A stretch of DNA of 64,000 nucleotides, taken from NCBI RefSeq assembly GCF_900119915.1, contig NZ_LT635455.1:1550001-1614000 (forward strand), in the 5' to 3' direction. Shown piece by piece: positions 1-64,000 of the stretch (position 1 is the first letter of the stretch; each line of letters opens with the position of its first letter). Origin of the DNA: Olsenella timonensis. Lineage in GTDB: Bacteria; Actinomycetota; Coriobacteriia; Coriobacteriales; Atopobiaceae. The notes below the pieces were generated by a model. That model was not told where the DNA came from. It saw only the letters and a program-made list of their open reading frames with translations, and did not search any database. A program made the position numbers and the translations under genes.

Positions 1-2
1 TC

Positions 3-155
3 GCCGACGCCGTGGGCACCACGCGCCAGACCATCACCTCCATCGAGGTGGGCAAGTACACGGCATCGCTGCCGCTCGCCCACAAAATCGCCCGGTACTT
101 TGGTCTCACCATCGAGGAGGTCTTTGACTTCTCCGAGATAGACGAGGAGCTGTGA
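3..155 (+). CDS. HTH XRE-type transcriptional regulator, 5' end outside window
   Basis: The last 50 codons of a small XRE/Cro-like DNA-binding protein, cut by the window edge. Visible is the second half of the helix-turn-helix, with the recognition-helix stretch VGTTRQTITSIEVGKY followed by the helix LPLAHKIARYFG and the usual C-terminal motif (EEVFDF). Such 65-70-residue regulators are typically encoded directly before a small membrane protein, as here: its TGA overlaps a GTG, and an ATG lies 6 bases further on, so the two genes are almost certainly one transcript. The target is unknown. The family is clear; the regulated function is inferred from the neighbour only. Confidence 0.85.
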   Translation, partial: ADAVGTTRQTITSIEVGKYTASLPLAHKIARYFGLTIEEVFDFSEIDEEL

Positions 156-160
156 TAGAC

Positions 161-733
161 ATGAGCAAGCTTGACACCCTGCGCAACGCGCTCGACCTCT
201 TCCCCGCCGAGAAGGGCCCCGTACCCGGGCGCTCCCTCGACGCCCTGCGCGCGGACGCACGGCGGCGCCTGGGCCGCGAGAGCGCCTCGGCGGCCGTCAT
301 CGGCGCCTCGCTCGTCGCCCTGTGCGTCCTCGTGGCAACCGACGGCCTGCCCGCCCTGCGTGGCGAGGCGCCCTCGTCGAGCTTCCTCGGGGGCTTCCTC
401 ATGGGGCTCTTCTGCGTCGCGGGAGTCGTCAGCGTCCGCCAGGTTATGGCGCTCCGGCGCGCGCTCGCCGACGACCGGGAGCTCCGCCGCTACTACGCGC
501 GCGAGAACGACGAGCTCATGGCCCACATGGAGCGCGAGGTGGCGCGGACGTTCGTGCGGGCCATCCCCGCGCTCGCCGTGGTGGCCATCTTCGTCGGAGC
601 GCTCGTGAGCTTCCAGGCCATGGCAGCCGTTGCGGCGACGCTCGTCTTCCTCTCGCTGGCGCTTCTCGCCGTCAAGCTCTCGTACCGTGCGCGCTACCGC
701 GTGGGCGCCGAGGGCGGAGCCGAGGCCGACTAG
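161..733 (+). CDS. four-helix membrane protein paired with XRE regulator
   Basis: About 190 residues; I do not recognise a named family with certainty. It has a charged N-terminal segment rich in Arg, a pair of hydrophobic helices at about residues 45-65 and 75-95, a long charged middle (DDRELRRYYARENDELMAHM) and a second pair of helices at 130-150 and 153-172. The arrangement resembles the DUF3169-like integral membrane proteins found after small XRE genes. ATG 161 has GAGGAG upstream; a GTG at 152 overlapping the regulator's stop is the alternative start. Its stop overlaps the end of the converging gene on the other strand. Confidence 0.7.
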   Translation: MSKLDTLRNALDLFPAEKGPVPGRSLDALRADARRRLGRESASAAVIGASLVALCVLVATDGLPALRGEAPSSSFLGGFLMGLFCVAGVVSVRQVMALRRALADDRELRRYYARENDELMAHMEREVARTFVRAIPALAVVAIFVGALVSFQAMAAVAATLVFLSLALLAVKLSYRARYRVGAEGGAEAD

Positions 734-801
734 CGCGGGCAACGGGCCCACGCGCCGGTGTAGGCGTCCTCCGCGAAGTTGGAGAAGTCCTGCTCGGCGA
801 G

Positions 802-1008
802 CTATGCGGCCTCCGCGCACGGGAAGGCAGGGTCGAGGTCGCGCCCAAAGTGCCAGAAGTCATCGCGTCCGTCCTCGCGCGAGAACAGGAACTCCTGCCC
901 CACCTCAAAGCACGGGCACGGCCCGCTCACCGGGTCCGCCAGGTAGCGCTCCTGCAGGTCGGGGAAGCACTTCTTGTCCAGAACCGTCACCTTGCACTGA
1001 TGCCTCAT
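802..1008 (-). CDS. TIGR04076-like small protein, possibly interrupted by an amber codon
   Basis: The start is an ATG with a strong AGGAGG 5 bases upstream. The 68 residues (beginning MRHQCKVTVLDKKCF, with SGPCPCFEVGQEF) match the start of the TIGR04076 family, small Cys-containing proteins of unknown role. The family usually continues past the FCAEA-like motif for another 20-40 residues. Here PCAEAA is followed by TAG at 802, yet the frame stays open for 23 further codons to a stop at 730, and that extension (NFAEDAYTGAWARCPR) looks like protein. So either a nonsense mutation has shortened the gene or the product naturally ends here. It converges on the membrane-protein gene before it. Confidence 0.6.
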   Translation of the reverse strand: MRHQCKVTVLDKKCFPDLQERYLADPVSGPCPCFEVGQEFLFSREDGRDDFWHFGRDLDPAFPCAEAA

Positions 1009-1154
1009 GGGGCCTCCTATTCGTTGACTTGTGCGAGTTATACCCGCCGCGCCGGCAAGCGCACCGCTGCGCCCGTGCGCAACAGAGCGTTGCTTGGACC
1101 GAGGCCCACGTGCGGCGATACTGGTGCCAGCGACCAAGCCGAAGGGAGACCCAC

Positions 1155-1604
1155 ATGGCCATCAAGGACGTGCTTCCCCGCCTGCGCCGCGAGCGCGGGC
1201 TCACGCAGGAGGAGCTGGCTCGCAGGCTCTACATCACCCGCCAGGCCGTGAGCCGCTGGGAGCGCGGAGAGACCTCGCCGGGAATCGACATGACCAAGCT
1301 CATCGCGCGCGAGCTCGACGTCCCCGTGACCGAGCTGCTGGAGATGCCCGAGCACTACTGCCAGAGCTGCGGCATGATGTTCACCGGCCCCGATCAGCTG
1401 GGACACGACGCCGACGGCGCCGAGAACCCCGACTTCTGCCGCTGGTGCTACGACGGCGGCTCCTACACCTACGAGACCACGATGGACGAGATGATCGAGG
1501 ACTGCGCGCCGCGCATGGCCGAGGCGATGGGCTGGACCGTGGACGAGAGCGCGTCGCTTCTGGGCGCGGTGCTGCCCACCCTCGAGCGCTGGCGCGACGC
1601 GTAG
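1155..1604 (+). CDS. XRE regulator with C-terminal zinc-ribbon domain
   Basis: 149 residues. Residues 1-65 are an XRE helix-turn-helix (LTQEELARRLYITRQAVS, then the W-E-R-G signature). Residues 67-149 form a putative zinc-ribbon of the PF12674 type: CQSCGMM near residue 70 and CRWC near 95 give the four Cys ligands, followed by the helical tail typical of that family. The pairing suggests a regulator that senses a metal or small ligand through the ribbon. It is preceded by AAGGGAG. The next gene begins 12 bases downstream on the same strand, so co-transcription is likely. Confidence 0.85.
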   Translation: MAIKDVLPRLRRERGLTQEELARRLYITRQAVSRWERGETSPGIDMTKLIARELDVPVTELLEMPEHYCQSCGMMFTGPDQLGHDADGAENPDFCRWCYDGGSYTYETTMDEMIEDCAPRMAEAMGWTVDESASLLGAVLPTLERWRDA

Positions 1605-1616
1605 GGCGGGCGGGAG

Positions 1617-2543
1617 ATGGACTGCCTCGCCGCGCGCAAGACCCTCTACCTCGTCGGCGGCCCGATGGGCGTCGGCAAGTCGACCGTCTGCCACGAGCTC
1701 GGCCGCATGCTGCCACGCTCGGTCCTTCTCGACGGCGACTGGTGTTGGCAGGCGGACCCCTTCCAGGTGACGCCCGAGACAAAGGCGCTGGTGCTCGACA
1801 ACGTCTGCCACCTGCTCGGCAACTTCCTGCGTTGCAGCGCCTACGAGAACGTTGTCTTTGGCTGGGTGATGCACGAGCGAGCTATCGTCGAGGAGATTCT
1901 CGCGCGACTTCCGATAGCCGAGTGCGGGGCGCGGGTGCGCTGGGCGTCGCTCGTGGCGAGCGAGGAGGAGCTGCGCGGGCGCATCGAGCGGGACGTGGAC
2001 GCCGGGCTGCGCGACGCGGGCGCCGTGGAGCGCGGCCTCGCCTACCTGCCCCTCTACCGGGAGCTCGGCTCCGAGCTCGTGGACACCACCGGGCGCTCGC
2101 CCCACGAGGTGGCGGAGCTCGTCGAGGACACCCCGCGGCGGCGCCCCGCGCGCTACACTGGGCGCACGCCCGCGCCACGCGAAGGAGGCACCATGCCGCG
2201 CACGCCGATCGCAAAGATGTCGCTCGCCAAGGTCTACCCGCTGCTCGTCCAGAAGGCCGAGCGCAAGGGTCGTACGCGCGAGGAGGTCGACGAGGTGACC
2301 TGCTGGCTCACCGGATACGACGTCACCAGCCTCGAGCGCCAGATCGCGGCGGGAGTCGACTACGAGACGTTCTTCTCGGAGGCGCCGGCGCTGAACCCCA
2401 ACCGCGTGCTCATCACCGGCAAGGTCTGCGGCGTAGACGTTGCCGCCATCGCCGACCCCGTGGAGCAGAACGCCCGCTACCTTGACAAGCTCGTCGACGA
2501 GCTCGCCCGCGGCCGCGCCATGGAGAAGATCCTGCGCTCGTAG
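1617..2543 (+). CDS. P-loop nucleotide kinase fused in frame to DUF2200
   Basis: A 308-codon frame with two parts. Residues 1 to about 178 are a small P-loop kinase (Walker A GGPMGVGKSTV near residue 15, then DGDWCWQADPF as in AAA_33/shikimate-kinase-like proteins). Residues 193-308 are a complete DUF2200 protein (KVYPLLVQKAERKGRTREEV, ALNPNRVLITG, YLDKLVDELA). The linker (RRRPARYTGRTPAPREGG) is Arg/Pro-rich and looks like read-through of former intergenic DNA. ATG 2193 at the DUF2200 border has a strong AAGGAGG at proper spacing, so DUF2200 (2193-2543) may also be translated on its own. Families are clear; whether the cell makes a fusion, two proteins or both cannot be told from sequence. 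Confidence 0.8.
   Translation: MDCLAARKTLYLVGGPMGVGKSTVCHELGRMLPRSVLLDGDWCWQADPFQVTPETKALVLDNVCHLLGNFLRCSAYENVVFGWVMHERAIVEEILARLPIAECGARVRWASLVASEEELRGRIERDVDAGLRDAGAVERGLAYLPLYRELGSELVDTTGRSPHEVAELVEDTPRRRPARYTGRTPAPREGGTMPRTPIAKMSLAKVYPLLVQKAERKGRTREEVDEVTCWLTGYDVTSLERQIAAGVDYETFFSEAPALNPNRVLITGKVCGVDVAAIADPVEQNARYLDKLVDELARGRAMEKILRS
2193..2543 (+). CDS. DUF2200 protein, internal start within the preceding frame
   Basis: Alternative or additional translation product of the 3' part of the kinase-DUF2200 frame. The 116-residue product beginning MPRTPIAKMSLAKVYP equals the full usual length of DUF2200 proteins, which are normally free-standing and of unknown function. The start is supported by AAGGAGG 5 bases upstream, better than the site before the kinase itself. 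The gene is in the same frame as the kinase, with no stop between. Confidence 0.55.
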   Translation: MPRTPIAKMSLAKVYPLLVQKAERKGRTREEVDEVTCWLTGYDVTSLERQIAAGVDYETFFSEAPALNPNRVLITGKVCGVDVAAIADPVEQNARYLDKLVDELARGRAMEKILRS

Positions 2544-2577
2544 CTGCCCCGCTTCCACAGGTAGACGAATGCCGTCC

Positions 2578-3807
2578 CTAACCCCTGCACCCCGCACCCA
2601 TCCAACCGTCGTCGAGCATCCACTCGACCGCGTTGGCGTGACGGACGCCCCGGTAGTCCCCTATCCCAACGCGGTCGAGCGTTAGCACGGTCTTGGGATA
2701 GTTGTCCGCAATCACCTCGAGCGGCGCGAACTCCCGCTTTTGCGTGGACTCGTCCAGCACCGTCTGTGAGACCTGGAAGTATTCCGGACCATCGTCTCCC
2801 ATGGCAACGAAGTCGACCTCCGCCATCCCGACCTTGCCAACGGAGACGGTACGATAGCGCCGCAGCAGCTCAAGATAGACTGCGTTCTCAAGGCGTCTGC
2901 CCAGGTCCCCTTGTTCCTTGCCCAGCAGCCAGAACCTAAATCCCAGATCACCCAGATAGTACTTCTCAAGTGTCTCGAGGTACTCCCTGCCCTTCAAATC
3001 GTATCGGCTCGCCTTGAAGACGAGATAGTTCTCCATGAGGGCATCGAGGTACGCCCCCACCGTTGAGGGCGACACCCGCGTCCCAGCCGCCGTGAGCCCC
3101 GACGCGACACGCTTGCGCGAGGTGACGTTGCCCACGTTGTCGGCGACAAACGACGACAGGTCCCTGAACGCCCTCATGTCCATGCGCGGGTGCCGGCGCG
3201 CAACGCCCTCGAGGACGATCGTGTTGAACACACCACCAAGGTAGTCCGCCACCGTCTGGGCGTCATCGAGCGTCGCCGCGAAGGGCATTCCGCCATAGGT
3301 GAGGTACCGGGCAAACGCGTCATCCGGATTTCCCTTCTCGCCCCGGGCAGAAAAGTATTCCGCAAACGAGAATGGCAGCATTCGAAGCTCTACATAGCGG
3401 CCAGTGAGCAGCGTGGCCAACTCACCAGAGAGGAAGAAGGCGTTAGATCCGGTGATATAGAGATCGACGTCATCTCGGACCGCCAGCCCATCCACGACCC
3501 GCTCAAACTCATCGACGTGCTGGACCTCATCAAGGAACACGTAGTTTGTGCCCGCACAAAGTCGCTGAACGATGTAGCGATACAACCCCCGCGCATCGAG
3601 GGGATATTCCTTGTCCAGGCTCTCGAAGTTGATGCTCAGGATGTTTTTCTCGGAAACTCCCTGGGCAAGCAGCCGCCTGCGAAAGAGCTCGAGCACGCTT
3701 GACTTTCCGCAACGCCTCAGACCAGTGGTCACCTTGATGACGTCTCGGTCTCTCCACCGGTCGAGCCACGTGAGATAAAGCGGTCGGTCTATGAGCTCGT
3801 TTTTCAT
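2578..3807 (-). CDS. AAA ATPase with C-terminal DUF4143
   Basis: 409 residues from ATG 3807. An N-terminal AAA_14-type ATPase domain (Walker A GLRRCGKSS near residue 25, Walker B-like YVFLDEVQHV near 105, sensor segment DLYITGSNAF) is followed by DUF4143 (about 200-400), which ends in a PD-(D/E)XK-like segment with EVDFVA. Such proteins are common, often in several copies in anaerobe genomes, with no proven role. Base use differs from the neighbours: the gene is visibly richer in A and T (codons such as AAA, ATA, TCT), and its upstream region 3808-3900 is strongly AT-rich. That supports horizontal acquisition. Confidence 0.9.
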   Translation of the reverse strand: MKNELIDRPLYLTWLDRWRDRDVIKVTTGLRRCGKSSVLELFRRRLLAQGVSEKNILSINFESLDKEYPLDARGLYRYIVQRLCAGTNYVFLDEVQHVDEFERVVDGLAVRDDVDLYITGSNAFFLSGELATLLTGRYVELRMLPFSFAEYFSARGEKGNPDDAFARYLTYGGMPFAATLDDAQTVADYLGGVFNTIVLEGVARRHPRMDMRAFRDLSSFVADNVGNVTSRKRVASGLTAAGTRVSPSTVGAYLDALMENYLVFKASRYDLKGREYLETLEKYYLGDLGFRFWLLGKEQGDLGRRLENAVYLELLRRYRTVSVGKVGMAEVDFVAMGDDGPEYFQVSQTVLDESTQKREFAPLEVIADNYPKTVLTLDRVGIGDYRGVRHANAVEWMLDDGWMGAGCRG

Positions 3808-4088
3808 AATATGTCCAAATCGATTACCTGTTTTAGTTGTTTTATCATAACATGCACAAACCATTTGATTTGCCTCATCGATTTTATTGTATCTCGAAAA
3901 CCGATAAGACGTTTCAGTCGAATTGTTGCCCGCACACTACGCAGAGATCGTCTGCCGAGAAGGACCCTCTCAATGCAGGGCCACACTGCGTCTTCGCAGG
4001 TAGACGCCAACTCGCCCAACGGTCGATTGACGCGCCGGCACCCGCGGGCCAGCATCGTGGCCACGTTCCGACCCAGGAGGGAGACCAC
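3808..4088. other. AT-rich divergent intergenic region
   Basis: About 280 bases between the divergent DUF4143 ATPase and XRE-membrane protein genes. The half nearest the ATPase (3808-3900) is strikingly AT-rich for this genome, with runs such as TTTTAGTTGTTTTATCATAA, and probably holds the ATPase promoter. The other half returns to high GC, contains one CGAGAAGG word near 3956 and ends in AGGAGGGAG before ATG 4089. I see no open frame worth calling. Confidence 0.5.
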
Positions 4089-4874
4089 ATGACAGACAGC
4101 CCGGAGCCGCGCGAGCCGAAGACCCCGCCGCTCGACGCCGCCACCCTCGGCGCGTTTGTCGCCCGCGTCCGCACCGCGCGCGGCCTCACGCAGCGACAGC
4201 TCGCCGAGCGCCTCTACGTGAGCGACAAGACCGTGAGCAAGTGGGAGCGCGGCCTCAGCCTGCCGAGCGTCCCGTTGCTCGTGCCGCTCGCCGGGGCCCT
4301 CGGCCTCTCCATCTCCGAGCTCATGGCCTGCGAGGAGGCCCCGCACGAGGAGCGCCTGGGGCGCGCCGAGGCCGACCGGCTCATCGCCGCCTCGCTCGAC
4401 CTCTCGGGCGCGACGCCCACCGGGCGGCAGCGGGCGCTGCGGTGCGCCGTCTTTGCGGCGACGGTCGCCGTCTGGGGTGTGCTCACGGTAGCCGCCGCCC
4501 ACCTGCGCAACCTCGACACCCTGCTCTCCGGATTTTCCGACCCGGCCGTCTCCGGAGGCCTCCTCATGCTCGTGGCGCTGGCGTGGTTCTCGTTCTTCTG
4601 CCACGAGACCCTGCCCGGATACTATGACGAGAACCGCATCTCCTTCGTGACGCAGGGTCCCTTCCGCATGAACCTCGGCTGCCTCATGCGCGTCCACAAC
4701 GGCAACTGGCCCGCAATCTGCCGCGCGGCCCGCTGGTCGGCCGCCGCGGCGGCGGTGCTGCTGCCGACGCTTGAGCTCGCGCCGGGAGACGTCCTGCCCA
4801 ACACCACGGTCGGGCTTCTCGGCTGTGCGGTCTTCTTCGTGCCCATACTCGTCGCCGGCAAGCTGAACGAGTAG
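4089..4874 (+). CDS. XRE regulator with C-terminal membrane domain
   Basis: 261 residues. Residues 20-80 are an XRE helix-turn-helix (LTQRQLAERLYVSDKTVSKW) with the fixed W-E-R-G. From about 118 come hydrophobic segments near 118-138, 155-170, 215-235 and 240-257, so the protein is probably a membrane-anchored one-component regulator. The segment between helices (GYYDENRISFVTQGPFRMNL) is characteristic of the membrane part of XRE-SdpI-like proteins. AGGAGGGAG lies before the ATG. The gene converges with the TipAS-domain gene downstream, only 25 bases away. Confidence 0.85.
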   Translation: MTDSPEPREPKTPPLDAATLGAFVARVRTARGLTQRQLAERLYVSDKTVSKWERGLSLPSVPLLVPLAGALGLSISELMACEEAPHEERLGRAEADRLIAASLDLSGATPTGRQRALRCAVFAATVAVWGVLTVAAAHLRNLDTLLSGFSDPAVSGGLLMLVALAWFSFFCHETLPGYYDENRISFVTQGPFRMNLGCLMRVHNGNWPAICRAARWSAAAAAVLLPTLELAPGDVLPNTTVGLLGCAVFFVPILVAGKLNE

Positions 4875-4899
4875 CGAGAGGGGCGTAGGGCCCGGACTG

Positions 4900-5325
4900 C
4901 TACGCCAGGTAGGCCTCAAGCGCGGCGACCAGGAACCCCGTCGCGCCCTCACCCGCCGCCGTGTCGTAGTACGCGCGAAAGCGGTCGTCGGCGAGATACA
5001 TCTGCGCGAGGCCACGGTGCGCCTCGCGCGAGTAGCGCCCCTCGCCCCAGTGCAGGGCGATCCAACGCGCGTGCATCCGCGCGAGCTCGCGTGCCGGCTC
5101 GCCCTCCGGGTCGCCCGTCGCCATGGCGGTACGCAGAAGTTCCTTGATTGCCTGCTCAAGCCGGTCCTTCTCGTCCCACTCGTCCTGGGAGAGGGAGGCC
5201 AGCCGCTCGTTCGCCGCGTCCACCGCGTCGTCGCCGTAGCGCTCGCGCGCCTCGCGGCCGTGCGCGCGCTCGTTCTCCTCGATCGCCTGGCGCTTGAGCG
5301 CCTCGAAGGCGGCGTGCTTGCCCAT
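4900..5325 (-). CDS. TipAS antibiotic-recognition domain protein without DNA-binding domain
   Basis: About 141 residues, all TipAS (PF07739) fold: HARWIALHWGEGRYSREAHR and MYLADDRFRAYYD match the conserved helices that bind thiopeptide-like ligands in TipAL. In TipA proteins this domain follows a MerR helix-turn-helix; here no such domain precedes it, as in TipAS itself, the internally initiated sequestering form. A role in drug binding is therefore an inference. ATG 5325 is preceded by GAAGGGA; in-frame codons further upstream overlap the promoter of the divergent toxin-antitoxin operon and are unlikely to be used. Confidence 0.8.
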   Translation of the reverse strand: MGKHAAFEALKRQAIEENERAHGREARERYGDDAVDAANERLASLSQDEWDEKDRLEQAIKELLRTAMATGDPEGEPARELARMHARWIALHWGEGRYSREAHRGLAQMYLADDRFRAYYDTAAGEGATGFLVAALEAYLA

Positions 5326-5348
5326 GTCCTCGATCCCTTCTGCTGCGG

Positions 5349-5416
5349 TGATACGTATTGTATGCAATAACTTGCAATTGGATATACTTCAATCGTAGTC
5401 ATTTGATTGCAAGGAG
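5349..5416. promoter_or_regulatory. promoter/operator of the RelB-YoeB operon
   Basis: An AT-rich stretch in a GC-rich genome holding repeated half-sites: ATTGTATGCAATAA, CTTGCAATTGG and TTTGATTGCAAGG. The TTGCAA core appears as direct and inverted copies spaced 10-40 bases apart, the layout expected for cooperative binding by a RelB dimer and its toxin complex. The last copy runs into the antitoxin's AAGGAG ribosome site, so binding there would block translation start and RNA polymerase alike. Autoregulation is inferred from the family. Confidence 0.55.
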
Positions 5417-5421
5417 CCATC

Positions 5422-5682
5422 ATGTCAGCATCAACTATCCCTCTTGGCAATCGCGTTGACGCCAACCTCAAGCGGGCCTTCGACTCAACCGCAGAGGAGC
5501 TCGGACTCACGCCCACCTCGGCGCTCACTGTCTTCATGAAGCGCTTTGTCGAGGAGGGCGGCTTCCCCTTCGCCGTTCGCAAGCGCGTGCCCACCGAGGC
5601 GGAGTACGCCGCCGAGATGGACGCTCGCTACCGTGCGATGCGCAACGGCAGCGAGCAGGCACACGACCTCGTGGAGGCATAG
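5422..5682 (+). CDS. RelB/DinJ-family antitoxin
   Basis: 86 residues. The N-terminus (IPLGNRVDANLKRAFDSTAE) is the ribbon-helix-helix DNA-binding region of RelB/DinJ antitoxins, followed by the conserved LGLTPTSALTVFMKRFVEEG helix and a flexible acidic C-terminus (AEYAAEMDARYRAM) that would wrap the toxin. ATG 5422 sits 5 bases after AAGGAG. Its TAG is immediately followed by the toxin's ATG with no gap, so the pair is translationally coupled. The expected role is to neutralise the YoeB-type ribonuclease and repress the operon. Confidence 0.92.
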   Translation: MSASTIPLGNRVDANLKRAFDSTAEELGLTPTSALTVFMKRFVEEGGFPFAVRKRVPTEAEYAAEMDARYRAMRNGSEQAHDLVEA

Positions 5683-5952
5683 ATGCCCTACCTCTGGGAT
5701 GACCAGGCGTGGGCCGACTACCAGTACTGGCTGACGCAGGACAGGAAGACCCTGCGACGCATCAACGCGCTGCTCAAGGACATTGCCAGAACCGGTGGCA
5801 CGGAGCGCGGCATCGGGAAGAGCGAGCTGCTCAGGCACTCAACGGAGGGCCTGAGCAGCGTCCGCATAGACGCAAAGAATCGGCTGACCTACAAGGTCGA
5901 GGACGGAGTCGTGCGCGTGATCTCGTGCCGCGGGCACTATGAGGACCGCTAG
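5683..5952 (+). CDS. yoeB: YoeB/Txe-family mRNA interferase toxin
   Basis: 89 residues, the usual size for YoeB. It would cut mRNA in the ribosome's A site. Residues matching the catalytic set are present: Glu48, Arg67, His85 and Tyr86 (the family's C-terminal HY pair, here followed by EDR rather than ending the protein). W5 and the DDYxYW-like start (DDQAWADYQYW) fit well. The partner is a RelB/DinJ protein rather than the usual YefM/Phd type, so this is a mixed toxin-antitoxin pair. Confidence 0.93.
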   Translation: MPYLWDDQAWADYQYWLTQDRKTLRRINALLKDIARTGGTERGIGKSELLRHSTEGLSSVRIDAKNRLTYKVEDGVVRVISCRGHYEDR

Positions 5953-6028
5953 ACCCGCGCGTCACGCTCCTTTTCGCGCCACCGCCACGCAGGCCGCGGC
6001 GCGCCCTGTTGCCTTGTCCTCCTTCGTA

Positions 6029-6048
6029 AACCTATCGTATACTAGGTT
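6029..6048. promoter_or_regulatory. palindromic operator before TetR-flavodoxin operon
   Basis: Perfect 6-bp arms AACCTA and TAGGTT separated by 8 bases, in the only AT-rich patch of this gap and 22 bases before the TetR start. The position suits autorepression by the following TetR protein. The ATAC/TATAC sequence inside may double as a -10 element. Confidence 0.6.
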
Positions 6049-6069
6049 TTGGCGACCACGGGAGGCAGC

Positions 6070-6693
6070 ATGGGACGACCGTCCGGGCCAACGCGCGACA
6101 CCAAGCGCCTCATCTGCGAGCGCGCCCTCGAGGTGTTTGCCGAGAAGGGCTACGCCTCGGCGTCGATGCGCGACGTAGCGGCCGCGGTGGGCCTGCGCGA
6201 GGCCTCGCTCTACAGCCACTTCCCCGGTAAGCAGGCCATCTTCGACGCGGCGGTGGCATACCAGCTCGACCGCCTGACGCAGGCGCTGCGCTCCCGCCGC
6301 GCCCTCGCCCATCCCACCGACGACGCGAGCGCCTACCTCACGGACGGGCCCGCGCTCGCCGAGGTGGTTCTCGCCAGCTACGAGCCCCTCTTCGCAGACA
6401 CCGGCATCGTGCGCCTGCGCCACGTGCTCGAGGGGGCGCGCCACACGGACCCCCGCTGCGACGAGCTCTACCGCACCGTCTTCATCGAGCGGCCGCTCGA
6501 GCTGCAGCGCGCGATCTTCTCGCGCCTCGTCGACGCCGGCCTCTTCTCCCCCTGCGACGTCGACCTCACGGCCCGCCAGTTCCACGGGCCCGTGTTCCTC
6601 GCGCTCTGCGAGGGCACGTCCTGGCCGGAGGCGCGCGGCTTCGTCACGCGCCACCTCGAGGCGTTTCTCGTCCAGCACCGAACGAAGGAGTGA
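6070..6693 (+). CDS. TetR/AcrR-family transcriptional regulator
   Basis: 207 residues. The N-terminal TetR helix-turn-helix is complete: RLICERALEVFAEKGYASAS, then MRDVAAAVGLREASLYSHFP. The ligand-binding domain is too divergent to name a ligand. ATG 6070 follows GGAGG. The stop overlaps the next gene's first codons, so it is co-transcribed with a flavodoxin-like gene and probably controls it through the palindrome at 6029-6048. Confidence 0.92.
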   Translation: MGRPSGPTRDTKRLICERALEVFAEKGYASASMRDVAAAVGLREASLYSHFPGKQAIFDAAVAYQLDRLTQALRSRRALAHPTDDASAYLTDGPALAEVVLASYEPLFADTGIVRLRHVLEGARHTDPRCDELYRTVFIERPLELQRAIFSRLVDAGLFSPCDVDLTARQFHGPVFLALCEGTSWPEARGFVTRHLEAFLVQHRTKE

Positions 6694-6695
6694 GC

Positions 6696-7232
6696 ATGAG
6701 CACCGCCGTCGTCTACTGCTCGCAGACCGGGTTCACCGAGAGGTACGCACGCTGGCTCGCGGAGTCCCTCGAGACCAGGGCCGTCCCGTTCTCCGAGCGC
6801 TCCTCGTCCCCCGTGGCCGAGGCGGAGGAGCTCGTCTTTCTCAGCTGGTTCCACGCCGGAGGGCTCAAGGGCGCGCGCTGGCTGCGCGACCTCATGGACG
6901 GACGCCCCGAGCGCCGCTACGTGGTCGTGGGCGTGGGGGCCTACCCCATGCCGAGCGAGGAGTGGCCCAGGAGCGAGACCGACGCCGCCTTTGAGCACGC
7001 GTTCCCGAGCGAGCGCTATCCCCGCCTCGCGCGCTTCTACTGCCAGGGCGGCTTTGACTTCGACCGCCTGTGCGCCCTCGACAAGCTGGCGATGCGCGCG
7101 TTTTTTCGCATGCAGGCAAAGGAGGCCGAGGCCGACCCGCGCGTCGCCTTCGCACTCGACGCCATGCGCGAGGGCTTTGACGGGACGCGGCGCGAGTACC
7201 TGCAGCCGGTGCTCGAGCACCTGCGGGGTTGA
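6696..7232 (+). CDS. flavodoxin-like protein
   Basis: 178 residues. It starts with a flavodoxin P-loop for FMN phosphate (YCSQTGFTERYARWLAE), then a strand-turn-helix pattern with FLSWFHAGGLKGARWLRD and VVVGVGAYP. It belongs to the broad flavodoxin/menaquinone-dependent protoporphyrinogen-oxidase-like group; the exact electron partner cannot be read from sequence. It overlaps its TetR regulator (GTG 6690 or ATG 6696), indicating one operon. A role in redox or drug stress controlled by the TetR protein is inference. Confidence 0.8.
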   Translation: MSTAVVYCSQTGFTERYARWLAESLETRAVPFSERSSSPVAEAEELVFLSWFHAGGLKGARWLRDLMDGRPERRYVVVGVGAYPMPSEEWPRSETDAAFEHAFPSERYPRLARFYCQGGFDFDRLCALDKLAMRAFFRMQAKEAEADPRVAFALDAMREGFDGTRREYLQPVLEHLRG

Positions 7233-7236
7233 GCCG

Positions 7237-7392
7237 CTACCCCTCCGCTCCCCCGCGCCCACGCAGTTCGCTCGGGAGGCCGTCCGTGTCAAAGGGGCGC
7301 GGGGCCAGCGCGTCCTTCTCGCCCCTAAAGCGAACCTCCACTCGCTCCGGCGAGAAGAACCTCCTCACGCGGCCCGCGATCGCGTCACGCAC
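7237..7392 (-). CDS. possible 51-residue protein coupled to the MGMT-GNAT gene
   Basis: A short frame in an otherwise unexplained 150-base gap. It begins at a GTG overlapping the end of the MGMT-GNAT gene by 8 bases and ends 5 bases from the converging flavodoxin stop. The product (VRDAIAGRVRRFFSPERVEV, then FRGEKDALAPRPFDTDGLP) is charged, soluble-looking and of protein-like composition. No family is recognised. It could be a coupled small protein or a decayed extension; evidence is composition and position only. Confidence 0.35.
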   Translation of the reverse strand: MRDAIAGRVRRFFSPERVEVRFRGEKDALAPRPFDTDGLPSELRGRGGAEG

Positions 7393-8326
7393 CGTCGGCG
7401 AGCCTCATGTAGAGCAGCGGGTAGGGGCGGCCGTCGTCGTCGGTTGGCGTTCGGCGGTACGCCGAGAAGCCCATGCGCTCGTAGAAGCCCACGGCCTGGC
7501 GGTTCTGCTCGTTCACCGAGACCTCACGCGCGCCGAGGAGCTCCGTCGCCCGCTCCATGAGCAGCCGCCCCACGCCATGCCCACGCTCCTCGGGGTCCAC
7601 GAAGAGCATCTCCACGAAGCCCCCGTCCATGCCGAGAAACCCGATCGGGTCGCCTGACCGGCGCGCCACGAGGAGGCGCGGCACCCCTTCGATGGCACCA
7701 GGCACCACGGGACGCATCCGCCCCACCTCGCCGGGCAGCAGAAAGTCGTGCGTCGCGCGGACCGAGCGCTCCCAGACGTCGACGAGCACGCGCACCAGGG
7801 GCGCGGGGCGCTCGGGAGCCTCGGCGACGACCAGCCCCTCGCGCTCCAGGGCGAGAAGGGCCCGCTTGCGCCAGAGCCCGCCCGCGTAACCGGTGAGCTG
7901 GCCGCTGGCCCCGAGCACCCGATGGCAGCCCACGATGACGGAGACCGGGTTGCGCCCCACCGCCGAGCCGACGGCACGCGCCGAGGTGGGTCGCCCGAGC
8001 CGCTCGCCCACGCGCGCCGCAAGCTCGCCGTACGTGGCGGTCTGGCCGAACCCCACGAGGCGCAGCTCGTCCCAGACGGCGCGCTGGAACGACGTGCCGG
8101 AGAGCGCCGTCGCGGGCGGCTCGCCGGGGTCGTCGCCCCGGAAGTACGCGTCGAGCCAGGAGCGCGCCTCCAGGAACGCGGGCAGATCGGGGCGCTCGCC
8201 CGCATCCGGGGAGAGTCCGGAGGCAAAGCGACGCTGACCCTCGAACCACAAGCCCGTGAGCGCGGAGCCGTCGCTCGCAAGCAGGACCTCCCCCAAAGGG
8301 GAGCGATAGACGGACGCGCGCCTCAC
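7385..8326 (-). CDS. O6-methylguanine-DNA methyltransferase fused to GNAT acetyltransferase
   Basis: 313 residues. Residues 1-150 are an Ogt/Ada-type alkyl-transferase that would take alkyl groups from guanine O6 in DNA: TSFQRAVWDEL and QTATYGELAARVG are family-typical and the acceptor Cys is residue 134. The active-site motif reads GCHRV instead of the near-universal PCHRV, a substitution at a conserved Pro. Residues about 178-313 are a GNAT domain (FVEMLFVDPEERGHGVGRLL, then NRQAVGFYERMGF) for acetyl-CoA-dependent acylation. The start is GTG 8326, after AGGAGGGG, just inside the end of the preceding aldo/keto-reductase gene region. The target of the acetyltransferase part is unknown. Confidence 0.85.
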   Translation of the reverse strand: MRRASVYRSPLGEVLLASDGSALTGLWFEGQRRFASGLSPDAGERPDLPAFLEARSWLDAYFRGDDPGEPPATALSGTSFQRAVWDELRLVGFGQTATYGELAARVGERLGRPTSARAVGSAVGRNPVSVIVGCHRVLGASGQLTGYAGGLWRKRALLALEREGLVVAEAPERPAPLVRVLVDVWERSVRATHDFLLPGEVGRMRPVVPGAIEGVPRLLVARRSGDPIGFLGMDGGFVEMLFVDPEERGHGVGRLLMERATELLGAREVSVNEQNRQAVGFYERMGFSAYRRTPTDDDGRPYPLLYMRLADGA

Positions 8327-8354
8327 GGCCGCTCGCCCCTCCTGCTCTGCTCGC

Positions 8355-9365
8355 TCATTCCGCCCCTCTCGGCAGCAGCTCGTCCAGCGTGTGCGGGCGA
8401 ACGCCCACGAGCGGGTGCGGCACGTACGGCTCCTCGAGGTAGGCGCGCTCATCCTCCGTGAGCTCCACGTCAAGGGCGCGAGCCACGTCGCCCACGAGCC
8501 CCGGGCGCGAGCAGCCCACGATCGGCGACTCCACGCCGCGCGACCCCAGCCATGCGACCGCGATCGCCGCCATCGGCACGTCATGCCTCTCGGCTAGCTC
8601 CGCGACGCGCGCCACGACCTTCTCGTCCTGCTCGCGCATGGGGTCGAACTTCTTCTGCGAGATCTCGTCCGTCTCGCTGCGGCGCGTGGGCGCGTCCCAC
8701 GTGGGCCGCGTGAGCCTCCCCGCCGCGAGCGAGCTGTACGGCGTGAGCGCCATGCCAAACTGACGGCACACGGGAATCATCTCATGCTCGTCCTCGCGGT
8801 AGAGCAGGTTGTACTGGCTCTGCATGGTCGAGAAGGGCGTCCAGCCGTTGGCGAGCGCCACGTCCTGCATGGTGTGGAGCTGGTAGGCGTACATCGCGCT
8901 CGCCCCCAGCGCGCGCACCTTGCCCGCGCGCACGAGCTCGTCGAGCGCCTCGAGCGTCTCCTCGACGGGCGTCGCCGCGTCAAAGCGGTGGATGACGTAG
9001 AGGTCGAGGTAGTCGGTCCGCAGACGGCGCAGCGTGCCCTCGATCTCGCGCATGATCGCCGCACGCGAGAGGCCGCCCTCGTTGTAGAAGACCTTGCTCG
9101 CCAGCACCGTGCGGTCGCGCGGGATGCCCAGCTCGCGCAGGGCCCGCCCGATGAACTCCTCGCTCGTGCCGTCCGCGTAGCAGTTGGCCGTGTCGATGAA
9201 GTTGATGCCGGCATCCGTCGCCGCCGCGATCACGGCACGCGTCTCGTCATAGCCCACGGTCCACGGGCGCGGCGCGGTGGGCACGCCAAAGCCCATGCCG
9301 CCCAGGCAGATCAGCGAGACCGTGAGGCCCGAGCCTCCCAGCCTGACGTAGCGCATGTCCGCCAT
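8355..9365 (-). CDS. aldo/keto reductase
   Basis: 336 residues, a (beta/alpha)8 NAD(P)H-dependent reductase of carbonyl compounds. The catalytic set is complete: Asp58 (NFIDTANCY), Tyr63, Lys91 (VLASKVFY) and His126 (DLYVIHRF). The NADP-binding loop near the C-terminus (PIVGCSRPGLV) is present. It is roughly two-thirds identical by eye to the aldo/keto reductase at 20777-21805, so the two are recent paralogues or parallel acquisitions. The next gene in the same direction starts 28 bases on, suggesting an operon with the MGMT-GNAT gene; the leader contains the tandem hairpin repeat at 9423-9538. Confidence 0.93.
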   Translation of the reverse strand: MADMRYVRLGGSGLTVSLICLGGMGFGVPTAPRPWTVGYDETRAVIAAATDAGINFIDTANCYADGTSEEFIGRALRELGIPRDRTVLASKVFYNEGGLSRAAIMREIEGTLRRLRTDYLDLYVIHRFDAATPVEETLEALDELVRAGKVRALGASAMYAYQLHTMQDVALANGWTPFSTMQSQYNLLYREDEHEMIPVCRQFGMALTPYSSLAAGRLTRPTWDAPTRRSETDEISQKKFDPMREQDEKVVARVAELAERHDVPMAAIAVAWLGSRGVESPIVGCSRPGLVGDVARALDVELTEDERAYLEEPYVPHPLVGVRPHTLDELLPRGAE

Positions 9366-9422
9366 GTCCCACCGTCCTTCTCGCCCGTCGCGTCTTACTC
9401 ATTCTATTCCGATGAGCACGCG

Positions 9423-9538
9423 CAATACGCGATTGACGACGTTCTACGGCGCCAAAACGTTGGAAGTCGCGTACTGGCACAAGTCAATACGCGATTGACG
9501 ACGTTTTTGGGCGCCAAAACGTTGGAAGTCGCGTACTG
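9423..9538. repeat. tandem pair of 54-bp imperfect hairpin repeats
   Basis: Two near-identical 54-bp copies (9423-9476 and 9485-9538), period 62, differing mainly at ctac versus ttttg in the centre. Each copy is itself an imperfect inverted repeat around GGCGCCAAAACG: the arm GCGATTGACGACG faces CGTTGGAAGTCGC. The pair fills the gap between the MFS gene end and the aldo/keto-reductase start, both on the minus strand, so it would lie in a transcript. A paired structured element (tandem riboregulator, terminator pair or REP-like repeat) fits; no known class is recognised. Confidence 0.8.
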
Positions 9539-9548
9539 AGCCGGCGGG

Positions 9549-10739
9549 CTAGCGGCGCGCAAGGCGCGGGCGCCAGCCCTTGAGCGCCATGAGGCCGAGA
9601 AACGCGGCGAGCACCACCACCGAGAGAACGAGCAGCGCCACCGGGAAGAGCCAGAAGCCCACGCGCTCCGCCATCAGGCCAAAGAGCGGGGGCAGCGTGA
9701 GCGAGCCCACGTAGGACGCCGCCATCTGCACGCCGATCACGGCCTGCGAGAGGTCGCGGCCGAAGAGTCGCGGCGTGAGGTGCAGCATGTTGGGGTAGAG
9801 CGGGCTGTTGCCAAAGCCCACGAGAAAGAGGCCGACGGGCGCCGCCGCGAGCGGGAGCGGCGCCAGGAGCACGAGCACCGCCACGAAGGTGACGGCCTGT
9901 CCCAGGCCCACGAGCTGCTTGCTCGAGAGCCGGTTGGCGAGCACGCCGGAGAGGAAGCGTCCCGCCGTCACGCCCACGTAGTAGACCGTCACCATGCCTG
10001 CGGCGGCGCCGGCCGCCATGCCGCGCGCGCTCACGAGGTAGCTCGCGCACCAGGTGTTGCAGATGCCCTCGATGGCCACCGAGGCCATGAAGACGAGACA
10101 GGCCAGGCGGATGTCGCGACGCCGGACGAGCTCGAGCGGGCCCGCCGCGCGGGCCTCGGGCTCGCCGTCCTGCTCCCCCGGCGAGGACTCGTGGCCCACG
10201 CGGGACCAGAGCGGCAGGATCGCGATCGTTGCCGCCATGATCGCCGCCTGGACGGCAGCCGCCTCGAGGTAGCCGTCGCGCCAGGTGCCGCCCGTGAGCG
10301 CGATCGACATGAGGAAGGGGCTCACCGTGATACCCACGCCGTAGGCGCAGTGGAGGAAGTTCATGTGCGTCGCGCGATAGTGCAGGGCTACGTAGTTGTT
10401 GAGCGCCGTGTCGATGGCGCCCGCGCCGAGGCCGAGGGGAATCGCAAGCAGGCAGAGCCACGGGAAGCTCGGCGCCACGGCAAAGCCGACGAGCGCCGCC
10501 GCGGTGAGCGCCGTGGAGACGGCCGTCACGCGCCCGGTGCCAAAGCGGCTGATGAGCGCGGCCGACGAGAGGCTCGAGACGATGGTCCCACAGCACGTGA
10601 CCATCGTGACCGCGCTTCCCCACGAGACGGGAATGCCCAGGTCAACATGCATGGCCGGCCACGCCGCACCAAAGAGTGAGTCCGGGACGCCCAGGCCGAC
10701 GAAGGCCACGTAGATGACGACGAGAAGAACCACTGCCAT
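9549..10739 (-). CDS. MFS transporter, FucP/sugar-permease-like
   Basis: About 396 residues with twelve predicted hydrophobic helices. It is a major facilitator; the pattern (GLGVPDSLFGAAWPAMHVDL at the first loop, GNSPLYPNMLHLTPRLFG in the second half) resembles the FucP/YfkF-like sugar or metabolite permease group rather than the drug-efflux families. The substrate is not determinable. ATG 10739 is used because the upstream codons overlap the operator. A perfect cre/LacI-type palindrome lies 32 bases upstream of the start, so catabolite or sugar-responsive repression is likely. Confidence 0.85.
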   Translation of the reverse strand: MAVVLLVVIYVAFVGLGVPDSLFGAAWPAMHVDLGIPVSWGSAVTMVTCCGTIVSSLSSAALISRFGTGRVTAVSTALTAAALVGFAVAPSFPWLCLLAIPLGLGAGAIDTALNNYVALHYRATHMNFLHCAYGVGITVSPFLMSIALTGGTWRDGYLEAAAVQAAIMAATIAILPLWSRVGHESSPGEQDGEPEARAAGPLELVRRRDIRLACLVFMASVAIEGICNTWCASYLVSARGMAAGAAAGMVTVYYVGVTAGRFLSGVLANRLSSKQLVGLGQAVTFVAVLVLLAPLPLAAAPVGLFLVGFGNSPLYPNMLHLTPRLFGRDLSQAVIGVQMAASYVGSLTLPPLFGLMAERVGFWLFPVALLVLSVVVLAAFLGLMALKGWRPRLARR

Positions 10740-10770
10740 GCTGAGGCGAGCCTCCGTTCGAGTGTGTGTA

Positions 10771-10784
10771 TGGAAACGTTTCCA
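10771..10784. promoter_or_regulatory. cre-like / LacI-family operator palindrome
   Basis: TGGAAACGTTTCCA, a perfect 14-bp palindrome that fits the CcpA catabolite-responsive consensus and the general LacI-family operator with central CG. It lies 32 bases upstream of the MFS transporter start, where a bound repressor would block transcription. No LacI-family gene is in the window, so the regulator would be encoded elsewhere. Confidence 0.75.
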
Positions 10785-10922
10785 GCACATGATAGCGCCC
10801 GAGCGGCGGCGGCGCCACCCCACCTTGTGAAAACGTCACTCAACCGCGAGGAACACCTATGGAGACTCGCCCGGGATTCCCTCACAATGTGCCCGGCACC
10901 GCATACGAGAAGAACGGACGAC

Positions 10923-11921
10923 ATGAATCTCATCAGGCACTTCCTCGCCGGCTACACCGAGAGCTTCATCCTGGCGCTCGTGCTCTGGCCGATGGCGTCG
11001 CTCGCGCTCACGCTGCCGATCCTCGCCTGGCTCTACCACCGTGACGGGCGCCTGCGCTTCGGGTCGGCCATCTCGACGTACCTCGCCGTGCTCTACGTGC
11101 TCGGCCTGGGCTGCTTCACGCTGTACCCGCTGCCGAGCGGGGAGCGCGGCCTCGGCATCACCTACGGCGTCCCCTGGCAGCTCGACCCCCTTGCGTTCGT
11201 GGGGGACTTCGCCCGCGAGGGCGTGAGCACGCTGCCGCAGATCGCCTTCAACGTGGTGCTCTTCATGCCGCTCGGCTTCATCGCGGGACGCCTGCTGCGC
11301 TGGGGGTTCTGGCGCTCCCTCGTCGTGGGGCTCCTGACGTCGCTCCTCGTCGAGACGGCGCAGGGGACGGGGCTCTTCGGCATCTACCCGTACGCCTACC
11401 GCACCGCGGACGTGGACGACCTGATCTACAACACGTCGGGCGCGGCGCTGGGCTGGCTCGGCGCGGCGGCGCTCGCCCGGGTGCTGCCGCCGGGGGCGCT
11501 CGCCGAGGAGGGCGAGGTCACGCACGAGCCGGGCTTCATCCGCCGCTGCGTGGCGCTCTGGCTGGACACGCTGCTCGTGGGGCTGGTCTCCACCGTGGTC
11601 TCGGGCATCGTCATCCTCGTGCTGCACAACGTGCCCGGCGGAGAGTCCTGGGTCAACGGGCCGTGGGCGCTCTCGGCGGGGTGCGTCGCGTTCGCCCTCG
11701 TGGAGCTGGCGTGGCCCGCGCTGCACGGAGGCTCCACCCCCGGCGGGGCGTTCGTGCGCATGAGCTGTGAGACCCGCGAGCGCACGGGGGCGCGGCGCGC
11801 GGCGTTCTACCTCGCGCGCCTGGCGGTCCTCGGCGGGGCCTACCTCTTCCTCCCGCTGGCGTGGCCCGTACTCGCCCTCTTCTACCTCGGCGCCCGCCAG
11901 ATGCCGTACGACCTCATCTAG
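10923..11921 (+). CDS. VanZ-like domain fused to RDD membrane domain
   Basis: 332 residues, all membrane. Residues 1-195 are a VanZ-like domain: helices at about 15-40, 50-70, 105-125 and 135-155, with the VanZ signature LPQIAFNVVLFMPLGF and the acidic motif DVDDLIYNTSGAALGW. Residues 205-330 are an RDD domain (RRCVALWLDTLL, then FVRMSCETRERTG and the last helix pair). VanZ confers low teicoplanin resistance in enterococci, but most VanZ-like proteins have no proven role. The two-domain layout recurs in Gram-positives. ATG 10923 is chosen for its position after a short purine-rich leader. Confidence 0.85.
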   Translation: MNLIRHFLAGYTESFILALVLWPMASLALTLPILAWLYHRDGRLRFGSAISTYLAVLYVLGLGCFTLYPLPSGERGLGITYGVPWQLDPLAFVGDFAREGVSTLPQIAFNVVLFMPLGFIAGRLLRWGFWRSLVVGLLTSLLVETAQGTGLFGIYPYAYRTADVDDLIYNTSGAALGWLGAAALARVLPPGALAEEGEVTHEPGFIRRCVALWLDTLLVGLVSTVVSGIVILVLHNVPGGESWVNGPWALSAGCVAFALVELAWPALHGGSTPGGAFVRMSCETRERTGARRAAFYLARLAVLGGAYLFLPLAWPVLALFYLGARQMPYDLI

Positions 11922-11951
11922 CGCGGCGCGTGCGGGCGGCCGCGCGAGCCG

Positions 11952-12452
11952 CTATCGCGCGGGGCCTCCCTCGGCCAGGTCCCTGAGCGCCCCTCCGGCA
12001 ACGCGATACACCGTCCAGTCGCTCATGGGCTCCGCGCCCATCGAGAGGTAGAAGTCGATGCTCGGGCGGTTCCAGTCGAGACACCACCACTCGAGGCGCC
12101 CACACCCTCGCTCGAGGGCGATCTGGGCGAGCCTGCTCAGCAGGGCCCTGCCAAAGCCCCTCCCGCGCCACTCCGGCCGGACGTACAGGTCCTCCAGGTA
12201 GACGCCCGACCGCCCGAGGAAGGTCGAGAAGTTGTGGAAGTACAGGGCAAAGCCGACCTCGACGTCCCCGTTGAGCGCAAAGACCACCTCGGCCCCATGA
12301 CGGTCGAAGAGCCAGGTCTCCAGCGTGGCCTCGTCCGCCACGACCTCGTCGAGCATCCCCTCGTACTCGGCAAGCTCGCGTATGAACGCCAGAATCAGCG
12401 GCACGTCGGCGCGCACGGCGCTCCTGAAGCCAATCTGTCCTCCCAAGGTCAT
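11952..12452 (-). CDS. GNAT-family N-acetyltransferase
   Basis: 166 residues covering a single GNAT fold: IGFRSAVRADVPLILAFIRE start, then GVYLEDLYVRPEWRGRGFGR carrying the acetyl-CoA pyrophosphate loop (R/Q-x-x-G-x-G/A), and LEWWCLDWNRPSIDFYLSMG. It most resembles diamine/spermidine N-acetyltransferases of the SAT1 group. A polyamine substrate is a reasonable guess but unproven. The start is ATG 12452; the stop lies 11 bases from the ribosome-protection gene's upstream neighbour end, with the latter gene on the same strand. Confidence 0.88.
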   Translation of the reverse strand: MTLGGQIGFRSAVRADVPLILAFIRELAEYEGMLDEVVADEATLETWLFDRHGAEVVFALNGDVEVGFALYFHNFSTFLGRSGVYLEDLYVRPEWRGRGFGRALLSRLAQIALERGCGRLEWWCLDWNRPSIDFYLSMGAEPMSDWTVYRVAGGALRDLAEGGPAR

Positions 12453-12462
12453 CACCCCATTC

Positions 12463-14469
12463 CTAGTTCGAGAAGAACGCTGCGTCGGCGGGGCGGTACG
12501 GTCGCAGGCGCGCCGCGTCCGCGACCGTGTGCGCCGCGGCGGGGACGTCCCGCCACTTGACCGTGTGACCCGCGCCGTGGCTGCAGAAGACGGAGTCTGG
12601 CGTGTTGGGCAGGTCGGCCTCGGGGTCGTAGGCCGCCGCGGCGGCGACCTCGTCGGCGTCGTGGCACGACCGGTAGCCGGCGAGCTCGAGCGAGAGGCGT
12701 CCGCGGCCACCCGTGTAGCGCGCGACCTCGAGCGCGTACTCCCCCACCTCGGAGGCCGGGACCTCGCCCGTTATGCTCGCCACGTCACCCGACGCCGTCG
12801 GGGCGTCGAAGACGGCCGCCATGCGCGTGAGGTCGGCGAGCGCCCTCCCCACGCGCTCGGCCGGGACCACCAGGCGAAGGCGGTACCACGGCTCCAGGAG
12901 CTGGCACTCCCCGCGCTCGCGTGCGCCCATGAGGGCCTGGCGCACGGCGCGATAGGTCGCCTGGCGGAAGTCGCCGCCCTCGGTGTGCTTGGCGTGCGCG
13001 CGGCCCGCGAGCAGCGTGATGCGCACGTCCGTGAGCGGCGCGCCCGCGATCACGCCCAGATGGTCTCGCTCCATCGCGTTGGTGAGGATGAGGCGCTGCC
13101 AGTTGAGGTCGAGGTCGTCCACGGGGCAGCGCGTGCCAAACTCCACGCCGGACCCGCGCGGGAGCGGCTCCACCAGAAGGCGGACCTCGGCGTAGTGGCG
13201 CAGCGGCTCAAAGTGCCCCACGCCCTCGGCGGGCGCGGTCACGGTCTCCTTGTAGAGGATGCCGCCCGGTCCAAACGTCACCGCAAAGCCGTAGCGCTCG
13301 CGCAGGAGCTCGGCGATCACGTCCTGCTGGACCTCGCCCATGAGCTGGACGTGCGCCTCCTGCAGCTGCTCCTGCCAGGTGACGCCGAGCATCGGGTCCT
13401 CGTCGGCAAGCTCGCGCAGCGCGCGCACCAGGGCGGAGGCGTCCGCGCCCGGCTCGGGGATCACCCGGTAGGATAGGACGGGGGCGAGCAGCGGGCGCGC
13501 TCCCTCCGGCTCCGCGCCGAGGGCGCTGCCGGGCACCACGTGGCTGAGCCCGGTGACGGCGCAGATGCGACCGGCCGGGACCTCCGCCACGGTCTCGAAG
13601 CTCGCGCCCTGGTAGAGACGCACCTCGTTGATCTTCTCCGCCCACGGCTCGCCGCGACGGCCCATGCCCGTGACCTGCGTCTTCGCGCGCAGCGTGCCGC
13701 CCGTGACCTTCACCCAGGCGAGCCGCTCGCCACGCGTCCCGCGACTCACGCGGTAGACGCGCGCCGCAAACGCGCCCGGCCAGGAGCGCTCGGCGAGAAG
13801 CGCGCACATGCCGTCGAGCAGCTCGCGCACGCCGTCGTCGCGCAGCGCCGCACCAAAGAACACCGGGAAGACGGCGCGCCCCGCCACCAGGCGCCGCAGC
13901 GTGCCCGCCGCGAGCGCGCCCGTCTCCAGGTACTCCTCGAGCGCCGCCTCGTCCGTCGAGGCGGCGTCCTCCGCCGCGCCCGAATCGCCCGCAAACAGCG
14001 CGGACGCGTCCACGCAGCCCGGCGAGAGCCGCGACGCCAGCTCGGCGAGAAGCCCTTCTCGCCCCGGGTTCTCGAGGTCGCACTTGTTCACAAAGACGAG
14101 GGTGGGCACCTCGTGGCGGGAGAGCAGGTCCCAGAGCGTCTCGGTGTGGCCCTGCACGCCGTCGTTTGCGCCCACCACCAGGATCGCGTAGTCGAGGGCG
14201 GCGAGCGTGCGCTCGGCCTCCGCGGAGAAGTCCACGTGGCCGGGTGCGTCCAGGAGCATGATGTGGGCATCCGCCCAGTCGAGCGACGCACTTGCCGAGA
14301 AGATCGTGATGCCGCGCTCGCGCTCCATGGCGTCGGTGTCCAGATGGGAGCTGCCGCTGTCCACGCGACCGGGGCTGCGGATGGCCCCCGCCGTGGCGAG
14401 CATCGACTCCGCGAGCGTGGTCTTGCCCGCGTCGACGTGCGCCAACAAGCCCACGACCGCCTGTCTCAT
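12463..14469 (-). CDS. Tet(M)/OtrA-family ribosomal protection GTPase
   Basis: 668 residues, an EF-G-like translational GTPase of the tetracycline ribosomal-protection family. G1 AHVDAGKTTL (near 13), G3 DAPGHVDF (near 73) and G4 NKCD (near 128) are intact, and the EF-G domains II-V follow. Such proteins displace tetracycline from the 30S subunit. Sequence is divergent from the mobile tet(M)/tet(W)/tet(O) genes and codon use matches this chromosome, so it is probably a resident relative whose drug phenotype is uncertain. GGAGG precedes ATG 14469. It is transcribed away from an ABC-F gene, with a 400-base structured region between them. Confidence 0.88.
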   Translation of the reverse strand: MRQAVVGLLAHVDAGKTTLAESMLATAGAIRSPGRVDSGSSHLDTDAMERERGITIFSASASLDWADAHIMLLDAPGHVDFSAEAERTLAALDYAILVVGANDGVQGHTETLWDLLSRHEVPTLVFVNKCDLENPGREGLLAELASRLSPGCVDASALFAGDSGAAEDAASTDEAALEEYLETGALAAGTLRRLVAGRAVFPVFFGAALRDDGVRELLDGMCALLAERSWPGAFAARVYRVSRGTRGERLAWVKVTGGTLRAKTQVTGMGRRGEPWAEKINEVRLYQGASFETVAEVPAGRICAVTGLSHVVPGSALGAEPEGARPLLAPVLSYRVIPEPGADASALVRALRELADEDPMLGVTWQEQLQEAHVQLMGEVQQDVIAELLRERYGFAVTFGPGGILYKETVTAPAEGVGHFEPLRHYAEVRLLVEPLPRGSGVEFGTRCPVDDLDLNWQRLILTNAMERDHLGVIAGAPLTDVRITLLAGRAHAKHTEGGDFRQATYRAVRQALMGARERGECQLLEPWYRLRLVVPAERVGRALADLTRMAAVFDAPTASGDVASITGEVPASEVGEYALEVARYTGGRGRLSLELAGYRSCHDADEVAAAAAYDPEADLPNTPDSVFCSHGAGHTVKWRDVPAAAHTVADAARLRPYRPADAAFFSN

Positions 14470-14530
14470 GCGCGGCAACCTCCGGATTCTCTAGACAACT
14501 GCCAGGAAAATCATACGGCATGGATGCGCA

Positions 14531-14663
14531 AAGTCAGTTTTAGGCAGTTTTTTCTGGATGCCCCGAGTAGGACGCGGGACCGCACCAGAGAAATCGCAGC
14601 TAGAAAGCCTGTGCAAAACCAGGCTACTTTAGATGGGCCCCTCAAACTGCCTAAAACTGACTT
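14531..14663. repeat. 133-bp element with 20-bp perfect terminal inverted repeats (type B)
   Basis: Perfect 20-bp arms: AAGTCAGTTTTAGGCAGTTT at 14531-14550 and its exact complement at 14644-14663, separated by 93 bases. The left arm is followed by a T-run and the box GGATGCCCCGAGTAG. The same order (arm, T-run, C-rich box, about 90-base core, opposite arm) is found in the elements at 31496-31620 and 43647-43784, whose arms have a different sequence. No coding capacity. A miniature inverted-repeat mobile element or structured RNA of one family is the best explanation. Confidence 0.75.
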
Positions 14664-14831
14664 GGTCTATCACGGCGACAAAACTTGACGTCATTTTGCC
14701 GCAGCGGGATACTGGCGGCGTCGGCCGAGCGGGGAATGGACCCCGCAGCGCGGGTGGCGCCGCCGTCGGACCGACAGGGAGCAGGAGAGCCGTGCGCATT
14801 TGCTAGACATTCTCAGCTAAGAAACCCCTGA

Positions 14832-14864
14832 TGGCGAGAAGAATGCCCGCTTGGCATCTCGCCA
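14832..14864 (+). promoter_or_regulatory. leader hairpin before ABC-F gene
   Basis: TGGCGAGA...TGCC at 14832-14847 pairs with GGCATCTCGCCA at 14853-14864, giving a 12-pair stem with a 4-base bulge. It ends 8 bases before ATG 14873, and would cover part of the purine-rich ribosome site. A short frame from ATG 14831 reads through it into the gene. The position fits a translation-sensitive attenuator, as known for drug-inducible ABC-F genes; that role is inferred. Confidence 0.45.
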
Positions 14865-14872
14865 GAGAAGAG

Positions 14873-16375
14873 ATGTCTATGCAGCTTGTGCTCTCCGGCG
14901 TGCGCTACACCTACCCCTCGGCCCGCGAGGCCGTTCTCGACAACGTCACCATCACCTTCCCCGTCGGCTGGACCGCGCTTCTGGGCGACAACGGCTGCGG
15001 CAAGACCACGCTCGCCAAGATCGCCTGCGGCCTCGTCGCACCCGACGCCGGCTCCGTCACGCGCGGCCTCGTCTGCGCCTACGTGGCCCAGGACGCCGAC
15101 GAGGCGCCCGAGGGGCTCGCGGACTTCGCGCTGGACTACGGCCGCGAGGCCCGGAGGCTCCGCGAGGCCTTCCGCATAGGGGACGACATGCCCTGGCGCT
15201 TTGGCGAGCTCTCCTTCGGCGAGCGAAAGAAGCTGCAGGTGGCGGTAGCCCTCTGGGGTCGTCCCGACGTGCTCGTGGCAGACGAGCCGACCAACCACCT
15301 CGATGCGGACGCTCGCGAGCAGCTGAGCGCGGCGCTCGCGCGCTTCCACGGCATCGGAATCCTCGTGAGCCACGACCGCGACCTCGTGGACCTTCTCGCC
15401 GCACGCTGCGCGTCCTTTGAGCCCGGAGGCATCGTCGTGCGACCGGGCGGCTACAGCGCGGCGCACGGCCAGGCGGAGCTCGAGCGCGCGACGGCCGTCG
15501 CGGAGCGCGCGAGCGCCAGGCGCGAGCTGGCCCGCCTCTCCGCCGAGAAGGACGCTCGGGCCCACGAGGCCGCCCGCGCCGACGCGCGGCGCAGCAAACG
15601 GAACCTGGACCCGCGCGACCGTGACGCGCGCGGCAGGATTGACCTCGCCATCTTCACCGGCAAGGACGGGCAGGCGGGGCGCCTCTCATCCCAGATGGAC
15701 GCGCGGGTGGCGGCCGCGCAGGAGCGCCTGGCGGCCGCGCGCGTGGCCAAGCGCTACGACGGCGACCTCTGGGTGGACGCCGAGCCCTCGCGCCGCCGCA
15801 CCGTGCTACATGTGCCGCCTGCGACCATACCCTGCGGCCCGGAGGGCACGCTCCGGATTCCCGAGCTCTGGGTGGGCAGCCGCGACCACGTGGGCGTCGT
15901 CGGGCCCAACGGCGCCGGCAAGTCCACGCTCCTCGCGCATCTGCGGGTCCTTCTCGCCCAGGCGGCAGACGCCGGGCAGGGCGTGGAGGTGCTGGACATC
16001 CCGCAGGAGCTGCCGGCGGAGGCCCGCGAGGCCATGGTGGGGCGCGTGGCCGCGCTGACCCCCGCCGACCGCGGGCGTGTGCTCTCCACGGTGGCGCAGC
16101 TCAACTCCGACCCGGACCGCATCCTCGAGGGCGGGCGCACGAGCCCCGGCGAGCTGCGCAAGCTCATGCTTGCCGAGGGCATCCTGCGGCACCCCACGCT
16201 CATCGTCATGGACGAGCCCACCAACCACCTTGACCTGCACTCCACCGAGGCGCTCGAGCGCGCGCTCGCCGCCTACCCCGGCGCGCTCGTGCTGGTGAGC
16301 CACGACCGGAGGTTCCTCTCGGCGTGCACCACACGCACCTGGGAGGTCAGGGACGGCCTCGTGCGGGAGGCGTGA
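14873..16375 (+). CDS. ABC-F subfamily ATPase
   Basis: 500 residues, two ABC ATPase domains and no membrane segment, the hallmark of ABC-F ribosome-associated factors. First domain: Walker A GDNGCGKTT (near 40), signature LSFGERKK, Walker B LVADEPTNHL. Linker 200-300 is highly charged and helical (RRELARLSAEKDARAHEAAR), as in the P-site tRNA interaction motif. Second domain: Walker A GPNGAGKST (near 350), a weak signature (TSPGELRK), Walker B LIVMDEPTNHL. It probably either protects ribosomes from antibiotics or rescues them. It is divergent from the ribosomal protection GTPase. MSM start at 14873; ATG 14879 is the alternative. Confidence 0.9.
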   Translation: MSMQLVLSGVRYTYPSAREAVLDNVTITFPVGWTALLGDNGCGKTTLAKIACGLVAPDAGSVTRGLVCAYVAQDADEAPEGLADFALDYGREARRLREAFRIGDDMPWRFGELSFGERKKLQVAVALWGRPDVLVADEPTNHLDADAREQLSAALARFHGIGILVSHDRDLVDLLAARCASFEPGGIVVRPGGYSAAHGQAELERATAVAERASARRELARLSAEKDARAHEAARADARRSKRNLDPRDRDARGRIDLAIFTGKDGQAGRLSSQMDARVAAAQERLAAARVAKRYDGDLWVDAEPSRRRTVLHVPPATIPCGPEGTLRIPELWVGSRDHVGVVGPNGAGKSTLLAHLRVLLAQAADAGQGVEVLDIPQELPAEAREAMVGRVAALTPADRGRVLSTVAQLNSDPDRILEGGRTSPGELRKLMLAEGILRHPTLIVMDEPTNHLDLHSTEALERALAAYPGALVLVSHDRRFLSACTTRTWEVRDGLVREA

Positions 16376-16379
16376 GCGC

Positions 16380-17072
16380 CTAGCGGACGGCGCCCTTCCA
16401 GAGCAGGAAGCTGTAGAGCGCGACGAGCGCGACTCCGCCGAGAAGGGCCACGAGCAGCACGACCAGCGTGAACTCGGGCGCCATGGAGGCGAGAAGGGCC
16501 GAGGCGACCGTGACCACGCCCATGACCACGAAGACCGGGCCCGCGAAGCGATGCGTGCGACGCCAGTTCTCCGGGTCCGCGAGCGTCCAGGGCAGGCGCA
16601 CGCCGAAGGTGTAGTTGGGCTCGATGCGCGGCATGACGATACCGAGCCCCACGAACAGGAGGCCCAGGAAGCCAAAGACGATGACGTTGACGACCGAGCC
16701 GCCCGCGGCCGGGAGGACGCCGAGCGCCGAGAGCGGCGTGATCCACGCCACGACGACCATGAACACCGTGAAGGCGGCCGAGAAGCCCTCGTAGACGCCC
16801 TTGAAGCGATTGAAGCTCGCGCCGCGCGGGTCGAGGTGAGGGACCGCGAAGAGCAGCGCCAGAACAAGAAGCGGCATGAGCGCGCCCATGAGGATCGTGG
16901 AGCCCTTGCTGTCCCAGCCGTCGGCCGTGCCGTCCACGCCCCAGTGCGTGGGCACCGTCTCGGGCATCGCGGGAAGCGCCCAGAGGACGTAGGCAGCCGC
17001 GCTCGCCAGACACAGGACGGCCAGCGCGCCCCACAGGGCCTTGTCGCGCGTCGTGTAGTCCAAGCCAGCCAT
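16380..17072 (-). CDS. SdpI/DUF1648-family membrane protein
   Basis: About 230 residues. The N-terminal DUF1648 part shows the family motif ETVPTHWGVDGTADGW between the first two helices; the C-terminal SdpI-like part has YTFGVRLPWTLADPENWRRT followed by three helices. SdpI of Bacillus is an immunity and signalling protein against the SdpC toxin; most relatives have unknown roles, and no toxin gene is nearby. GAGGAGG precedes ATG 17072. It ends 5 bases from the converging ABC-F stop. Confidence 0.88.
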   Translation of the reverse strand: MAGLDYTTRDKALWGALAVLCLASAAAYVLWALPAMPETVPTHWGVDGTADGWDSKGSTILMGALMPLLVLALLFAVPHLDPRGASFNRFKGVYEGFSAAFTVFMVVVAWITPLSALGVLPAAGGSVVNVIVFGFLGLLFVGLGIVMPRIEPNYTFGVRLPWTLADPENWRRTHRFAGPVFVVMGVVTVASALLASMAPEFTLVVLLVALLGGVALVALYSFLLWKGAVR

Positions 17073-17129
17073 GCGAGCCTCCTCAGACAAACCTGGTGCG
17101 CGCTGTTATACCCCTCCTGCGGGCGCTTA

Positions 17130-18059
17130 TCAACCTCGCCGCTCGCCGCCCCCGTGGCGCCGCTCGCCAAAGCTCAGCCAGCCATGGTGCCAGAAGAACG
17201 CCACCTCGACGGCCACGATCGCCACGCACACCACGATTACCGCGGCATAGCCCCACGGCACGTCAAAGAGCGCCATGTGCGGGAAGTTCATGCCGTACCA
17301 CCCGGTGACAAAGGTGAGCGGCATCACGATCGTGGTCACCACCGTGAGCCACTGCATGACGTTGTTCTGTCGCACGTCAATGGACTCCTGATAGAGGCTG
17401 TGCACCTGCAGGCTGTAGTCCTGCAGCGACTCCAGGCGCGTGGCGAGCCGGCCCAGCAGGCGCGCGAGCGAGCGGAGCCTCGCGCGGTCCGCCGGCGTCA
17501 CGAGGCCGGAGTCGTCCTCGGCAAGGTCCGCGGCGAGGTCGGACATACCCTGGTAGAACGTGTCGAGCCCAAGCATGCGGCGCGAGTCCGCCATCATCTT
17601 GCGCCGGTCCGGGCGCTCGCGGCCCTCCAGGACCTGCTGCTCCATCAGCTCGAAGTCCTCGCGCATGCGGGAGAGGCGTGCCGGGTGGTCGCGCAGCAGC
17701 TCGCGGAGCAGCGCGCAGAGGGCGCCGACGGGCCCCTCGAGGCGCGCCCTATCCTCCACGGCACGGCCGAGCGCCGTGGCGCAGACGTCCCCGTCGTCAA
17801 TGAGTACCAGCTCGCCGGGGGTAAGGATGAAGCCAAAGCGACGTCGCCCGCTCGGCGTGACCACAAGGCCCGCCGCCCCGGTGGACGTGCGCTCCAGGAA
17901 GGGCATCGCGGCGCGCTCGAGCTGCTCGAGGACCTCGCGCTGCGTGTGGGAGAGCGAGCGCGCCTGCGCCTCCTCCAGACGCAGGAGGATGGCGACGTGC
18001 CCGCCGTCCTTCTCGCCCGTCGCGAGATGCCCGTTTGCGATGTGCCAAGCCCGTGCCAT
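17130..18059 (-). CDS. CorA-like magnesium transporter
   Basis: 309 residues. A long soluble N-terminal domain rich in helices is followed by a long helix (RLATRLESLQDYSLQVHSLY) and two C-terminal membrane helices at about 240-260 and 272-294. The GMN selectivity motif of CorA channels is present (TGWYGMNFPHM) between the helices. It resembles the CorA variants of Gram-positive anaerobes that carry Mg2+ or other divalent ions. The last residues are basic and disordered. No metal riboswitch is visible upstream; the gene starts at 18059 with the divergent small acetyltransferase gene about 100 bases away. Confidence 0.88.
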   Translation of the reverse strand: MARAWHIANGHLATGEKDGGHVAILLRLEEAQARSLSHTQREVLEQLERAAMPFLERTSTGAAGLVVTPSGRRRFGFILTPGELVLIDDGDVCATALGRAVEDRARLEGPVGALCALLRELLRDHPARLSRMREDFELMEQQVLEGRERPDRRKMMADSRRMLGLDTFYQGMSDLAADLAEDDSGLVTPADRARLRSLARLLGRLATRLESLQDYSLQVHSLYQESIDVRQNNVMQWLTVVTTIVMPLTFVTGWYGMNFPHMALFDVPWGYAAVIVVCVAIVAVEVAFFWHHGWLSFGERRHGGGERRG

Positions 18060-18161
18060 GGTATGCCTCCGCCCGCCGATGCCGCTGCGCCCTCGTTGGA
18101 GGTTCTACCCGTTGTCGTGTGAGACAATAGCCGTGTTGGACCACCGGCATAAGGAGACGTC

Positions 18162-18434
18162 ATGGACCTTGTGATGGAGCGCGACCGCATTCAGTACCTG
18201 GACGACGGCTGGAACGTGCTGGCCGAGGTGACCTTCCCCGTGGTGGAGCCCGGCGTCGTTGAGATCAACCACACCTTCGTGGACGAGAGCCTGCGCGGGC
18301 AGGGCGTCGCGGGCCAGCTCATGCACCGTGCCGTGGCGAGCATCGCCGCGAGCGGCTACTTCGCGCGCCCCACGTGCTCCTACGCCGTCAGCTGGTTCGA
18401 GAAGCACCCGGAGCACGCCGCGCTTCTCGCCTAG
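18162..18434 (+). CDS. YjdJ-type small GNAT N-acetyltransferase
   Basis: 90 residues matching the short PF14542 GNAT-like family: GVVEINHTFVDESLRGQGVA contains the acetyl-CoA loop, and SYAVSWFEKHPEH is the family C-terminus. Such proteins are shorter than regular GNATs because the N-terminal third is absent; function is unknown. The stop codon overlaps the converging acyltransferase gene by 4 bases. A CTTCTCG word spans its last codons. GGAGA lies before the ATG. Confidence 0.9.
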   Translation: MDLVMERDRIQYLDDGWNVLAEVTFPVVEPGVVEINHTFVDESLRGQGVAGQLMHRAVASIAASGYFARPTCSYAVSWFEKHPEHAALLA

Positions 18435-19471
18435 CCGCGGACCGCGCCGCCCTCGGGAAGCCAGCGGCGACGCAGGATCCGGTTGAGCCCGCCCGTCAGG
18501 GCGGGGGCGCTGCACACCGCGACGATGACGACAGAGAGACCCAGGACGATGAGGGTGCCCCAGACCGGGTCGAGAAGGACGGGCTGTCCGTAGAGGGGCG
18601 TCCGGAACGTGAGCCACGCGCGGGCGAGCCGGTGCCCCACGTAGATGCCCAGCGTGCGCTCGCCGAGCACGGTAAGCTGGCTGCGGCGCGACGGAATGAG
18701 CCGCAGGACCGCGGCAGAGAAGACGAGTGCGGTCGCGGCCGCCACCGTCTTGCCGAGGAGGTCGAGCGGCAGTGCGCGGTAGGGGTTGTCGCCGTAGACC
18801 ATCTGGAAGAACCAGTCGTAGGCGTGGGCGTCCAGCACGCGCGCGAGGGCGATGGCCGCAGCGAGGGCAACGGCCGCGGCGAGCGCCGCGCGAACGGTGC
18901 GCGAGCGGCTCTCCTTGAGGGCGACGACGCGCTCGACGGGGCAGTAGAGGCCGGCGGCGAACCACGGCAGGAACGCGAGCGAGCGGCTGATCGCCAGCAG
19001 GCCGTCGGAGAGGTCGAAAAAGCCGCTCGCGTACGAGAGCGCCAGAGAGAGCGCCATGCCCCGCCTCCAGCCAAGTCGCGCGAGCAGGGGCGCCGCCGCG
19101 TACCAGTACGCCATCGCGAGCAGGTACCACGGGGCGGACGTGAACTGCAGGAAGCGCCCCGGCGTGAGGCTGGCGCCGTTGATCAGCATGAGCGCGAGCT
19201 GGTAGAGCCCGGCGAGAAGGACGAACGAGAGGATGCGATTTGAGTCAACCCCCCCCCGTTCGTTTTTCGCGCGCTTGGCAAAGAGGCCGGACACAAAGAC
19301 GAACAGCGGCATGTGGAAGAGGTAGATGACGTCGAAGAGGCAGCTTATGGTCGGGTTGTCGTTGTGGACGGGATGCGCCACGTGACCCACCACCACGAGA
19401 GTGATGAGCAGTCCCTTGATGTTGTCGAAGAGCGCGATGCGCCCCGCGCCCGATCGTGTTCGTTGCGACAT
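18431..19471 (-). CDS. acyltransferase 3-family membrane protein with slippage-prone tract
   Basis: 346 residues, about ten membrane helices. The N-terminus (IALFDNIKGLLITLVVVGHV) carries the conserved His of the acyltransferase 3 group, and MPLFVFVSGLFAKR is the second motif. These proteins move O-acetyl or related groups onto surface sugars or envelope polymers. A run of nine G (nine C on the plus strand, 19249-19257) falls about 75 codons into the gene; a one-base change would close the frame, so expression could switch on and off. The acceptor is unknown. Confidence 0.88.
   Translation of the reverse strand: MSQRTRSGAGRIALFDNIKGLLITLVVVGHVAHPVHNDNPTISCLFDVIYLFHMPLFVFVSGLFAKRAKNERGGVDSNRILSFVLLAGLYQLALMLINGASLTPGRFLQFTSAPWYLLAMAYWYAAAPLLARLGWRRGMALSLALSYASGFFDLSDGLLAISRSLAFLPWFAAGLYCPVERVVALKESRSRTVRAALAAAVALAAAIALARVLDAHAYDWFFQMVYGDNPYRALPLDLLGKTVAAATALVFSAAVLRLIPSRRSQLTVLGERTLGIYVGHRLARAWLTFRTPLYGQPVLLDPVWGTLIVLGLSVVIVAVCSAPALTGGLNRILRRRWLPEGGAVRG
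19249..19257. repeat. nine-base C/G homopolymer inside the acyltransferase gene
   Basis: A C9 run on the plus strand (G9 in the coding strand), followed closely by GTTCGTTTTT. It is the longest homopolymer I saw in the window. Poly-G tracts of this length in surface-modification genes are a usual cause of phase variation by slipped-strand mispairing. As read here the gene is in frame (on state). Confidence 0.85.
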
Positions 19472-19536
19472 CGCGCCCCCCGCGCCCAGCCGAGCAAAGC
19501 GTCAGCATTCTAGCGCGAGGGGCGCGGGGACGCGCA

Positions 19537-19956
19537 CTACGCCGGGTAGTCCTCGTCAGCGACGGGCTCGAGCCACTCGTTCGTGCAGTTCTCGCCCGGC
19601 GCCTCGAAGGCGATGTGCGAGAACCAGGAGTCGCGCGCGGCGCCGTGCCAGTGCTTCACTCCGGCGGGGATCACCACGACGGTGCCCGGCGTGAGCTCCT
19701 GGGGGTCCTTGCCCCACTCCTGGTACCAGCCGCGCCCGTCAGTGCAGACGAGGATCTGCCCGCCGCCCCTGTCGGCGTGGTGGACGTGCCAGTTGTTGCG
19801 GCAGCCCGGCTCGAAGGTGACGTTGGCGAGGCCGACGCCGCACTCCGCGGCGCTCGTGAGCGGGTTGAGGTAGGAGTTGCCGACGAAGTACTGGGCGAAG
19901 GCCTCGTTGGGCGCGCCCATGCCGAACATAGGGGTGAAGTCGCTGTTCTCTGCCAT
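19537..19956 (-). CDS. cupin-domain protein
   Basis: 139 residues, a single cupin barrel. The two metal-binding motifs are visible: CRNNWHVHHADRGGGQILV (two His) and PGTVVVIPAGVKHWHGAA (a third His). It belongs to the group next to carboxymuconolactone decarboxylases, including (R)-mandelonitrile-lyase-like cupins. The next gene upstream on the same strand is exactly such a decarboxylase, 28 bases away, then an aldo/keto reductase, so the three form an operon. Substrate unknown; electrophile or peroxide handling is inferred from the neighbours. Confidence 0.9.
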   Translation of the reverse strand: MAENSDFTPMFGMGAPNEAFAQYFVGNSYLNPLTSAAECGVGLANVTFEPGCRNNWHVHHADRGGGQILVCTDGRGWYQEWGKDPQELTPGTVVVIPAGVKHWHGAARDSWFSHIAFEAPGENCTNEWLEPVADEDYPA

Positions 19957-19983
19957 GGTTTGTCTCCTTCGTTCGATTGGCCG

Positions 19984-20712
19984 CTATGCTCGGGCGGCGG
20001 CCGCGCTGTCGATGCAGGAAAGGGCGTTCAGGCTGCGCGGGTAGCCGATGTAGGGCAGCATCTGCGAGACCGCGCGGTACAGGAAGTCCTTGGTACGCCC
20101 GAGGTTCATGTTGCCGCCCGCGTGGGCCGTGGCCTGCGGCTCGCAGCCTCCCTGGGCCGCGATATAGCAGAATGTGACCATCTCGCGGTCCTGGTCGGAG
20201 AGGCCGCCGCGCGTGTAGTAGTCGCCGAAGCAGTTCTCCGCAAGCCAGCGGTTGACATGCGCACGCTCCGCCGGGCCGCTCGCCCAGCTCTCGCGCATGC
20301 CCTCGCCGAAGTAGTCGACCTGCTTCTGGTTGCCGGCGGCGCAGCGGGTCTCGAGCGTGGTGGTCGCCTGCGGCTCGAGCGGCAGCTCCACGCCACGCGC
20401 GGCGAGAAGCTCGTTCGCGGCGTCGACGAACGGCCGCACCCTCCCGATGCCCAGGTAGGCGCACGCCTGGTAGACGACCTCCTTGAGCTCGACCGGCGTG
20501 ACGCCCGCGTCGAGCGCCTCGGCGGCCATGAGGCGGAACTCGTCCAGCCCCTGGCAGCCGAGAAGCGCGGCGAGCACCACGAGGTAGCGCTCGCGGGAGG
20601 GAAGCTCCGCCGCGGGCTCGCCGGGCACCTCCTCGCCCGCGAAGTACGCGAATCGCTCGGCGAACTCGGGGTCGGTCTCAGCGAGCCCCGCGACGCCCTG
20701 ATAGTCAGCCAT
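19984..20712 (-). CDS. carboxymuconolactone decarboxylase-like protein, two CMD domains
   Basis: 242 residues with two tandem CMD/AhpD-like helical domains. The first (about 40-110) has YLVVLAALLGCQGLDEFRL and ELKEVVYQACAYLGIGR; the second (about 145-235) has MVTFCYIAAQGGCEPQATAH. The classic AhpD pair of Cys in CxxC is not present in the first domain, so peroxidase chemistry of the AhpD type is doubtful; the gamma-carboxymuconolactone type is closer. It is co-directional with a cupin and an aldo/keto reductase, a common trio in anaerobes. AGGAGAG lies before ATG 20712. Confidence 0.9.
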   Translation of the reverse strand: MADYQGVAGLAETDPEFAERFAYFAGEEVPGEPAAELPSRERYLVVLAALLGCQGLDEFRLMAAEALDAGVTPVELKEVVYQACAYLGIGRVRPFVDAANELLAARGVELPLEPQATTTLETRCAAGNQKQVDYFGEGMRESWASGPAERAHVNRWLAENCFGDYYTRGGLSDQDREMVTFCYIAAQGGCEPQATAHAGGNMNLGRTKDFLYRAVSQMLPYIGYPRSLNALSCIDSAAAARA

Positions 20713-20776
20713 CGTCCTCTTCTCTCCTTTCCTGTCCGCCGGGCGGGGCCGACTCCGGCTCCGCCCGCAGGCGCGT

Positions 20777-21805
20777 CTACTTCCTTGCGTTGGGGTCCGT
20801 CGTGCCGGCGAGGGGCTTCTCGCCGGGGCGGCCCAGCGGGCCCACGAGCTCGTGTGCCACGTAGGGCTCCTCGAGGAAGGCCAGCTCATCGTCCGAGAGC
20901 TCCACGTCGAGCGCGGCCACGGCGTCGTCCACGCGCTCGGGGCGCGAGCAGCCCACGATCGGCGCCTCCACCCCGCGCGCCCAGTGCCACGCGAGCGCGA
21001 CGCGCGACATCGGCACCTCGTGCCGCTCGGCGACCTCGGCCACGCGCGTCACGATCTTCATGTCATTCTCGCGCGCGGCGTCGTACTTGTTCACCATCAC
21101 CTGGTCGGTGCGGCTGCGCACGGAGTCGGAGTCCCACGTGGGGCGGCAGAGGTGGCCCGAGGCGAGCGGGCTGTAGGGCGTGAGCGCCATGTCGTACTGG
21201 CGGCAGACGGGGATCATCTCGCGCTCGTCCTCGCGGTAGAGCAGGTTGTAGTGGCACTGCATGGACGTGAACCTGGTCCAGCCGTTCTTCTCGGCCGCGA
21301 CCTGCATGTTGTGGAGCTGGTAGGCGTACATCGCGCTCGCGCCGATCGAGCGCACCTTGCCGGCGCGCACGAGGCGGTCGAGCGCCTCCATGGTCTCCTC
21401 GACGGGCGTGTCGTAGTCAAAGCGGTGGATGATGTAGAGGTCGAGGTAGTCTGTGCCCAGGCGGCGCAGCGTGCCCTCGATCTCGCGCTCGATGGCGGCG
21501 GCCGAGAGGCGCCCCTCGTTGAAGTAGACCTTGCTCGCCAGCACCACCTTGTCGCGCGAGACACCCAGGTCGCGCAGGGCGGCACCGATGTACTCCTCGC
21601 TCGTTCCGTTGGCATAGCAGTTTGCCGTGTCGATAAAGTTCACGCCCTGCTCGAGCGCGCGGGCGATGACGGCGCGGGTCTCACTCGGGTCGATGGTCCA
21701 CTGGTGGTGGTCCGGCGTGGGGACGCCGAAGCTCATGCCTCCCAGGCAGATGCGGCTGACCTCGATGCCGGAGTGGCCGAGGCGCGTGTACTCCATGTTC
21801 GCCAT
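20777..21805 (-). CDS. aldo/keto reductase
   Basis: 342 residues, NAD(P)H-dependent carbonyl reductase of the TIM-barrel AKR family. The complete tetrad is visible: Asp59, Tyr64 (FIDTANCY), Lys92 (VLASKVYF) and His127 (IIHRF), with the cofactor loop PIVGCSRPERV. It is a close paralogue of 8355-9365. First gene of a probable operon with the CMD and cupin genes; AAAGGGGC precedes ATG 21805. The leader region contains the long inverted repeat at 21931-22085. Confidence 0.94.
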   Translation of the reverse strand: MANMEYTRLGHSGIEVSRICLGGMSFGVPTPDHHQWTIDPSETRAVIARALEQGVNFIDTANCYANGTSEEYIGAALRDLGVSRDKVVLASKVYFNEGRLSAAAIEREIEGTLRRLGTDYLDLYIIHRFDYDTPVEETMEALDRLVRAGKVRSIGASAMYAYQLHNMQVAAEKNGWTRFTSMQCHYNLLYREDEREMIPVCRQYDMALTPYSPLASGHLCRPTWDSDSVRSRTDQVMVNKYDAARENDMKIVTRVAEVAERHEVPMSRVALAWHWARGVEAPIVGCSRPERVDDAVAALDVELSDDELAFLEEPYVAHELVGPLGRPGEKPLAGTTDPNARK

Positions 21806-22138
21806 GATGCCCCTTTCGTGACATGCTTTTGTGACGCAGCGTTACTTATATACCAGTTTATCGTCGTCTGTTGGTTTGTAAAGTGCCAATGCCGGAGGAT
21901 GGGCGGCCGCTGCTCGGGTGTGCGCCCTCTCCGAGGGTATGTGCAGCCCTCGTCAGGGTATGTGCACCGTTGCAGATCTGATGACTTTCTCGCCAAGCCG
22001 TCTAGCTGGGGAAACGCAAACTCTAGGGCCGAGAAAAACATGCAACTGTGCACACACCCTCGAGCAGGGTTGCACATACCCTCGGCAGGGGACGGACGGC
22101 GCCGGCGCGGGGCCCCGTCCCGGCCCCTCTCGCCCGCG
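21806..22138. other. intergenic region with long inverted-repeat element
   Basis: 330 bases between the aldo/keto-reductase start and the end of the next minus-strand gene. An AT-rich patch near 21830-21885 (GCGTTACTTATATACCAG, GTTTGTAAAGTG) probably contains the promoter of the reductase operon. The rest is occupied by the inverted repeat at 21931-22085. No gene seen. Confidence 0.6.
21931..22085. repeat. 155-bp inverted-repeat element with internal TGTGCA repeats
   Basis: The left arm 21931-21974 and right arm 22041-22085 are about 44 bases each and complementary at roughly 85 % of positions; both begin and end with CCGAGGGTATGTGCA or its complement. Within each arm the word GGTATGTGCA (or a close variant) occurs twice, so the arms are also direct repeats. 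The loop is about 66 bases and includes GATGACTTTCTCGCC. It lies in the leader of the reductase operon. It may be a miniature mobile element or a large RNA hairpin; four TGTGCA boxes could also be protein-binding sites. Confidence 0.75.
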
Positions 22139-23236
22139 TCACATGCCGAAGTACGCGGCGATCTCGCTCATGCGCGCGGACTGCGTCACGCCGAAGGGAC
22201 AGCGGGAGTCGCAGTGGCCGCACCCCACGCACTCCCCCGCATGGCGCTCGAGGTTGCGGTAGTGCTCCGCCGCAAGCTCGTCGCCGACGCGGGCGAGGTC
22301 GTAGTACTTGTTGACCAGGCCCACCTGGATGCCAATCGGGCAGGGCTGGCAGTGGTTGCAGTACACGCAGCGCGCCTCGCGCGACTGGGGCGCCATGCTC
22401 GCGAGCTCGGAGTAGTCGCGCTCCTCGGGCGTGGCGTCGAGGTAGCCGAGCAGGTCTCGCAGGTCGTCGAGCCCGTGGACGCCCGGCAGCACCGTCACCA
22501 CGCCCGGTTTGTCGAGCGCGTACTGGATGCACTGGGTGCGCGTGAGCGCCCGCCCGAAGGGCGACTGGGCCGCGTCGAGCAGCTGGCCGCCGGCAAACGG
22601 CTTCATCACGCTCACGCCTATCCCGGCGCGCTCGAACTCGCGCAGCAGCTCCATGCGGTCCGCGGCCTCGCCCTTGCCGTACGCGGACTCGTCGGTGTAG
22701 TCGTACATGGGGTTCAGGCTGAACATCGCCAGGTCGAAGGCGCCCGTGGCGATGAGGCGGCGCGCGATGTGCGGACTGTGCGTGGAGAACGCCAGGTGGC
22801 GGATTGTGCCGTCGGCGCGGCGCGCCTGGGCGTAGTCCCAGATGCCCCCGTTCATCACGCGGTCGAGGTCGGCGTCCTCGTCGATGCAGTGGATGAAGCC
22901 GAAGTCGGCGTAGTCGGTGCCGATGGTCGCCAGGCGCTGCTCGAACTCCGCGATGGCCGGCTTGGCGTCAGTGGTCCACGCATAGGCGCCGCGCCCGTAG
23001 AGCGCGCCGATGTGTACCTGCACGTGCACGTCGGCGCGGTGGTGGTGCAGGGCGCGCCCCATCGCCGCAAGCGGCCCGGACTCGCTGGGGATGAAGTCGA
23101 AGTGGTTGACGCCCGCGTCCACCGCCTCGTCGATGGTGCGCTCGACCTCGGCTTCGCTCGCGTTGTGAAGTCCCGCCGACCCCAGCCCGATCACGCTGAT
23201 CTTCTCGCCGCCATGAGGCAGCGCCCGATATTCCAT
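22139..23236 (-). CDS. aldo/keto reductase-like barrel with C-terminal 4Fe-4S module
   Basis: 365 residues. Residues 1-270 follow the AKR barrel, but the catalytic tetrad is not kept: the Tyr position in NHFDFIPSESG and the Lys position (VQVHIG, with His) differ from true AKRs, while FIHCIDED keeps the His. Residues about 305-350 carry two ferredoxin-type motifs, CVYCNHCQPCP and CVGCGHCDSRCP, enough for two 4Fe-4S clusters. Family members are common in anaerobes and of unknown reaction; electron transfer to or from a flavodoxin is plausible given that a flavodoxin and an FMN reductase lie upstream. Start ATG 23236 after GGGGGAGAGG. Confidence 0.9.
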   Translation of the reverse strand: MEYRALPHGGEKISVIGLGSAGLHNASEAEVERTIDEAVDAGVNHFDFIPSESGPLAAMGRALHHHRADVHVQVHIGALYGRGAYAWTTDAKPAIAEFEQRLATIGTDYADFGFIHCIDEDADLDRVMNGGIWDYAQARRADGTIRHLAFSTHSPHIARRLIATGAFDLAMFSLNPMYDYTDESAYGKGEAADRMELLREFERAGIGVSVMKPFAGGQLLDAAQSPFGRALTRTQCIQYALDKPGVVTVLPGVHGLDDLRDLLGYLDATPEERDYSELASMAPQSREARCVYCNHCQPCPIGIQVGLVNKYYDLARVGDELAAEHYRNLERHAGECVGCGHCDSRCPFGVTQSARMSEIAAYFGM

Positions 23237-23285
23237 GTTGTCCTCTCCCCCTCGTCTCCATGGGCCCCGCGGGGCCATCGCCACG

Positions 23286-23822
23286 TCAGAGCGACGCGCC
23301 CAGCTCAAACGCCTCGCGCAGGTGCGCCGAGGCGCGCGTCATGCCCGGCGTGCCGCAGCCGTAGCCGAGCACCTGCCCGCGGTCGCGCATGTTGAGGTAG
23401 CGGCAGAGCGTCTCGTAATGCGAGACGAGCGCGTCAAAGGTCCAGTCGTCGGCGTTCCACGCGTCGGCGAGAAGGACCGCGTCGAGCCGACGCGCCGCGA
23501 TCGCGGAGTTGTTCGCGCAGAACCGGTCGATAACGATCTTGAGCTGCGCCGTCATGCCGTAGTAGTAGAGCGGCGTGGCCAACGCGAGCAGGTCGGCGGA
23601 AAGGACCTTCTCGGTGATGGCGCCCATGCCGTCGCGCTGCACGCACGGGCGCGCTCCGTAGCCGCAGGCCACGCACCCCGCGCACGGGTGCACGCCCGCA
23701 TGCGCCACGTCGACGCGCTCCACCTCGTGGCCCGCCCGCCGCGCCCCGCGCGCGAACTCCTCCGCGAGCAAGGCCGTGGACCCGTCCCGGTTGGGACTCC
23801 CCTGCAGTATCAGGATTCTCAT
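23286..23822 (-). CDS. NADPH-dependent FMN reductase / iron-sulfur flavoprotein-like
   Basis: 178 residues. Starts with the flavin-phosphate loop of this family (LILQGSPNRDGSTALLAEEF), then HPCAGCVACGYGARPCVQRD, a Cys-rich loop typical of NAD(P)H-dependent FMN reductases from anaerobes, and TPLYYYGMTAQLKIVIDRF. It reduces FMN or a substrate with a bound flavin and may hold an Fe-S cluster through the Cys loop. It lies in the minus-strand redox cluster, 50 bases before the AKR-4Fe4S gene and 15 bases after the flavodoxin gene. Confidence 0.92.
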   Translation of the reverse strand: MRILILQGSPNRDGSTALLAEEFARGARRAGHEVERVDVAHAGVHPCAGCVACGYGARPCVQRDGMGAITEKVLSADLLALATPLYYYGMTAQLKIVIDRFCANNSAIAARRLDAVLLADAWNADDWTFDALVSHYETLCRYLNMRDRGQVLGYGCGTPGMTRASAHLREAFELGASL

Positions 23823-23836
23823 TGGCGACCTCCGCG

Positions 23837-24331
23837 CTACCGAACGACGGACGCGGCCCAGGTGCCGAGCGCGCCCTCGCCCATGCCGTTCACGAGCTTG
23901 GCGGGCAGCAGCGCGCCGGCGGAGGGGCACGCCGAGCGCAGCCTGCGGTCCGACCCGCCCGCACCCGAGCCTCCCGAGGTCGCGAACGGCACCACGGTCT
24001 TGCCCGAGAAGTCATACTGCCCCAGGAACGTGTCCACGATCGCCGGCTCGTGCCCCCACCAGATGGGGTAGCCCACAAAGACCGTGTCGTAGGCGTCCAT
24101 GTTGTCCACGCGGCTCTCCACCGCCGGCCGCGCGGAGGGGTCCCTCTCCTCAAGCGAGCTGCGGCTGCGCCGGTTGCGCCAGTCGAGGTCGGCCGTCGTG
24201 TAGGGCTCCTCGGGCACGATCTCAAAGAGGTCGGCACCCGCCGCCTGCGCGAGCGCCCTCGCCGCGCGCGCCGTGACCCCGCTCGCCGAGAAGTACGCGA
24301 CGAGCCTCTTGCCAGTACCGTTGCCAGTCAT
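23837..24331 (-). CDS. flavodoxin
   Basis: 164 residues. FMN-binding loop at the start (LVAYFSASGVTARAARALA), then the aromatic region FVGYPIWWGHEPAIVDTFL and TVVPFATSGGSGAGGSDRRL. The YPIWWG motif places it with the flavodoxins often encoded beside cyclophilin-like lipoproteins and aldo/keto reductases. It acts as a one- or two-electron carrier in the cytoplasm. Same strand as and close to the FMN reductase, so co-transcribed; the partner enzymes are inferred from the cluster. Confidence 0.92.
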   Translation of the reverse strand: MTGNGTGKRLVAYFSASGVTARAARALAQAAGADLFEIVPEEPYTTADLDWRNRRSRSSLEERDPSARPAVESRVDNMDAYDTVFVGYPIWWGHEPAIVDTFLGQYDFSGKTVVPFATSGGSGAGGSDRRLRSACPSAGALLPAKLVNGMGEGALGTWAASVVR

Positions 24332-24628
24332 GTCTGATCCTTTCTCCCTGCAGGAGTGAATGTGCCCTGCCCCCGCTACGCCAGGCCCAGGCCATCTGGT
24401 CGGGTGCCGCGGCGGCCTGGAGCAGGCTCCTTCTCGTCCGCATGTCCTTCTCCCCTCATCTTGCGCCGGTCTCGCGCACATTCCCGCCGACCATGTACGG
24501 CCCGTCGGTCCGCAGTCCTTCTCGTCACATCCCTGACCTGCTAATTTGTAGGCACCTTTCCTTCGGGGGCGTACACAGCCGCCATGTATGCGTTTGCTCG
24601 TCACGCAGCCGCCGCGCACCATCCCCCA
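24332..24628. other. non-coding gap with two CTTCTCG words
   Basis: About 300 bases without a convincing gene. It contains CCTTCTCGTC at about 24431 and again at about 24512, plus a near copy (CCTTCTCCCC) between them, and an AT-rich spot (CTGCTAATTTGTAGGCA) that may be a promoter remnant near 24537. The stretch CCTTTCCTTCGGGGGCG at 24555 resembles a degenerate stem. Nothing else is recognised. Confidence 0.4.
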
Positions 24629-25126
24629 CTACTGCGTCGGCGCAACCTCGATCGCGCCGCTGAGCCCGGCAATCGCATCCGCGCCGTCCACGACCTGCCC
24701 CAGCTCGTAGAGCGCACCGTTGGGCGAGAAGGACCCGTAGAACATCACCACGTCGCCCCACGGGGCGTAGTACGCGAGCGTCCCCGCCGCGCCCGTCTCG
24801 GCGAGCGGCGCATCTGTCACGTCGAGCTCCTCGGGCGGGTAGAAGACCTTCTCGTTGTCCGAGAAGTCCTCGATCTCCAGCGCCAGCGGCAGCTGGGCGA
24901 GAAGCGCGTCGGATGCGGGGCTGTCGTTGAGCTCGTAGGTGACCGTCGCATCCCCGCAGGTCACGGTTATGGTTCTCTCGTCGGCCATGGCATCCTCCTC
25001 CACTGGGGCGCCAACCGGGGCGCCCGTCGTCAGCGCGGCGTCGTCCTCCCCGCCCGCGCAGCCGCCCAGGAGCGCGCCGGCTCCCAGCGCAGCTGCCGCG
25101 GCGAGGAAGTTGCGACGACTCATCAT
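24629..25126 (-). CDS. cyclophilin-like domain lipoprotein with Tat-type signal
   Basis: 165 residues. The N-terminus MSRRNFLAAAAALGAGALLG has a twin-arginine-like RRNFL motif, a hydrophobic stretch and a lipobox ending in Cys near residue 23, so it is exported, possibly folded, and lipid-anchored. The mature part is a cyclophilin-like barrel (PF18050-like: ELNDSPASDALLAQLPLALE, EKVFYPPEELD, GDVVMFYG). Such proteins sit beside flavodoxins and AKRs and lack the prolyl-isomerase residues; role unknown. ATG 25126 or 25123. Confidence 0.88.
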   Translation of the reverse strand: MMSRRNFLAAAAALGAGALLGGCAGGEDDAALTTGAPVGAPVEEDAMADERTITVTCGDATVTYELNDSPASDALLAQLPLALEIEDFSDNEKVFYPPEELDVTDAPLAETGAAGTLAYYAPWGDVVMFYGSFSPNGALYELGQVVDGADAIAGLSGAIEVAPTQ

Positions 25127-25268
25127 GCCCGTGCCGCCCTGGCAAAGTCCGCGCACGGCCCGAGCGCGCTGCCGATGTTCCTTCGCATGATGGTTCCTTT
25201 CCCGATGGGTTCGCCATGGCGGCGAGAAGGGCGCGGGGCCGGGCGTTTCCGGCCCCGCGGGCCAAACG

Positions 25269-26444
25269 CTACAGGCTGGCGCGGAAGACCTCGATGACCT
25301 CGTCGCGGGAGAGCGGGTGGTAGCCGCCCTGCATGATGAGCGTGGAGTCCGCCAGTCCCTCGAGCATGGACTCGTCGGCGCCGAGCTCGGAGATGCTCAT
25401 CACGCAGCCGATCTCGCGCATCCAGGCCTCCATCGCATCAAGGCCTGCGGCAGCAAGCTCCTCGGCGCTCCTGCCCTCCGGCGAGATCCCCCACACGCTC
25501 GTGGCGAAGCGCGCGAACTTCTCGACGCCGTAGGGCATGATAAGGCGGTAGTACGGAAGCGCCACGGCAGAGAGCGTCATGCCGTGCGTGGCGTCGGTGT
25601 GGGCGCCCACGGCCTGGCCGAGCATGTGGACCTCCCAGTCCGTGGCCTTTCCGCAGGCCACCAGCGTATTGAGCGCCCAGGTGGCGCACCACATGATGTT
25701 GGAGCGCGCCTCGTAGTCATGCGCGTCGCGCACCGCCGCGCGGCTCACGGCGACGAGGCTGCGCATGAGGCCCTCGGCCAGGTAGTCGGAGGTGTTGTCG
25801 TCGGTGCCCGAGAAGTATTGCTCGGTGATGTGGTTCATGATGTCGAAGATCCCGGCGACCATCTGGTAGCGCGGCAGCGTGTAGGTGAACTCCGGATTGA
25901 GGACCGCGAACCCGGGAAACACGTCCGGGTTGGCGAAGACGTGGCCCACCTTCATCTTGGCCTCGTGGTTGGTGATGACCGAGCCGCAGTTCATCTCGGA
26001 GCCGGTGCCCACCATCGTGAGCACGCTGCCCACCGGCACGACCTCGCACGTGGGCTCGTCAAAGTCCACCCAGTACTTCTGCCAGGGGTCCACGTCCTCC
26101 GGCAGGTTGACGGAGACGGCCACGCCCTTGGCGTAGTCGATGCAGGAGCCGCCGCCCACGGCCAGGATCAGGTCCACGTGGTTCTCGCGCGCGATGGCGA
26201 CGCCCTCGCGGAGCTTCTCGACCGTGGGGTTGGGCATGACGCCCGCATCCTCGACCACGGTCTTGCCCGCCGCCGCGAGCGCCTCCATTACCTGGTCGTA
26301 GATGCCGTTCCTCTTGATGGAACCGCCGCCGTAGACGAGCTGCACCACCGGGCCGTAGGCCGCGAGCTCGCCTGCGAGCGAGGTCATGGCGTCCTTGCCG
26401 AAGATGAGCTTGGTGGGGTTGTGGTACGTGAAGTTGCCGAGCAT
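25269..26444 (-). CDS. iron-containing alcohol dehydrogenase, YqhD/BDH type
   Basis: 391 residues, group III Fe-dependent alcohol dehydrogenase that reduces aldehydes with NADPH. Motifs: cofactor site GGGSIKRNG (near 40) and AVGGGSCIDYAKG (near 97), metal ligands in GIFDIMNHITEQY, TDWEVHMLGQ and GAHTDATHGMTLS. It is most like E. coli YqhD and clostridial butanol dehydrogenases, which detoxify methylglyoxal and short aldehydes. The divergent TetR gene is 137 bases away with two operators between them, so this gene is its likely target. Confidence 0.94.
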   Translation of the reverse strand: MLGNFTYHNPTKLIFGKDAMTSLAGELAAYGPVVQLVYGGGSIKRNGIYDQVMEALAAAGKTVVEDAGVMPNPTVEKLREGVAIARENHVDLILAVGGGSCIDYAKGVAVSVNLPEDVDPWQKYWVDFDEPTCEVVPVGSVLTMVGTGSEMNCGSVITNHEAKMKVGHVFANPDVFPGFAVLNPEFTYTLPRYQMVAGIFDIMNHITEQYFSGTDDNTSDYLAEGLMRSLVAVSRAAVRDAHDYEARSNIMWCATWALNTLVACGKATDWEVHMLGQAVGAHTDATHGMTLSAVALPYYRLIMPYGVEKFARFATSVWGISPEGRSAEELAAAGLDAMEAWMREIGCVMSISELGADESMLEGLADSTLIMQGGYHPLSRDEVIEVFRASL

Positions 26445-26480
26445 GCCGCTCCTTCCGTCGCTCCTGTCGATGCGTATAGA

Positions 26481-26498
26481 TTACGTGACGTCACGTAA
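26481..26498. promoter_or_regulatory. 18-bp perfect palindromic operator
   Basis: TTACGTGACGTCACGTAA, a perfect palindrome in the divergent region between the YqhD-type dehydrogenase and the TetR gene, 37 bases upstream of the dehydrogenase start. This is the size and symmetry bound by TetR-family dimers, so it is the best candidate site for the adjacent regulator. Confidence 0.8.
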
Positions 26499-26507
26499 CT
26501 TGTAAAG

Positions 26508-26530
26508 AGATAATTGACGCGGAATTATCT
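26508..26530. promoter_or_regulatory. second inverted repeat in the TetR/yqhD divergent region
   Basis: Arms AGATAATT and AATTATCT are exact complements separated by 7 bases. This AT-rich repeat lies 51 bases before the TetR start and 10 bases from the perfect palindrome, so it may be a second operator or include promoter elements for TetR. Confidence 0.65.
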
Positions 26531-26581
26531 AATTCAGCAGCCCTGCGCTATACTGCTTGCAACTGACAGCACGGAGGTACC

Positions 26582-27223
26582 ATGGCCGAGTTCATACGGG
26601 CGCGCAGCGCCGAGCAGAAAGAGCAGCGCCTCGACGAGATCAAGGGCGCCGTGCGGCGCCAGTTTGCCGAGCGGCCCTACCACGAGATCACGCTCACCAC
26701 GATCGCCGAGGAGCTTGGCTGGTCGCGCGCCAACCTCTACAAGTACGTGACCACCAAGGAGGAGGTCTTCCTGCTGCTCACGCAGGACGAGATGGCCGCG
26801 TACTTCGACGCCCTGCTCACCGCCCTCCCCGAGGGCTGCGGCTTCTCCCGCGAGACCACGGCCGAGGTCTGGGCGGGCATCACCAACGCGCACCAGGAGT
26901 ACTTCCGCATGGGCGACATCCTCTCCACGATCATCGAGACGAACGTCACGGTGGAGCGCCTCGCGGACTTCAAGCGAGCCTACTACGGGCATGTCGCGCG
27001 CATGACGGAGCGCCTCCCGCGCATCCTTGGCATGCGCCCGGAGCGCGTGGGCTCCCTCCTCATGGCCGTCTACTACCACGCCGTGGGCTTCGTGAGCGGC
27101 TGCTGGACGAACCCCCTCATCAGCCAGGCGCTCGAGCTCGCCGGCATCGAGCGGCCCGCGGTGGACTTCCGGGCCGAGATGCGCGACTTCATCGGGATGT
27201 GCCTCGACCACTACGCGGACTAG
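26582..27223 (+). CDS. TetR-family regulator of the redox cluster
   Basis: 213 residues. Complete TetR helix-turn-helix: EIKGAVRRQFAERPYHEITL then TIAEELGWSRANLYKYVTTK. The C-terminal part (VYYHAVGFVSGCWTNP) resembles regulators such as those controlling aldehyde reductases. Divergent from the YqhD-type dehydrogenase, with two palindromes between them. It probably represses itself and the minus-strand cluster that starts with the dehydrogenase, released by an electrophile; the inducer is not known from sequence. Confidence 0.92.
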   Translation: MAEFIRARSAEQKEQRLDEIKGAVRRQFAERPYHEITLTTIAEELGWSRANLYKYVTTKEEVFLLLTQDEMAAYFDALLTALPEGCGFSRETTAEVWAGITNAHQEYFRMGDILSTIIETNVTVERLADFKRAYYGHVARMTERLPRILGMRPERVGSLLMAVYYHAVGFVSGCWTNPLISQALELAGIERPAVDFRAEMRDFIGMCLDHYAD

Positions 27224-27269
27224 CCTCGCACGGCGAGAAGGGCCGCGTCTTCACAGGGGCGAGCGCCGC

Positions 27270-28418
27270 CTAGCAGCCGAAGAGCCCCGCAGCCACGGCC
27301 ATGCGCTCCGCCACGTGCACGCCGAAGGGGCAGCGCCCCTCGCACGCCCGGCACGCGATGCAGTCCGCCGCCGTCGCGCCGAGGGCGCGGTAGTGTTCCC
27401 GCAGCGAGTCCGGCACCGCGTCGTAGGAGCTCGCCAGGTCGAGGAACTTGTTGACCGAGGCGATGTCGATCCCGCGCGGGCATGGGGCGCAGTGGCCGCA
27501 GTAGGTGCAGCTCCCCAGGTAGGCGTGGCGCGGGGCACCGGCGAGCACGCTTGCGTAGTCCTTCTCGGCGTCCGACGCACCCTCGTAGGCAACGGCCTCG
27601 GCAACGTGCTCGGGCGTGGAGAAGCCCACCATCACGCTCGCCACCGCCGGGCGCGTGAGCGCGTAGTGCAGGCACTGCACCGGGGTGAGCGCCACGCCGA
27701 AGGGTGACTGCGTCGCGTCGAAGAGCCGGCCGCCCATGTAGCCCTTCATGACCGTGATGCCGGTGCCCGTCTCCTCCGCGAGCGCATAGAGCTCGGCGCG
27801 CTCCGGCGTCATGCCGTCGGCGGCCGCGGCCTCGCCGCGCTCGTCGAAGTAGGCGTCGAGGTCGTCCGTGGCGGGCATCATGTCAAAGGCCGGGTTCACC
27901 GAGAAGAGGATCATCTCGACCTCCGGGCTCAGCACGGCAAGGCGCGCCACCTCGGGGTTGTGCGTGGAGAGCCCCACGTGACGGACGGTGCCGGCGGCGC
28001 GCAGCTCGCGCACGTAGCCCATGAAGGGGCTGTCCCCCATGAGCTCCTCGAACTCGGCGGGCCGGTCCACGTAGTGGATCATGCCGAGGTCCATGTAGTC
28101 GGTGTGGAAGCGCTCGAGAAGGTCCTCGAAGGCGGGGCGCACCTGCTCGAGGTCGCGCGTGCGCACGTACTGCCCGCCCTGCCACGTGGAGCCGAGGTGC
28201 CCCTGGATGACCCAGCGCTCGCGACGGCCGAGAAGGGCGTCACCGAGGTTGGAACGGCGCGTGGGGTCGGGCATCCAGCAGTCGAGCACGTTGACGCCCG
28301 ACGCCTCCGCCGCGTCCACCACGGAGCGCGCCTGCTCGGCGGTGCCGTCCATCCACTCGCCGCCAAAGCCGATCTCGCTCACCCTGAGGCCCGTCCGTCC
28401 CAGCTCCCGATAGCGCAT
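27270..28418 (-). CDS. aldo/keto reductase-like barrel with C-terminal 4Fe-4S module (second copy)
   Basis: 382 residues, paralogue of 22139-23236 by layout. AKR-like barrel at 1-290 (starting YRELGRTGLRVSEIGFGGEW), in which the Lys of the AKR tetrad is replaced (VIQGHLGS) and the Tyr region reads LDCWMPDPTRR; MIHYVDR keeps the His. Residues about 320-370 hold two Cys motifs, CTYCGHCAPCP and CIACRACEGRCP. It probably does redox chemistry with two Fe-S clusters rather than simple NADPH carbonyl reduction. ATG 28418 has AGGAGGGG. Confidence 0.9.
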   Translation of the reverse strand: MRYRELGRTGLRVSEIGFGGEWMDGTAEQARSVVDAAEASGVNVLDCWMPDPTRRSNLGDALLGRRERWVIQGHLGSTWQGGQYVRTRDLEQVRPAFEDLLERFHTDYMDLGMIHYVDRPAEFEELMGDSPFMGYVRELRAAGTVRHVGLSTHNPEVARLAVLSPEVEMILFSVNPAFDMMPATDDLDAYFDERGEAAAADGMTPERAELYALAEETGTGITVMKGYMGGRLFDATQSPFGVALTPVQCLHYALTRPAVASVMVGFSTPEHVAEAVAYEGASDAEKDYASVLAGAPRHAYLGSCTYCGHCAPCPRGIDIASVNKFLDLASSYDAVPDSLREHYRALGATAADCIACRACEGRCPFGVHVAERMAVAAGLFGC

Positions 28419-28483
28419 TCCAGCCCCCTCCTCGTGCCGTCGTCGTGAGCCCATCGTAGCGCGAGGGGCGGCGCGCGCCGCGC

Positions 28484-29728
28484 TCACCCCTCCGCGCGGC
28501 CGCCACGGCGCAGCCAGACGGCCACCGCGGCCGTCGCGGCGGCGGCGAGTGCGGCGACGGCCCACGCCGGCACGTGGTCGAAGGCGGCACCGTAGGACAG
28601 CTGCCCGAGCGGGGCCGCGAGGTTGGCGAGCGTCATCGCGAGCGACATCACCTTGCCCGTGAGGGTCTCGGGCGCCTCGCGCTGCAGGTAGGACGTAGCC
28701 ACGATCGAGAGCGCCATGCAGAAGGCCATGGAGACCAAGTAGCAGACGACCAGCCCCGCGTACGCGCCCAGGGCCGGGAGCGGGACCGCCAGCACGACCG
28801 CGATCGCCGCGATGCCGAGAGCCACGGCGCCGAGCAGCCCGGGCACGCTGCGGAGGCCGAGCCCGCCCGGGCGCAGCGCCACCACGGCGCCGCCGACGAG
28901 ACCGCCCACCGCGAGCGCCGCCTGCAGCGCGCCGAGCAGCTGGCTCGGCAGGGCGAGCGTCTGCGTGACCACGTACGACGACCCCACGTTGAAGAAGGAG
29001 GACCCGAAGAGGTTCACGAGCGTCGCTGCCGCGATGACGCGCCACATGACGGGCCTCGACCGCAGGAAGCCGAGCGCCTCGCCGAGGTCGCCGCGGGCCG
29101 TGGCGAGCGCCCCGGCGGTGCGCGCGGGCGGCTCGTAGGGCACGCGCACCAAGACGATCGCCACCGCCGCCGACGCCGCGAAGCACGCCGCGGACACGAC
29201 GACGATGGGCTCCAGGCCGCAGAAACCGTAGACGATCCCGCCCACGACCGGCCCTCCTATGCCGGTGAGCATTCCCACCTGGTTGGTCACGGCCACCGCC
29301 TGCTCGAGGCGCTCGGGCGCGACCAGGAGCGGCATCGCCGACTGCGCGCAGGGCTGGTAGAGCGCCTGGGCGGCGAAGGCGGCCATGAGGGCGGTCACGG
29401 TCGCCGGCACGAGCGCGGGCGTGTCGGCCAGCACGAGATAGGCGACGAGCCCCGCGGCGAGCGCGAGGTCGCACGCCGCCATCACGGAGCGCTTGCGCGT
29501 GCGGTCGGCGATCACGCCCCCGACGGGGGCGAGGGCGAGGTACGGCACGTTGCCGAGTGCGACGACCGTACCGTAGAGCGTGCCCGACCCCGTGAGGCCC
29601 AGCAGGTGGAGCGGCAGCACGAACTGCAGGATCTCCATGCCGAGCAGCGAGAGGGTCTGGGTGGCCATGATGGCCGCGAAGCCCGGCGTGAACAGGCGAG
29701 ATTGTCTCGTTCTTGTCGTCTTGCCCAT
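28484..29728 (-). CDS. MFS efflux transporter
   Basis: About 414 residues, twelve hydrophobic helices. The first loop (GNVPYLALAPVGGVIADRTRKRSVM) is the MFS motif A of the MefA/TetV-like MFS_3 efflux group, and LYQPCAQSAMPLLV is a usual motif in helix 4. The substrate is unknown. The start is MGK at 29728, with AAAGGAAG before it; an ATG five codons earlier is possible. A TetR gene lies upstream on the same strand, separated by a terminator, and half-sites at both promoters match, so it is probably regulated by that protein. Confidence 0.88.
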   Translation of the reverse strand: MGKTTRTRQSRLFTPGFAAIMATQTLSLLGMEILQFVLPLHLLGLTGSGTLYGTVVALGNVPYLALAPVGGVIADRTRKRSVMAACDLALAAGLVAYLVLADTPALVPATVTALMAAFAAQALYQPCAQSAMPLLVAPERLEQAVAVTNQVGMLTGIGGPVVGGIVYGFCGLEPIVVVSAACFAASAAVAIVLVRVPYEPPARTAGALATARGDLGEALGFLRSRPVMWRVIAAATLVNLFGSSFFNVGSSYVVTQTLALPSQLLGALQAALAVGGLVGGAVVALRPGGLGLRSVPGLLGAVALGIAAIAVVLAVPLPALGAYAGLVVCYLVSMAFCMALSIVATSYLQREAPETLTGKVMSLAMTLANLAAPLGQLSYGAAFDHVPAWAVAALAAAATAAVAVWLRRGGRAEG

Positions 29729-29740
29729 GTTTCTTCCTTT

Positions 29741-29759
29741 CATACGTTCGGTTGGTATG
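29741..29759. promoter_or_regulatory. operator half-sites before the MFS gene
   Basis: CATAC and GTATG arms 9 bases apart; the right arm continues as GTATGTAT, the same 8 bases found in the operator in front of the TetR gene at 30596-30612. It lies 13 bases before the MFS start. It is likely the binding site of the adjacent TetR protein. Confidence 0.55.
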
Positions 29760-29777
29760 TATATTGTCGGAAAGAAA

Positions 29778-29794
29778 GGCCGCACGCTGCGGCC
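29778..29794 (-). terminator. intrinsic terminator after the TetR gene
   Basis: On the minus strand GGCCGC-agcgt-GCGGCC is followed by TTTCTTT, a compact GC stem with T-run, 41 bases after the TetR stop and before the MFS promoter. It would separate the two transcripts. It is one of the few classic terminators in the window. Confidence 0.8.
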
Positions 29795-29834
29795 CTCCCC
29801 ACTCAGGCGAGCGTAGGCGTCCCCGGCGGTTGCC

Positions 29835-30566
29835 TCAACCAACCCCCGGTTGCCCCTTGGACCCGCAACCGTCGGGCGCCCCGTCGTCCTTGTCCAGCTT
29901 CCAGCTCTGCCACGGGACGCCTCCCCCCATCGCATCCAGACGCTCGGACGAGAGCGCCTCCCAGTCCGCCATGTCGACGCCGAGCGCGTGCATGACGCGC
30001 AGGAACACCTCGACGCGCCGCTCGTAGGCGCCCTCGTCCTCCAGCGGGTTGAACAGCGGCACCATCCAGAGGTTCGCGAGCAGGAGCATCACCTCCGCCG
30101 TCTCGCGCGGGTGCGTCGCCGTGACGGAGCCGTCCGCGACACCCTCCCGGATCGCCGGCTCGATGAAGTCGTGCGCAAGCTCGAAGAGGTCGAGGTACTC
30201 GCGGGCGAGCAGACGCGCGCTTTGGATGGGGTCGGGAGAGGGGCGCATGGCGCCCCACAGCTCGGCGGAGGGGCCGGCCGCGGACGCCTCGTCGAGGGCG
30301 CGGATCTTCTCGAGGCCGCTCAGGCCGCGGTCCGCCAGGATCTCCTTGGTGCGCGCGACGAGAGGCTCGTTGGCGCGCTCGAAGACCGCCTCGAAGATCT
30401 CCTCCTTGCTCTTGAAGTGGTGGTAGACGGCGCCCTTGGTGAGCCCGCCGAGCCCGTCGACGATGTCGGCCATCGTGGTGTGCTCGTAGCCGCGCGTGCA
30501 GAACAGCTCCTCCGCCACGTCGAGGATGCGCCTGACGGTCTCCTCGGGATGCGGGTTGCGTGCCAT
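29835..30566 (-). CDS. TetR/AcrR-family regulator of the MFS gene
   Basis: 243 residues. The N-terminal helix-turn-helix is intact (RILDVAEELFCTRGYEHTTM, then IVDGLGGLTKGAVYHHF). The ligand domain is of the AcrR type with no clear ligand, and the last 20 residues are polar and Gly-rich. ATG 30566 is 30 bases from the palindrome at 30596-30612. Control of its own gene and of the MFS pump downstream is inferred from matching sites. Confidence 0.92.
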   Translation of the reverse strand: MARNPHPEETVRRILDVAEELFCTRGYEHTTMADIVDGLGGLTKGAVYHHFKSKEEIFEAVFERANEPLVARTKEILADRGLSGLEKIRALDEASAAGPSAELWGAMRPSPDPIQSARLLAREYLDLFELAHDFIEPAIREGVADGSVTATHPRETAEVMLLLANLWMVPLFNPLEDEGAYERRVEVFLRVMHALGVDMADWEALSSERLDAMGGGVPWQSWKLDKDDGAPDGCGSKGQPGVG

Positions 30567-30595
30567 GTCCCCCTCCGTTCCTCTCGGTGAGAGAA

Positions 30596-30612
30596 ACATA
30601 CCATGAGTATGT
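30596..30612. promoter_or_regulatory. 17-bp palindromic operator before the TetR gene
   Basis: ACATAC-catga-GTATGT, a perfect 6-bp inverted repeat followed by AT to give GTATGTAT, shared with the MFS promoter site. It is 30 bases upstream of the TetR start, consistent with autorepression. Confidence 0.7.
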
Positions 30613-30669
30613 ATCAGCGACAAGGCAACGGCTGCGTCGCGCTCAGGATTCTGGGGTAGCCGCGCTCCC

Positions 30670-31173
30670 TCACGAGCCGAACGAGAAGAGCGCGGCGCTC
30701 GCGCCGGCCTCTCTCCAGGCGGCGAGCGCCCCGAGGCGCTCCACCGTCGACGGGGCGAGCGGCTCCGGAAGCGCGTCGGGCGGGAACCAGCCCACCGCGA
30801 GGCTCTCGTCGTCGCCCACGCGCGGCACGGCGCAGCCGCCCTCCGCAAGCCGGCACGCGAACATGAGGTCCAGGTACTGCGTGCGGTCGCCGTTGGCGTA
30901 GACGGTCTCGTGGCGCTGCGCCGCCACGCGGACCAGGCCCGTGGGCACCACGTCCACGCCCGTCTCCTCCGCGACCTCGCGGATCACGGTGTCCGCCGGC
31001 TCCTCGCCCGGCTCGTTGATGCCGTAGACGAGGGCCCACTCCCCGGTGTCGGAGCGCCGGCCCAGGAGCACGCGCCCCTCTCCGTCCTCCACGTAGGCGG
31101 TCACGCCGATGAGCCACAGCAGGTCGTGGCCGATCTTCTCGCGCAGGCGCAGGATGAACTCAGGGGTCGCCAT
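30670..31173 (-). CDS. Nudix hydrolase
   Basis: 167 residues. Complete Nudix box: the G at position about 52 then E and REVAEETGVDV (G-x5-E-x7-R-E-x2-E-E-x-G). The N-terminal half (LLWLIGVTAYVEDGEGRVLL) and YLDLMFACRL suit ADP-ribose or NDP-sugar type hydrolases. It removes nucleoside diphosphate compounds; which one cannot be stated. Followed on the same strand side by the TetR gene, with a 100-base gap. ATG 31173 is 16 bases from the small membrane-protein stop. Confidence 0.92.
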   Translation of the reverse strand: MATPEFILRLREKIGHDLLWLIGVTAYVEDGEGRVLLGRRSDTGEWALVYGINEPGEEPADTVIREVAEETGVDVVPTGLVRVAAQRHETVYANGDRTQYLDLMFACRLAEGGCAVPRVGDDESLAVGWFPPDALPEPLAPSTVERLGALAAWREAGASAALFSFGS

Positions 31174-31188
31174 GGTCCTCTCGACCCC

Positions 31189-31392
31189 CTACCAGCGGTC
31201 GTCGCGGTCGCGACGGTCGGGGAAGTCGATGTGGATCCTGCCGCCGCGCACGAAGAACCAGATGGCCACGATCACGAAGATCGCCGGCAGCATGGACAGT
31301 GCCCCGGCTACGATGTTGACCAGAAACGAGATCACGAGCGAGACGACGAACGCGACGAGCAGCAGCGCGAGGAGCGCACCAACGATCTGCAT
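31189..31392 (-). CDS. 67-residue membrane peptide
   Basis: 67 residues with two hydrophobic stretches (MQIVGALLALLLVAFVVSLV and the one ending AIFVIVAIWFFV) and a short basic/acidic tail RIHIDFPDRRDRDDRW. No family recognised; small membrane proteins of this kind are often conserved within a genus only. It precedes the Nudix gene with 15 bases between, so the two may be one operon. A start ATG with GGGAGG upstream supports it as real. Confidence 0.65.
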   Translation of the reverse strand: MQIVGALLALLLVAFVVSLVISFLVNIVAGALSMLPAIFVIVAIWFFVRGGRIHIDFPDRRDRDDRW

Positions 31393-31495
31393 CAGACCTC
31401 CCGTGAACGACTTTCCCTGATTGTACCCCGCAGATGAGACGCGCCGTCCGCGGGGTCGTCCTGGCGCCCGACCGGGCGTCAGGGGGCCACGCGAG

Positions 31496-31620
31496 CATTA
31501 TCTGGGTACTTTTTGGGCGATCCCCAAAGTACCTGCATTCTCTTCAACGTCTCTACCTGCGGAAACAATGGCCCTCTTTCTCTGGATACTCGATGCGGCG
31601 GGAAAAAAGTACCCAGCTAT
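31496..31620. repeat. 125-bp element with terminal inverted repeats (type A, copy 1)
   Basis: Left end ATTATCTGGGTACTTTTT (31496-31513) and right end its complement with two mismatches (31603-31620). After the left T-run comes GATCCCCAAAGTA, matched in copy 2 by GGTCCCTAAAGTA. The 90-base core is not alike otherwise. It lies 36 bases after the stop of the MBL hydrolase gene (minus strand), so it would be in that gene's 3' end. It is not coding. See copy 2 at 43647-43784 and the related type B at 14531-14663. Confidence 0.8.
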
Positions 31621-31655
31621 TCTGAATCGGGCCCATGCCCACGCCCGCGAGGCGA

Positions 31656-32492
31656 TCAGAGCGTCACGCGGCTGCCCACATGCAGGTAGCGCACGCGCTC
31701 CCCGAGCTCGTCGCGCAGCAGCGCGAAGGCGTCCGTGCCGGTGCAATGGAACGTGAGGTAGCTCGCCCGCCGCGACGCCAGCTCCCGGGCAAGCTCGCGC
31801 GTGAGCGCCGCGTCCTCCACGGTGCCGCCGCTCGGGTCCATGAGATGGAAGCCCGCGACGACCGTCGTGAGCGGACGGCCGGCCAGCTCCTCGGCGGCGT
31901 CCATGAGGTTCAGGACGCCCCCGTGCGAGCATCCGGAGACCAGCGTGAGGCGCTCGCCCTCGCGCACGAGCAGACTCTGCTCGTGAAGGAAGCGGTCGGG
32001 CGCGAGCGTCCCGTCCCGACGCTCCATCAGACGCCCGTTGGAGCGGGCCGTGGGGTGGTCGCGCCGCGCGGTCGAGAAGAGCGCGAGCCCGCCTCCCAGG
32101 TCGCACCGCTCGCCCGTCAGGCGCACGCGCGGGTCTGACGCCAGCGCCGGGTCCACGCCGATCGCATGGTGGCGCGCCGGCGTCCCGGAGACGTGCTCCT
32201 CGAAGGCGCCCACCCGCACGTAGACGGGAGCGTCGCGCCCGGCCGCCGAGCAGGCGGCGAGAAACGCGGGCAGCCCGCCCCCGTGGTCGTAGTGGCCGTG
32301 GGAGAGCACCGCCAGGTCCGCCTCCGTCACGTCCACCCCGAGCGTCCGGGCGTTGGCGAGAAACGCCTCGTCCGGCCCCATGTCGAAGAGCACGCGACGC
32401 CCGTCGGCGAGCTCCAGCCAAAGGCTGAGCCCGTGACGCGCCGCCAGCCGACTCGAGGGCGTGCCGTTCTCCATCAGTACCGTGACGCGCAT
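31656..32492 (-). CDS. MBL-fold metallo-hydrolase
   Basis: 278 residues. Metallo-beta-lactamase fold with the metal motif HGHYDHGGG near residue 65 and a later SGCSHGGVLN and GFHLMD His. It belongs to the 7,8-dihydropterin-6-methyl-4-(beta-D-ribofuranosyl)aminobenzene-5'-phosphate synthase-like subgroup found in many anaerobes, whose role in bacteria is unknown. ATG 32492 follows GGGGAGG. The stop lies 36 bases from the type A repeat. Confidence 0.9.
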   Translation of the reverse strand: MRVTVLMENGTPSSRLAARHGLSLWLELADGRRVLFDMGPDEAFLANARTLGVDVTEADLAVLSHGHYDHGGGLPAFLAACSAAGRDAPVYVRVGAFEEHVSGTPARHHAIGVDPALASDPRVRLTGERCDLGGGLALFSTARRDHPTARSNGRLMERRDGTLAPDRFLHEQSLLVREGERLTLVSGCSHGGVLNLMDAAEELAGRPLTTVVAGFHLMDPSGGTVEDAALTRELARELASRRASYLTFHCTGTDAFALLRDELGERVRYLHVGSRVTL

Positions 32493-32633
32493 GGCGACCT
32501 CCCCGCCGATCGCGGCCCGTGCGGCACGGGCCCTTTGGGCTAGTTTTCGCCAACGCTCGCCGAGCGCGCGCCCTTCTCGCCGAGCGAGGGGTATAACGCA
32601 GGTAGACGGCAGTCTCTGACGAGGGAGGCAACC

Positions 32634-33107
32634 ATGTACTTCAAGAACATCCTGGTTCCCTACGACGAGTCCGAGCACGCGAAGAGCGCCCTGCACATCG
32701 CGCTCGGCCTGGCCGGCCCCTACCCCGAGGCAAAGGTCCACGTGATGACCGTCATACCCTCCTCGAGCCTGCCCGACCCCACGCTCATGGCAAACGCGCT
32801 CGAGACCCCCTACGCCATGCCGGACCCGGCGAGCTACGAGCGCATCATGCAGTCCGTGGCCGAGAGCGCCTGCGCCGACGCGCAGAGGCTCGTCGACCAG
32901 ACCCGCGACGACGCCCAGTGCGACGTCGTCGCCGACGCCGTGATCGCCACCTCGCCGGTGGAGGGCATCGCGGACTACGTGAGGAGCCACGACATCGACC
33001 TCGTGGTCATGGGCAGGCGCGGCCTCGGCGCGCTGCGCGGGATGATCGGCAGCGTGAGCTTTGGCGTGCTGCGCTCCGTGGACGTCCCGGTGCTCACGGT
33101 GAAGTAG
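32634..33107 (+). CDS. UspA universal stress protein
   Basis: 157 residues, UspA fold. Start YFKNILVPYDESEHAKSALH and end (VVMGRRGLGALRGMIGSVSF) with the G-x2-G-x9-G-S ATP-binding motif. It binds ATP and acts in stress survival. Single gene with GGGAGGCAACC before ATG 32634; a CGCCCTTCTCGCC copy of the recurring word lies upstream at about 32568. Divergent from the MBL hydrolase gene, convergent with the EamA transporter. Confidence 0.93.
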   Translation: MYFKNILVPYDESEHAKSALHIALGLAGPYPEAKVHVMTVIPSSSLPDPTLMANALETPYAMPDPASYERIMQSVAESACADAQRLVDQTRDDAQCDVVADAVIATSPVEGIADYVRSHDIDLVVMGRRGLGALRGMIGSVSFGVLRSVDVPVLTVK

Positions 33108-33135
33108 GCGACCCGACCAGCCCCCGTCGCGCCGC

Positions 33136-34011
33136 TCAGAGGACGGCGACGACGAGGGTTCCCGCCACCATGAGCGCGAGGCCCGCCAGCTCCCGCCGCC
33201 CCATCCGCTCGTGCAGCACCAGCGCCGAGAAGGCCATCGTCACGAGGATGCTCAGCCTGTCGATGGGCACGACCGCGCTCACCGGTCCCGTCTGGATGGC
33301 GTAGTAGTAGCAGAGCCAGCTCGCTCCCGTGGCGACGCCGGAGAGCGCGATGAAGGCGGCCTCGCGCCGGTCTATGCCCGCGAGCTGGCGCTGCTTGCCT
33401 CGAGCGAGGACGATCGCCCATGCCATCACGAGCACCACGCACGTGCGGAGCGCCGTGGCGAGGTTGGACTCCACCCCGTCGACGCCCACCTTCGCGAGGA
33501 TCGAGGTGAGCGCCGCGAACACCGCCGAGAGCACGGCGAAGGCCGCCCAGCGCCGGTCGCGCGACCCGTCGCCCGCGCGCTCCGCGCCCCGCTCGCCAAC
33601 CGTCATGAGGAGCGTGCCCACCAGGAGCAGCCCCGTGCCCGCGAGCTTGACGACGAGCCCCTCGGTCTCGCCGAGGAGCGCCACGGCGAGAAGGACCGAG
33701 AGCGCCGTGCTCGACTTGTCGATGGGCGCCACGCGGCTCACGTCGGCGAGGGACAGCGCCCGGAAGTAGCAGATCCAGCTCGCGCCCGTGGCGAGGCCCG
33801 AGAGCCCGAGGAACGCCATCGAGCGGGCGCTCACCTGCGAGAGGGTGCCCGCCGAGCCGACCACGGCAACCATGAGCCACGCGAAGGCGAGCACCACGAC
33901 GGTGCGCAGCGCGGTCACGAGGTCGGAGTCGGTCTCGCGCACGCCGAGCTTGGCGAGAATCGCCGTCACGCCCGCAAAGAGCGCGGAGCCGCACGCCGCC
34001 AGAAACCACAT
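33136..34011 (-). CDS. EamA/DMT-family transporter
   Basis: 291 residues, ten hydrophobic helices as two EamA repeats (about 1-140 and 150-291). Repeats show APIDKSSTALSVLLAVALLG and VVPIDRLSILVTMAFSALVL, which is the family pattern, with the second repeat closely echoing the first. These carry small metabolites or drugs out of the cell; substrate unknown. ATG 34011 is preceded by GGGAGGCG. Strongly typical of the family, nothing odd. Confidence 0.9.
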   Translation of the reverse strand: MWFLAACGSALFAGVTAILAKLGVRETDSDLVTALRTVVVLAFAWLMVAVVGSAGTLSQVSARSMAFLGLSGLATGASWICYFRALSLADVSRVAPIDKSSTALSVLLAVALLGETEGLVVKLAGTGLLLVGTLLMTVGERGAERAGDGSRDRRWAAFAVLSAVFAALTSILAKVGVDGVESNLATALRTCVVLVMAWAIVLARGKQRQLAGIDRREAAFIALSGVATGASWLCYYYAIQTGPVSAVVPIDRLSILVTMAFSALVLHERMGRRELAGLALMVAGTLVVAVL

Positions 34012-34067
34012 GTCACACGCCTCCCACCCTGGACACGAACAGGCATCGTTGTAGCACAGGAGGATGT

Positions 34068-34769
34068 TTATCTTCTGGTTATCTCCTCGCACGCTCCCCG
34101 TCTGGCGGGGGGCGCCGACGCCGGACGCTCCCCCAGAAGCGCTGCCGCGCTGCCCTCGAGGAGCGTGACCGCATGGCGCGTCAGCTCGTCCAGCGGCAGC
34201 GCGCAATCCGAGAGAAGCCACCACCGGTACATCGAGAAGAGGCCGCCGAGGCCAAACGAGAGCAGCATCTCGAGCTCCGCATCCGAGACGTCGCCCCGGA
34301 CGAGCCCGCGCTCCATGACCTGTCCCACGAGCGGCCGGGAGAGGTGCTCGAACAGCAGGTCGACCGGGATGTGCTCGCAGTAGCGCCGTCTGAGCACCAT
34401 GTTCTGGCTCAGGTGTTCGGCGAGCGCGTCAAAGAAGGTCGTGAGCTCCTCCCCGACGCTGCCCGAGGCTCGCTCGACCTCGTCGAGCAGATCGGAGACC
34501 ACGTCCTCGACGATGGCGTCGAGAAGCCCGTCGATGGTGCCGAAGTGCTGGTAGAACGTCTTTCGGTCCACGTCGGCCTCGCGCGCGACGGCGCTCACGG
34601 TGATCTGCTCGAACGGCGTCGCCATGATCAGCCGGTCGAAGGCGTCCATCATCGCCCTCCGACTGCGACGCACCCGACGGTCCCGGGGCTGCGCGCCCCT
34701 CTCCCCTCGCCCGCTTCTCCCCAAAAGTCCGCCCTCCTGTGGGTTAGGGGCCACGCGCGCCCGCTTCAT
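34068..34769 (-). CDS. TetR-family regulator divergent to radical SAM gene
   Basis: About 233 residues from ATG 34769. An unusually long basic N-terminal extension of about 35 residues precedes the helix-turn-helix (AMMDAFDRLIMATPFEQITV, then AVAREADVDRKTFYQHFG). The C-terminal domain is of the TetR_C_7/YbiH-type with GLGGLFSMYRWWL. The start is uncertain: the first AUG has no clear ribosome site, and translation may begin at the later MMDAF. Divergent from the radical SAM gene, whose promoter region (AATTATTCCACAGATGTG) lies between; control of that gene is inferred. Confidence 0.85.
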   Translation of the reverse strand: MKRARVAPNPQEGGLLGRSGRGERGAQPRDRRVRRSRRAMMDAFDRLIMATPFEQITVSAVAREADVDRKTFYQHFGTIDGLLDAIVEDVVSDLLDEVERASGSVGEELTTFFDALAEHLSQNMVLRRRYCEHIPVDLLFEHLSRPLVGQVMERGLVRGDVSDAELEMLLSFGLGGLFSMYRWWLLSDCALPLDELTRHAVTLLEGSAAALLGERPASAPPARRGACEEITRR

Positions 34770-34870
34770 GGAAGAGACACGCCAATTATTCCACAGATGT
34801 GTGTTTTCTCCTAGATGGGTATAAGCGCCATCGTGCATTCAGGAACCGTCGAGCGATGGAGGGAATGACG

Positions 34871-36313
34871 ATGGCACTTGCCCAGACGGCCGAGCGCACG
34901 GCGCTCTACAGGCTCATCGACTACGTGAACGAGGATCCTGAGGCCCGCATCCCCAAGATCATGGACACGATCGACCGCTACACCCCCGCGTCGGTCTTCC
35001 CGACCCAGCGCGCGGCGTTCAGGGGCGCCATCGACGGCCGCAGCAACTGGTACGAGCTCATCCTCAAGGCGTTCCGCCTCAATCCCGAAGTGCGCGCGCG
35101 GCTGCTCAAGACCCTCATCGTGGACGCCAACATCCTCGCCTGGCCCGTCCAGGAGAGGGCGCGCGAGAAGTACCGCTGCAACATCCCCTGGGCCATCCTG
35201 CTCGACCCCACGAGCGCCTGCAACCTGCGCTGCACCGGCTGCTGGGCGGCAGAGTACGGCCATGCGCTCAACCTCAGCTACGAGGACATCTGCTCGATCA
35301 TCGACCAGGGCCGCGAGCTGGGCTGCCACGTCTACATCTACACCGGGGGCGAGCCACTCGTGCGCAAGGCCGACCTCATCCGCGTCTGCGAGCGCTACCC
35401 CGACTGCGTCTTCCTCTGCTTCACCAACGCCACCCTCATCGACGAGGAGTTCTGCCAGGACATGATCCGCGTGGCGAACTTCGTGCCCGCGATCTCCGCC
35501 GAGGGCAACGAGCACACCACTGACGCGCGCCGCGGCGACGGCACCTACGCCAAGATCGAGCGCGCGATGGACCTCCTGCGCGAGCACGCCCTCCCCTTCG
35601 GCATCTCCTGCTGCTGGACGCGCGCCAACGCCGACGCGGTGGCCACCGAGGAGAACATGGACTGGATGATCGAGAAGGGCGCGCTCTTCTGCTGGTACTT
35701 CCACTTCATGCCCGTGGGCCGCTCCTCCACCCCCGACCTCATCCCCACGCCCGAGCAGCGCGAGCGCATGTATCGCTTCGTGCGCGAGATGAGGCGGGTC
35801 AAGCCGCTCTTCACGATGGACTTCCAGAACGACGGCGAGTTCGTGGGAGGCTGCATCGCCGGCGGTCGTCGCTACCTGCACATCAACGCCGCGGGTGACG
35901 TCGAGCCGTGCGTCTTCATCCACTACGCCAACGTCAACATCCACGACGTGAGCCTCCTGGACGCGCTGCGCTCGCCGCTCTTCATGGCCTACTACGAGGC
36001 CCAGCCGTTCAACACCAACCACCTGCGACCCTGCCCGATGCTCGAGAACCCCGACGACCTGCCGCGCATGGTGGCAGCCACGGGGGCGCACTCGACCGAC
36101 CTCGTCGAGCAGGAGTCGCCCGAGCAGCTGCGCGAGAAGACCGCCCCGGCGGCTGAGGCGTGGAGGCCGGTGGCGGAGCGCCTCTGGGCGGACGAGGGAG
36201 ACGAGCTGCACGAGAGGCGCGCCGACTGGCACGAGGGCCAGGCGGAGACCGACGTCACCCGCCTCGCGCGCGTGGGCCGCGACCTCGAGCGCGACGCCGA
36301 GCCGCGACTGTAG
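34871..36313 (+). CDS. radical SAM protein, SPASM-like
   Basis: 480 residues. The radical S-adenosylmethionine cluster motif CNLRCTGC is at about residue 117, after a helical N-terminal domain. The partner GG(E)P motif (YTGGEPLVRKADLI) follows. The C-terminal region carries Cys residues (GGCIAGGRRYLHINAAGDVEP then C) as in SPASM-type auxiliary cluster domains. The last 60 residues are helical and charged. Related proteins in anaerobes modify peptides or act in haem/menaquinone pathways; the reaction here is unknown. Ribosome site GGAGGG fits ATG 34871 (34856 and 34865 are alternatives). Confidence 0.85.
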   Translation: MALAQTAERTALYRLIDYVNEDPEARIPKIMDTIDRYTPASVFPTQRAAFRGAIDGRSNWYELILKAFRLNPEVRARLLKTLIVDANILAWPVQERAREKYRCNIPWAILLDPTSACNLRCTGCWAAEYGHALNLSYEDICSIIDQGRELGCHVYIYTGGEPLVRKADLIRVCERYPDCVFLCFTNATLIDEEFCQDMIRVANFVPAISAEGNEHTTDARRGDGTYAKIERAMDLLREHALPFGISCCWTRANADAVATEENMDWMIEKGALFCWYFHFMPVGRSSTPDLIPTPEQRERMYRFVREMRRVKPLFTMDFQNDGEFVGGCIAGGRRYLHINAAGDVEPCVFIHYANVNIHDVSLLDALRSPLFMAYYEAQPFNTNHLRPCPMLENPDDLPRMVAATGAHSTDLVEQESPEQLREKTAPAAEAWRPVAERLWADEGDELHERRADWHEGQAETDVTRLARVGRDLERDAEPRL

Positions 36314-36331
36314 GGGCCGCTCGACCAGGGC

Positions 36332-37159
36332 CTAGGGCAGCGGGAGCTCGCCCAGCCACTCGACGGCGAGCTCGAGCCAGCGGGCCACGTGAGGGACCAC
36401 GTCTCCGGGATAGTGCTCGGACTCGGGGGTGGCGAGCGACAGGCCGTGACGCCCCGCATGGAAGACGTGGCACTCATGGTCGACGCCGCGCGCCGCGAGC
36501 GCCGTCGAGTAGAGGTAGGAGTTTCCGACGGGAACCGTGGCGTCCACGGCCGTGTGCCAGAGGAACGTGGGGGGCGTGGCGTCGCTCACGAGGTCCTGGG
36601 CGCGACGCAGCGGCGAGTCCTCCGGGCAGATGCGCGCGATGGCGGCCGGGTCGGACAGCCAGCCGAGGTCGAGGTCGATGGCCGGGTAGCAGAGGATCTG
36701 CCAGTCGGCGCGCGCCCTCCCGGCGGGGACGCCCGCACGGGCGAGAAACGCGTCGTCACGCATGAGCGCCGTGTACGTCGCGGCGAGGTGCGCCCCGGCC
36801 GAGCAGCCCAGAAGCCCGACGCTGCCCTCGTCCACGTGCCACTCGTCCGCGCGGGCGCGAACCGTCGCCACGGCACGGGCGAGGTCAACCTGCGGGGCGG
36901 GCAGAAGCGGCGTCGGGGCGTCGGGCTCGAGGACCGTGTAGTCGAGCACGAAGGCCTGGAGGCCGCGGGCGAGGAGGGCGAGCGCAATCGGTTCCGACTC
37001 GCGGTCCGAGCAGCGCTCGTAGCAGCCGCCGGGGCACACCACGACCGCCGGCCGGCGGCGCGACGCCTGGTCGGTCAAGTTGTCCTGGGAGTAGGCGGTG
37101 AGCGTGGCGGTCTTGGACCCGTAGCCGGAACCCGGAAGCTCGATCTTCTCGATGCGCAT
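36332..37159 (-). CDS. alpha/beta hydrolase, acetyl-esterase/lipase-like
   Basis: 275 residues. The N-terminus binds the substrate as in acetyl-xylan esterase-like proteins (PAVVVCPGGCYERCSDRE oxyanion loop). Nucleophile elbow GLLGCSAGAHLAATY at about residue 130 supplies the Ser; Asp (VDATVP) and His (FHAGRHGLS) complete the triad. It probably cleaves short acyl esters from sugars. ATG 37159 is separated by only 51 bases from the 37.2-kb palindrome. Codon use fits the genome. Confidence 0.9.
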   Translation of the reverse strand: MRIEKIELPGSGYGSKTATLTAYSQDNLTDQASRRRPAVVVCPGGCYERCSDRESEPIALALLARGLQAFVLDYTVLEPDAPTPLLPAPQVDLARAVATVRARADEWHVDEGSVGLLGCSAGAHLAATYTALMRDDAFLARAGVPAGRARADWQILCYPAIDLDLGWLSDPAAIARICPEDSPLRRAQDLVSDATPPTFLWHTAVDATVPVGNSYLYSTALAARGVDHECHVFHAGRHGLSLATPESEHYPGDVVPHVARWLELAVEWLGELPLP

Positions 37160-37210
37160 GGCGCCTCCCTGCCTCGTCGTTTCCCCGCACCCATCATACG
37201 ACCAACCAAA

Positions 37211-37287
37211 CAACCAAAGGGGTCGGGTCCGTTTTGACAGACCAGACCCTAACGAAACTGTCAAAACGGACCCGACCCCTTTGGTTG
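37211..37287. repeat. 30-bp perfect inverted repeat (palindromic hairpin) at ABC ATPase breakpoint
   Basis: Arms 37211-37240 and 37258-37287 are perfectly complementary over 30 bp with a 17-base loop. The inner ends read GTTTTGACAG and CTGTCAAAAC; the outer part holds AAAGGGGTCGGGTCCG. The right arm ends exactly where the reading frame of the truncated ABC ATPase begins. The similar palindrome at 51937-51963 also starts with GTCAAAA. Such arms resemble REP-like or RAYT-mobilised palindromes; no transposase is seen. Confidence 0.85.
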
Positions 37288-37291
37288 CTCG

Positions 37292-38251
37292 TGCGCGACG
37301 TCTGCGACGCAGCGCGCCCGCACGATGTCGGTCATGCTCACGGGCCGGCCGCGGACCGAGCTGCTCACGTGCCGCGACGTCGTGGAGGCGGGGCGCCACC
37401 CGTACACCGGTCGCCTCGGCGTGCTGGGCGAGAGGGACGACGCCGCCGTCACCGCCGCCATGGAGGCGACGGGCGTTCTCCCCCTCGCGGGACGCGACTT
37501 CGCCCACGTGAGCGACGGCCAGCGCCAGCGCGTCCTTCTCGCCCGGGCGCTCTGCCAGGAGCCGCAGGTCCTGCTGCTTGACGAGCCCACGTCCTACCTC
37601 GACATCCGCTCCCAGCTCGACGTTCTGGGCCTGCTGCGACGCGAGGCGCGCGAGCGCGGCACCGCAGTCGTGGCGTCGCTCCACGAGGTCGACCTCGCGC
37701 AGAAGGCAGCCGACCACGTGATCTGCATCAAGGACGGGCGCGTGGCCTTCCAGGGGTCGCCGGGGGAGGTCCTCACGGCAGAGCGCGTCGCCGAGCTCTA
37801 CGACCTCGCCCCTGGCACCTACGACCCCGCCTTCGGCAGCGTGGAACTCGTGCGGCCGGAGGGCGCGCCCGAGGTCTTCGTCATCGCCGGCGGCGGCACG
37901 GGCGCGGCGTGCTTCCGCGCGCTCGCGCGCAACGGCACGCCGTTCGCGACGGGCGTGCTCCACGAGCACGACGCAGACGGCCTGCTCGCGCGCAGTCTTG
38001 CCGCGCGGGCGGTCTTCGAGCGGGACTTCGAGCCCGTGAGCGAGCGAGCGGCGGGCGAGGCCCGTGAGGTCCTTCTCGCCTGCCGCGAGGTCATCTGCTG
38101 CGTTGACGCCTTCGGCTCCGGCAATGCCCGCAACGCCGAGCTGCTCGACGCCGCCCGCGCCGCCGGCATCCCCGTCCGCACGGGGCCTCGCGTCGGTCAG
38201 CGGGCAGGGTCCTCCGGGAGCGTGCCGAGCGACTGCATCCAGGCGATGTAG
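37292..38251 (+). pseudogene. 5'-truncated FepC/FecE-type iron-siderophore ABC ATPase with C-terminal extension
   Basis: In-frame sequence starts around 37292 (TSATQRARTMSVMLTGRP) and from there matches the middle of a siderophore/cobalamin ABC ATPase: TCRDVVEAGRHPYTGRLG, the signature VSDGQRQRVLLARAL, Walker B QVLLLDEPTSYLDI and SLHEVDLAQKAADHV. The whole N-terminal part, with the Walker A loop (about 60-70 residues), is missing and is replaced by the perfect palindrome. The C-terminal extension (VFVIAGGGTGAACFRALARN, then FATGVLHEHDADGLLARSLA) is seen in such ATPases of anaerobes. The end overlaps the lipase gene by 55 bases and may be truncated too. Without Walker A it cannot hydrolyse ATP; no permease genes are nearby, so this is a gene remnant. 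Confidence 0.85.
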
Positions 38252-39537
38252 ACGCTCGGGTAGTGGCCGTAGAGGACCTGCACGGGGTTCACGTCGGCGA
38301 CGAGGTCTCTCACGACGGTGGCACCGCCGCCGAGCGTCGCAAAGTCGTCGGCGGTGGGGACCTCGCGCCCGAGGTCGGCCACGAGCCTGTCCACGCGCTC
38401 GCGGTCCTCGGGGACGTAGGGGCTCTCCACGCCCGTGTTGGCCTCGAAGGCCTCGCGCATGACGGCGTGCCTCTCGTCGAAGCCCTCGTCACCGTAACCG
38501 GGGAGCCACAGGTCACGGCCGTAGCGCTCGTAGCCCCACGACGCGAGCGGCAGCCGGGGCACGAGGTCGCTCGGGTTCATGATGTTGAAGACGTTGTCGT
38601 AGAGCTCGTCGTGCGCCGTGTCAAAGGTCGTGACCCCGGGCGTGGCGAAGGTGTAGCAGTAGATGCCCGAAAGCGGCGCCAGCGCCCGGTAGCCCTGGCT
38701 CATCTCGTCCGCGTACGCGGCGGCGATGTTGGCCGTGGCGGCGCCGCGCGAGTGCCCGGTGAAGAGCAGGCAGATGTCGTCGGTGCCGTCGAGTCCGGCC
38801 TCCTCGGTGACGCGCGCCGCGAGCTCGTCCACGATCTCGCGCGCCGCCTCCGAGAAGCCCTCGTGCGTGATCTCGTCCATCTCGTAGTCGGCCGCGCTGC
38901 CCATGTTGAGGTCGCTCAGCCATTCCGAGCCGTAGCTGCCGCGGATGGACACCAGGAAGAGGGTCTTCTCGGCCCCGCTCGAACTGGTCACGCGCTTGGT
39001 TGCCACCGAGTAGGCAACGACGTCGTCCGTGCCGGTGATGAAGTCGACGACCTCGTCGAAGACCTCGCTCCGATACTGGTAGGAGGCCGTGGAGATCTCC
39101 TCGAAGCCCAGCTCCGCGAGCGCCTGCTCCATGTAGGCGGGCGAGGTCGAGCCCGCCTGGTAGTACGCGGACTCCGAGTTGGCCACGGCGGACAGCACCG
39201 AGCACGTGGTGGCGAGCTCGTGGTTGTAGGCCGTGGGGTCCCGGAAGAACCACTCGTCGTCCCAGGCGACCTCGGTGGAGACGGTCTCCGACCCCGTGGC
39301 CATGCTCGTGAAGTCGACGCGTGCCGTGAAGGCCCCGGTGCGCCCGGTCGAGTCCTCTAGCTCGGAGAACGCGGCCGGGGCCTGGACCACGCCCTCGCCG
39401 CGGCTGCGCTGGTCGAGCCGATGCCACACCGCCGCGAGCAGCGCGATGCCGGCGGCCGCCACGACGACCAGCAGGCCGAGAAGGACGCGCAGCCCCCAGC
39501 GCTGGCGGGGGCGCCCCGTCGGCGCCGTCGCCGTCAC
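38197..39537 (-). CDS. membrane-anchored class 3 lipase-like hydrolase
   Basis: 446 residues. One N-terminal membrane anchor (LRVLLGLLVVVAAAGIALLAA, about 16-36) puts the catalytic domain outside. GHSRG near residue 260 (LLFTGHSRGAATANIAAAYA) is the lipase nucleophile elbow; Asp (NPSDLVPR) and His (GHYPSV) can complete the triad, as in lipase class 3. Start is GTG 39537, overlapping the stop of the CmpB-like permease gene (GTGA), so the two are coupled. A role in lipid or glycolipid turnover on the envelope is inferred. Confidence 0.85.
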   Translation of the reverse strand: MTATAPTGRPRQRWGLRVLLGLLVVVAAAGIALLAAVWHRLDQRSRGEGVVQAPAAFSELEDSTGRTGAFTARVDFTSMATGSETVSTEVAWDDEWFFRDPTAYNHELATTCSVLSAVANSESAYYQAGSTSPAYMEQALAELGFEEISTASYQYRSEVFDEVVDFITGTDDVVAYSVATKRVTSSSGAEKTLFLVSIRGSYGSEWLSDLNMGSAADYEMDEITHEGFSEAAREIVDELAARVTEEAGLDGTDDICLLFTGHSRGAATANIAAAYADEMSQGYRALAPLSGIYCYTFATPGVTTFDTAHDELYDNVFNIMNPSDLVPRLPLASWGYERYGRDLWLPGYGDEGFDERHAVMREAFEANTGVESPYVPEDRERVDRLVADLGREVPTADDFATLGGGATVVRDLVADVNPVQVLYGHYPSVYIAWMQSLGTLPEDPAR

Positions 39538-40841
39538 GCGACGCCCTCGAACGTCTCGTCCGCGACGCCCTCGATCGCGGACTCGTCGGCCCGCACCACG
39601 TCGGAGCGCCCGGCGCCGTCGACGCGCGCGGAGTCATCCGGCGTGATCGTCATGGACTGGAAGCGGTTGGCCATGTAGGCGTCGTCGTAGTGCTCGGCGT
39701 AGAACTCCTCGACCGGCGTCGTCTGCGGGATGCCCGAGAGCCGCTCGAACCAGCAGTCCAGCGCCTCGAGCGTCATGACGCCGTTCACGAGCATGAGGAC
39801 CGCGCAGAGCGTGGTGAGGGAGTAGCGGACCTTCCACGGGATGTGGTTGATGAGCCTGAGCATCCACGGCAGGCAGAGCTTGATCCACACGAAGCCCAGC
39901 GCGCCCCACATGCACATGAAGAGCGTCGAGGTGCGCCCGCCGAAGACGACCGCGACCGGGTCCGGGAAGAGGCCGAAGATCGTGGAGCCGGAGTAGTCCC
40001 AGGCCACGGCGCCAAAGCCGAACTGCATGAACAGGGAGACCGCCGCCTCGAACAGGCCGCCGATCACCGCGGACACGAGGAAGATGATCACGGGATTGGC
40101 CTTGTAGAAGCGGTTGAGCGCCACGGTCATGAGCACCGCGCCAAAGCCGTAGATCGGCGAGAAGGGCCCGTAGAGCAGGCCGGCGCGGTCCTGGATCTCG
40201 CCGGGGGCCACGACGACGAAGTGGTAGACGGTCTCGATGACGAGCCCGAGCACGCAGCAGACCACGAAGACCCAGAACAGGTTGAAGAAGTTGAGCTCGA
40301 TGTAGCCCCTGCCCTCGACGTCGCGCCCGAGCATCCCCTCCTCCGCCGCCTCGCGGTCCACCATGTCGCGCACGTGTCGCTCGAGCGCGCGCTCCCTTCT
40401 CAGCGACGGGTCCACGGTCACGGAGACCGCGACCAGCAGGAGGATCTGGACGACGTCGGGGACGAGCGTGACGTCGGCGCCCTGGAGCATCAGCTTGAAC
40501 AGGACCTGCACCACCGACGCAGCGACGAGCGCGTGCGAGACGCGCGCCGCGCTGCGACGGCTCCCGCGCCGCAGCATGCGGCCGAAGACGATGAGCGCGA
40601 TGCCGTTGGCGAAGGTCACGACGTACGATATGGCGAGAAGGACCACGGGCAGCGTGGGGTCGGTGCCCACGACGATCATCGACGGGTCGGTCTGCAGCGC
40701 CCAGGTCATGAGCGCCGCGAACACCACCACGGCGAAAAGCGTGTAGACTCCGAGCAGAACGCAGAACAGTCCGTAGATCCTGTAGGCGAGCGGCATCCGC
40801 TGCTTGGGCGCGTCGGGCTCGGGCCGAGTCTCTGGGGTCAT
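39534..40841 (-). CDS. CmpB-family (PF06541) ABC-permease-like membrane protein, copy 1
   Basis: 435 residues. Four N-terminal membrane helices (about 25-145) precede a charged segment, then the PF06541 domain: FNLFWVFVVCCVLGLVIETV, GLLYGPFSPIYGFGAVLMTV and AWDYSGSTIFGLFPDPVAVV, at least four more helices. PF06541 is labelled a putative ABC permease but no partner ATPase is nearby. The C-terminal part (SPVEEFYAEHYDDAYMANRF-like stretch) is nearly identical to the paralogue at 52100-53305. ATG 40841 after AAGGAGC. Coupled to the lipase gene. Confidence 0.88.
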   Translation of the reverse strand: MTPETRPEPDAPKQRMPLAYRIYGLFCVLLGVYTLFAVVVFAALMTWALQTDPSMIVVGTDPTLPVVLLAISYVVTFANGIALIVFGRMLRRGSRRSAARVSHALVAASVVQVLFKLMLQGADVTLVPDVVQILLLVAVSVTVDPSLRRERALERHVRDMVDREAAEEGMLGRDVEGRGYIELNFFNLFWVFVVCCVLGLVIETVYHFVVVAPGEIQDRAGLLYGPFSPIYGFGAVLMTVALNRFYKANPVIIFLVSAVIGGLFEAAVSLFMQFGFGAVAWDYSGSTIFGLFPDPVAVVFGGRTSTLFMCMWGALGFVWIKLCLPWMLRLINHIPWKVRYSLTTLCAVLMLVNGVMTLEALDCWFERLSGIPQTTPVEEFYAEHYDDAYMANRFQSMTITPDDSARVDGAGRSDVVRADESAIEGVADETFEGVA

Positions 40842-40927
40842 GCGGGCTCCTTGGGAAAGCGTCTGGAGATGTTCCGTACGGATATAACGATAGCCCAACC
40901 GACCCTCGCCTGACCTGCGCAAACCGT

Positions 40928-40956
40928 AGTGTCCGACACTCAATTTCCGGTTGAGT
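40928..40956. promoter_or_regulatory. nested inverted repeats in a divergent promoter region
   Basis: AGTGTC-c-GACACT (40928-40940) and ACTCAA-tttccgg-TTGAGT (40938-40956) overlap by three bases between the divergent permease and small membrane-protein genes. The first is a perfect 13-bp palindrome. An AT-rich GATATAACGATAG near 40876 may be the -10 area for the minus-strand gene. The regulator is not known; the sites suggest a dimeric repressor. Confidence 0.5.
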
Positions 40957-41048
40957 GAGACGCATTCGCCCTTCTCGGCGACCGATGTGCCTACACTTTC
41001 ACACCGGCGTCTCTCGCCTCCGCAACCCGCCCAGAAAGGATCGTGCCC

Positions 41049-41462
41049 ATGTCCAGGGAGTGCAGCATCGTCAGGGGAGTCAGCTTCCTCCTCGCCGTCC
41101 TCGGCCTCGCCTCGATCGCGATGGCGGCGGTCGCGTTCTTCTTCGGACCGTCCGTCGACCTCGGCATCGAGGACCAGGAGCTGGCCGTGAGAGCCCTGTC
41201 GGTCGTCCTGCTCGTCATCGGCCTGCTCGAGCTCGTCACGGGCGTGCTCGGCGTCTGCCTCTCCAAGAGGCCGGCGCGCCTCAAGCCCTTCGTCTTCGCC
41301 GCGAGCGCGCTCGTCTTCGTCAACCTCTTCGAGGTCGCGCTCAAGGTCGGTTCCGGCGACGGCGGGCCGGTCTGGGTCAACCTGCTCTACGCAGCCGCCT
41401 GCTTCACGGCGGTCGTCTACGCCTCCCGCGCGATGAAGTCCGCCGGCGCGGGCGCGGACTAG
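41049..41462 (+). CDS. four-helix membrane protein
   Basis: 137 residues, four hydrophobic helices at about 8-32, 45-70, 75-95 and 110-128. No recognised family. AAAGGA lies 7 bases before ATG 41049. The LysR gene follows after 30 bases on the same strand, so the two might share a transcript. Divergent from the CmpB-like gene with inverted repeats between. Confidence 0.75.
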   Translation: MSRECSIVRGVSFLLAVLGLASIAMAAVAFFFGPSVDLGIEDQELAVRALSVVLLVIGLLELVTGVLGVCLSKRPARLKPFVFAASALVFVNLFEVALKVGSGDGGPVWVNLLYAAACFTAVVYASRAMKSAGAGAD

Positions 41463-41492
41463 GCCCGGCGGGAGTCCGGAACCGCCCCGACC

Positions 41493-42425
41493 ATGAACAT
41501 CCGCCAGCTCCAGTTCTTCCGCCGGGCGGCGGGCACGGGCAGCTTCTCCGACGCCGCACGTGCGGAGGGGGTCACGGTCCAGGCCGTCTCGAAGTCGATG
41601 CACGAGCTCGAGGAGGAGCTCGGGGGGCGCCTGTTCGTGCGCGAGGGACGGGGAATTCGCCTCACCCCCCTCGGGGAGGCGCTGCTTGAGCCCGCACACC
41701 GGGCGGTCGAGAGCTTCGCCTCCGTCGAGCGCGCCGCCGCCTCGTGGCGGGGGAGCATCGTCCCGAGACGCGACCTCAGGCTCGCCCTCGTCACCCCGCC
41801 CTTCTCGAAGCATGCCTTCATCTGCGGCGTCGTCGCCCGTCTCATGACGCGCTCGCTCGGGGTCGAGACGCACCTCTCCGTCCGCGTGGGGTTCGAGGCC
41901 ATGGCGGAGCTTCGCTCGGGGGCGCTCGACGCGCTGTTCACCGTCGGGCACCTCGAGGCACCGGGCTGCACCTGCACGCAGGTCGGCACGGTGACGCCGG
42001 GCGTCTTCCTGGGGCGGCACCACCCCCTGCGCGGCAGGCGGCGGCTGAGCTTCTCCGACCTCGCTCCCTACCCCGTTCTCTGGTGCGACGACATCGACGG
42101 CTTCAACGAGACGGTCCTGGTCACCTGTCGGGAGCACGGGCTCTCCTCCCCGCTCGAGAGCATCGACACAGACGAGGAGGTCGTCGACTTCCTCGAGAGC
42201 CGCAACGGCTACATCATGGGCGTCAACCTCAAGGCGCTCAGCATCCTGCCCTTCGCCGTGATGCACGACCTGGACCCGACGGAGGCGCCGGTGGTCCCCG
42301 TGTGCCTGGTGATGCCCGAGGGACCGCGCCGACCCGAGGTCGAGCGGCTCGACCACCTCATAAGGAGCGAGTTCTCGCTGCTGAAGAAGCTCCTTGGCTC
42401 CGACGGCGCCGTCACCGACTGCTAA
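41493..42425 (+). CDS. LysR-family transcriptional regulator
   Basis: 310 residues. N-terminal helix-turn-helix of LysR type (MNIRQLQFFRRAAGTGSFSD, then AVSKSMHELEEELGGRLFVR) and a C-terminal inducer domain of two subdomains. The inducer domain has few family-specific signs; it lacks close similarity to known aromatic or amino-acid sensors. It lies between a small membrane protein and a Gfo/Idh/MocA gene, which may be targets. Plus-strand start ATG 41493. Confidence 0.92.
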   Translation: MNIRQLQFFRRAAGTGSFSDAARAEGVTVQAVSKSMHELEEELGGRLFVREGRGIRLTPLGEALLEPAHRAVESFASVERAAASWRGSIVPRRDLRLALVTPPFSKHAFICGVVARLMTRSLGVETHLSVRVGFEAMAELRSGALDALFTVGHLEAPGCTCTQVGTVTPGVFLGRHHPLRGRRRLSFSDLAPYPVLWCDDIDGFNETVLVTCREHGLSSPLESIDTDEEVVDFLESRNGYIMGVNLKALSILPFAVMHDLDPTEAPVVPVCLVMPEGPRRPEVERLDHLIRSEFSLLKKLLGSDGAVTDC

Positions 42426-42467
42426 GTGCGACAATGGCCCCGTCTGCATCCTACGCGGGGAGGTGCC

Positions 42468-43472
42468 ATGGCCGAGGGAGGCGTGCGCTGGGGAATCGTC
42501 GGCGCGGGAAGAATCGCGCAGCGCTTCGCTCGCAGCCTCGCGCGCGAGCCGCGCTCGAAGCTCGTCGCCATCAGCTGCCGGTCGGCGTCGAGGGCGACCG
42601 CGTTCGCCGCCGCGCACGGCGTGCGCGAGAGGGACGCCCTCTCCGACGAGGCGCTCGGGGGCGTGGCGGGCGCGGCGCACGCAGCCCTTGTCGGCCGTCC
42701 GGACGTGGACGCCGTCTACGTGGCATTGCCCCCCGCCCTGCATCTGGAGTGGTCCGCTGCCGCGCTGCGCGCGGGCAAGGCCGTGCTCTGCGAGAAGCCG
42801 CTGTGCGCGAGCGCGGAGGAGGCCGCGCTTCTCGCCCGGACGGCACAGGAGACCGGGATGCTGCTCATGGAGGGCGTGAAGACGCGCTTCGAGCCGCTCT
42901 ACCGTCACGTGCGCAGGCTCGTGGGCGAGGGCGCGATCGGTCGGCTCTCGCGGGTGGAGGCCGGGCTCTGCAGCGACATGGGCGACCGCGTGGCGAGCGG
43001 CGTCGACTACCTGTCCGACCCCGCGGGGGGCGGCAACCTGTTCGACTCCGGCATCTACTGCGCCGCCTGGCTCGACGACTACCTCCCCGAGCCGTTCGAG
43101 GTCCTGGGCGCTCGGGGTCGCTGGGTGCGAGGCGTGGACACCTTCACGGACGCAGACCTGCGCTCGGGCGGGGTGACGGCACGGCTGGTCACCGCCTGCG
43201 ACCAGGGCAGCCCGCGCGAGGCGGTGCTCGTCGGCACCACGGGGCGCATCGTCGTCGAGGAGATGCACCGACCCGAGCGAGCCCGGCTGGAGCGGGTCGG
43301 CGGGCGGGACGTTGAGCTGGAGCTCCCCTACCCCGTGGACGACCTCTACGGCGAGGTCGAGCACTTCGTGGGGCTCGTGCTCGCCGGCGCGGCCGAGTCT
43401 CCCGTCATGCCCCTCTCCGCCTCGCTGCGCTGCGCCGAGCTCCTCGAGGCCGTCCGCGCGAGGCTCGCCTAG
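42468..43472 (+). CDS. Gfo/Idh/MocA-family oxidoreductase
   Basis: 334 residues. Rossmann nucleotide-binding start (WGIVGAGRIAQRFARSLARE), then the conserved EKP motif (LCEKPLCASAEEAALL), and GVKTRFEPLYRHVRRLVGEG in the C-terminal domain. This family oxidises or reduces sugars and related compounds with NAD(P). GGGGAGG precedes ATG 42468. Substrate unknown; LysR control is possible. Confidence 0.92.
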   Translation: MAEGGVRWGIVGAGRIAQRFARSLAREPRSKLVAISCRSASRATAFAAAHGVRERDALSDEALGGVAGAAHAALVGRPDVDAVYVALPPALHLEWSAAALRAGKAVLCEKPLCASAEEAALLARTAQETGMLLMEGVKTRFEPLYRHVRRLVGEGAIGRLSRVEAGLCSDMGDRVASGVDYLSDPAGGGNLFDSGIYCAAWLDDYLPEPFEVLGARGRWVRGVDTFTDADLRSGGVTARLVTACDQGSPREAVLVGTTGRIVVEEMHRPERARLERVGGRDVELELPYPVDDLYGEVEHFVGLVLAGAAESPVMPLSASLRCAELLEAVRARLA

Positions 43473-43503
43473 GGCGGACGAGAAGATGGCTGCCCGGCCG
43501 CGT

Positions 43504-43587
43504 GGAATCTGCGCCCACCCCCACTTCCCAAGCAGTGAGAACGCCTCATCTACCTGCTGTTATTCAAGCTTCTGCAGGCAGATTCCC
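43504..43587. repeat. 84-bp inverted repeat
   Basis: Perfect 9-bp arms GGAATCTGC and GCAGATTCC enclose 66 bases containing CATCTACCTGCTGTTATTCA. It lies between the Gfo/Idh/MocA stop and the type A repeat. Possibly a terminator-like or mobile-element remnant. Confidence 0.4.
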
Positions 43588-43646
43588 GCTTAGGAATCCA
43601 GGCCGAGCGCAGCTCGCCACAGCTCGCCGCCCTGCCGAGAACCCGG

Positions 43647-43784
43647 CGTCTCATTATCTGGGTACTTTTTCAGGGGTCCCTAAAGTATCAGAGGTATTTC
43701 ATTTCTTATATTTGCTGGTGAACGGCCCGCATCAGAGGAGGCATACTCTGTGCCCCGGCAAAAAAGTACCCAGATAATGAAACG
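43647..43784. repeat. 138-bp element with 24-bp terminal inverted repeats (type A, copy 2)
   Basis: The 24-bp ends (43647-43670 and 43761-43784) are complementary at 23 positions; the core part TCATTATCTGGGTACTTTTT is perfect on both sides and is shared with copy 1 at 31496. After the T-run comes GGTCCCTAAAGTA, also shared. The remaining 80 bases of core differ from copy 1. It lies 14 bases from the stop of the Mef-like gene. Repeated ends with a variable core suggest an element moved by a transposase in trans. Confidence 0.85.
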
Positions 43785-43797
43785 TCAGCCACCCGAC

Positions 43798-45033
43798 TCA
43801 TCGGTCGATGCGGCGAATGCTGGGGACGGCCCACGTGGCCACGGCGAGGAGGACCATCGCCGTCCCGGCGCCGACGAACCACGCCGGCGCGCCCACCGCG
43901 TCCGCGAAGAGGGACGAGAACGCCAGCCCAAGCGGCAGAGCCCAGGACATGATGGACCCGTAGAGGCCGAAGACGCGCCCCAGGTACTCGGGCGGGATCC
44001 TCTCCTGCATGAGGGCCGTCTGCGGTCCGGAGTAGAACGGCGAGCTCAGGCCCATAAGGAAGCTCATGACGAGAAACGCGGCGAACCCATCCGCCCCGAG
44101 CAGGCCGGCCGCGAGCGTGGCCGCGCCATAGAGCGCCGTCGCCGCGACGACGGTGAGCGCGCGGCTCCTGAACCCTCCCGTCGCCGTGAGCAGGGCCGAC
44201 CCCGCGATCATGCCCACCGAGAACACGATCTCCGCCGTGGCAGCGTCACCCGTGGTGCCGCCGAAGTGGTCGAGCGTCATGAGCGGGAAGAGCGCAGAGA
44301 TGGGCGAGAAGACCAGCGTGAAGACGAAGCCGCACCAGAGCAGCGCGAAGAGCCCCCGATGCCCGCGCAGAACGCGGTAGCCGTCGACGGTCTCGGCGGC
44401 GAGGGCGCGCGCACGCGCCGCGAGGCCGAGCCCCCGCCCGCCCGTCGGCGCGGCGCCGCCGCCGACGTCGAGCCGCGCCGCGAGCACCGCGAGCGTCGCG
44501 AAGAGCGCCCCGGCCACGTCGAGCGCGATCATGACCGTCAGGCCCCAGATCGGGTAGATCGCCGCCGCGACGGCCGTGCCCAGGATGTAGCCGCCGGACT
44601 GGACGGCCTGCGTCACGCCGGCGAGGCGCGTGAGGTGGTCCGCGGGCGCCACGAGGGGCGTGAGCGCCTGGAATGCCGGGGTGTGGAGGGCGCTGCCGAC
44701 GGCACGGAGGAACAGCGCGACCATGACCACCCAGACGGGGAGCGGCCCCACGAGCGAGACCACCGCCACCGCCGCGCTCACCGCGGCGATGAAGAGGTCG
44801 GCGCCGACGAGGGTGCGGCGCAGGGGCAGGCGGTCCACGACGGTCCCCGCGAAGGTGCCGAAGAGCGCGAGCGGCAGAAAGCCCGCGAGGGAGGCCAGCG
44901 AGAGCATGCTCGCCGAACCCGTCGAGAGCGTGATGTGCCAGACGAAGCCCATCTGCAGGACGGAGCTCGTGAGCACCGAGACGAGCTCGCCTCCCCACAC
45001 GCACGCGAGCTTCAACCTCCAGGAACGCACCAT
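43798..45033 (-). CDS. Mef-like macrolide-efflux MFS protein
   Basis: 411 residues, twelve helices. It is strongly like Mef(A)/Mef(E): the start (WRLKLACVWGGELVSVLTSS), FSPISALFPLMTLDHFGGT, and the end (YLGRVFGLYGSIMSWALPLG, then SLFADAVGAPAWF) follow these pumps over the whole length. By eye, similarity is well above that of general MFS proteins. Codon use fits this genome, so it looks resident. Macrolide export is a family-based guess. ATG 45033 with GGGAGGACGG. Confidence 0.9.
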   Translation of the reverse strand: MVRSWRLKLACVWGGELVSVLTSSVLQMGFVWHITLSTGSASMLSLASLAGFLPLALFGTFAGTVVDRLPLRRTLVGADLFIAAVSAAVAVVSLVGPLPVWVVMVALFLRAVGSALHTPAFQALTPLVAPADHLTRLAGVTQAVQSGGYILGTAVAAAIYPIWGLTVMIALDVAGALFATLAVLAARLDVGGGAAPTGGRGLGLAARARALAAETVDGYRVLRGHRGLFALLWCGFVFTLVFSPISALFPLMTLDHFGGTTGDAATAEIVFSVGMIAGSALLTATGGFRSRALTVVAATALYGAATLAAGLLGADGFAAFLVMSFLMGLSSPFYSGPQTALMQERIPPEYLGRVFGLYGSIMSWALPLGLAFSSLFADAVGAPAWFVGAGTAMVLLAVATWAVPSIRRIDR

Positions 45034-45092
45034 CGCGCCGTCCTCCCTGTGCGACAATTGGACGGCTCTCATTCTCGCATGAAGGGACACGC

Positions 45093-46568
45093 ATGGACGA
45101 GCTCGAAGAGGTCGAGAGGAACGCGGCGCCCAACCCGCGGGCGGTGCTGTACCGCCCCTCGCCCACCGTGGACGAGCGCCGAGCGAGCGGGCTTGCGGCG
45201 CGCGGGGCGTGCCCGATCGCCTCGCTCGGCGCCTGGGGGCACCGTGCCGACAGCGACGCGGCCGTCGACCTCGTCGTGCGACAGTCCGCCACGCGCGACC
45301 CGAGCCTCGTCCCGCTGCGCTACCGGCGCATGGGCGTCTCGCCGTTCACGTTCTACCGCGGCAGCGCCGTCATCATGGCGAGCGACCTGTCGTCCCTCCC
45401 CGTCAGCGGGCTGGAGGTCCAGTGCGTCGGCGACGCGCACATCGGCAACTTCGGCATCTTCATGAGCCACACGCGTCACCTCGTCTTCGACGTCAACGAC
45501 TTCGACGAGACGGCGCCCGGCCCCTGGGAGTGGGACGTCATGCGCCTCGTGGCGAGCGTGGAGATCTGCGGGCGCGACCGCGTCTTCTCCAAGTCCGACC
45601 GCCGCGACGCCGTGCGCGCCTGCGCCAAGCAGTACCGTCGCGCCATGGCACGCTTTGCCGAGATGGGCGAGCTCGACGTGTGGCACGCCCACCTCGACGT
45701 GGAGCGGACCCTCGACGAGTTCGAGCTCGACGGCAAGACCGGCCGCACCATCCGCCGGGTCGTCGAGAAGGCGCGCGAGAAGGACAGCGTGCGCGCGGCG
45801 GAGAGGCTGACCGTGTGTGACGGAGGCCGGCTGCGCTTTGCCTCTCAGCCGCCCGAGCTGGTGCCGCTCTCGGAGCTCTCCTCCGAGCAGGGCTACGACC
45901 CCTCCCGGCTCGGCCGCGCGCTGCACGGGCTCCTCGACGCCTACTTCGAGAGCCTCCCCCGCGACGTCCGCGCCCTTCTCGGCCGCTATCGGCTGCAGGA
46001 CGCCGCGCGCAAGGTCGTGGGCGTGGGCTCGGTCGGCCGGCGCGCCTGGGTCGCGCTGCTCACGGGACGCGACGAGGCGGACCCGCTGGTCCTCCAGGTC
46101 AAGGAGGCGGAGGAGTCGGTCGTCGAGCGCTACTGGCGTCCGAGCGGCTATGCCGGCCACGGCGAGCGCGTGGTGGAGGGCCAGCGCCTCGTGCAGTCCA
46201 CGAGCGACTTCCTGCTGGGCTGGACCTCGGTCGCCGCGCCCGACGGGGGCACACGCGACTACTACGTGCGCCAGCTCTGGAACGGCAAGGGCTCGATCGA
46301 CCTCACCGCGCTCGGTCCGGAGAGCCTCGAGAACACGGCGCGCCTGTGCGCGTGGTCGCTCGCGCACGCGCACGCCCGCACCGGCGACGAGGTGGCGATC
46401 GCCTCCTACCTCGACGACGGCCATGCCTTCGAGGACGCCATGTGGGAGTTCGCCCGCGCCTATGCCGACCAGAACGAGGCTGACTACCAGGCGTTCATTG
46501 AGTCGGAGGAGGTCTCGGGCGCGCTTCGCGCCGACAAGGCGCCGAGCCCCGCCCCCGACCGTGGCTGA
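45093..46568 (+). CDS. DUF2252 protein
   Basis: 491 residues, full-length DUF2252. Kinase-like motifs: VQCVGDAHIGNFGIFMSHTR, HLVFDVNDFDETAPGPWEWD, and a late Lys-containing KGSIDLTALGPESLENTARL. Family members resemble aminoglycoside-kinase folds; substrate unknown. The start MDELEEVERN is taken; divergent from the Mef-like gene by 60 bases. The C-terminal tail is disordered (APSPAPDRG). Confidence 0.9.
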   Translation: MDELEEVERNAAPNPRAVLYRPSPTVDERRASGLAARGACPIASLGAWGHRADSDAAVDLVVRQSATRDPSLVPLRYRRMGVSPFTFYRGSAVIMASDLSSLPVSGLEVQCVGDAHIGNFGIFMSHTRHLVFDVNDFDETAPGPWEWDVMRLVASVEICGRDRVFSKSDRRDAVRACAKQYRRAMARFAEMGELDVWHAHLDVERTLDEFELDGKTGRTIRRVVEKAREKDSVRAAERLTVCDGGRLRFASQPPELVPLSELSSEQGYDPSRLGRALHGLLDAYFESLPRDVRALLGRYRLQDAARKVVGVGSVGRRAWVALLTGRDEADPLVLQVKEAEESVVERYWRPSGYAGHGERVVEGQRLVQSTSDFLLGWTSVAAPDGGTRDYYVRQLWNGKGSIDLTALGPESLENTARLCAWSLAHAHARTGDEVAIASYLDDGHAFEDAMWEFARAYADQNEADYQAFIESEEVSGALRADKAPSPAPDRG

Positions 46569-46667
46569 CCCGGCGCGCGGCGCCTTAGGGAAGGTTTAGC
46601 AATCGGTTCATGCGCCGTTATGGAGGACGCCCCTAGGCTTGGGCAAAGCCGAGCCGAGGGAGGGGCC

Positions 46668-47393
46668 ATGGTCACCAACGCGCACATGAACACCAGCGCG
46701 CACCCGCGCATGAGGGTCGCGCCCAGGCGCTACGTCACGCGCCGTCGGGCGAGAAGGGCGGGGACGCTCGTGCTGGCGTCGGTCGCGGCGGCGCTCGCGG
46801 TGCTCGCCGTCCTCGTCGTCGGCCTCTGGTCCGTCCCCGCCGCCGACGCGGGCGCCGATACCGACGGCGCGGGAGACGTCTCGACCCCGCGCTCTGAGTG
46901 GCGCGCCGGCGAGGTCCCCTACCTCTACCAGACGGACCCGGCCTGGGCGGACCATCCCTACGCGGGCGGCACCGTCGAGAAGAACGGCTGCGGCCCGACG
47001 TGCCTCTCGATGGTCTACGTCGCGCTCACCGGACGGGGCGACCTCGACCCGGCAGGCATGGCGGACCTCTCGGAGCGGGGCGGCCACACGTCTGGCGGCA
47101 TGACCTCCTGGACCCTCATGACCGACGGGGCCGCGGAGCTCGGGCTCTCCTCGGAGGAGCTCCCCGCCGACGCGGACGCCGTGCGCGAGGCGCTGCGGTC
47201 CGGCAGGCCCGTCATCTGCAGCGTTCGACCGGGCGACTTCACCACCACGGGTCACTTCATCGTACTCGCCGGCATGACCGAGGGCGACCAGGTCATCGTG
47301 CGCGACCCCAACAGCGCCGAGCGCAGCTCGCATCCCTGGGACCTCGAGCGCGTACTCGGGCAGTGCGCGAACCTGTGGACGTTCTCAGCGTGA
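46668..47393 (+). CDS. membrane-anchored C39-like cysteine peptidase
   Basis: 241 residues. Short basic N-terminus, one membrane segment (TLVLASVAAALAVLAVLVVGL), a Gly/Asp linker, then a Peptidase_C39_2 domain outside the membrane: WADHPYAGGTVEKNGCGPTC with the catalytic Cys, GHFIVLAGM with the His and VIVRDPNS as Asn/Asp. It would cut peptides or murein links outside the cell; substrate unknown. A strong AGGGAGGGG lies before ATG 46668. The paralogue at 62198 has lost the Cys. Confidence 0.88.
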   Translation: MVTNAHMNTSAHPRMRVAPRRYVTRRRARRAGTLVLASVAAALAVLAVLVVGLWSVPAADAGADTDGAGDVSTPRSEWRAGEVPYLYQTDPAWADHPYAGGTVEKNGCGPTCLSMVYVALTGRGDLDPAGMADLSERGGHTSGGMTSWTLMTDGAAELGLSSEELPADADAVREALRSGRPVICSVRPGDFTTTGHFIVLAGMTEGDQVIVRDPNSAERSSHPWDLERVLGQCANLWTFSA

Positions 47394-47535
47394 CGGGACG
47401 ACGAAGCGCTCGTGGGCGAAACGCGACCGTCGGCCGACGAGCTTGTTTCAGTATCCTAAACAGCCCCGAGTCGACCCGTCCCTCCTCTGATACGTTGGGC
47501 CCATCGTCTGCATGCAGAAGAGGCAGGAGGGACAA

Positions 47536-48273
47536 ATGAGACGAGTCACGACCACGCTGCTGGCGGGGGCTGCGGCCCTCGCCCTCTCGACGACGCTCCT
47601 TGCGGGATGCGGCGCCCAGGGTGCCACGGACGGCTCAGCGGACGCGCAGGGGGACGCGGCGGCCCAGGAGGAGGTCGAGCCGGAACCCGAGCCGGTGATG
47701 AGCAACTGGACCGAGAACTCCTTCTACGAGCGCCCGCTGCCCGAGATCGCGAGCGACCTCGAGCTGCTGGGCTTTGAGGTGAGCGCCGAGGGCTCCTTCG
47801 AGGGCGAGGGCGTATCCGGTACCATCACGTATTTCATGCCCAACTTCCAGGGCACGCCCGAGGACAACCCCGTCGAGGGGTCGAGCGAGACGGTCGACAT
47901 CAGTCTCACCTACGAGAACCCGCCACTCCAGGAGGGGGAGACCGAGTACACCGTTGAGACCATCGACCAGGAGGTCCTCCCCACCGGTGTGACCATCAAC
48001 TTCTACCTTCCCGAGGCCGATTCCTCCGAGTTCGGAACGGTCGCCCAGAGCGTGGCTGACGCGGTCGGGCTGGGGGAGCTCACCGAGGACTACGTCGGCG
48101 ACCCCTTCGGGACGGGCCGCGTGATCGGCAACTACACCTATCAGGACACCTTCAAGGGCACCGAGCTCGAGTCCTTGCTCTACGTCGGCCTGGCGCCGGA
48201 CCCCGAGTCGCTCCCCGACCCCGACATGCCGCTTATGGTCAACTACGGACCCTACCTCTCTGAGGTGGTCTAG
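47536..48273 (+). CDS. lipoprotein of unknown family
   Basis: 245 residues. Signal peptide with lipobox LLAGC (Cys near 24), then an acidic linker (QEEVEPEPEPV) and a globular domain rich in beta strands and Glu/Asp (TITYFMPNFQGTPEDNP). No named family recognised. It is anchored on the outer face of the membrane. A strong AGGAGG lies 5 bases before ATG 47536. It sits between a C39 peptidase and the VanS-like kinase gene (opposite strand), with stops overlapping by 4 bases, and may be sensed or regulated together with them. Confidence 0.85.
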   Translation: MRRVTTTLLAGAAALALSTTLLAGCGAQGATDGSADAQGDAAAQEEVEPEPEPVMSNWTENSFYERPLPEIASDLELLGFEVSAEGSFEGEGVSGTITYFMPNFQGTPEDNPVEGSSETVDISLTYENPPLQEGETEYTVETIDQEVLPTGVTINFYLPEADSSEFGTVAQSVADAVGLGELTEDYVGDPFGTGRVIGNYTYQDTFKGTELESLLYVGLAPDPESLPDPDMPLMVNYGPYLSEVV

Positions 48274-49487
48274 GCGGAGCGCGGCAGCTCCACGGTGAAG
48301 GTGGTCACGCCGCCCTCGCTCGTAGCGGCGATGGTCCCGCCGTGCAGCTCCACGATCTCACGCGCGATGGCAAGCCCCAGTCCCGCGCCGCCCGTGGCGG
48401 AGGCGCGGGACTCGTCGAGCCGATAGAACTTGTCGAAGATGGCCCGGAGCTTGTGGCTCGGGATCGTGGCGCCGACGTCTCTGACCTCGATGCGCACGGC
48501 GTCGGCGTCGTCTGCGAGCGCGGCGCGCAGCGTGACCTCCGTCCCCTCGTCGCTGTAGGCGATCGCGTTGCGCAGCAGGTTGCCCAGCACGCGCGCGAGC
48601 CGCGCGGCGTCCACGTCCGCCATGAGCGCGTCCCCCGGCGCCCCCGTCGTCCTTGTCGTCCCCTCCACCTCCACGAGGACCGTGTTCCCATGCGCGGAGA
48701 GCGCGGGGTAGAACTCGTCGGCGAGCTGGACGAGCAGCGCCGCCAGGTCGACCGGCGCGCGCTCGAGCTCGATGTGCGTGAGGTTGTAGCGCGTGATGTC
48801 AAAGAACTCGTTCACCAGGCGCTCCAGGCGCAGCGCCTTGTCGAGCGCGACGCCGGTGTAGCGCTCGCGCTGCGCCGCGGGCATGTCCGGCACCTCGTCG
48901 AGCAGCGAGAGATAGCCGATCACCGAGGTGAGCGGCGTCTTGAGGTCGTGCGCGAGATAGGTCACGAGGTCGCCTCGGCGGGCCGCCTCGTCCTCCAGCC
49001 GACGAGCCTGGTCGGCGGAGGCGCGCTTGGCGTCCGACGCCACGAGAGCGAGCTCCTCCCAGCCGGGAGGGAACGCCTCGTGCGCCTCGAGGTCGTGCGC
49101 CAGAAAGACGCGCAGCAGCGCGGCGGCGTGCGCACGCTCCTCGCGCCGGGCGCGGTGCGCGGAGACGCGCGCGGAGACGAGGGCCGCGACCGCGATGGCC
49201 GCCGCGACGCAGACCCCCAGCTGGAAGAAGAAGTGGCGCGTCCCCACGATGTCGAGCGCGATCCCGGCCGAGACGCCAAACTCGTTGAGGTTGTGGACGT
49301 TCAGGAAGGTGTCGGACACCCATCCGATGAACGCCCCGTTCAGGGCCTGGTCGACAAAGACCACGAGGGTGTTGTAGAGCATGACCGCCCCGATGACGGA
49401 GAGGACGCCGATGCCGACGGCGCGCGCCCCGACGAGAAGGGGCCGCCCCCTCCCGCCCGTGCCGCCGTCCTTCTCGCTAGCGCTCAA
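48270..49487 (-). CDS. VanS-like sensor histidine kinase
   Basis: 405 residues from a TTG at 49487. Two N-terminal membrane helices (about 22-45 and 85-108) with a short outside loop, then the dimerisation domain with the phospho-acceptor His in VTYLAHDLKTPLTSVIGYLS and the ATP domain with N box LGNLLRNAIAYSDEG and G box GGAGLGLAIAREIVELHGG. Layout and motifs match VanS-type kinases of Gram-positives. It overlaps the response regulator gene by 11 bases. No ATG exists near the N-terminus, so TTG is the best start. Envelope stress sensing is inferred. Confidence 0.9.
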   Translation of the reverse strand: MSASEKDGGTGGRGRPLLVGARAVGIGVLSVIGAVMLYNTLVVFVDQALNGAFIGWVSDTFLNVHNLNEFGVSAGIALDIVGTRHFFFQLGVCVAAAIAVAALVSARVSAHRARREERAHAAALLRVFLAHDLEAHEAFPPGWEELALVASDAKRASADQARRLEDEAARRGDLVTYLAHDLKTPLTSVIGYLSLLDEVPDMPAAQRERYTGVALDKALRLERLVNEFFDITRYNLTHIELERAPVDLAALLVQLADEFYPALSAHGNTVLVEVEGTTRTTGAPGDALMADVDAARLARVLGNLLRNAIAYSDEGTEVTLRAALADDADAVRIEVRDVGATIPSHKLRAIFDKFYRLDESRASATGGAGLGLAIAREIVELHGGTIAATSEGGVTTFTVELPRSA

Positions 49488-50199
49488 CCTTGTACCCCAA
49501 TCCCCAGACGGTCTTGATGTAGTGCGGGTCCTCGAACGAGTCCCCCATCTTCTCGCGCAGGTGCCGGACGTGCACCGTGATGGAGCCCGATCCCCGCTCG
49601 TAGTACTCGTCACCAAAGATGCGCTGGTAGAGCTCGCGCGCCGAGACCACTGCCCCGTTCGCCTCGAGCAGGATCCGCAGGAGGGAGAACTCCGTGGGCG
49701 TGAGGGCGAGCGGGCGCTCGTTCAAGGTCGCCTCGTGGGCGGGCACGTCGAGCACGAGGCCGCGGCACGCGATGACGCCGTCCCTCTCGCCCTCCGCGCG
49801 CCCGCCCGCCACGTTGTACGTGGTGTAGCGCCTGAGCTGCGCCTTCACGCGGGCAACGAGCTCGAGCGGCAGGAACGGCTTGGTCACGTAGTCGTCCGCC
49901 CCCAGGGTGAGGCCGCAGATCTTGTCCGCCTGCTCCCCGCGCGCCGTGAGCATGATCACCGGGTAGCTGTGGCGCTCGCGGATGGCGCGGCAGACCTCGA
50001 GCCCGCTCGCGCCGGGGAGCATGACGTCCAGGATCGCGAGGTCGGGCGCCGGAGCGCCGTCGTCACGCACGCGCGAGAGCGCCGCGGAACCGTCGTGCAG
50101 GCACTCGACCGAGAGCCCCTCCGCCTCGAGGTAGACGCGTACGAGCTCGCAGATCTCCGGCTCGTCGTCAACCACCAGCACCCGTGCGTCGCCGCCCAT
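49477..50199 (-). CDS. VanR-like response regulator
   Basis: 240 residues. OmpR/PhoB type: receiver with Asp pocket (VLVVDDEPEIC), phospho-acceptor in AILDVMLPG, Lys in YVTKPFLPLE, and a winged-helix DNA-binding domain (LTPTEFSLLRILLEANGAVV, SITVHVRHLREKM). Very like VanR. First gene of the pair; the kinase follows with an overlap. No vanHAX-like genes are nearby, so vancomycin resistance should not be inferred. ATG 50199 with GAGGAGGG. Confidence 0.93.
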   Translation of the reverse strand: MGGDARVLVVDDEPEICELVRVYLEAEGLSVECLHDGSAALSRVRDDGAPAPDLAILDVMLPGASGLEVCRAIRERHSYPVIMLTARGEQADKICGLTLGADDYVTKPFLPLELVARVKAQLRRYTTYNVAGGRAEGERDGVIACRGLVLDVPAHEATLNERPLALTPTEFSLLRILLEANGAVVSARELYQRIFGDEYYERGSGSITVHVRHLREKMGDSFEDPHYIKTVWGLGYKVER

Positions 50200-50306
50200 G
50201 TGACCCTCCTCTCGCGACGGCCACAAGGATACGCGAGAAGGGACCGGCGATTCCTAACGTTTGCCTAAGGTGCCGGGCGGCAAGGGGAGGCCCGACGACC
50301 GCCCCC

Positions 50307-51920
50307 CTAGAACGTCACGTTGCCGAACTCCGAGAGGCGCAGGTCAGGATTGCGCTCCGTTGCCCAGTCGAGGTTCCACGGGCTCGTGAACAGCAGCAGC
50401 CGCCCGCCGCGCATGTCCTCCACGCGCAGCGTGTCGCGCGTGAGGTTGAGCGCGCGCACGTCCAGCTCGTCGGGCGCGTTGTCGATCCAGCGGACCTCGG
50501 TGTAGGGCAGCGCCTGGCGGTAGACGTCCACGTGGTACTCGCTCTTGAGGCGCTGCTCGAGCACCTCGAACTGCAGCACGCCCACCACGCCCACGATCAC
50601 GCTCTCCATGCCCGCGCCCAGCTCGCGGAAGATCTGGATGGCGCCCTCCTGGGCGAGCTCCTCCATGCCCTTGACGAACTGCTTGCGCCTGAGCGTGTCC
50701 ACCTGGCTCACGCGCGCGAAGTGCTCGGGCGCGAAGGTGGGGATGCCGGAGTAGCGCACGCGGCGCCCGGGCGCGCAGAGCGTGTCCCCGATCGAGAAGA
50801 TCCCGGGGTCGAACAGGCCCACGATGTCGCCGGCGCACGCCTCGTCCACCGTGGCGCGGTCGTCGGCCATCATCGCCGTTCCCGTGGCCAGCTTGATCCT
50901 GCGGCCGCCCTGCTCGTGCCAGGCGTCCATGCCGCGCTCGAACCTGCCGGAGCAGATGCGCAGGAACGCGATGCGGTCGCGGTGGTTCCTGTCCATGTTG
51001 GCCTGGATCTTGAAGACGAAGCCCGAGAAGTCGGGGTCGGTGGCCTCCACGGAGTTGCCCGTGAGGGCGTCGACGTGCGGGCCCGGCGCGGGCGCCAGGC
51101 GCAGGAAGTCGCGCAGGAACGGCTCCACGCCGAAGTTGGTGAGCGCCGAGCCGAAGAAGACCGGCGTGAGCCTGCCCGTGCGCACGGCCTCGAGGTCGAA
51201 CTCGTGGTCCGCGCCGTCGAGGAGCTCGATGTCGTCCATGAGCGCGCGGTGGTTCTCCTCGCCGACGAGCTCGTCGAGGGCGGGGTCGCCGAGCTCGGCC
51301 TCCACCTCGGCCACGCGCCTGGTAGCGTTCGCGCGGCCGTCCCCCTCGAAGGCGAGCACGCGGCGGCTCGCGCGGTCAAAGACGCCGCGGAACGTCCGGC
51401 CGTTGCCGATGGGCCAGTTCATCGGGTAGGTCCCGATGCCGAGCACGCTCTCGATCTCCTCCATGAGGTCGAAGGGGTCGCGCGTCTCGTGGTCGAGCTT
51501 GTTCACGAAGGTGAAGATCGGGATGCCGCGCAGCGCGCACACCTTGAAGAGCTTGACGGTCTGGGCCTCCACGCCCTTGGCGCCGTCGATCACCATGACG
51601 GCGGAGTCGGCCGCCATGAGCGTGCGGTAGGTGTCCTCGGAGAAGTCCTGGTGGCCGGGGGTGTCCAGGATGTTCACGCAGTGGCCCTCATAGGTGAACT
51701 GGAGCACCGAGGACGTCACGGAGATGCCGCGGGCCTTCTCGATGTCCATCCAGTCCGAGACCGCGTGCCTGGCGCTCGCCTTGCCCTTGACCGAGCCGGC
51801 GCTCTGGATGGTGCCGGTGTAGAGCAGCAGCTTCTCCGTGAGCGTGGTCTTGCCCGCGTCCGGGTGCGAGATGATGGCAAAGGTGCGGCGAGAAGAGATC
51901 TCCTCCTCAAGGCTTGGCAT
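50307..51920 (-). CDS. prfC: peptide chain release factor 3
   Basis: 537 residues, RF3 translational GTPase that recycles RF1/RF2 from the ribosome after termination. G1 SHPDAGKTTLTEKLLLY, G3 LDTPGHQDFSEDTYRT, G4 FVNKLDHETRDP and the RF3 domains II and III are all present, full length. AGGAGG precedes ATG 51920 and a perfect palindrome lies 17 bases upstream in the leader. Nothing odd. Confidence 0.97.
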   Translation of the reverse strand: MPSLEEEISSRRTFAIISHPDAGKTTLTEKLLLYTGTIQSAGSVKGKASARHAVSDWMDIEKARGISVTSSVLQFTYEGHCVNILDTPGHQDFSEDTYRTLMAADSAVMVIDGAKGVEAQTVKLFKVCALRGIPIFTFVNKLDHETRDPFDLMEEIESVLGIGTYPMNWPIGNGRTFRGVFDRASRRVLAFEGDGRANATRRVAEVEAELGDPALDELVGEENHRALMDDIELLDGADHEFDLEAVRTGRLTPVFFGSALTNFGVEPFLRDFLRLAPAPGPHVDALTGNSVEATDPDFSGFVFKIQANMDRNHRDRIAFLRICSGRFERGMDAWHEQGGRRIKLATGTAMMADDRATVDEACAGDIVGLFDPGIFSIGDTLCAPGRRVRYSGIPTFAPEHFARVSQVDTLRRKQFVKGMEELAQEGAIQIFRELGAGMESVIVGVVGVLQFEVLEQRLKSEYHVDVYRQALPYTEVRWIDNAPDELDVRALNLTRDTLRVEDMRGGRLLLFTSPWNLDWATERNPDLRLSEFGNVTF

Positions 51921-51936
51921 TCGATCCTCCTGATAG

Positions 51937-51963
51937 GTCAAAAGGGGACAGTCCCCTTTTGAC
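51937..51963. repeat. 27-bp palindrome in the prfC leader
   Basis: GTCAAAAGGGGAC, one A, then GTCCCCTTTTGAC: 13-bp perfect arms. It is 17 bases upstream of the prfC start, in its 5' leader and just before the AGGAGG. It shares its GTCAAAA end with the palindrome at 37211-37287. As RNA it folds into a stable stem; as DNA it may be a REP-like copy. No known class is named. Confidence 0.75.
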
Positions 51964-52099
51964 TCATTTTCGATGGGTTTGAGCGCAGCTATTGTAGCGA
52001 ATGCCCCGGGGCTCGCAGCCCCGTCGCGAACGTCCCTCGGATAGGTCGGCGTCAAACGGGGTACGATGGACCCATCGTCGCCCCCGCGAAGGAGCCCCC

Positions 52100-53305
52100 A
52101 TGAACAGTCCCGAAGCACCCGCCGAGAGCCGTCGCATATCCGTCGCGCTCAAGGTCTACGCCGTCTACTGCCTGGTCACCGCCGTGGCCCTCCTGGCCCT
52201 GATCGCGCTCATCGCCGTCCCGCTCGCGCAGTACGGCGTCCAGCTCTTCCGGGAGCGCCATGACGTCACGCTCACGATGTCGCTCTACCTCGTCCAGATC
52301 GTGACGATGGCCGTGGGCGCGGTGGGCTACGTCGCCTTCGGCGTGCTCGTGCTCAGGAACCGGCGGCGGCACGTGGCGCAGATCGCCTACGCGCTGATCG
52401 GCGTGGGCATCGCCAACCTCGTCCTGGAGATCATGCTCAACGGCTTTGGCGACAACCTCGTCTACGACGGCGTGCGCCTGCTCGTCCTCGTCGTGATCTC
52501 CGCCACGATCGACCCGACGCTGATCTCCGAGCGCCAGCTCCAGCGCAAGTTGCGCGACATGGAGACCGAGGAGGAAGCCGAGGCCGGCACGCTCGGGCGC
52601 GCCAAGGGCGACCGCGGCTTCATCGAGCTCGACTTCTTCAACCTGTTCTGGGTCTTCGTGGTCTGCAGCGTGCTGGGCCTCATCATCGAGGTGGTCTACC
52701 ACATGGTCGTCGTGGACCCGGGGGTCTACCAGGACCGCGCCGGCCTGCTCTACGGGCCCTTCTCGCCCATCTACGGCGTCGGAGCGGTGCTCATGACCGT
52801 GGCGCTCAACCGCTTCTGGCGCGCCAACCCCGTGATTATCTTCCTGGTGTCTGCCGTGATCGGCGGCCTGTTCGAGGCGGCGGTCTCCTGGTTCATGCAG
52901 GTGGGCTTTGGCGCCGTGGCCTGGGACTACTCCGGCTCCACGATCTTCGGCCTCTTCCCCGACCCGGTGGCCGAGCTCTTTAGCGGGCGCACCTCGACGC
53001 TCTTCATGTGCATGTGGGGCGCGCTGGGCTTCGTGTGGATCAAGCTCTGCCTGCCGTGGCTGCTCAAGCTGATCAACCTGATCCCCTGGCAGGCGCGCTA
53101 CTCCCTCACCACGCTCTGCGCGGTCCTCATGCTCGTGAACGCCGTCATGACGCTCCAGTCCCTCGAGTGCTGGTACCAGCGCGAGAGCGGCCTGGCGCCG
53201 AGCTCGCCGGTCGAGGAGTTCTACGCCGAGCACTACGACGACGCCTACATGGCCAACCGCTTCCAGTCCATGACGATCACGCCCGAGGACTCCGCCCGCG
53301 CATAG
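52100..53305 (+). CDS. CmpB-family (PF06541) ABC-permease-like membrane protein, copy 2
   Basis: 401 residues. Same layout as 39534-40841: four N-terminal helices, a charged segment with RQLQRKLRDMETEEEAEAGT, then the PF06541 domain (FNLFWVFVVCSVLGLIIEVV, GLLYGPFSPIYGVGAVLMTV, AWDYSGSTIFGLFPDPVAEL) and a similar C-terminal tail (SPVEEFYAEHYDDAYMANRF). AAGGAG lies before ATG 52100. It is not followed by a lipase gene, unlike copy 1; the next gene is a convergent TetR. Function unknown. Confidence 0.9.
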   Translation: MNSPEAPAESRRISVALKVYAVYCLVTAVALLALIALIAVPLAQYGVQLFRERHDVTLTMSLYLVQIVTMAVGAVGYVAFGVLVLRNRRRHVAQIAYALIGVGIANLVLEIMLNGFGDNLVYDGVRLLVLVVISATIDPTLISERQLQRKLRDMETEEEAEAGTLGRAKGDRGFIELDFFNLFWVFVVCSVLGLIIEVVYHMVVVDPGVYQDRAGLLYGPFSPIYGVGAVLMTVALNRFWRANPVIIFLVSAVIGGLFEAAVSWFMQVGFGAVAWDYSGSTIFGLFPDPVAELFSGRTSTLFMCMWGALGFVWIKLCLPWLLKLINLIPWQARYSLTTLCAVLMLVNAVMTLQSLECWYQRESGLAPSSPVEEFYAEHYDDAYMANRFQSMTITPEDSARA

Positions 53306-53326
53306 GCTCGTGGGCCGGAAGGCGCG

Positions 53327-53947
53327 TCAGGACAGCGCGAGCACCCGGGCGCGGGCGCGGGCGAGAAGCTCCATGACGTCGCGCGGGTCCTCCCCGAGCA
53401 CGTCGGCGACGCGCGCCGCGAGCCAGACGTGCCGCTCGTGCACGAACGCGATGGAGGCGCGCCGCTTGGCCTCAGTCGAGGCGCCCGCGCGCGACAGCAT
53501 GCCCACGATGCCGCCGACCGCGTACTCGAGCTGCGCCACCACCTCGTCAGGCAGGGCCTCGCCGTCCGGGCGCAGCGCCGCCTGCCACAGGTGCAGGGTG
53601 GCGTCCAGCACCACCCCGTAGACCGCGCTCATGCCGCCCCGGTCGAGCAGCAGGCACACGCGCCGAAGGCTCCGCGAGACCGCCTCGCTCTCGGCCGGGG
53701 CGTCCTCCTGCGCGGCGAGCACGACGAGCGAGTGCCCCTCGCGGTCGGAGTCCAGCAGCTCGCGCGCCAGCGTCCAGGCGACCAGATGGTCGAGGTCGGC
53801 GAAGTGATAGTAGAACGACCCCCTGCTCACGCCCGCAGCGTCGATGACGTCCCCGACGGAGACCTCGGTGAGCGACCTCGTCTCCAGGCAGCCCCAGAGG
53901 GCGTCGGCGAGGCGCCCCTTCATCCGCTCGGCCACCCGGGCGCTCAT
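53327..53947 (-). CDS. TetR-family regulator
   Basis: 206 residues. N-terminal helix-turn-helix: RLADALWGCLETRSLTEVSV then VIDAAGVSRGSFYYHFADLD. The last helix of the C-terminal domain includes RRASIAFVHERHVWL. ATG 53947 overlaps the TGA of the truncated activator gene (ATGA), so it was built as the downstream member of that operon. In complete form this pairing is common, and the regulator may have controlled the now-lost dehydratase. Confidence 0.9.
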   Translation of the reverse strand: MSARVAERMKGRLADALWGCLETRSLTEVSVGDVIDAAGVSRGSFYYHFADLDHLVAWTLARELLDSDREGHSLVVLAAQEDAPAESEAVSRSLRRVCLLLDRGGMSAVYGVVLDATLHLWQAALRPDGEALPDEVVAQLEYAVGGIVGMLSRAGASTEAKRRASIAFVHERHVWLAARVADVLGEDPRDVMELLARARARVLALS

Positions 53948-54646
53948 CTCCCCTCCCCCGGCGCCACGTCGGGACGCGCGTCCATGACGAGCATCTGCAG
54001 GCGGTTCTCGATGTTCGCCTGGCTCACGTCCGGGTCGTAGTCGAGCGGGAGCACCTGCGCGTCGGGGTAGAGCTCCTTCACGCGCTTGATGATGCCGCGA
54101 CCGACCACGTGGTTGGGCAGGCACCCAAAGGGCTGCAGGATCACGAAGTTGCGCACGCCGCGCGAGGCCTGCTCCAGGATCTCCGCCGGGATGAGGATCC
54201 CCTCCCCGGCGTCGAAGGTGTGGTGGATGATCGGGTCGCTCTTCTCCGCCAGCTCCGCCATGCTCGCCGGCCGCTCGTAGAGCGGGAAGTCCCGCGCGAT
54301 TCGGTCGACAAGGGCGAGGGCGGTCGAGAAGAGCCGGTCCGCGACGGCGTTCCAGGCGCGCTCGCGCGCGGGGATGTCCACATGGTACTCGCGGGCCTGC
54401 GCGTGCTTGTAGGAGTAGCTCTTGCGGATGACATCGGCCATGCGGGCCTCCACGACCTCGAGGCCGTTGCGCTCGAGGTAGCGCTCGACCTCGTGGTTGG
54501 CGCCGGGATGGAAGTTGAGCAGGTACTCGCCGACGATGAGGACGCGCGGCCGCGGGAGGGAGCGGTCGTGCGGCACCGACGAGAGCCCCTCCAGGCCGCG
54601 CGGGAAGGCGTCGACCGCGCCGCGGGCGCTCCGTCTCAACAGGCGA
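53944..54646 (-). pseudogene. C-terminal remnant of a 2-hydroxyacyl-CoA dehydratase activator
   Basis: About 230 residues at the C-terminus of the large (usually about 1,400 residues) BcrAD/BadFG-type activator-dehydratase fusion proteins: AFPRGLEGLSSVPHDRSLPR, RVLIVGEYLLNFHPGANHEV and FVILQPFGCLPNHVVGRGII are diagnostic. The first roughly 1,150 residues, with the ASKHA ATPase domain and Cys ligands for the Fe-S cluster, are absent: at about 54646 the sequence meets the end of lgt. No good start codon or ribosome site is found (a TTG near 54641 is the only option). It looks like a deletion remnant joined to lgt. Confidence 0.85.
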
Positions 54647-54665
54647 GGGGGCTGTGCGGGATGGG

Positions 54666-55484
54666 CTATTCCTCCAGGTAGCCGCGCTGCGGCCGGTTCA
54701 GGCGACGCGCGCCCACGAGGACCGCCACGCCGAGAAGGACGAGCGGCAGGCTCAGGAGCTGGCCCATCGTGATGGGGCCGAGGAGGTATCCGAGCTGGGC
54801 GTCGGGGACGCGAACGAACTCGACCAGGAAGCGGAAGATGCCGTAGAGCGTGAGGAACGCTCCCATGAACGTGCCCTGCGGGCGCGGCGGCACGCGGCGC
54901 GACAGCGCGTAGAGCACGGCGAAGATGACGAGCCCCTCGAGCACGGCCTCGTAGAGCTGGGAGGGGTGGCGATAGACCGCGCCGCCCGTCTCGAACATGA
55001 CGCCCCAGGGCAGGTCGGTCTCCTTGCCCCAGAGCTCGCCGTTCACGAAGTTGGCGCACCGCCCGAAGAACAGACCGATCGGGGCGCCGATGACGCCGAG
55101 GTCGCACACCGTGGGGATGGAGATGCCGTAGCGGCGGCACACCAGGCTTCCGCCGACCACGGCGCCCACGAGGCCCCCGTGGAAGCTCATGCCGCCGTGG
55201 TTGAGCATGACGATCTCGAGCGGGTGCTCGAGATAGTACCCGGCGCCGTAGAAGACGACGTAGAACAGGCGCGCGCCGATGATGATGCCAAAGACCACGC
55301 CGATCACGACCGACAGCACGTCATCGGCGGTGAGCCCGAGGCCCCAGCGGCGCTGCGTGCGCCACATCACGATGCCCGCGCACACGAAGCCGGCAAGATA
55401 GGCCAGGGCGTACCAGCGCACCGAGAGCGGGCCTATGGTGAAGGCCACCGGGTCGAGCATGTGGTAGATCTCGTTGAGGAACAC
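54666..55484 (-). CDS. lgt: prolipoprotein diacylglyceryl transferase
   Basis: 272 residues, seven membrane helices. It moves diacylglycerol from phosphatidylglycerol to the lipobox Cys. Signature FGRCANFVNGELWGKETD is the Lgt motif, and HGGMSFHGGLVGAVVGG holds the catalytic His. GTG 55484 (product start MFLNEIYHMLDP) agrees with usual Lgt length; ATG 55460 is the alternative. The NifU-like gene ends 15 bases before it on the same strand. Serves the lipoproteins at 24629 and 47536. Confidence 0.96.
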   Translation of the reverse strand: MFLNEIYHMLDPVAFTIGPLSVRWYALAYLAGFVCAGIVMWRTQRRWGLGLTADDVLSVVIGVVFGIIIGARLFYVVFYGAGYYLEHPLEIVMLNHGGMSFHGGLVGAVVGGSLVCRRYGISIPTVCDLGVIGAPIGLFFGRCANFVNGELWGKETDLPWGVMFETGGAVYRHPSQLYEAVLEGLVIFAVLYALSRRVPPRPQGTFMGAFLTLYGIFRFLVEFVRVPDAQLGYLLGPITMGQLLSLPLVLLGVAVLVGARRLNRPQRGYLEE

Positions 55485-55498
55485 GTTCTTCTCGCCCG

Positions 55499-55735
55499 CT
55501 AGAAGGCGGCCGGCTGGACGCGGGTCACGCCGGGGACGTGCTCGCGCAGAATCCGCTCGATGCCCTCGGACATGTCGAGCGAGGAGAGCGGGCACCCGGC
55601 GCAGGCGCCCTGCATCTCCAGGGTGACGACGCCGTCGTCGGTCACGTCTATGAGGGCGACGTCACCGCCGTCTGCCTGGAGGCTCTGGCGGATGAGGTCG
55701 AGGGTGGCGTCGAGGAGCGCGCGGTCAACTGCCAT
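55499..55735 (-). CDS. NifU-like Fe-S scaffold protein
   Basis: 78 residues, NifU C-terminal domain only. The CxxC motif lies in MQGACAGCPLSSLDMSEGIE. It can hold a 4Fe-4S cluster for transfer to apo-proteins, which suits a genome rich in Fe-S enzymes. Between lgt and the U32 peptidase, on the same strand; likely one operon with lgt. Confidence 0.93.
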   Translation of the reverse strand: MAVDRALLDATLDLIRQSLQADGGDVALIDVTDDGVVTLEMQGACAGCPLSSLDMSEGIERILREHVPGVTRVQPAAF

Positions 55736-55773
55736 GGTGGTCCTTTCGTCCGGAGGGTGTCACAGGTGACATC

Positions 55774-58293
55774 TTACCCAATGGGCGAGAAGAGATGACC
55801 CGACGTGGCGCCCTTGGCCCGCGGCGCGGGACGGCGGCCGGCGAGGGCGGCGCGCAGGGCGGCCGCGGCGCGCGACACGGCGGCGGCGACCTCGCGCGCG
55901 TCCATGAGCTGGGCGTCGACGAGCAGGCGCGTCACGCCGGCGTCGACGAGCTCGCCCGTCTGCGGGGTCGCGTCGAGCGGGCGGGCCGAGAAGATCCTCG
56001 ACCTGCCGCGCTCGTCGGTGCGCACGGGCAGGAGGTTGCCGTCTATGTCGCGCAGGCAGAGGGCCCGGGCGCGCTCGGGGCAACGGCCGCAGTCGTGGCG
56101 GCAGCGGCCGAGCGCCTGCAGGACGCAGTGCTCGCTCGTCATGACGCGCTCGCGGCCGAACACGGCCAGGCCGACCGGCACGGGCGAGACGCGCGCGAGG
56201 CAGCACGCCTCCTCGAGGGTGAGCTCCGGGGAGAGCCAGACGCCGGCGGCGCCGCGCTCGGCGAGCGCGGCGAGGGCCGCCGCGTTGTGGACGGGGATGC
56301 AGGAGCGGACCTCGGGGGCGGCGGCGCGCTCGGCGGCGAGGGCGAGCTCGGAGACGTTGCCCACGGCCACCGGAGCGCCGGGGCGCACCCACGGGTCGAG
56401 GCGGGCATGGTCGGCCTCGCGACAGACCTCGTCGAGCCAGGGGATGACGCCGGCCGGCCACGCGCCGCGCGCGAGGTCGTCGGCGGGGGCGTAGAGGCGC
56501 GCCGCGCCGGCCGCGAGCGCGGCCTCCGCCGCGTCCGGCGTCGTCACCAGCGCGCACACGCACGGCTCCTCTCGCCCCGCGTGACGCTCGAGCGAACGGG
56601 AGCCCCCCTGTTGACCATCTGCCAGCTCACGGGAGGCATAGGGGGCGAGCAGGGCCTCCTCGAGCCGCGCGCACGCCTCGGCGCGGACCTTGTGCACCGC
56701 CGAGAAGGACATCCCGCAGCCGGCGTCGAGGCGCACCTCCCACTCCTCGGGCGCGAAGGCGCTCTGGCCCATGCGACCCACGTGCTCGACGAGGTCGTCC
56801 TCGCTGACCGGCCGCGTGCGCGCGGCCTCCACGACAAACCCCTCGGCACGCGCGGACGCGGCGCCGTCGAGCGTCTCGAGCCCCACCGAAAACGGCTCCC
56901 CCAGGCGCGCCGTCACGCGCACGCGCACCGGCCGGCGACGCACCATGTCCTTGTCGGCCACGCGCGCGGCGTCGTCGAGGGCGGCCTGCGAGCGGATCAC
57001 GCGCACGAGCGAGCCCTCCTCCATCGCCCTCGGCGCGCGGCAGACGATGGTCTCCCCCGCCGCGGCGTCCGCCTCGGCGTGTGCGGTCAGGAACTGCGAC
57101 GGATCCGAGAGCGGTCTGATCTCGAGCAGGTCGCCCGCCCCAACCGGCGCCTCGAGCAGCACCTCCACGTCGGCGCGCGTGAGCCGCCGCAGGCGCTCGC
57201 GCCCGCCGTTGCCGCCGCCGCGCCGCACGAGCGCGTCCTCGAGCGGGCGCGACCCCACCACGCGGCCCACGAGCTCGCCTCGGTTGTTGGAGCGCTCGTA
57301 GCTCATCATGTCGTTGTCCGAGCCGCCCCAGAGGTAGCTCTCGGTGAAGTCGCGGTTGAACGCGCGCCGGAGCCGGCGGTCGCGCGCCGCGCGGGCCGCG
57401 TCGTCGTCGCTGCCGTCACGCAGCGCGTCGAGCGCGTCGCGATAGGACGCCACGACGGAGTACACGTAGTCGGGCGCCTTCATGCGGCCCTCGATCTTGA
57501 GCGAGCCCACGCGCGCGTCGCGCAGCTCGCGCACGCGGTCGACCGTGCGGTAGTCCTTGGGGCACAGCAGTCGCGTCCCGCCCACGCCGCGGCTCGTCTC
57601 GGGGATCCCCTGCGTGGCCACCCCGGGGATCTCCAGCACCTCGCCCCTCTCGTCCACCAGGTCGTAGGGCAGCCGGCACGGCTGCGCGCACAGGCCGCGG
57701 TTGGCCGAGCGCCCGCCGCCCAGCGAGCTCATGAGGCACACGCCCGAGTAGCAGAAGCACAGGGCGCCGTGGCCAAAGCACTCGAGCTCGACCCCCTCCT
57801 CGGCGATGCGCGCGATCTCCGCGAGCGACAGCTCGCGCGACAGCGTCACGCGCTCGGCGCCCCAGGCGTCGCGGCACCACGCGACGCCGCGCGCGTCGTG
57901 GACGTTCGCCTGCGTGGAGACGTGCGTCTCCACCTCGGGCCAGCGCCGGCGGACCTCGGCCATGAGGCCCCAGTCCTGGATGATGAAGGCGTCGGCGCCC
58001 AGGAGCCACGCCCGGCGCACCAGCTCGAGCACCCGCGGCAGCTCCTCGGTCGAGACGGCCACGTTGACCGTCACGTAGACGCGCGCCCCCGCGAGGTGCG
58101 CCCGGCGGCACGCGGCCGAGAAGGACGCGTCGTCAAAGTTCCTGGCGCCGCGGCGGGCGTTGAAGTCGTTGCCGAGCCCGCAGTAGATGGCGTCCGCGCC
58201 GGCCGCGAGCGCCGCGTTGAACTGCTCCGGGCCGCCAGCGGGCGCGAGCAGCTCCGGCACGCCATGCTCCTCGAGAAACGTTGACCCGCGCAT
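55774..58293 (-). CDS. peptidase U32-family protein with DUF3656
   Basis: 839 residues. N-terminal U32 domain (ELLAPAGGPEQFNAALAAGA, DAIYCGLGNDFNARRGARNF, HVSTQANVHD), with the Fe-S Cys set in CYSGVCLMSSLGGGRSANRG and LCAQPCRLPYD, then DUF3656 and a C-terminal half with CRHDCGRCPERARALC as a second Cys cluster. Relatives include RlhA (23S rRNA hydroxylation) and UbiU/V; true peptidase activity is doubtful. GAGAGAGG lies before ATG 58293. The leader holds the repeat arms at 58314-58438. Confidence 0.9.
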   Translation of the reverse strand: MRGSTFLEEHGVPELLAPAGGPEQFNAALAAGADAIYCGLGNDFNARRGARNFDDASFSAACRRAHLAGARVYVTVNVAVSTEELPRVLELVRRAWLLGADAFIIQDWGLMAEVRRRWPEVETHVSTQANVHDARGVAWCRDAWGAERVTLSRELSLAEIARIAEEGVELECFGHGALCFCYSGVCLMSSLGGGRSANRGLCAQPCRLPYDLVDERGEVLEIPGVATQGIPETSRGVGGTRLLCPKDYRTVDRVRELRDARVGSLKIEGRMKAPDYVYSVVASYRDALDALRDGSDDDAARAARDRRLRRAFNRDFTESYLWGGSDNDMMSYERSNNRGELVGRVVGSRPLEDALVRRGGGNGGRERLRRLTRADVEVLLEAPVGAGDLLEIRPLSDPSQFLTAHAEADAAAGETIVCRAPRAMEEGSLVRVIRSQAALDDAARVADKDMVRRRPVRVRVTARLGEPFSVGLETLDGAASARAEGFVVEAARTRPVSEDDLVEHVGRMGQSAFAPEEWEVRLDAGCGMSFSAVHKVRAEACARLEEALLAPYASRELADGQQGGSRSLERHAGREEPCVCALVTTPDAAEAALAAGAARLYAPADDLARGAWPAGVIPWLDEVCREADHARLDPWVRPGAPVAVGNVSELALAAERAAAPEVRSCIPVHNAAALAALAERGAAGVWLSPELTLEEACCLARVSPVPVGLAVFGRERVMTSEHCVLQALGRCRHDCGRCPERARALCLRDIDGNLLPVRTDERGRSRIFSARPLDATPQTGELVDAGVTRLLVDAQLMDAREVAAAVSRAAAALRAALAGRRPAPRAKGATSGHLFSPIG

Positions 58294-58313
58294 CCGACCA
58301 CCTCTCTCCCGCC

Positions 58314-58438
58314 GCGGGCCGCGGATGGACGCTTTTCTCGGCTGAATCGTCCAACAGCGGCCCGTCGTGCCCGCAGCCACAAACGGCGGGCCGCAGATGG
58401 ACGCCTTTGTCGAGAAGAACGTCCATCCGCGGCCCGCC
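58314..58438. repeat. three-arm hairpin region between tyrS and U32 gene
   Basis: Three related arms: two direct copies on the plus strand, GCGGGCCGCGGATGGACG (58314-58331) and GGCGGGCCGCAGATGGACG (58385-58403), and one inverted copy, CGTCCATCCGCGGCCCGCC (58420-58438). The inverted arm can pair with either copy, but not both. Close pairing (58385-58438) gives an 18-of-19 stem with a 16-base loop 15 bases after the tyrS stop; distant pairing covers the U32 leader. It would act on the minus-strand transcript as a terminator with an alternative fold. Confidence 0.7.
58385..58438 (-). terminator. strong GC stem-loop after tyrS
   Basis: The minus-strand transcript forms a 19-bp stem (one mismatch) with a 16-base loop, then GTTTGTGG. 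It lies 15 bases downstream of the tyrS stop, the expected place of a terminator. The T-content after the stem is weak. It overlaps the three-arm repeat, so a switch is possible. Confidence 0.6.
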
Positions 58439-58452
58439 GCGAGAAGCTGGAC

Positions 58453-59670
58453 CTATACCAGGCGCGCCCAGCGCTTCTTGCCGGACTGTACCGTCGTGCC
58501 GGCCGAGAAGAGCGCCGCCTCGACGTTGTAGCACTTGGGCGCCACGGGCTCGCCGTTGATCTTGACGCCGCCGCCGTCGACGAGGCGACGGGCCTCGCCG
58601 GCGGACTTTGCGATGCCCACCTCCACGAGAAGCTTGCCGAGGTAGACCTTGCCCTCGTCGTTGACCTCGGCCACGGAAAGCGGAAACTCCGGCATGTCCT
58701 CGGGCGCCTCGGCGCGCTTGAACTGCGCGTCAAAGGCCGCGCTCGCGGCGGCACCGGCGCCCTCGCCGTGGTAGAGGTCCACGATGTTGGCGGCGAGCTC
58801 GCGCTTGAGCGCGTAGGGGTCGGCGGAGCCGTCCGCGAAGGCGGCGTCGATCGCGTCGAGCTTGTCCATGTCCGCCGTCGAGCAGAGGCGCCAGTAGAGG
58901 GGCACTAGCTCGTCGGTGATGGACATGACCTTGCCGTACATGTCGGCCGGCTCGTCGGTGAGACCGACGTAGTTGCCGTAGCTCTTGGACATCTTCTTGT
59001 GGCCGTCGGTGCCCACCAGAAGCGGCATCGTGAGGGCCACCTGCGGCTCCATGCCCATCGCGCGCATGAGGTCGCGGCCGGCGAGCAGGTTGAAGATCTG
59101 GTCGTTGCCGCCCATCTCGAGGTCGGCCTTCACCACGACGGAGTCGTAGGCCTGCAGCACCGGGTAGATGAACTCGTGCAGGCCGATGGACTTGCCCTCG
59201 GCGTAGCGGTTGTGGAAGTCCTCGCGCTCGAGGATGCGGGCCACGTTGAACTGGCTCATGATCTTGAGCATCTCGGCGAGGTTCAGGCCCTTCAGCCACT
59301 CGCCGTTGTGCAGCACCGTGGTCTTCTCGGGGTCGAGCACCTTCATGGCCTGCTCGACGTAGGTCTTGGCGTTGGCCTCAACCTGCTCCTCGGTGAGTGG
59401 CGGGCGGGTGGAGTCGCGGCCGGACGGGTCGCCGATGAGCGCGGTGCCGTTTCCGATGATCAGCGTCACGTTGTGGCCCAGGTCCTGGAACTGGCGCATC
59501 TTGCGCAGCGGCACGGCGTGGCCGAGGTGCAGGTCGGGCGAGGTGGGGTCCACGCCCAGCTTGATGTTGAGGGGCGTGCCCTTCTCGAGCTTCTTCTTGA
59601 GCTCGTCGAGCGGCACGATCTGCATCGTGCCGGAGGTGATCACCTTGAGTTGCTCGTCAACAGGGAGCAT
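58453..59670 (-). CDS. tyrS: tyrosyl-tRNA synthetase
   Basis: 405 residues, class I synthetase charging tRNA-Tyr. HIGH-type motif HLGHAVPLRK (near 48), KMSKS motif HKKMSKSYGNYVG (near 225) and a C-terminal S4 RNA-binding domain (AGEARRLVDGGGVKINGEPV). ATG 59670 has GGAGG at 8 bases; ATG 59685 overlaps that ribosome site and is rejected. Length and domains are normal. I saw no T-box leader upstream. Confidence 0.97.
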   Translation of the reverse strand: MLPVDEQLKVITSGTMQIVPLDELKKKLEKGTPLNIKLGVDPTSPDLHLGHAVPLRKMRQFQDLGHNVTLIIGNGTALIGDPSGRDSTRPPLTEEQVEANAKTYVEQAMKVLDPEKTTVLHNGEWLKGLNLAEMLKIMSQFNVARILEREDFHNRYAEGKSIGLHEFIYPVLQAYDSVVVKADLEMGGNDQIFNLLAGRDLMRAMGMEPQVALTMPLLVGTDGHKKMSKSYGNYVGLTDEPADMYGKVMSITDELVPLYWRLCSTADMDKLDAIDAAFADGSADPYALKRELAANIVDLYHGEGAGAAASAAFDAQFKRAEAPEDMPEFPLSVAEVNDEGKVYLGKLLVEVGIAKSAGEARRLVDGGGVKINGEPVAPKCYNVEAALFSAGTTVQSGKKRWARLV

Positions 59671-59894
59671 TGCGCAGTCCTCCATGGGTCCGGGACGAAT
59701 GACATGGCCCGCCGGACGTCCGGCGGCAGCTTTTTATCATAGCGCAGCCCGCCGTCGAGGGGGGCGGCTCCGCGACCGCCGGCCCCGCGGCCGTCCACGG
59801 ACTCACCACGTTACCAAGGGCGGACGAGAAGGACGGCGCGCCAGCACGTATAATGGATGCGTCTGTGGAGCTTTGTCCCGTTTCAGGAGGGTTC

Positions 59895-62060
59895 ATGGGA
59901 ATCAGAACGCGCCGTGCGCGGGCCCACTCGAAGACGCACTTCGTGGGCTTCGGCCTCGCCGGGGTGCTCGGCTTCATCGCGCTTCTCTGCGTGACGCTCG
60001 CGCTCTCGCTGGGGGCCGTGGTGTCCACCTGGCTCGAGGACCTGCCCGACTACACCTCCGCCGACGCCTTCCTCGTCGCCGAGCCCACACGCGTCTACGA
60101 CGCCGACGGCAACGAGATCGTGGCGTACTACCTGCAGAACCGTCGCTCCGTGACGCTCGACCAGGTCTCCGACTACGTCATCAAGGGCACCATCGACACC
60201 GAGGACAAGCGCTTCTACCAGCACAACGGCGTTGACCCCGAGGGCATCGCCCGTGCCGCCGTGGGCCAGGTGTTCGGCGGCGGCGAGCAGGGCGGCGGCT
60301 CCACGATCACGCAGCAGCTCGTGCGCTGGACGGTCCTCTCCGACGAGCAGTTCGAGAACACGCTGCGCCGCAAGGTCCGCGAGGCCTACATCGCCATCCA
60401 GATGGAGAAGACGTACACCAAGGACCAGATCCTGAACATGTACCTCAACACCATCTTCTACGGCAACGGCGCCTACGGCATCGAGGCCGCCGCGATCACC
60501 TACTTCAACAAGAGCGCCGCCGACCTCACCCTGAACGAGGCGGCGACCCTCGTGGGCATCCCCAACTCGCCCACCTACTACGACCCCTTCACGAACTACG
60601 AGAACTGCAAGAACCGCCGCAACCTCGTCCTCGCGCGCATGCTCGAGGCGGGCGACATCACGCAGGAGGAGTACGACGCGACGGTCGCCGAGGAGATCCC
60701 GCTCAACCCCGGCGAGCTCACCGACTCCGAGAGCGCCTACCCCTACTTCACCGACTACGTGCGCAACCTGCTGCTCCAGGACTTCTCGTCCGACACGATC
60801 GCCCAGGGCGGCCTCAAGGTCTACACGACGCTCGACCCCGCCAAGCAGGCGGCGGCCGAGCAGGCCTGCGCCGAGCGCGTCGAGGCCTCGGGCGACCCCG
60901 ACATCGACGCCGCGCTCGTCTCGATCGACAACTCCAACGGCTACATCGTGGCCATGGTGGGCGGCCAGAACTACGGCAACGACACCGAGGCGGGCCAGAG
61001 CTCAATCAACATGGCGACCACGCCGCGCCAGACGGGGTCGAGCTTCAAGGCGGTCGTGCTCACCGCGGCGCTCGAGGCGGGCATGAGCCCCACGGTGCGC
61101 ATCAACTGCCAGGCCACGATCCAGGTCACGCCCACGTGGGCGCCGAGCAACATCGAGCGGGCAAACTACGGCGTCATCACCCTCCAGAGGGCGACCGCCG
61201 TCTCCTCCAACACCGGCTACGTCCAGGTTGCCGAGGCCATCGGCATCGACAAGGTCGCCGACATGGCCTCGCGCCTCGGCATCGACTCGACCATCGAGCC
61301 CGTCCTCTCCTCGGCGCTCGGCACCTCCGAGATCTCCCCGCTCGAGATGGCCGAGGCCTTCTCCACGCTCGCCAACGGCGGCGTCCACCGCAACCCCGTC
61401 GCGATCACCCGAATCGAGGACCGCAACGGCAACGTGGTCTACGAGCACCAGGACGACCCGCAGGAGGTCGTGGACTCCGCCGTCGTCGAGGAGGCGACCA
61501 ACATCCTCGAGACCGTCATCACCGAGGGCAGCGCCACCAACCTGAGGAGCTACTTCCTCCAGAACCAGCCCGTCGCGGGCAAGACCGGCACCACCGACAA
61601 CTACAACAACCTCTGGTTCTGCGGCTACACGCCCCAGCTCACGACCGCGGTGTGGGTCGGCTGCATCGAGAACGGCAACCAGCGCGTGTACTACCAGGGC
61701 GGCACCGGCAGGACGGCGACGCTGCCGATTCCCATCTGGGGCATCTACATGAACGCCGCGCTCGAGGGCGTGGAGCGAGCCGAGTTCCCGACCTCCGACC
61801 ACGAGGTCGAGTACGAGCCGAACGACTCCTGGGACTTCATCGCCACGAGCTCCTCGGTCAACACCGAGGGCTGGGAGGAGGAGACCGAGAAGGAGACGGA
61901 GGAGACCGAGACGCCGACCGAGCCGGTGACCCCCACCGAGCCGGAGACCCCGCCCGAGCCGGAGACGCCGCCCGAGCCGGAGACCCCGACAGACCCGGAG
62001 CCGTCGGACCCGGAGACCCCGCCCGACCCCGAGAATCCGCCCGAGTCGGAGACCCAATAG
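59895..62060 (+). CDS. class A penicillin-binding protein (PBP1-type)
   Basis: 721 residues. N-terminal membrane anchor (about 17-45), then glycosyltransferase 51 (DTEDKRFYQHNGVDPEGIAR, GGGSTITQQLVR, KTYTKDQILNMYLNTIFYGN) and transpeptidase: active Ser near 381 (RQTGSSFKAVV), SSN near 437 (AVSSNTGYVQV) and KTGTT near 562. After the catalytic core, an acidic Pro/Glu/Thr tail of about 80 residues (TEPETPPEPE repeats) is exposed outside. Builds and cross-links murein. Plus-strand ATG 59895 with AGGAGG. The gene ends in a strong hairpin at 62088-62129. Confidence 0.95.
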   Translation: MGIRTRRARAHSKTHFVGFGLAGVLGFIALLCVTLALSLGAVVSTWLEDLPDYTSADAFLVAEPTRVYDADGNEIVAYYLQNRRSVTLDQVSDYVIKGTIDTEDKRFYQHNGVDPEGIARAAVGQVFGGGEQGGGSTITQQLVRWTVLSDEQFENTLRRKVREAYIAIQMEKTYTKDQILNMYLNTIFYGNGAYGIEAAAITYFNKSAADLTLNEAATLVGIPNSPTYYDPFTNYENCKNRRNLVLARMLEAGDITQEEYDATVAEEIPLNPGELTDSESAYPYFTDYVRNLLLQDFSSDTIAQGGLKVYTTLDPAKQAAAEQACAERVEASGDPDIDAALVSIDNSNGYIVAMVGGQNYGNDTEAGQSSINMATTPRQTGSSFKAVVLTAALEAGMSPTVRINCQATIQVTPTWAPSNIERANYGVITLQRATAVSSNTGYVQVAEAIGIDKVADMASRLGIDSTIEPVLSSALGTSEISPLEMAEAFSTLANGGVHRNPVAITRIEDRNGNVVYEHQDDPQEVVDSAVVEEATNILETVITEGSATNLRSYFLQNQPVAGKTGTTDNYNNLWFCGYTPQLTTAVWVGCIENGNQRVYYQGGTGRTATLPIPIWGIYMNAALEGVERAEFPTSDHEVEYEPNDSWDFIATSSSVNTEGWEEETEKETEETETPTEPVTPTEPETPPEPETPPEPETPTDPEPSDPETPPDPENPPESETQ

Positions 62061-62087
62061 CGCACCACCGAACAGCACGCAGGCATA

Positions 62088-62129
62088 CGCAACGGGCGCC
62101 GCTCCCCGATTGGGGCGGCGCCCGTTGCG
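62088..62129 (+). terminator. strong hairpin after PBP1 gene
   Basis: Perfect 15-bp arms CGCAACGGGCGCCGC and GCGGCGCCCGTTGCG with a 12-base loop (CCCCGATTGGG-like), 28 bases after the PBP1 stop. There is no T-run, as is usual in high-GC actinobacteria. It separates PBP1 from the next gene. Confidence 0.75.
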
Positions 62130-62197
62130 TTGCCCCCTCCCTCCTGCCGTATCATGCGATGAGTGGAACCTTGCGAACTGCTCTTCTCGGAGGACGC

Positions 62198-63289
62198 ATG
62201 ACGTACAACGATCGCGACGCTCGACTGCGCCAGGGCTCGGGCCCGCGCTCAGGCTCTTCTCGCCCCCACGGCCAAGGTGCGCGGGGCCGCGTCCCCTCCC
62301 AGGGCGCCTATCACGGCCCGCGCGGCACGAGGCAGCGTCCCGCCGGCCCGCGCGGCTCGTCCGGTCCGGGCTACCCGCTGCGCGCGCGCAGCATCAATTT
62401 CCAGAGCGGCCGCGCACGCCGGATGAGCGCCAACCGCCGCCTGCTCATCCTCGGCGCGCTTGCGCTCGTCATCCTCGTGCTTATCGTGGTGGGCATCTCG
62501 AGCTGCGTGCGCGGCTGCAGCGCCGAGCAGCAGTCCGCCGAGACCAACCCCGTCGACGAGCGCGTCGCCGCGGGCGTCGACGAAGACCTCACGAACCAGT
62601 TTGCCGCCGAGCTCGACCAGGGCGAGAAGCTCGCGCAGATCGCCGCCAACGCAGACGCCTACGAGAACCAGGACCTGCTCGCGCTCGCGCTCGCCCAGCC
62701 CGACGCCATCGACTTCGTCGCCGCCTACCCCGAGGCCGAGAAGACCGCGCAGCCCTACGGCGAGGACGTGAGCGCCGGGACCGTCCCCGAGCTCGTCTGC
62801 TGGGACGAGCGCTGGGGCTGCGTCGACTACGCGGGCGCGCCGCTCGCGCTCACCGGGTCCGGCCCAACCTCCCTCGCGATGGCCTACATGGCGCTGACCG
62901 GCAACGGGGACCGCACGCCGGCGGACTTCGCCCAGGCCGTCACCGACGCCGAGGCGGCGAGCGGCGACTCGCTCATGTCTGGGACGTTCCTCACCGACTC
63001 CCTGGGCGAGTACGGTCTCTCCTGCTCGACGTACACCTCGAACGAAGAGAACCTCACCCAGGTGCTCGACACGGGCACCTACCTGCTCGTCGAGGCGCAG
63101 GCCGGGACGCTTACCGACGCTGCCCACTGGGTCATCGTCGTGACCGAGGGCTCGGACGGCTCGCTCACGGTCTACGACCCCACCTCTCCGGAGGTCAGCG
63201 CGCACCCTTGGGACCCCGCGACCATCGCGGGCGCCACCAACACCCTCTATGCGATCAGCGCGGCCGAGGGCGACAGCGCCACGGAGTGA
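62198..63289 (+). CDS. membrane-anchored C39-like protein without the catalytic Cys
   Basis: 363 residues. A 70-residue Gly/Arg/Pro-rich cytoplasmic segment, one membrane helix (LLILGALALVILVLIVVGIS), then an outside domain of the Peptidase_C39_2 type: ELVCWDERWGCVDYAGAPLA then ALTGSGPTSLAMAYMALTGN. The Cys that is catalytic in 46668-47393 (NGCGPTC) is Ser here (GSGPTS), while the His (DAAHWVIVV) and VYDPTSPEVSAHPW are kept. It cannot be an active peptidase of that type; a binding or regulatory role, perhaps for PBP1, is inferred from position. Confidence 0.85.
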   Translation: MTYNDRDARLRQGSGPRSGSSRPHGQGARGRVPSQGAYHGPRGTRQRPAGPRGSSGPGYPLRARSINFQSGRARRMSANRRLLILGALALVILVLIVVGISSCVRGCSAEQQSAETNPVDERVAAGVDEDLTNQFAAELDQGEKLAQIAANADAYENQDLLALALAQPDAIDFVAAYPEAEKTAQPYGEDVSAGTVPELVCWDERWGCVDYAGAPLALTGSGPTSLAMAYMALTGNGDRTPADFAQAVTDAEAASGDSLMSGTFLTDSLGEYGLSCSTYTSNEENLTQVLDTGTYLLVEAQAGTLTDAAHWVIVVTEGSDGSLTVYDPTSPEVSAHPWDPATIAGATNTLYAISAAEGDSATE

Positions 63290-63294
63290 CGGCG

Positions 63295-63327
63295 GAGAGG
63301 CGGGGCCCTTTGCCGCCCGGCCCTCTC
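63295..63327. terminator. probable bidirectional terminator
   Basis: GAGAGG-cg-GGGCC pairs with GGCCC-TCTC around an 11-base loop, between the converging C39-like and UPF0145 genes. The stem is GC-rich with no clear T-run on either side. The position is the best support. Confidence 0.4.
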
Positions 63328-63328
63328 G

Positions 63329-63646
63329 TCAGCGGCGGCGCAGCTTGACGGCGGTGCCCGAGCAGCAGGTCATGATCATGCCCTCGAAGGTCTCGTAGCC
63401 GATCCTGGCCCCCACGATGGCGTCGGCGCCGAGCGCGGTGGCGCGCTGCTCCATCTCGCCGAGCACCTCGGTGCGCGCGGCCTGCAGCTCCTCCTCGTAG
63501 CCGGCCGAGCGGCCGCCGAAGATGTTGCGCACGCTCGCCCCGATGTCGCGGAACATGTTGATGCCGCTCACGGCCTCGCCGGTGACGATGCCGAGATATG
63601 CGGTGATCTCACAGCCCTCGACGGAGTTGGTGGTCGTAACGATCAT
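63329..63646 (-). CDS. UPF0145 (YbjQ-like) putative heavy-metal-binding protein
   Basis: 105 residues, complete YbjQ/DUF74 fold: [40 protein letters not shown] and [14 protein letters not shown] are diagnostic. It forms pentamers and is annotated as metal-binding, without a proven role. ATG 63646 overlaps the stop of the upstream histidine kinase (ATGA), so it is the second gene of that operon. Confidence 0.95.
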
Positions 63647-64000
63647 CTCTGGCTCCCTTCGTGCGACGGGAGGGGGCGCTCCCCCTCCATCGTCAGCGTA
63701 ACGGTAAGCTCGGGGCCGTGCAGGCGGGCGGAGAGCGCCATCCCCTGGGCGGCAGCAAGCTGGCTGGCAACGGCGAGCCCCAGCCCGGAGCCGGCCGTCG
63801 CGCGCGAGGCGTCCGCTTGGTAGAAGCGCTCGAAGAGACGCTCGGCATCGATTGCGGCAGGGTCCGCCACCGGGTTCGAGAACTCCGCGACGACGCGGCC
63901 GCCCCCGCCCGCCTGGCGGGCGGTCACCCTGAGGGGCCCGGACCCGTGGCGCAGCGCGTTGACGGTGAGGTTCTCCACGATGCGCGCGAGCGAGTCGGCG
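63643..64000 (-). CDS. sensor histidine kinase, 5' part outside window
   Basis: The last 118 codons or so of a histidine kinase ATP-binding domain; the rest is beyond the window end. N box ([18 protein letters not shown]), F box ([18 protein letters not shown]) and G box ([20 protein letters not shown]) are intact. Such kinases sit next to a response regulator gene, expected further upstream (beyond 64000). Coupled to UPF0145 by a 4-base overlap. Confidence 0.92.

Follow-up and report, generated by a model that had tools for sequence, protein, structure and literature searches.

The window analysed here, by which we mean the whole stretch of 64,000 nucleotides from Olsenella timonensis, encodes a membrane protein with a papain-like domain in which the catalytic Cys of Peptidase_C39_2 relatives is replaced by Ser. 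Judged by its pattern of conservation, the clade formed by this protein and its counterparts throughout the family is neither a decaying relic nor the old enzyme. With a probability of about one half, we regard the protein as a pseudopeptidase, i.e. a peptide-binding, non-cleaving, membrane-anchored and family-wide Ser-for-Cys derivative of C39_2 peptidases. In such a protein, the Ser-His-Asp cleft would still bind a peptide or a ligand resembling a peptidoglycan stem outside the cell and would no longer form an acyl-enzyme. The protein would then serve as a receptor or tether, with its basic tail reporting or anchoring inside the cell. The ligand class itself is guessed from the closest fold and the location of the domain.

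Protein layout, active-site residues and fold

Searching the window's genome with the query matched two genes only, the Ser-type gene itself and a Cys-type paralogue with 34% identity over the domain (E 7e-24; Table 1). The query reads G-S221-G-P-T-S where the paralogue has GCGPTC, and His310 and Asp327 are both present, which bears out the sequence-only reading on the replacement of Cys by Ser with retention of His and Asp. The oxyanion Gln is also gone from the query (LVCWDE with Cys201, versus YLYQTD in the paralogue). The paralogue matches the Pfam profile Peptidase_C39_2 at E 3e-18. For the query, PF13529 gave no match even at E 1 and the curated cut-off is not reached; the Ser-type member L063 likewise had no match at E 0.1, although a few Ser-type members do exceed the cut-off (in genomes G002, G003, G005 and G031).

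Table 1. Features of the Ser-type gene, its upstream neighbour and its paralogue in the window
Feature	Position	Strand	Basis
Cys-type paralogue, PF13529 Peptidase_C39_2 (GCGPTC, Gln, His, Asp)	46668..47393	+	
Class A penicillin-binding protein PBP1 (Transgly + Transpeptidase), upstream neighbour	59853..62060	+	
Long G+C-rich hairpin without T-run, intergenic between PBP1 and Ser-type gene	62082..62134	+	
Ser-type C39-like membrane protein CDS, 363 aa	62198..63289	+	ORF; ATG with GGAGG upstream
Basic R/G/P/S-rich N-terminal tail, residues 1-82, predicted cytoplasmic	62198..62443	+	positive-inside rule; topology inferred
Single transmembrane span, residues 83-100	62444..62497	+	hydropathy
Juxtamembrane SSC (I-S-S-C with residue 100), lipobox-like	62498..62506	+	
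C39_2/papain-like domain, residues 191-357 (approximate bounds)	62768..63268	+	
Cys201, equivalent to the oxyanion Gln of Cys-type relatives	62798..62800	+	
Ser221 codon (GSGPTS motif)	62858..62860	+	
His310, triad residue	63125..63127	+	
Asp327, triad residue	63176..63178	+	

A model of the domain from seven sequences (the query and six others at 68-82% identity) reached a pTM of 0.73 and a mean pLDDT of 68, and did better than a longer model of 263 residues, which was poor (pLDDT 55). Ser221 starts a helix in this model, His310 opens a strand and Asp327 follows directly after the next strand. The best match among solved structures is the pseudomurein endoisopeptidase PeiR (8z4h; Z 13.6, rmsd 3.3, 146 residues aligned), followed by PCAT1 C39 (12.0), ComA (11.4), HlyB (11.1) and the C39-like 3erv (11.0), with staphopains and others not far below. 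Sequence searches of solved structures gave a weak best E of 0.0067 for the Ser-type profile and nothing below 0.26 for the paralogue. From the model, the assignment to the papain-like fold class is safe, whereas the ranking among the structural neighbours is not.

The last 60 residues of the query tail before the membrane span carry a net charge of +13 and consist to 62% of R, G, P and S. This pre-span stretch is basic in 115 of 115 Ser-type loci (net +8 to +15, median +12, versus a median of +7 in 74 other-type loci), with charges taken from stop-to-stop frames, so that some rows may hold residues upstream of the true start. In line with the positive-inside rule, the papain-like domain is probably located outside the cell; both the extracellular domain and the Gly/Arg/Pro-rich tail, as described from the letters alone, are thereby supported. 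A Cys is found within the 12 residues surrounding the span end in 113 of the 115 loci (in one, L082, it lies inside the span), and a lipobox-like pattern, defined more broadly than the textbook one and reading I/V-S-S-C in most cases, marks the outer span end in 105 of 115. The tail ahead of this lipobox-like Cys exceeds the usual length of a signal peptide. Lipidation or a disulphide at the juxtamembrane Cys is possible, and the protein is a candidate for an atypical lipoprotein. A regular expression for a spacer motif matched only 49 of 115 Ser-type rows and was dropped.

Distribution, origin and constraint of the Ser-His-Asp site

Within the family, 132 of 140 genomes contain a match to the query, corresponding to 32 of 35 genera and to 99 of 101 good genomes. 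Two good genomes of a single genus (G059, G060) have no query match at all, so the Ser-type protein is not indispensable everywhere. We examined 116 Ser-type loci, one per genome and from 31 genera, together with four second copies. This covers all but 16 of the 132 matching genomes, the one with the weakest match (G030, E 2e-5) being among those 16. The six loci named by a pattern scan belong to Olsenella, Atopobium and Thermophilibacter, which points to Atopobiaceae as the probable family. Among the 120 aligned rows, position 221 is Ser in 116, i.e. in every Ser-type locus, and Cys in four (L105, L114, L119, L120), all of which are second copies in genomes that also have a Ser copy and all of which keep the Gln. 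The question raised by the sequence-only reading, whether Ser is fixed in orthologues or a Cys persists there, is thus answered in favour of fixation, and the presence of Ser across the family rules out a local mutation or a sequencing error. His and Asp occur in all 119 rows that reach these positions and in 115 of 115 Ser-type rows, L116 being excluded from the latter as it ends at a contig end before the His.

At the level of the order, a profile search matched 295 of 395 genomes. As an outgroup, we chose 80 loci from other families of the order ourselves, guided in part by best matches, which is not a random sample; 77 of these rows were kept in the tree, 67 of them with Cys, His and Gln. 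Loci from the same family (L212-L217), a duplicate of L187 (L208) and domain matches below 90 bits (a fragment of L168, L210, L211, L240) were dropped before tree building. Of the 82 Cys-His rows, 80 have Asp as the third residue of the site and two have Asn. In a FastTree phylogeny of 207 domains, all 115 Ser-type sequences of full length group into a single clade that contains no Cys tip (support 0.83). An IQ-TREE analysis of 46 Ser-type and 62 other sequences gave this clade an ultrafast bootstrap of 88, and its union with L105 a value of 100. L105 is the second copy of genome G020, alongside the Ser copy L085; it is the Cys/Gln sister of the Ser clade and matches PF13529 at 5e-12. The Ser clade is hence nested among Cys-type Peptidase_C39_2 relatives, as common descent predicts. 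The simplest history for these sequences would be a single change from Cys to Ser at the base of the clade with no reversion since. Within G020, L105 and L085 provide a natural pair for comparison.

The constraint on the site stands out against the depth of the clade, which has a tree length of 33 (FastTree) or 27 (IQ-TREE) substitutions per site and members whose domain identity to the query falls as low as 33%. Invariance is confined to eight of 178 columns (D203, W206, G220, S221, H310, D327, P328 and W338), and S221, H310, D327 and D203 share the minimum site rate to four digits (0.2243; ranks 1, 2, 5 and 5 among the 178 sites). The Ser221 codon is TCN in 112 rows and AGY in three, the tree implies three switches of codon class, and at each of them Ser was kept or regained. 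This pattern indicates that the Ser-His-Asp site is under selection. In contrast, position 201, the site of the oxyanion Gln, ranks 109 of 178 by rate: Gln occupies it in 82 of 82 Cys-His relatives and in 1 of 115 Ser-type sequences, which instead have Asp (41), Cys (34), Asn (18), Thr (16) or one of G, S, A and M. The covariation signals of residue 201 were strongest with the adjacent residue 202 and with variable sites, and no pocket could be read from them. Since relatives throughout the family retain Ser, His and Asp, the altered pocket is evidently useful. The loss of Gln in 114 of 115 sequences, on the other hand, argues against acyl-enzyme catalysis and ordinary proteolysis, and classical cysteine-protease chemistry appears unlikely from these replacements.

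Two other lineages of the order have also lost the Cys, and in these the His is lost as well in 10 of 10 sequences. One comprises L173 and L180, in which Ser replaces the Cys, and the other L207, L209, L239 and L243-L247, with Ala, Gly or Ser in its place. The Gln is still present in eight of these ten Cys-less, His-less sequences, and the domain remains recognisable. The Ser clade shows the opposite pattern, with His always present and Gln gone in all sequences except one. We consider this contrast telling rather than statistical, because two events are compared with one. As a counter-case, the 32-bit match L211 combines Cys with a Gly that is aligned in place of the His. Looking at the two lineages themselves, L173 and L180 have Ser at both the Cys and the His site and have lost the Gln too. 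The eight sequences of the second lineage, from another family of the order, combine A/G/S at the Cys site and S/A/I at the His site with retained Gln and Asp, and by these residues form a fully dead pseudopeptidase clade.

These lineages also bear on the view that Ser-His-Asp is a purely structural relic, a hydrogen-bond network that holds the fold without any ligand. D203, W206, G220, P328 and W338 are just as invariant and are near-invariant in Cys types too, as a structural role would suggest. However, the other two lineages shed both Cys and His with the domain still recognisable, and we regard a mere relic as improbable.

A more serious rival to the pseudopeptidase is an active enzyme in which Ser acts as nucleophile of a papain-fold Ser-His-Asp triad and performs hydrolysis or acyl transfer on a wall or peptide substrate. 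The strict conservation of Ser, His and Asp and the retention of Ser through the codon-class switches fit a needed hydroxyl and count against the pseudopeptidase, as a site used only for binding seemingly need not hold Ser so strictly; moreover, both lineages that clearly died lost the His. Natural Ser triads using N-delta do exist, although they are extremely rare according to the available text of PMC9825947, and the accessible parts of PMC10318531 describe Ser-based papain-like families as possibly active and report that bleomycin hydrolase and congopain retain non-negligible activity when their Cys is changed to Ser. Against such an enzyme stands the replacement of the oxyanion Gln by D, C, N, T, G, S, A or M. 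In addition, clan CA families mostly have N-delta triads, a geometry that Ser almost never uses: Ser triads are almost always of the N-epsilon type, and papain is N-delta (PMC9825947, as far as its available text goes). The argument for activity from a negative pocket in the accessible parts of PMC10318531 gains nothing here, as the net charge of the domain fails to separate the two types (median -13 in Ser-type and -11 in Cys-type domains), and we rejected it. Taken together, we rate an active Ser enzyme as rather unlikely. An active member would be a rare exception. If true, a whole family would have converted a C39 cysteine peptidase to a serine enzyme of the cell envelope, retained by nearly all members and equipped with a remodelled oxyanion hole, in contrast to the nearly universal use of the other His nitrogen by Ser triads. 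The label "inactive" given to the domain by the sequence-only reading goes further than the evidence: the loss of Gln does speak against ordinary proteolysis, but the Ser-His-Asp site, unlike that of the two Cys-less lineages, is invariant.

Gene neighbourhood and the Cys-type paralogue

The same reading had suggested that the protein is a binding partner or scaffold of the murein synthase PBP1 encoded next to it. In 78 of 116 Ser-type loci, PBP1 does lie upstream in the same orientation, and a probably extracellular domain with a basic tail would suit a dedicated partner. Nevertheless, among the loci with at least 2 kb of upstream sequence (n=78), PBP1 is present in 49 and was not found in 29, where a flank of ~3 kb may miss it. 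Nearly all remaining PBP1-positive loci come from a group of 30 loci with short flanks in the window's genus, 28 of which have PBP1 and two of which (L019, L022) start at contig ends. Furthermore, 54 of the 78 loci with PBP1 have an argR gene on the opposite strand that separates PBP1 from the Ser-type gene. Within the fetched stretch, argR occurs at 81 of 116 Ser-type loci, 80 times on the opposite strand (for the copy L063:2263-2730, the Pfam match has E 2e-14). The ArgR DNA-binding domain has no match in the window's genome, from which the arginine repressor has apparently been lost, so the direct adjacency of PBP1 seen here may stem from this loss. The 143-base gap between the two genes (62058-62200) folds strongly (-73.6 kcal/mol, z -5.9), largely as one long hairpin, and a pattern scan revealed neither a sigma-70-like promoter nor a T-run terminator. 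We take the proximity of PBP1 as conserved gene order rather than as evidence for an operon; a PBP1 scaffold is demoted from the main reading and, as a dedicated partnership, seems quite unlikely.

No tRNAs were found in the 12 loci scanned. Downstream of the Ser-type gene in the window lie convergent genes for a YbjQ-type putative heavy-metal-binding protein (63329-63646, minus strand) and for the end of a histidine kinase (63643-64000, minus strand).

As with some pseudoenzymes, the Ser-type protein might instead regulate its active Cys-type paralogue, and the window's genome does carry one gene of each type. Across the family, though, PF13529 matches in only 91 of 140 genomes, a few of these matches being the Ser gene itself, and in genus g15 it is found in 0 of 5 genomes with the Ser gene in 5 of 5. 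The occurrence of the Ser gene without PF13529 in this genus rules out regulation of the paralogue as a general role, and we consider it highly improbable overall.

Comparison with known papain-like proteins

Searches for literature on Peptidase_C39_2 in Coriobacteri returned no paper. Judging by titles and the beginnings of abstracts, the matches listed for Atopobiaceae or Olsenella with peptidoglycan or peptidase, and for pseudopeptidases, C39 family peptidases and PBP contain nothing on the Ser-type protein, and neither does the literature found for C39 peptidases and Eggerthella. The closest known relatives are the Cys-type Peptidase_C39_2 proteins of the same order, which share His, Asp, W338 and the flanking motifs with the Ser clade and possess both the Cys and the oxyanion Gln that the Ser clade has lost. 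In the C39 domain of ComA, this Gln contributes to the oxyanion hole (available text of PMC8277102). PeiR, the best structural match, has only 15% identity and is, according to the accessible source, a Cys enzyme from a virus of methanogens.

A pseudopeptidase of the kind proposed here would resemble the C39-like domain of HlyB or the Plasmodium protein SERA5. HlyB likewise has a C39 fold in which the Cys is gone and the His is kept, and it is non-proteolytic; members of this type differ in having Tyr, Leu or Asn at the Cys position and in being fused to an ABC transporter (available text of PMC8277102). SERA5 is papain-like, carries Ser where the Cys would be and keeps His and Asn. It differs in being eukaryotic, in belonging to family C1 and in that its non-enzymatic role rests on experiment: one study reports no protease activity and no phenotype from Ala at the Ser site, so that SERA5 can be indispensable without the Ser hydroxyl, and it can bind peptides (accessible parts of PMC4671257). 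Reports on SERA5 activity conflict, however, and in the natural Ser cases congopain, EnCL and silicateins the replacement had a limited effect on activity or brought a new one (available text of PMC9825947).

The replacement of Cys by Ser in papain-like proteins is described as intriguing and poorly explored in PMC10318531. The portion of that work at hand names menin, APC5867, DUF2145, DUF2272 and DUF3750 as families in which a Ser is conserved in place of the Cys, along with the remaining two active-site residues; these are other families, and C39_2 is not named among them in that portion. Papain-like families that conserve Ser are thus already in print, and what is new, as judged from our sequence comparisons, is an unusually well polarised C39_2 case. 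In comparison with the named Ser families, the Cys-type sister of the Ser clade is known, and both the loss of Gln and the codon switching are measured. This gives a polarised bacterial case of single origin, with about 27-33 substitutions per site since then and two dead lineages as contrast, which opens two questions to direct testing: whether an N-delta triad can function with Ser, or why a site that is dead should remain invariant.
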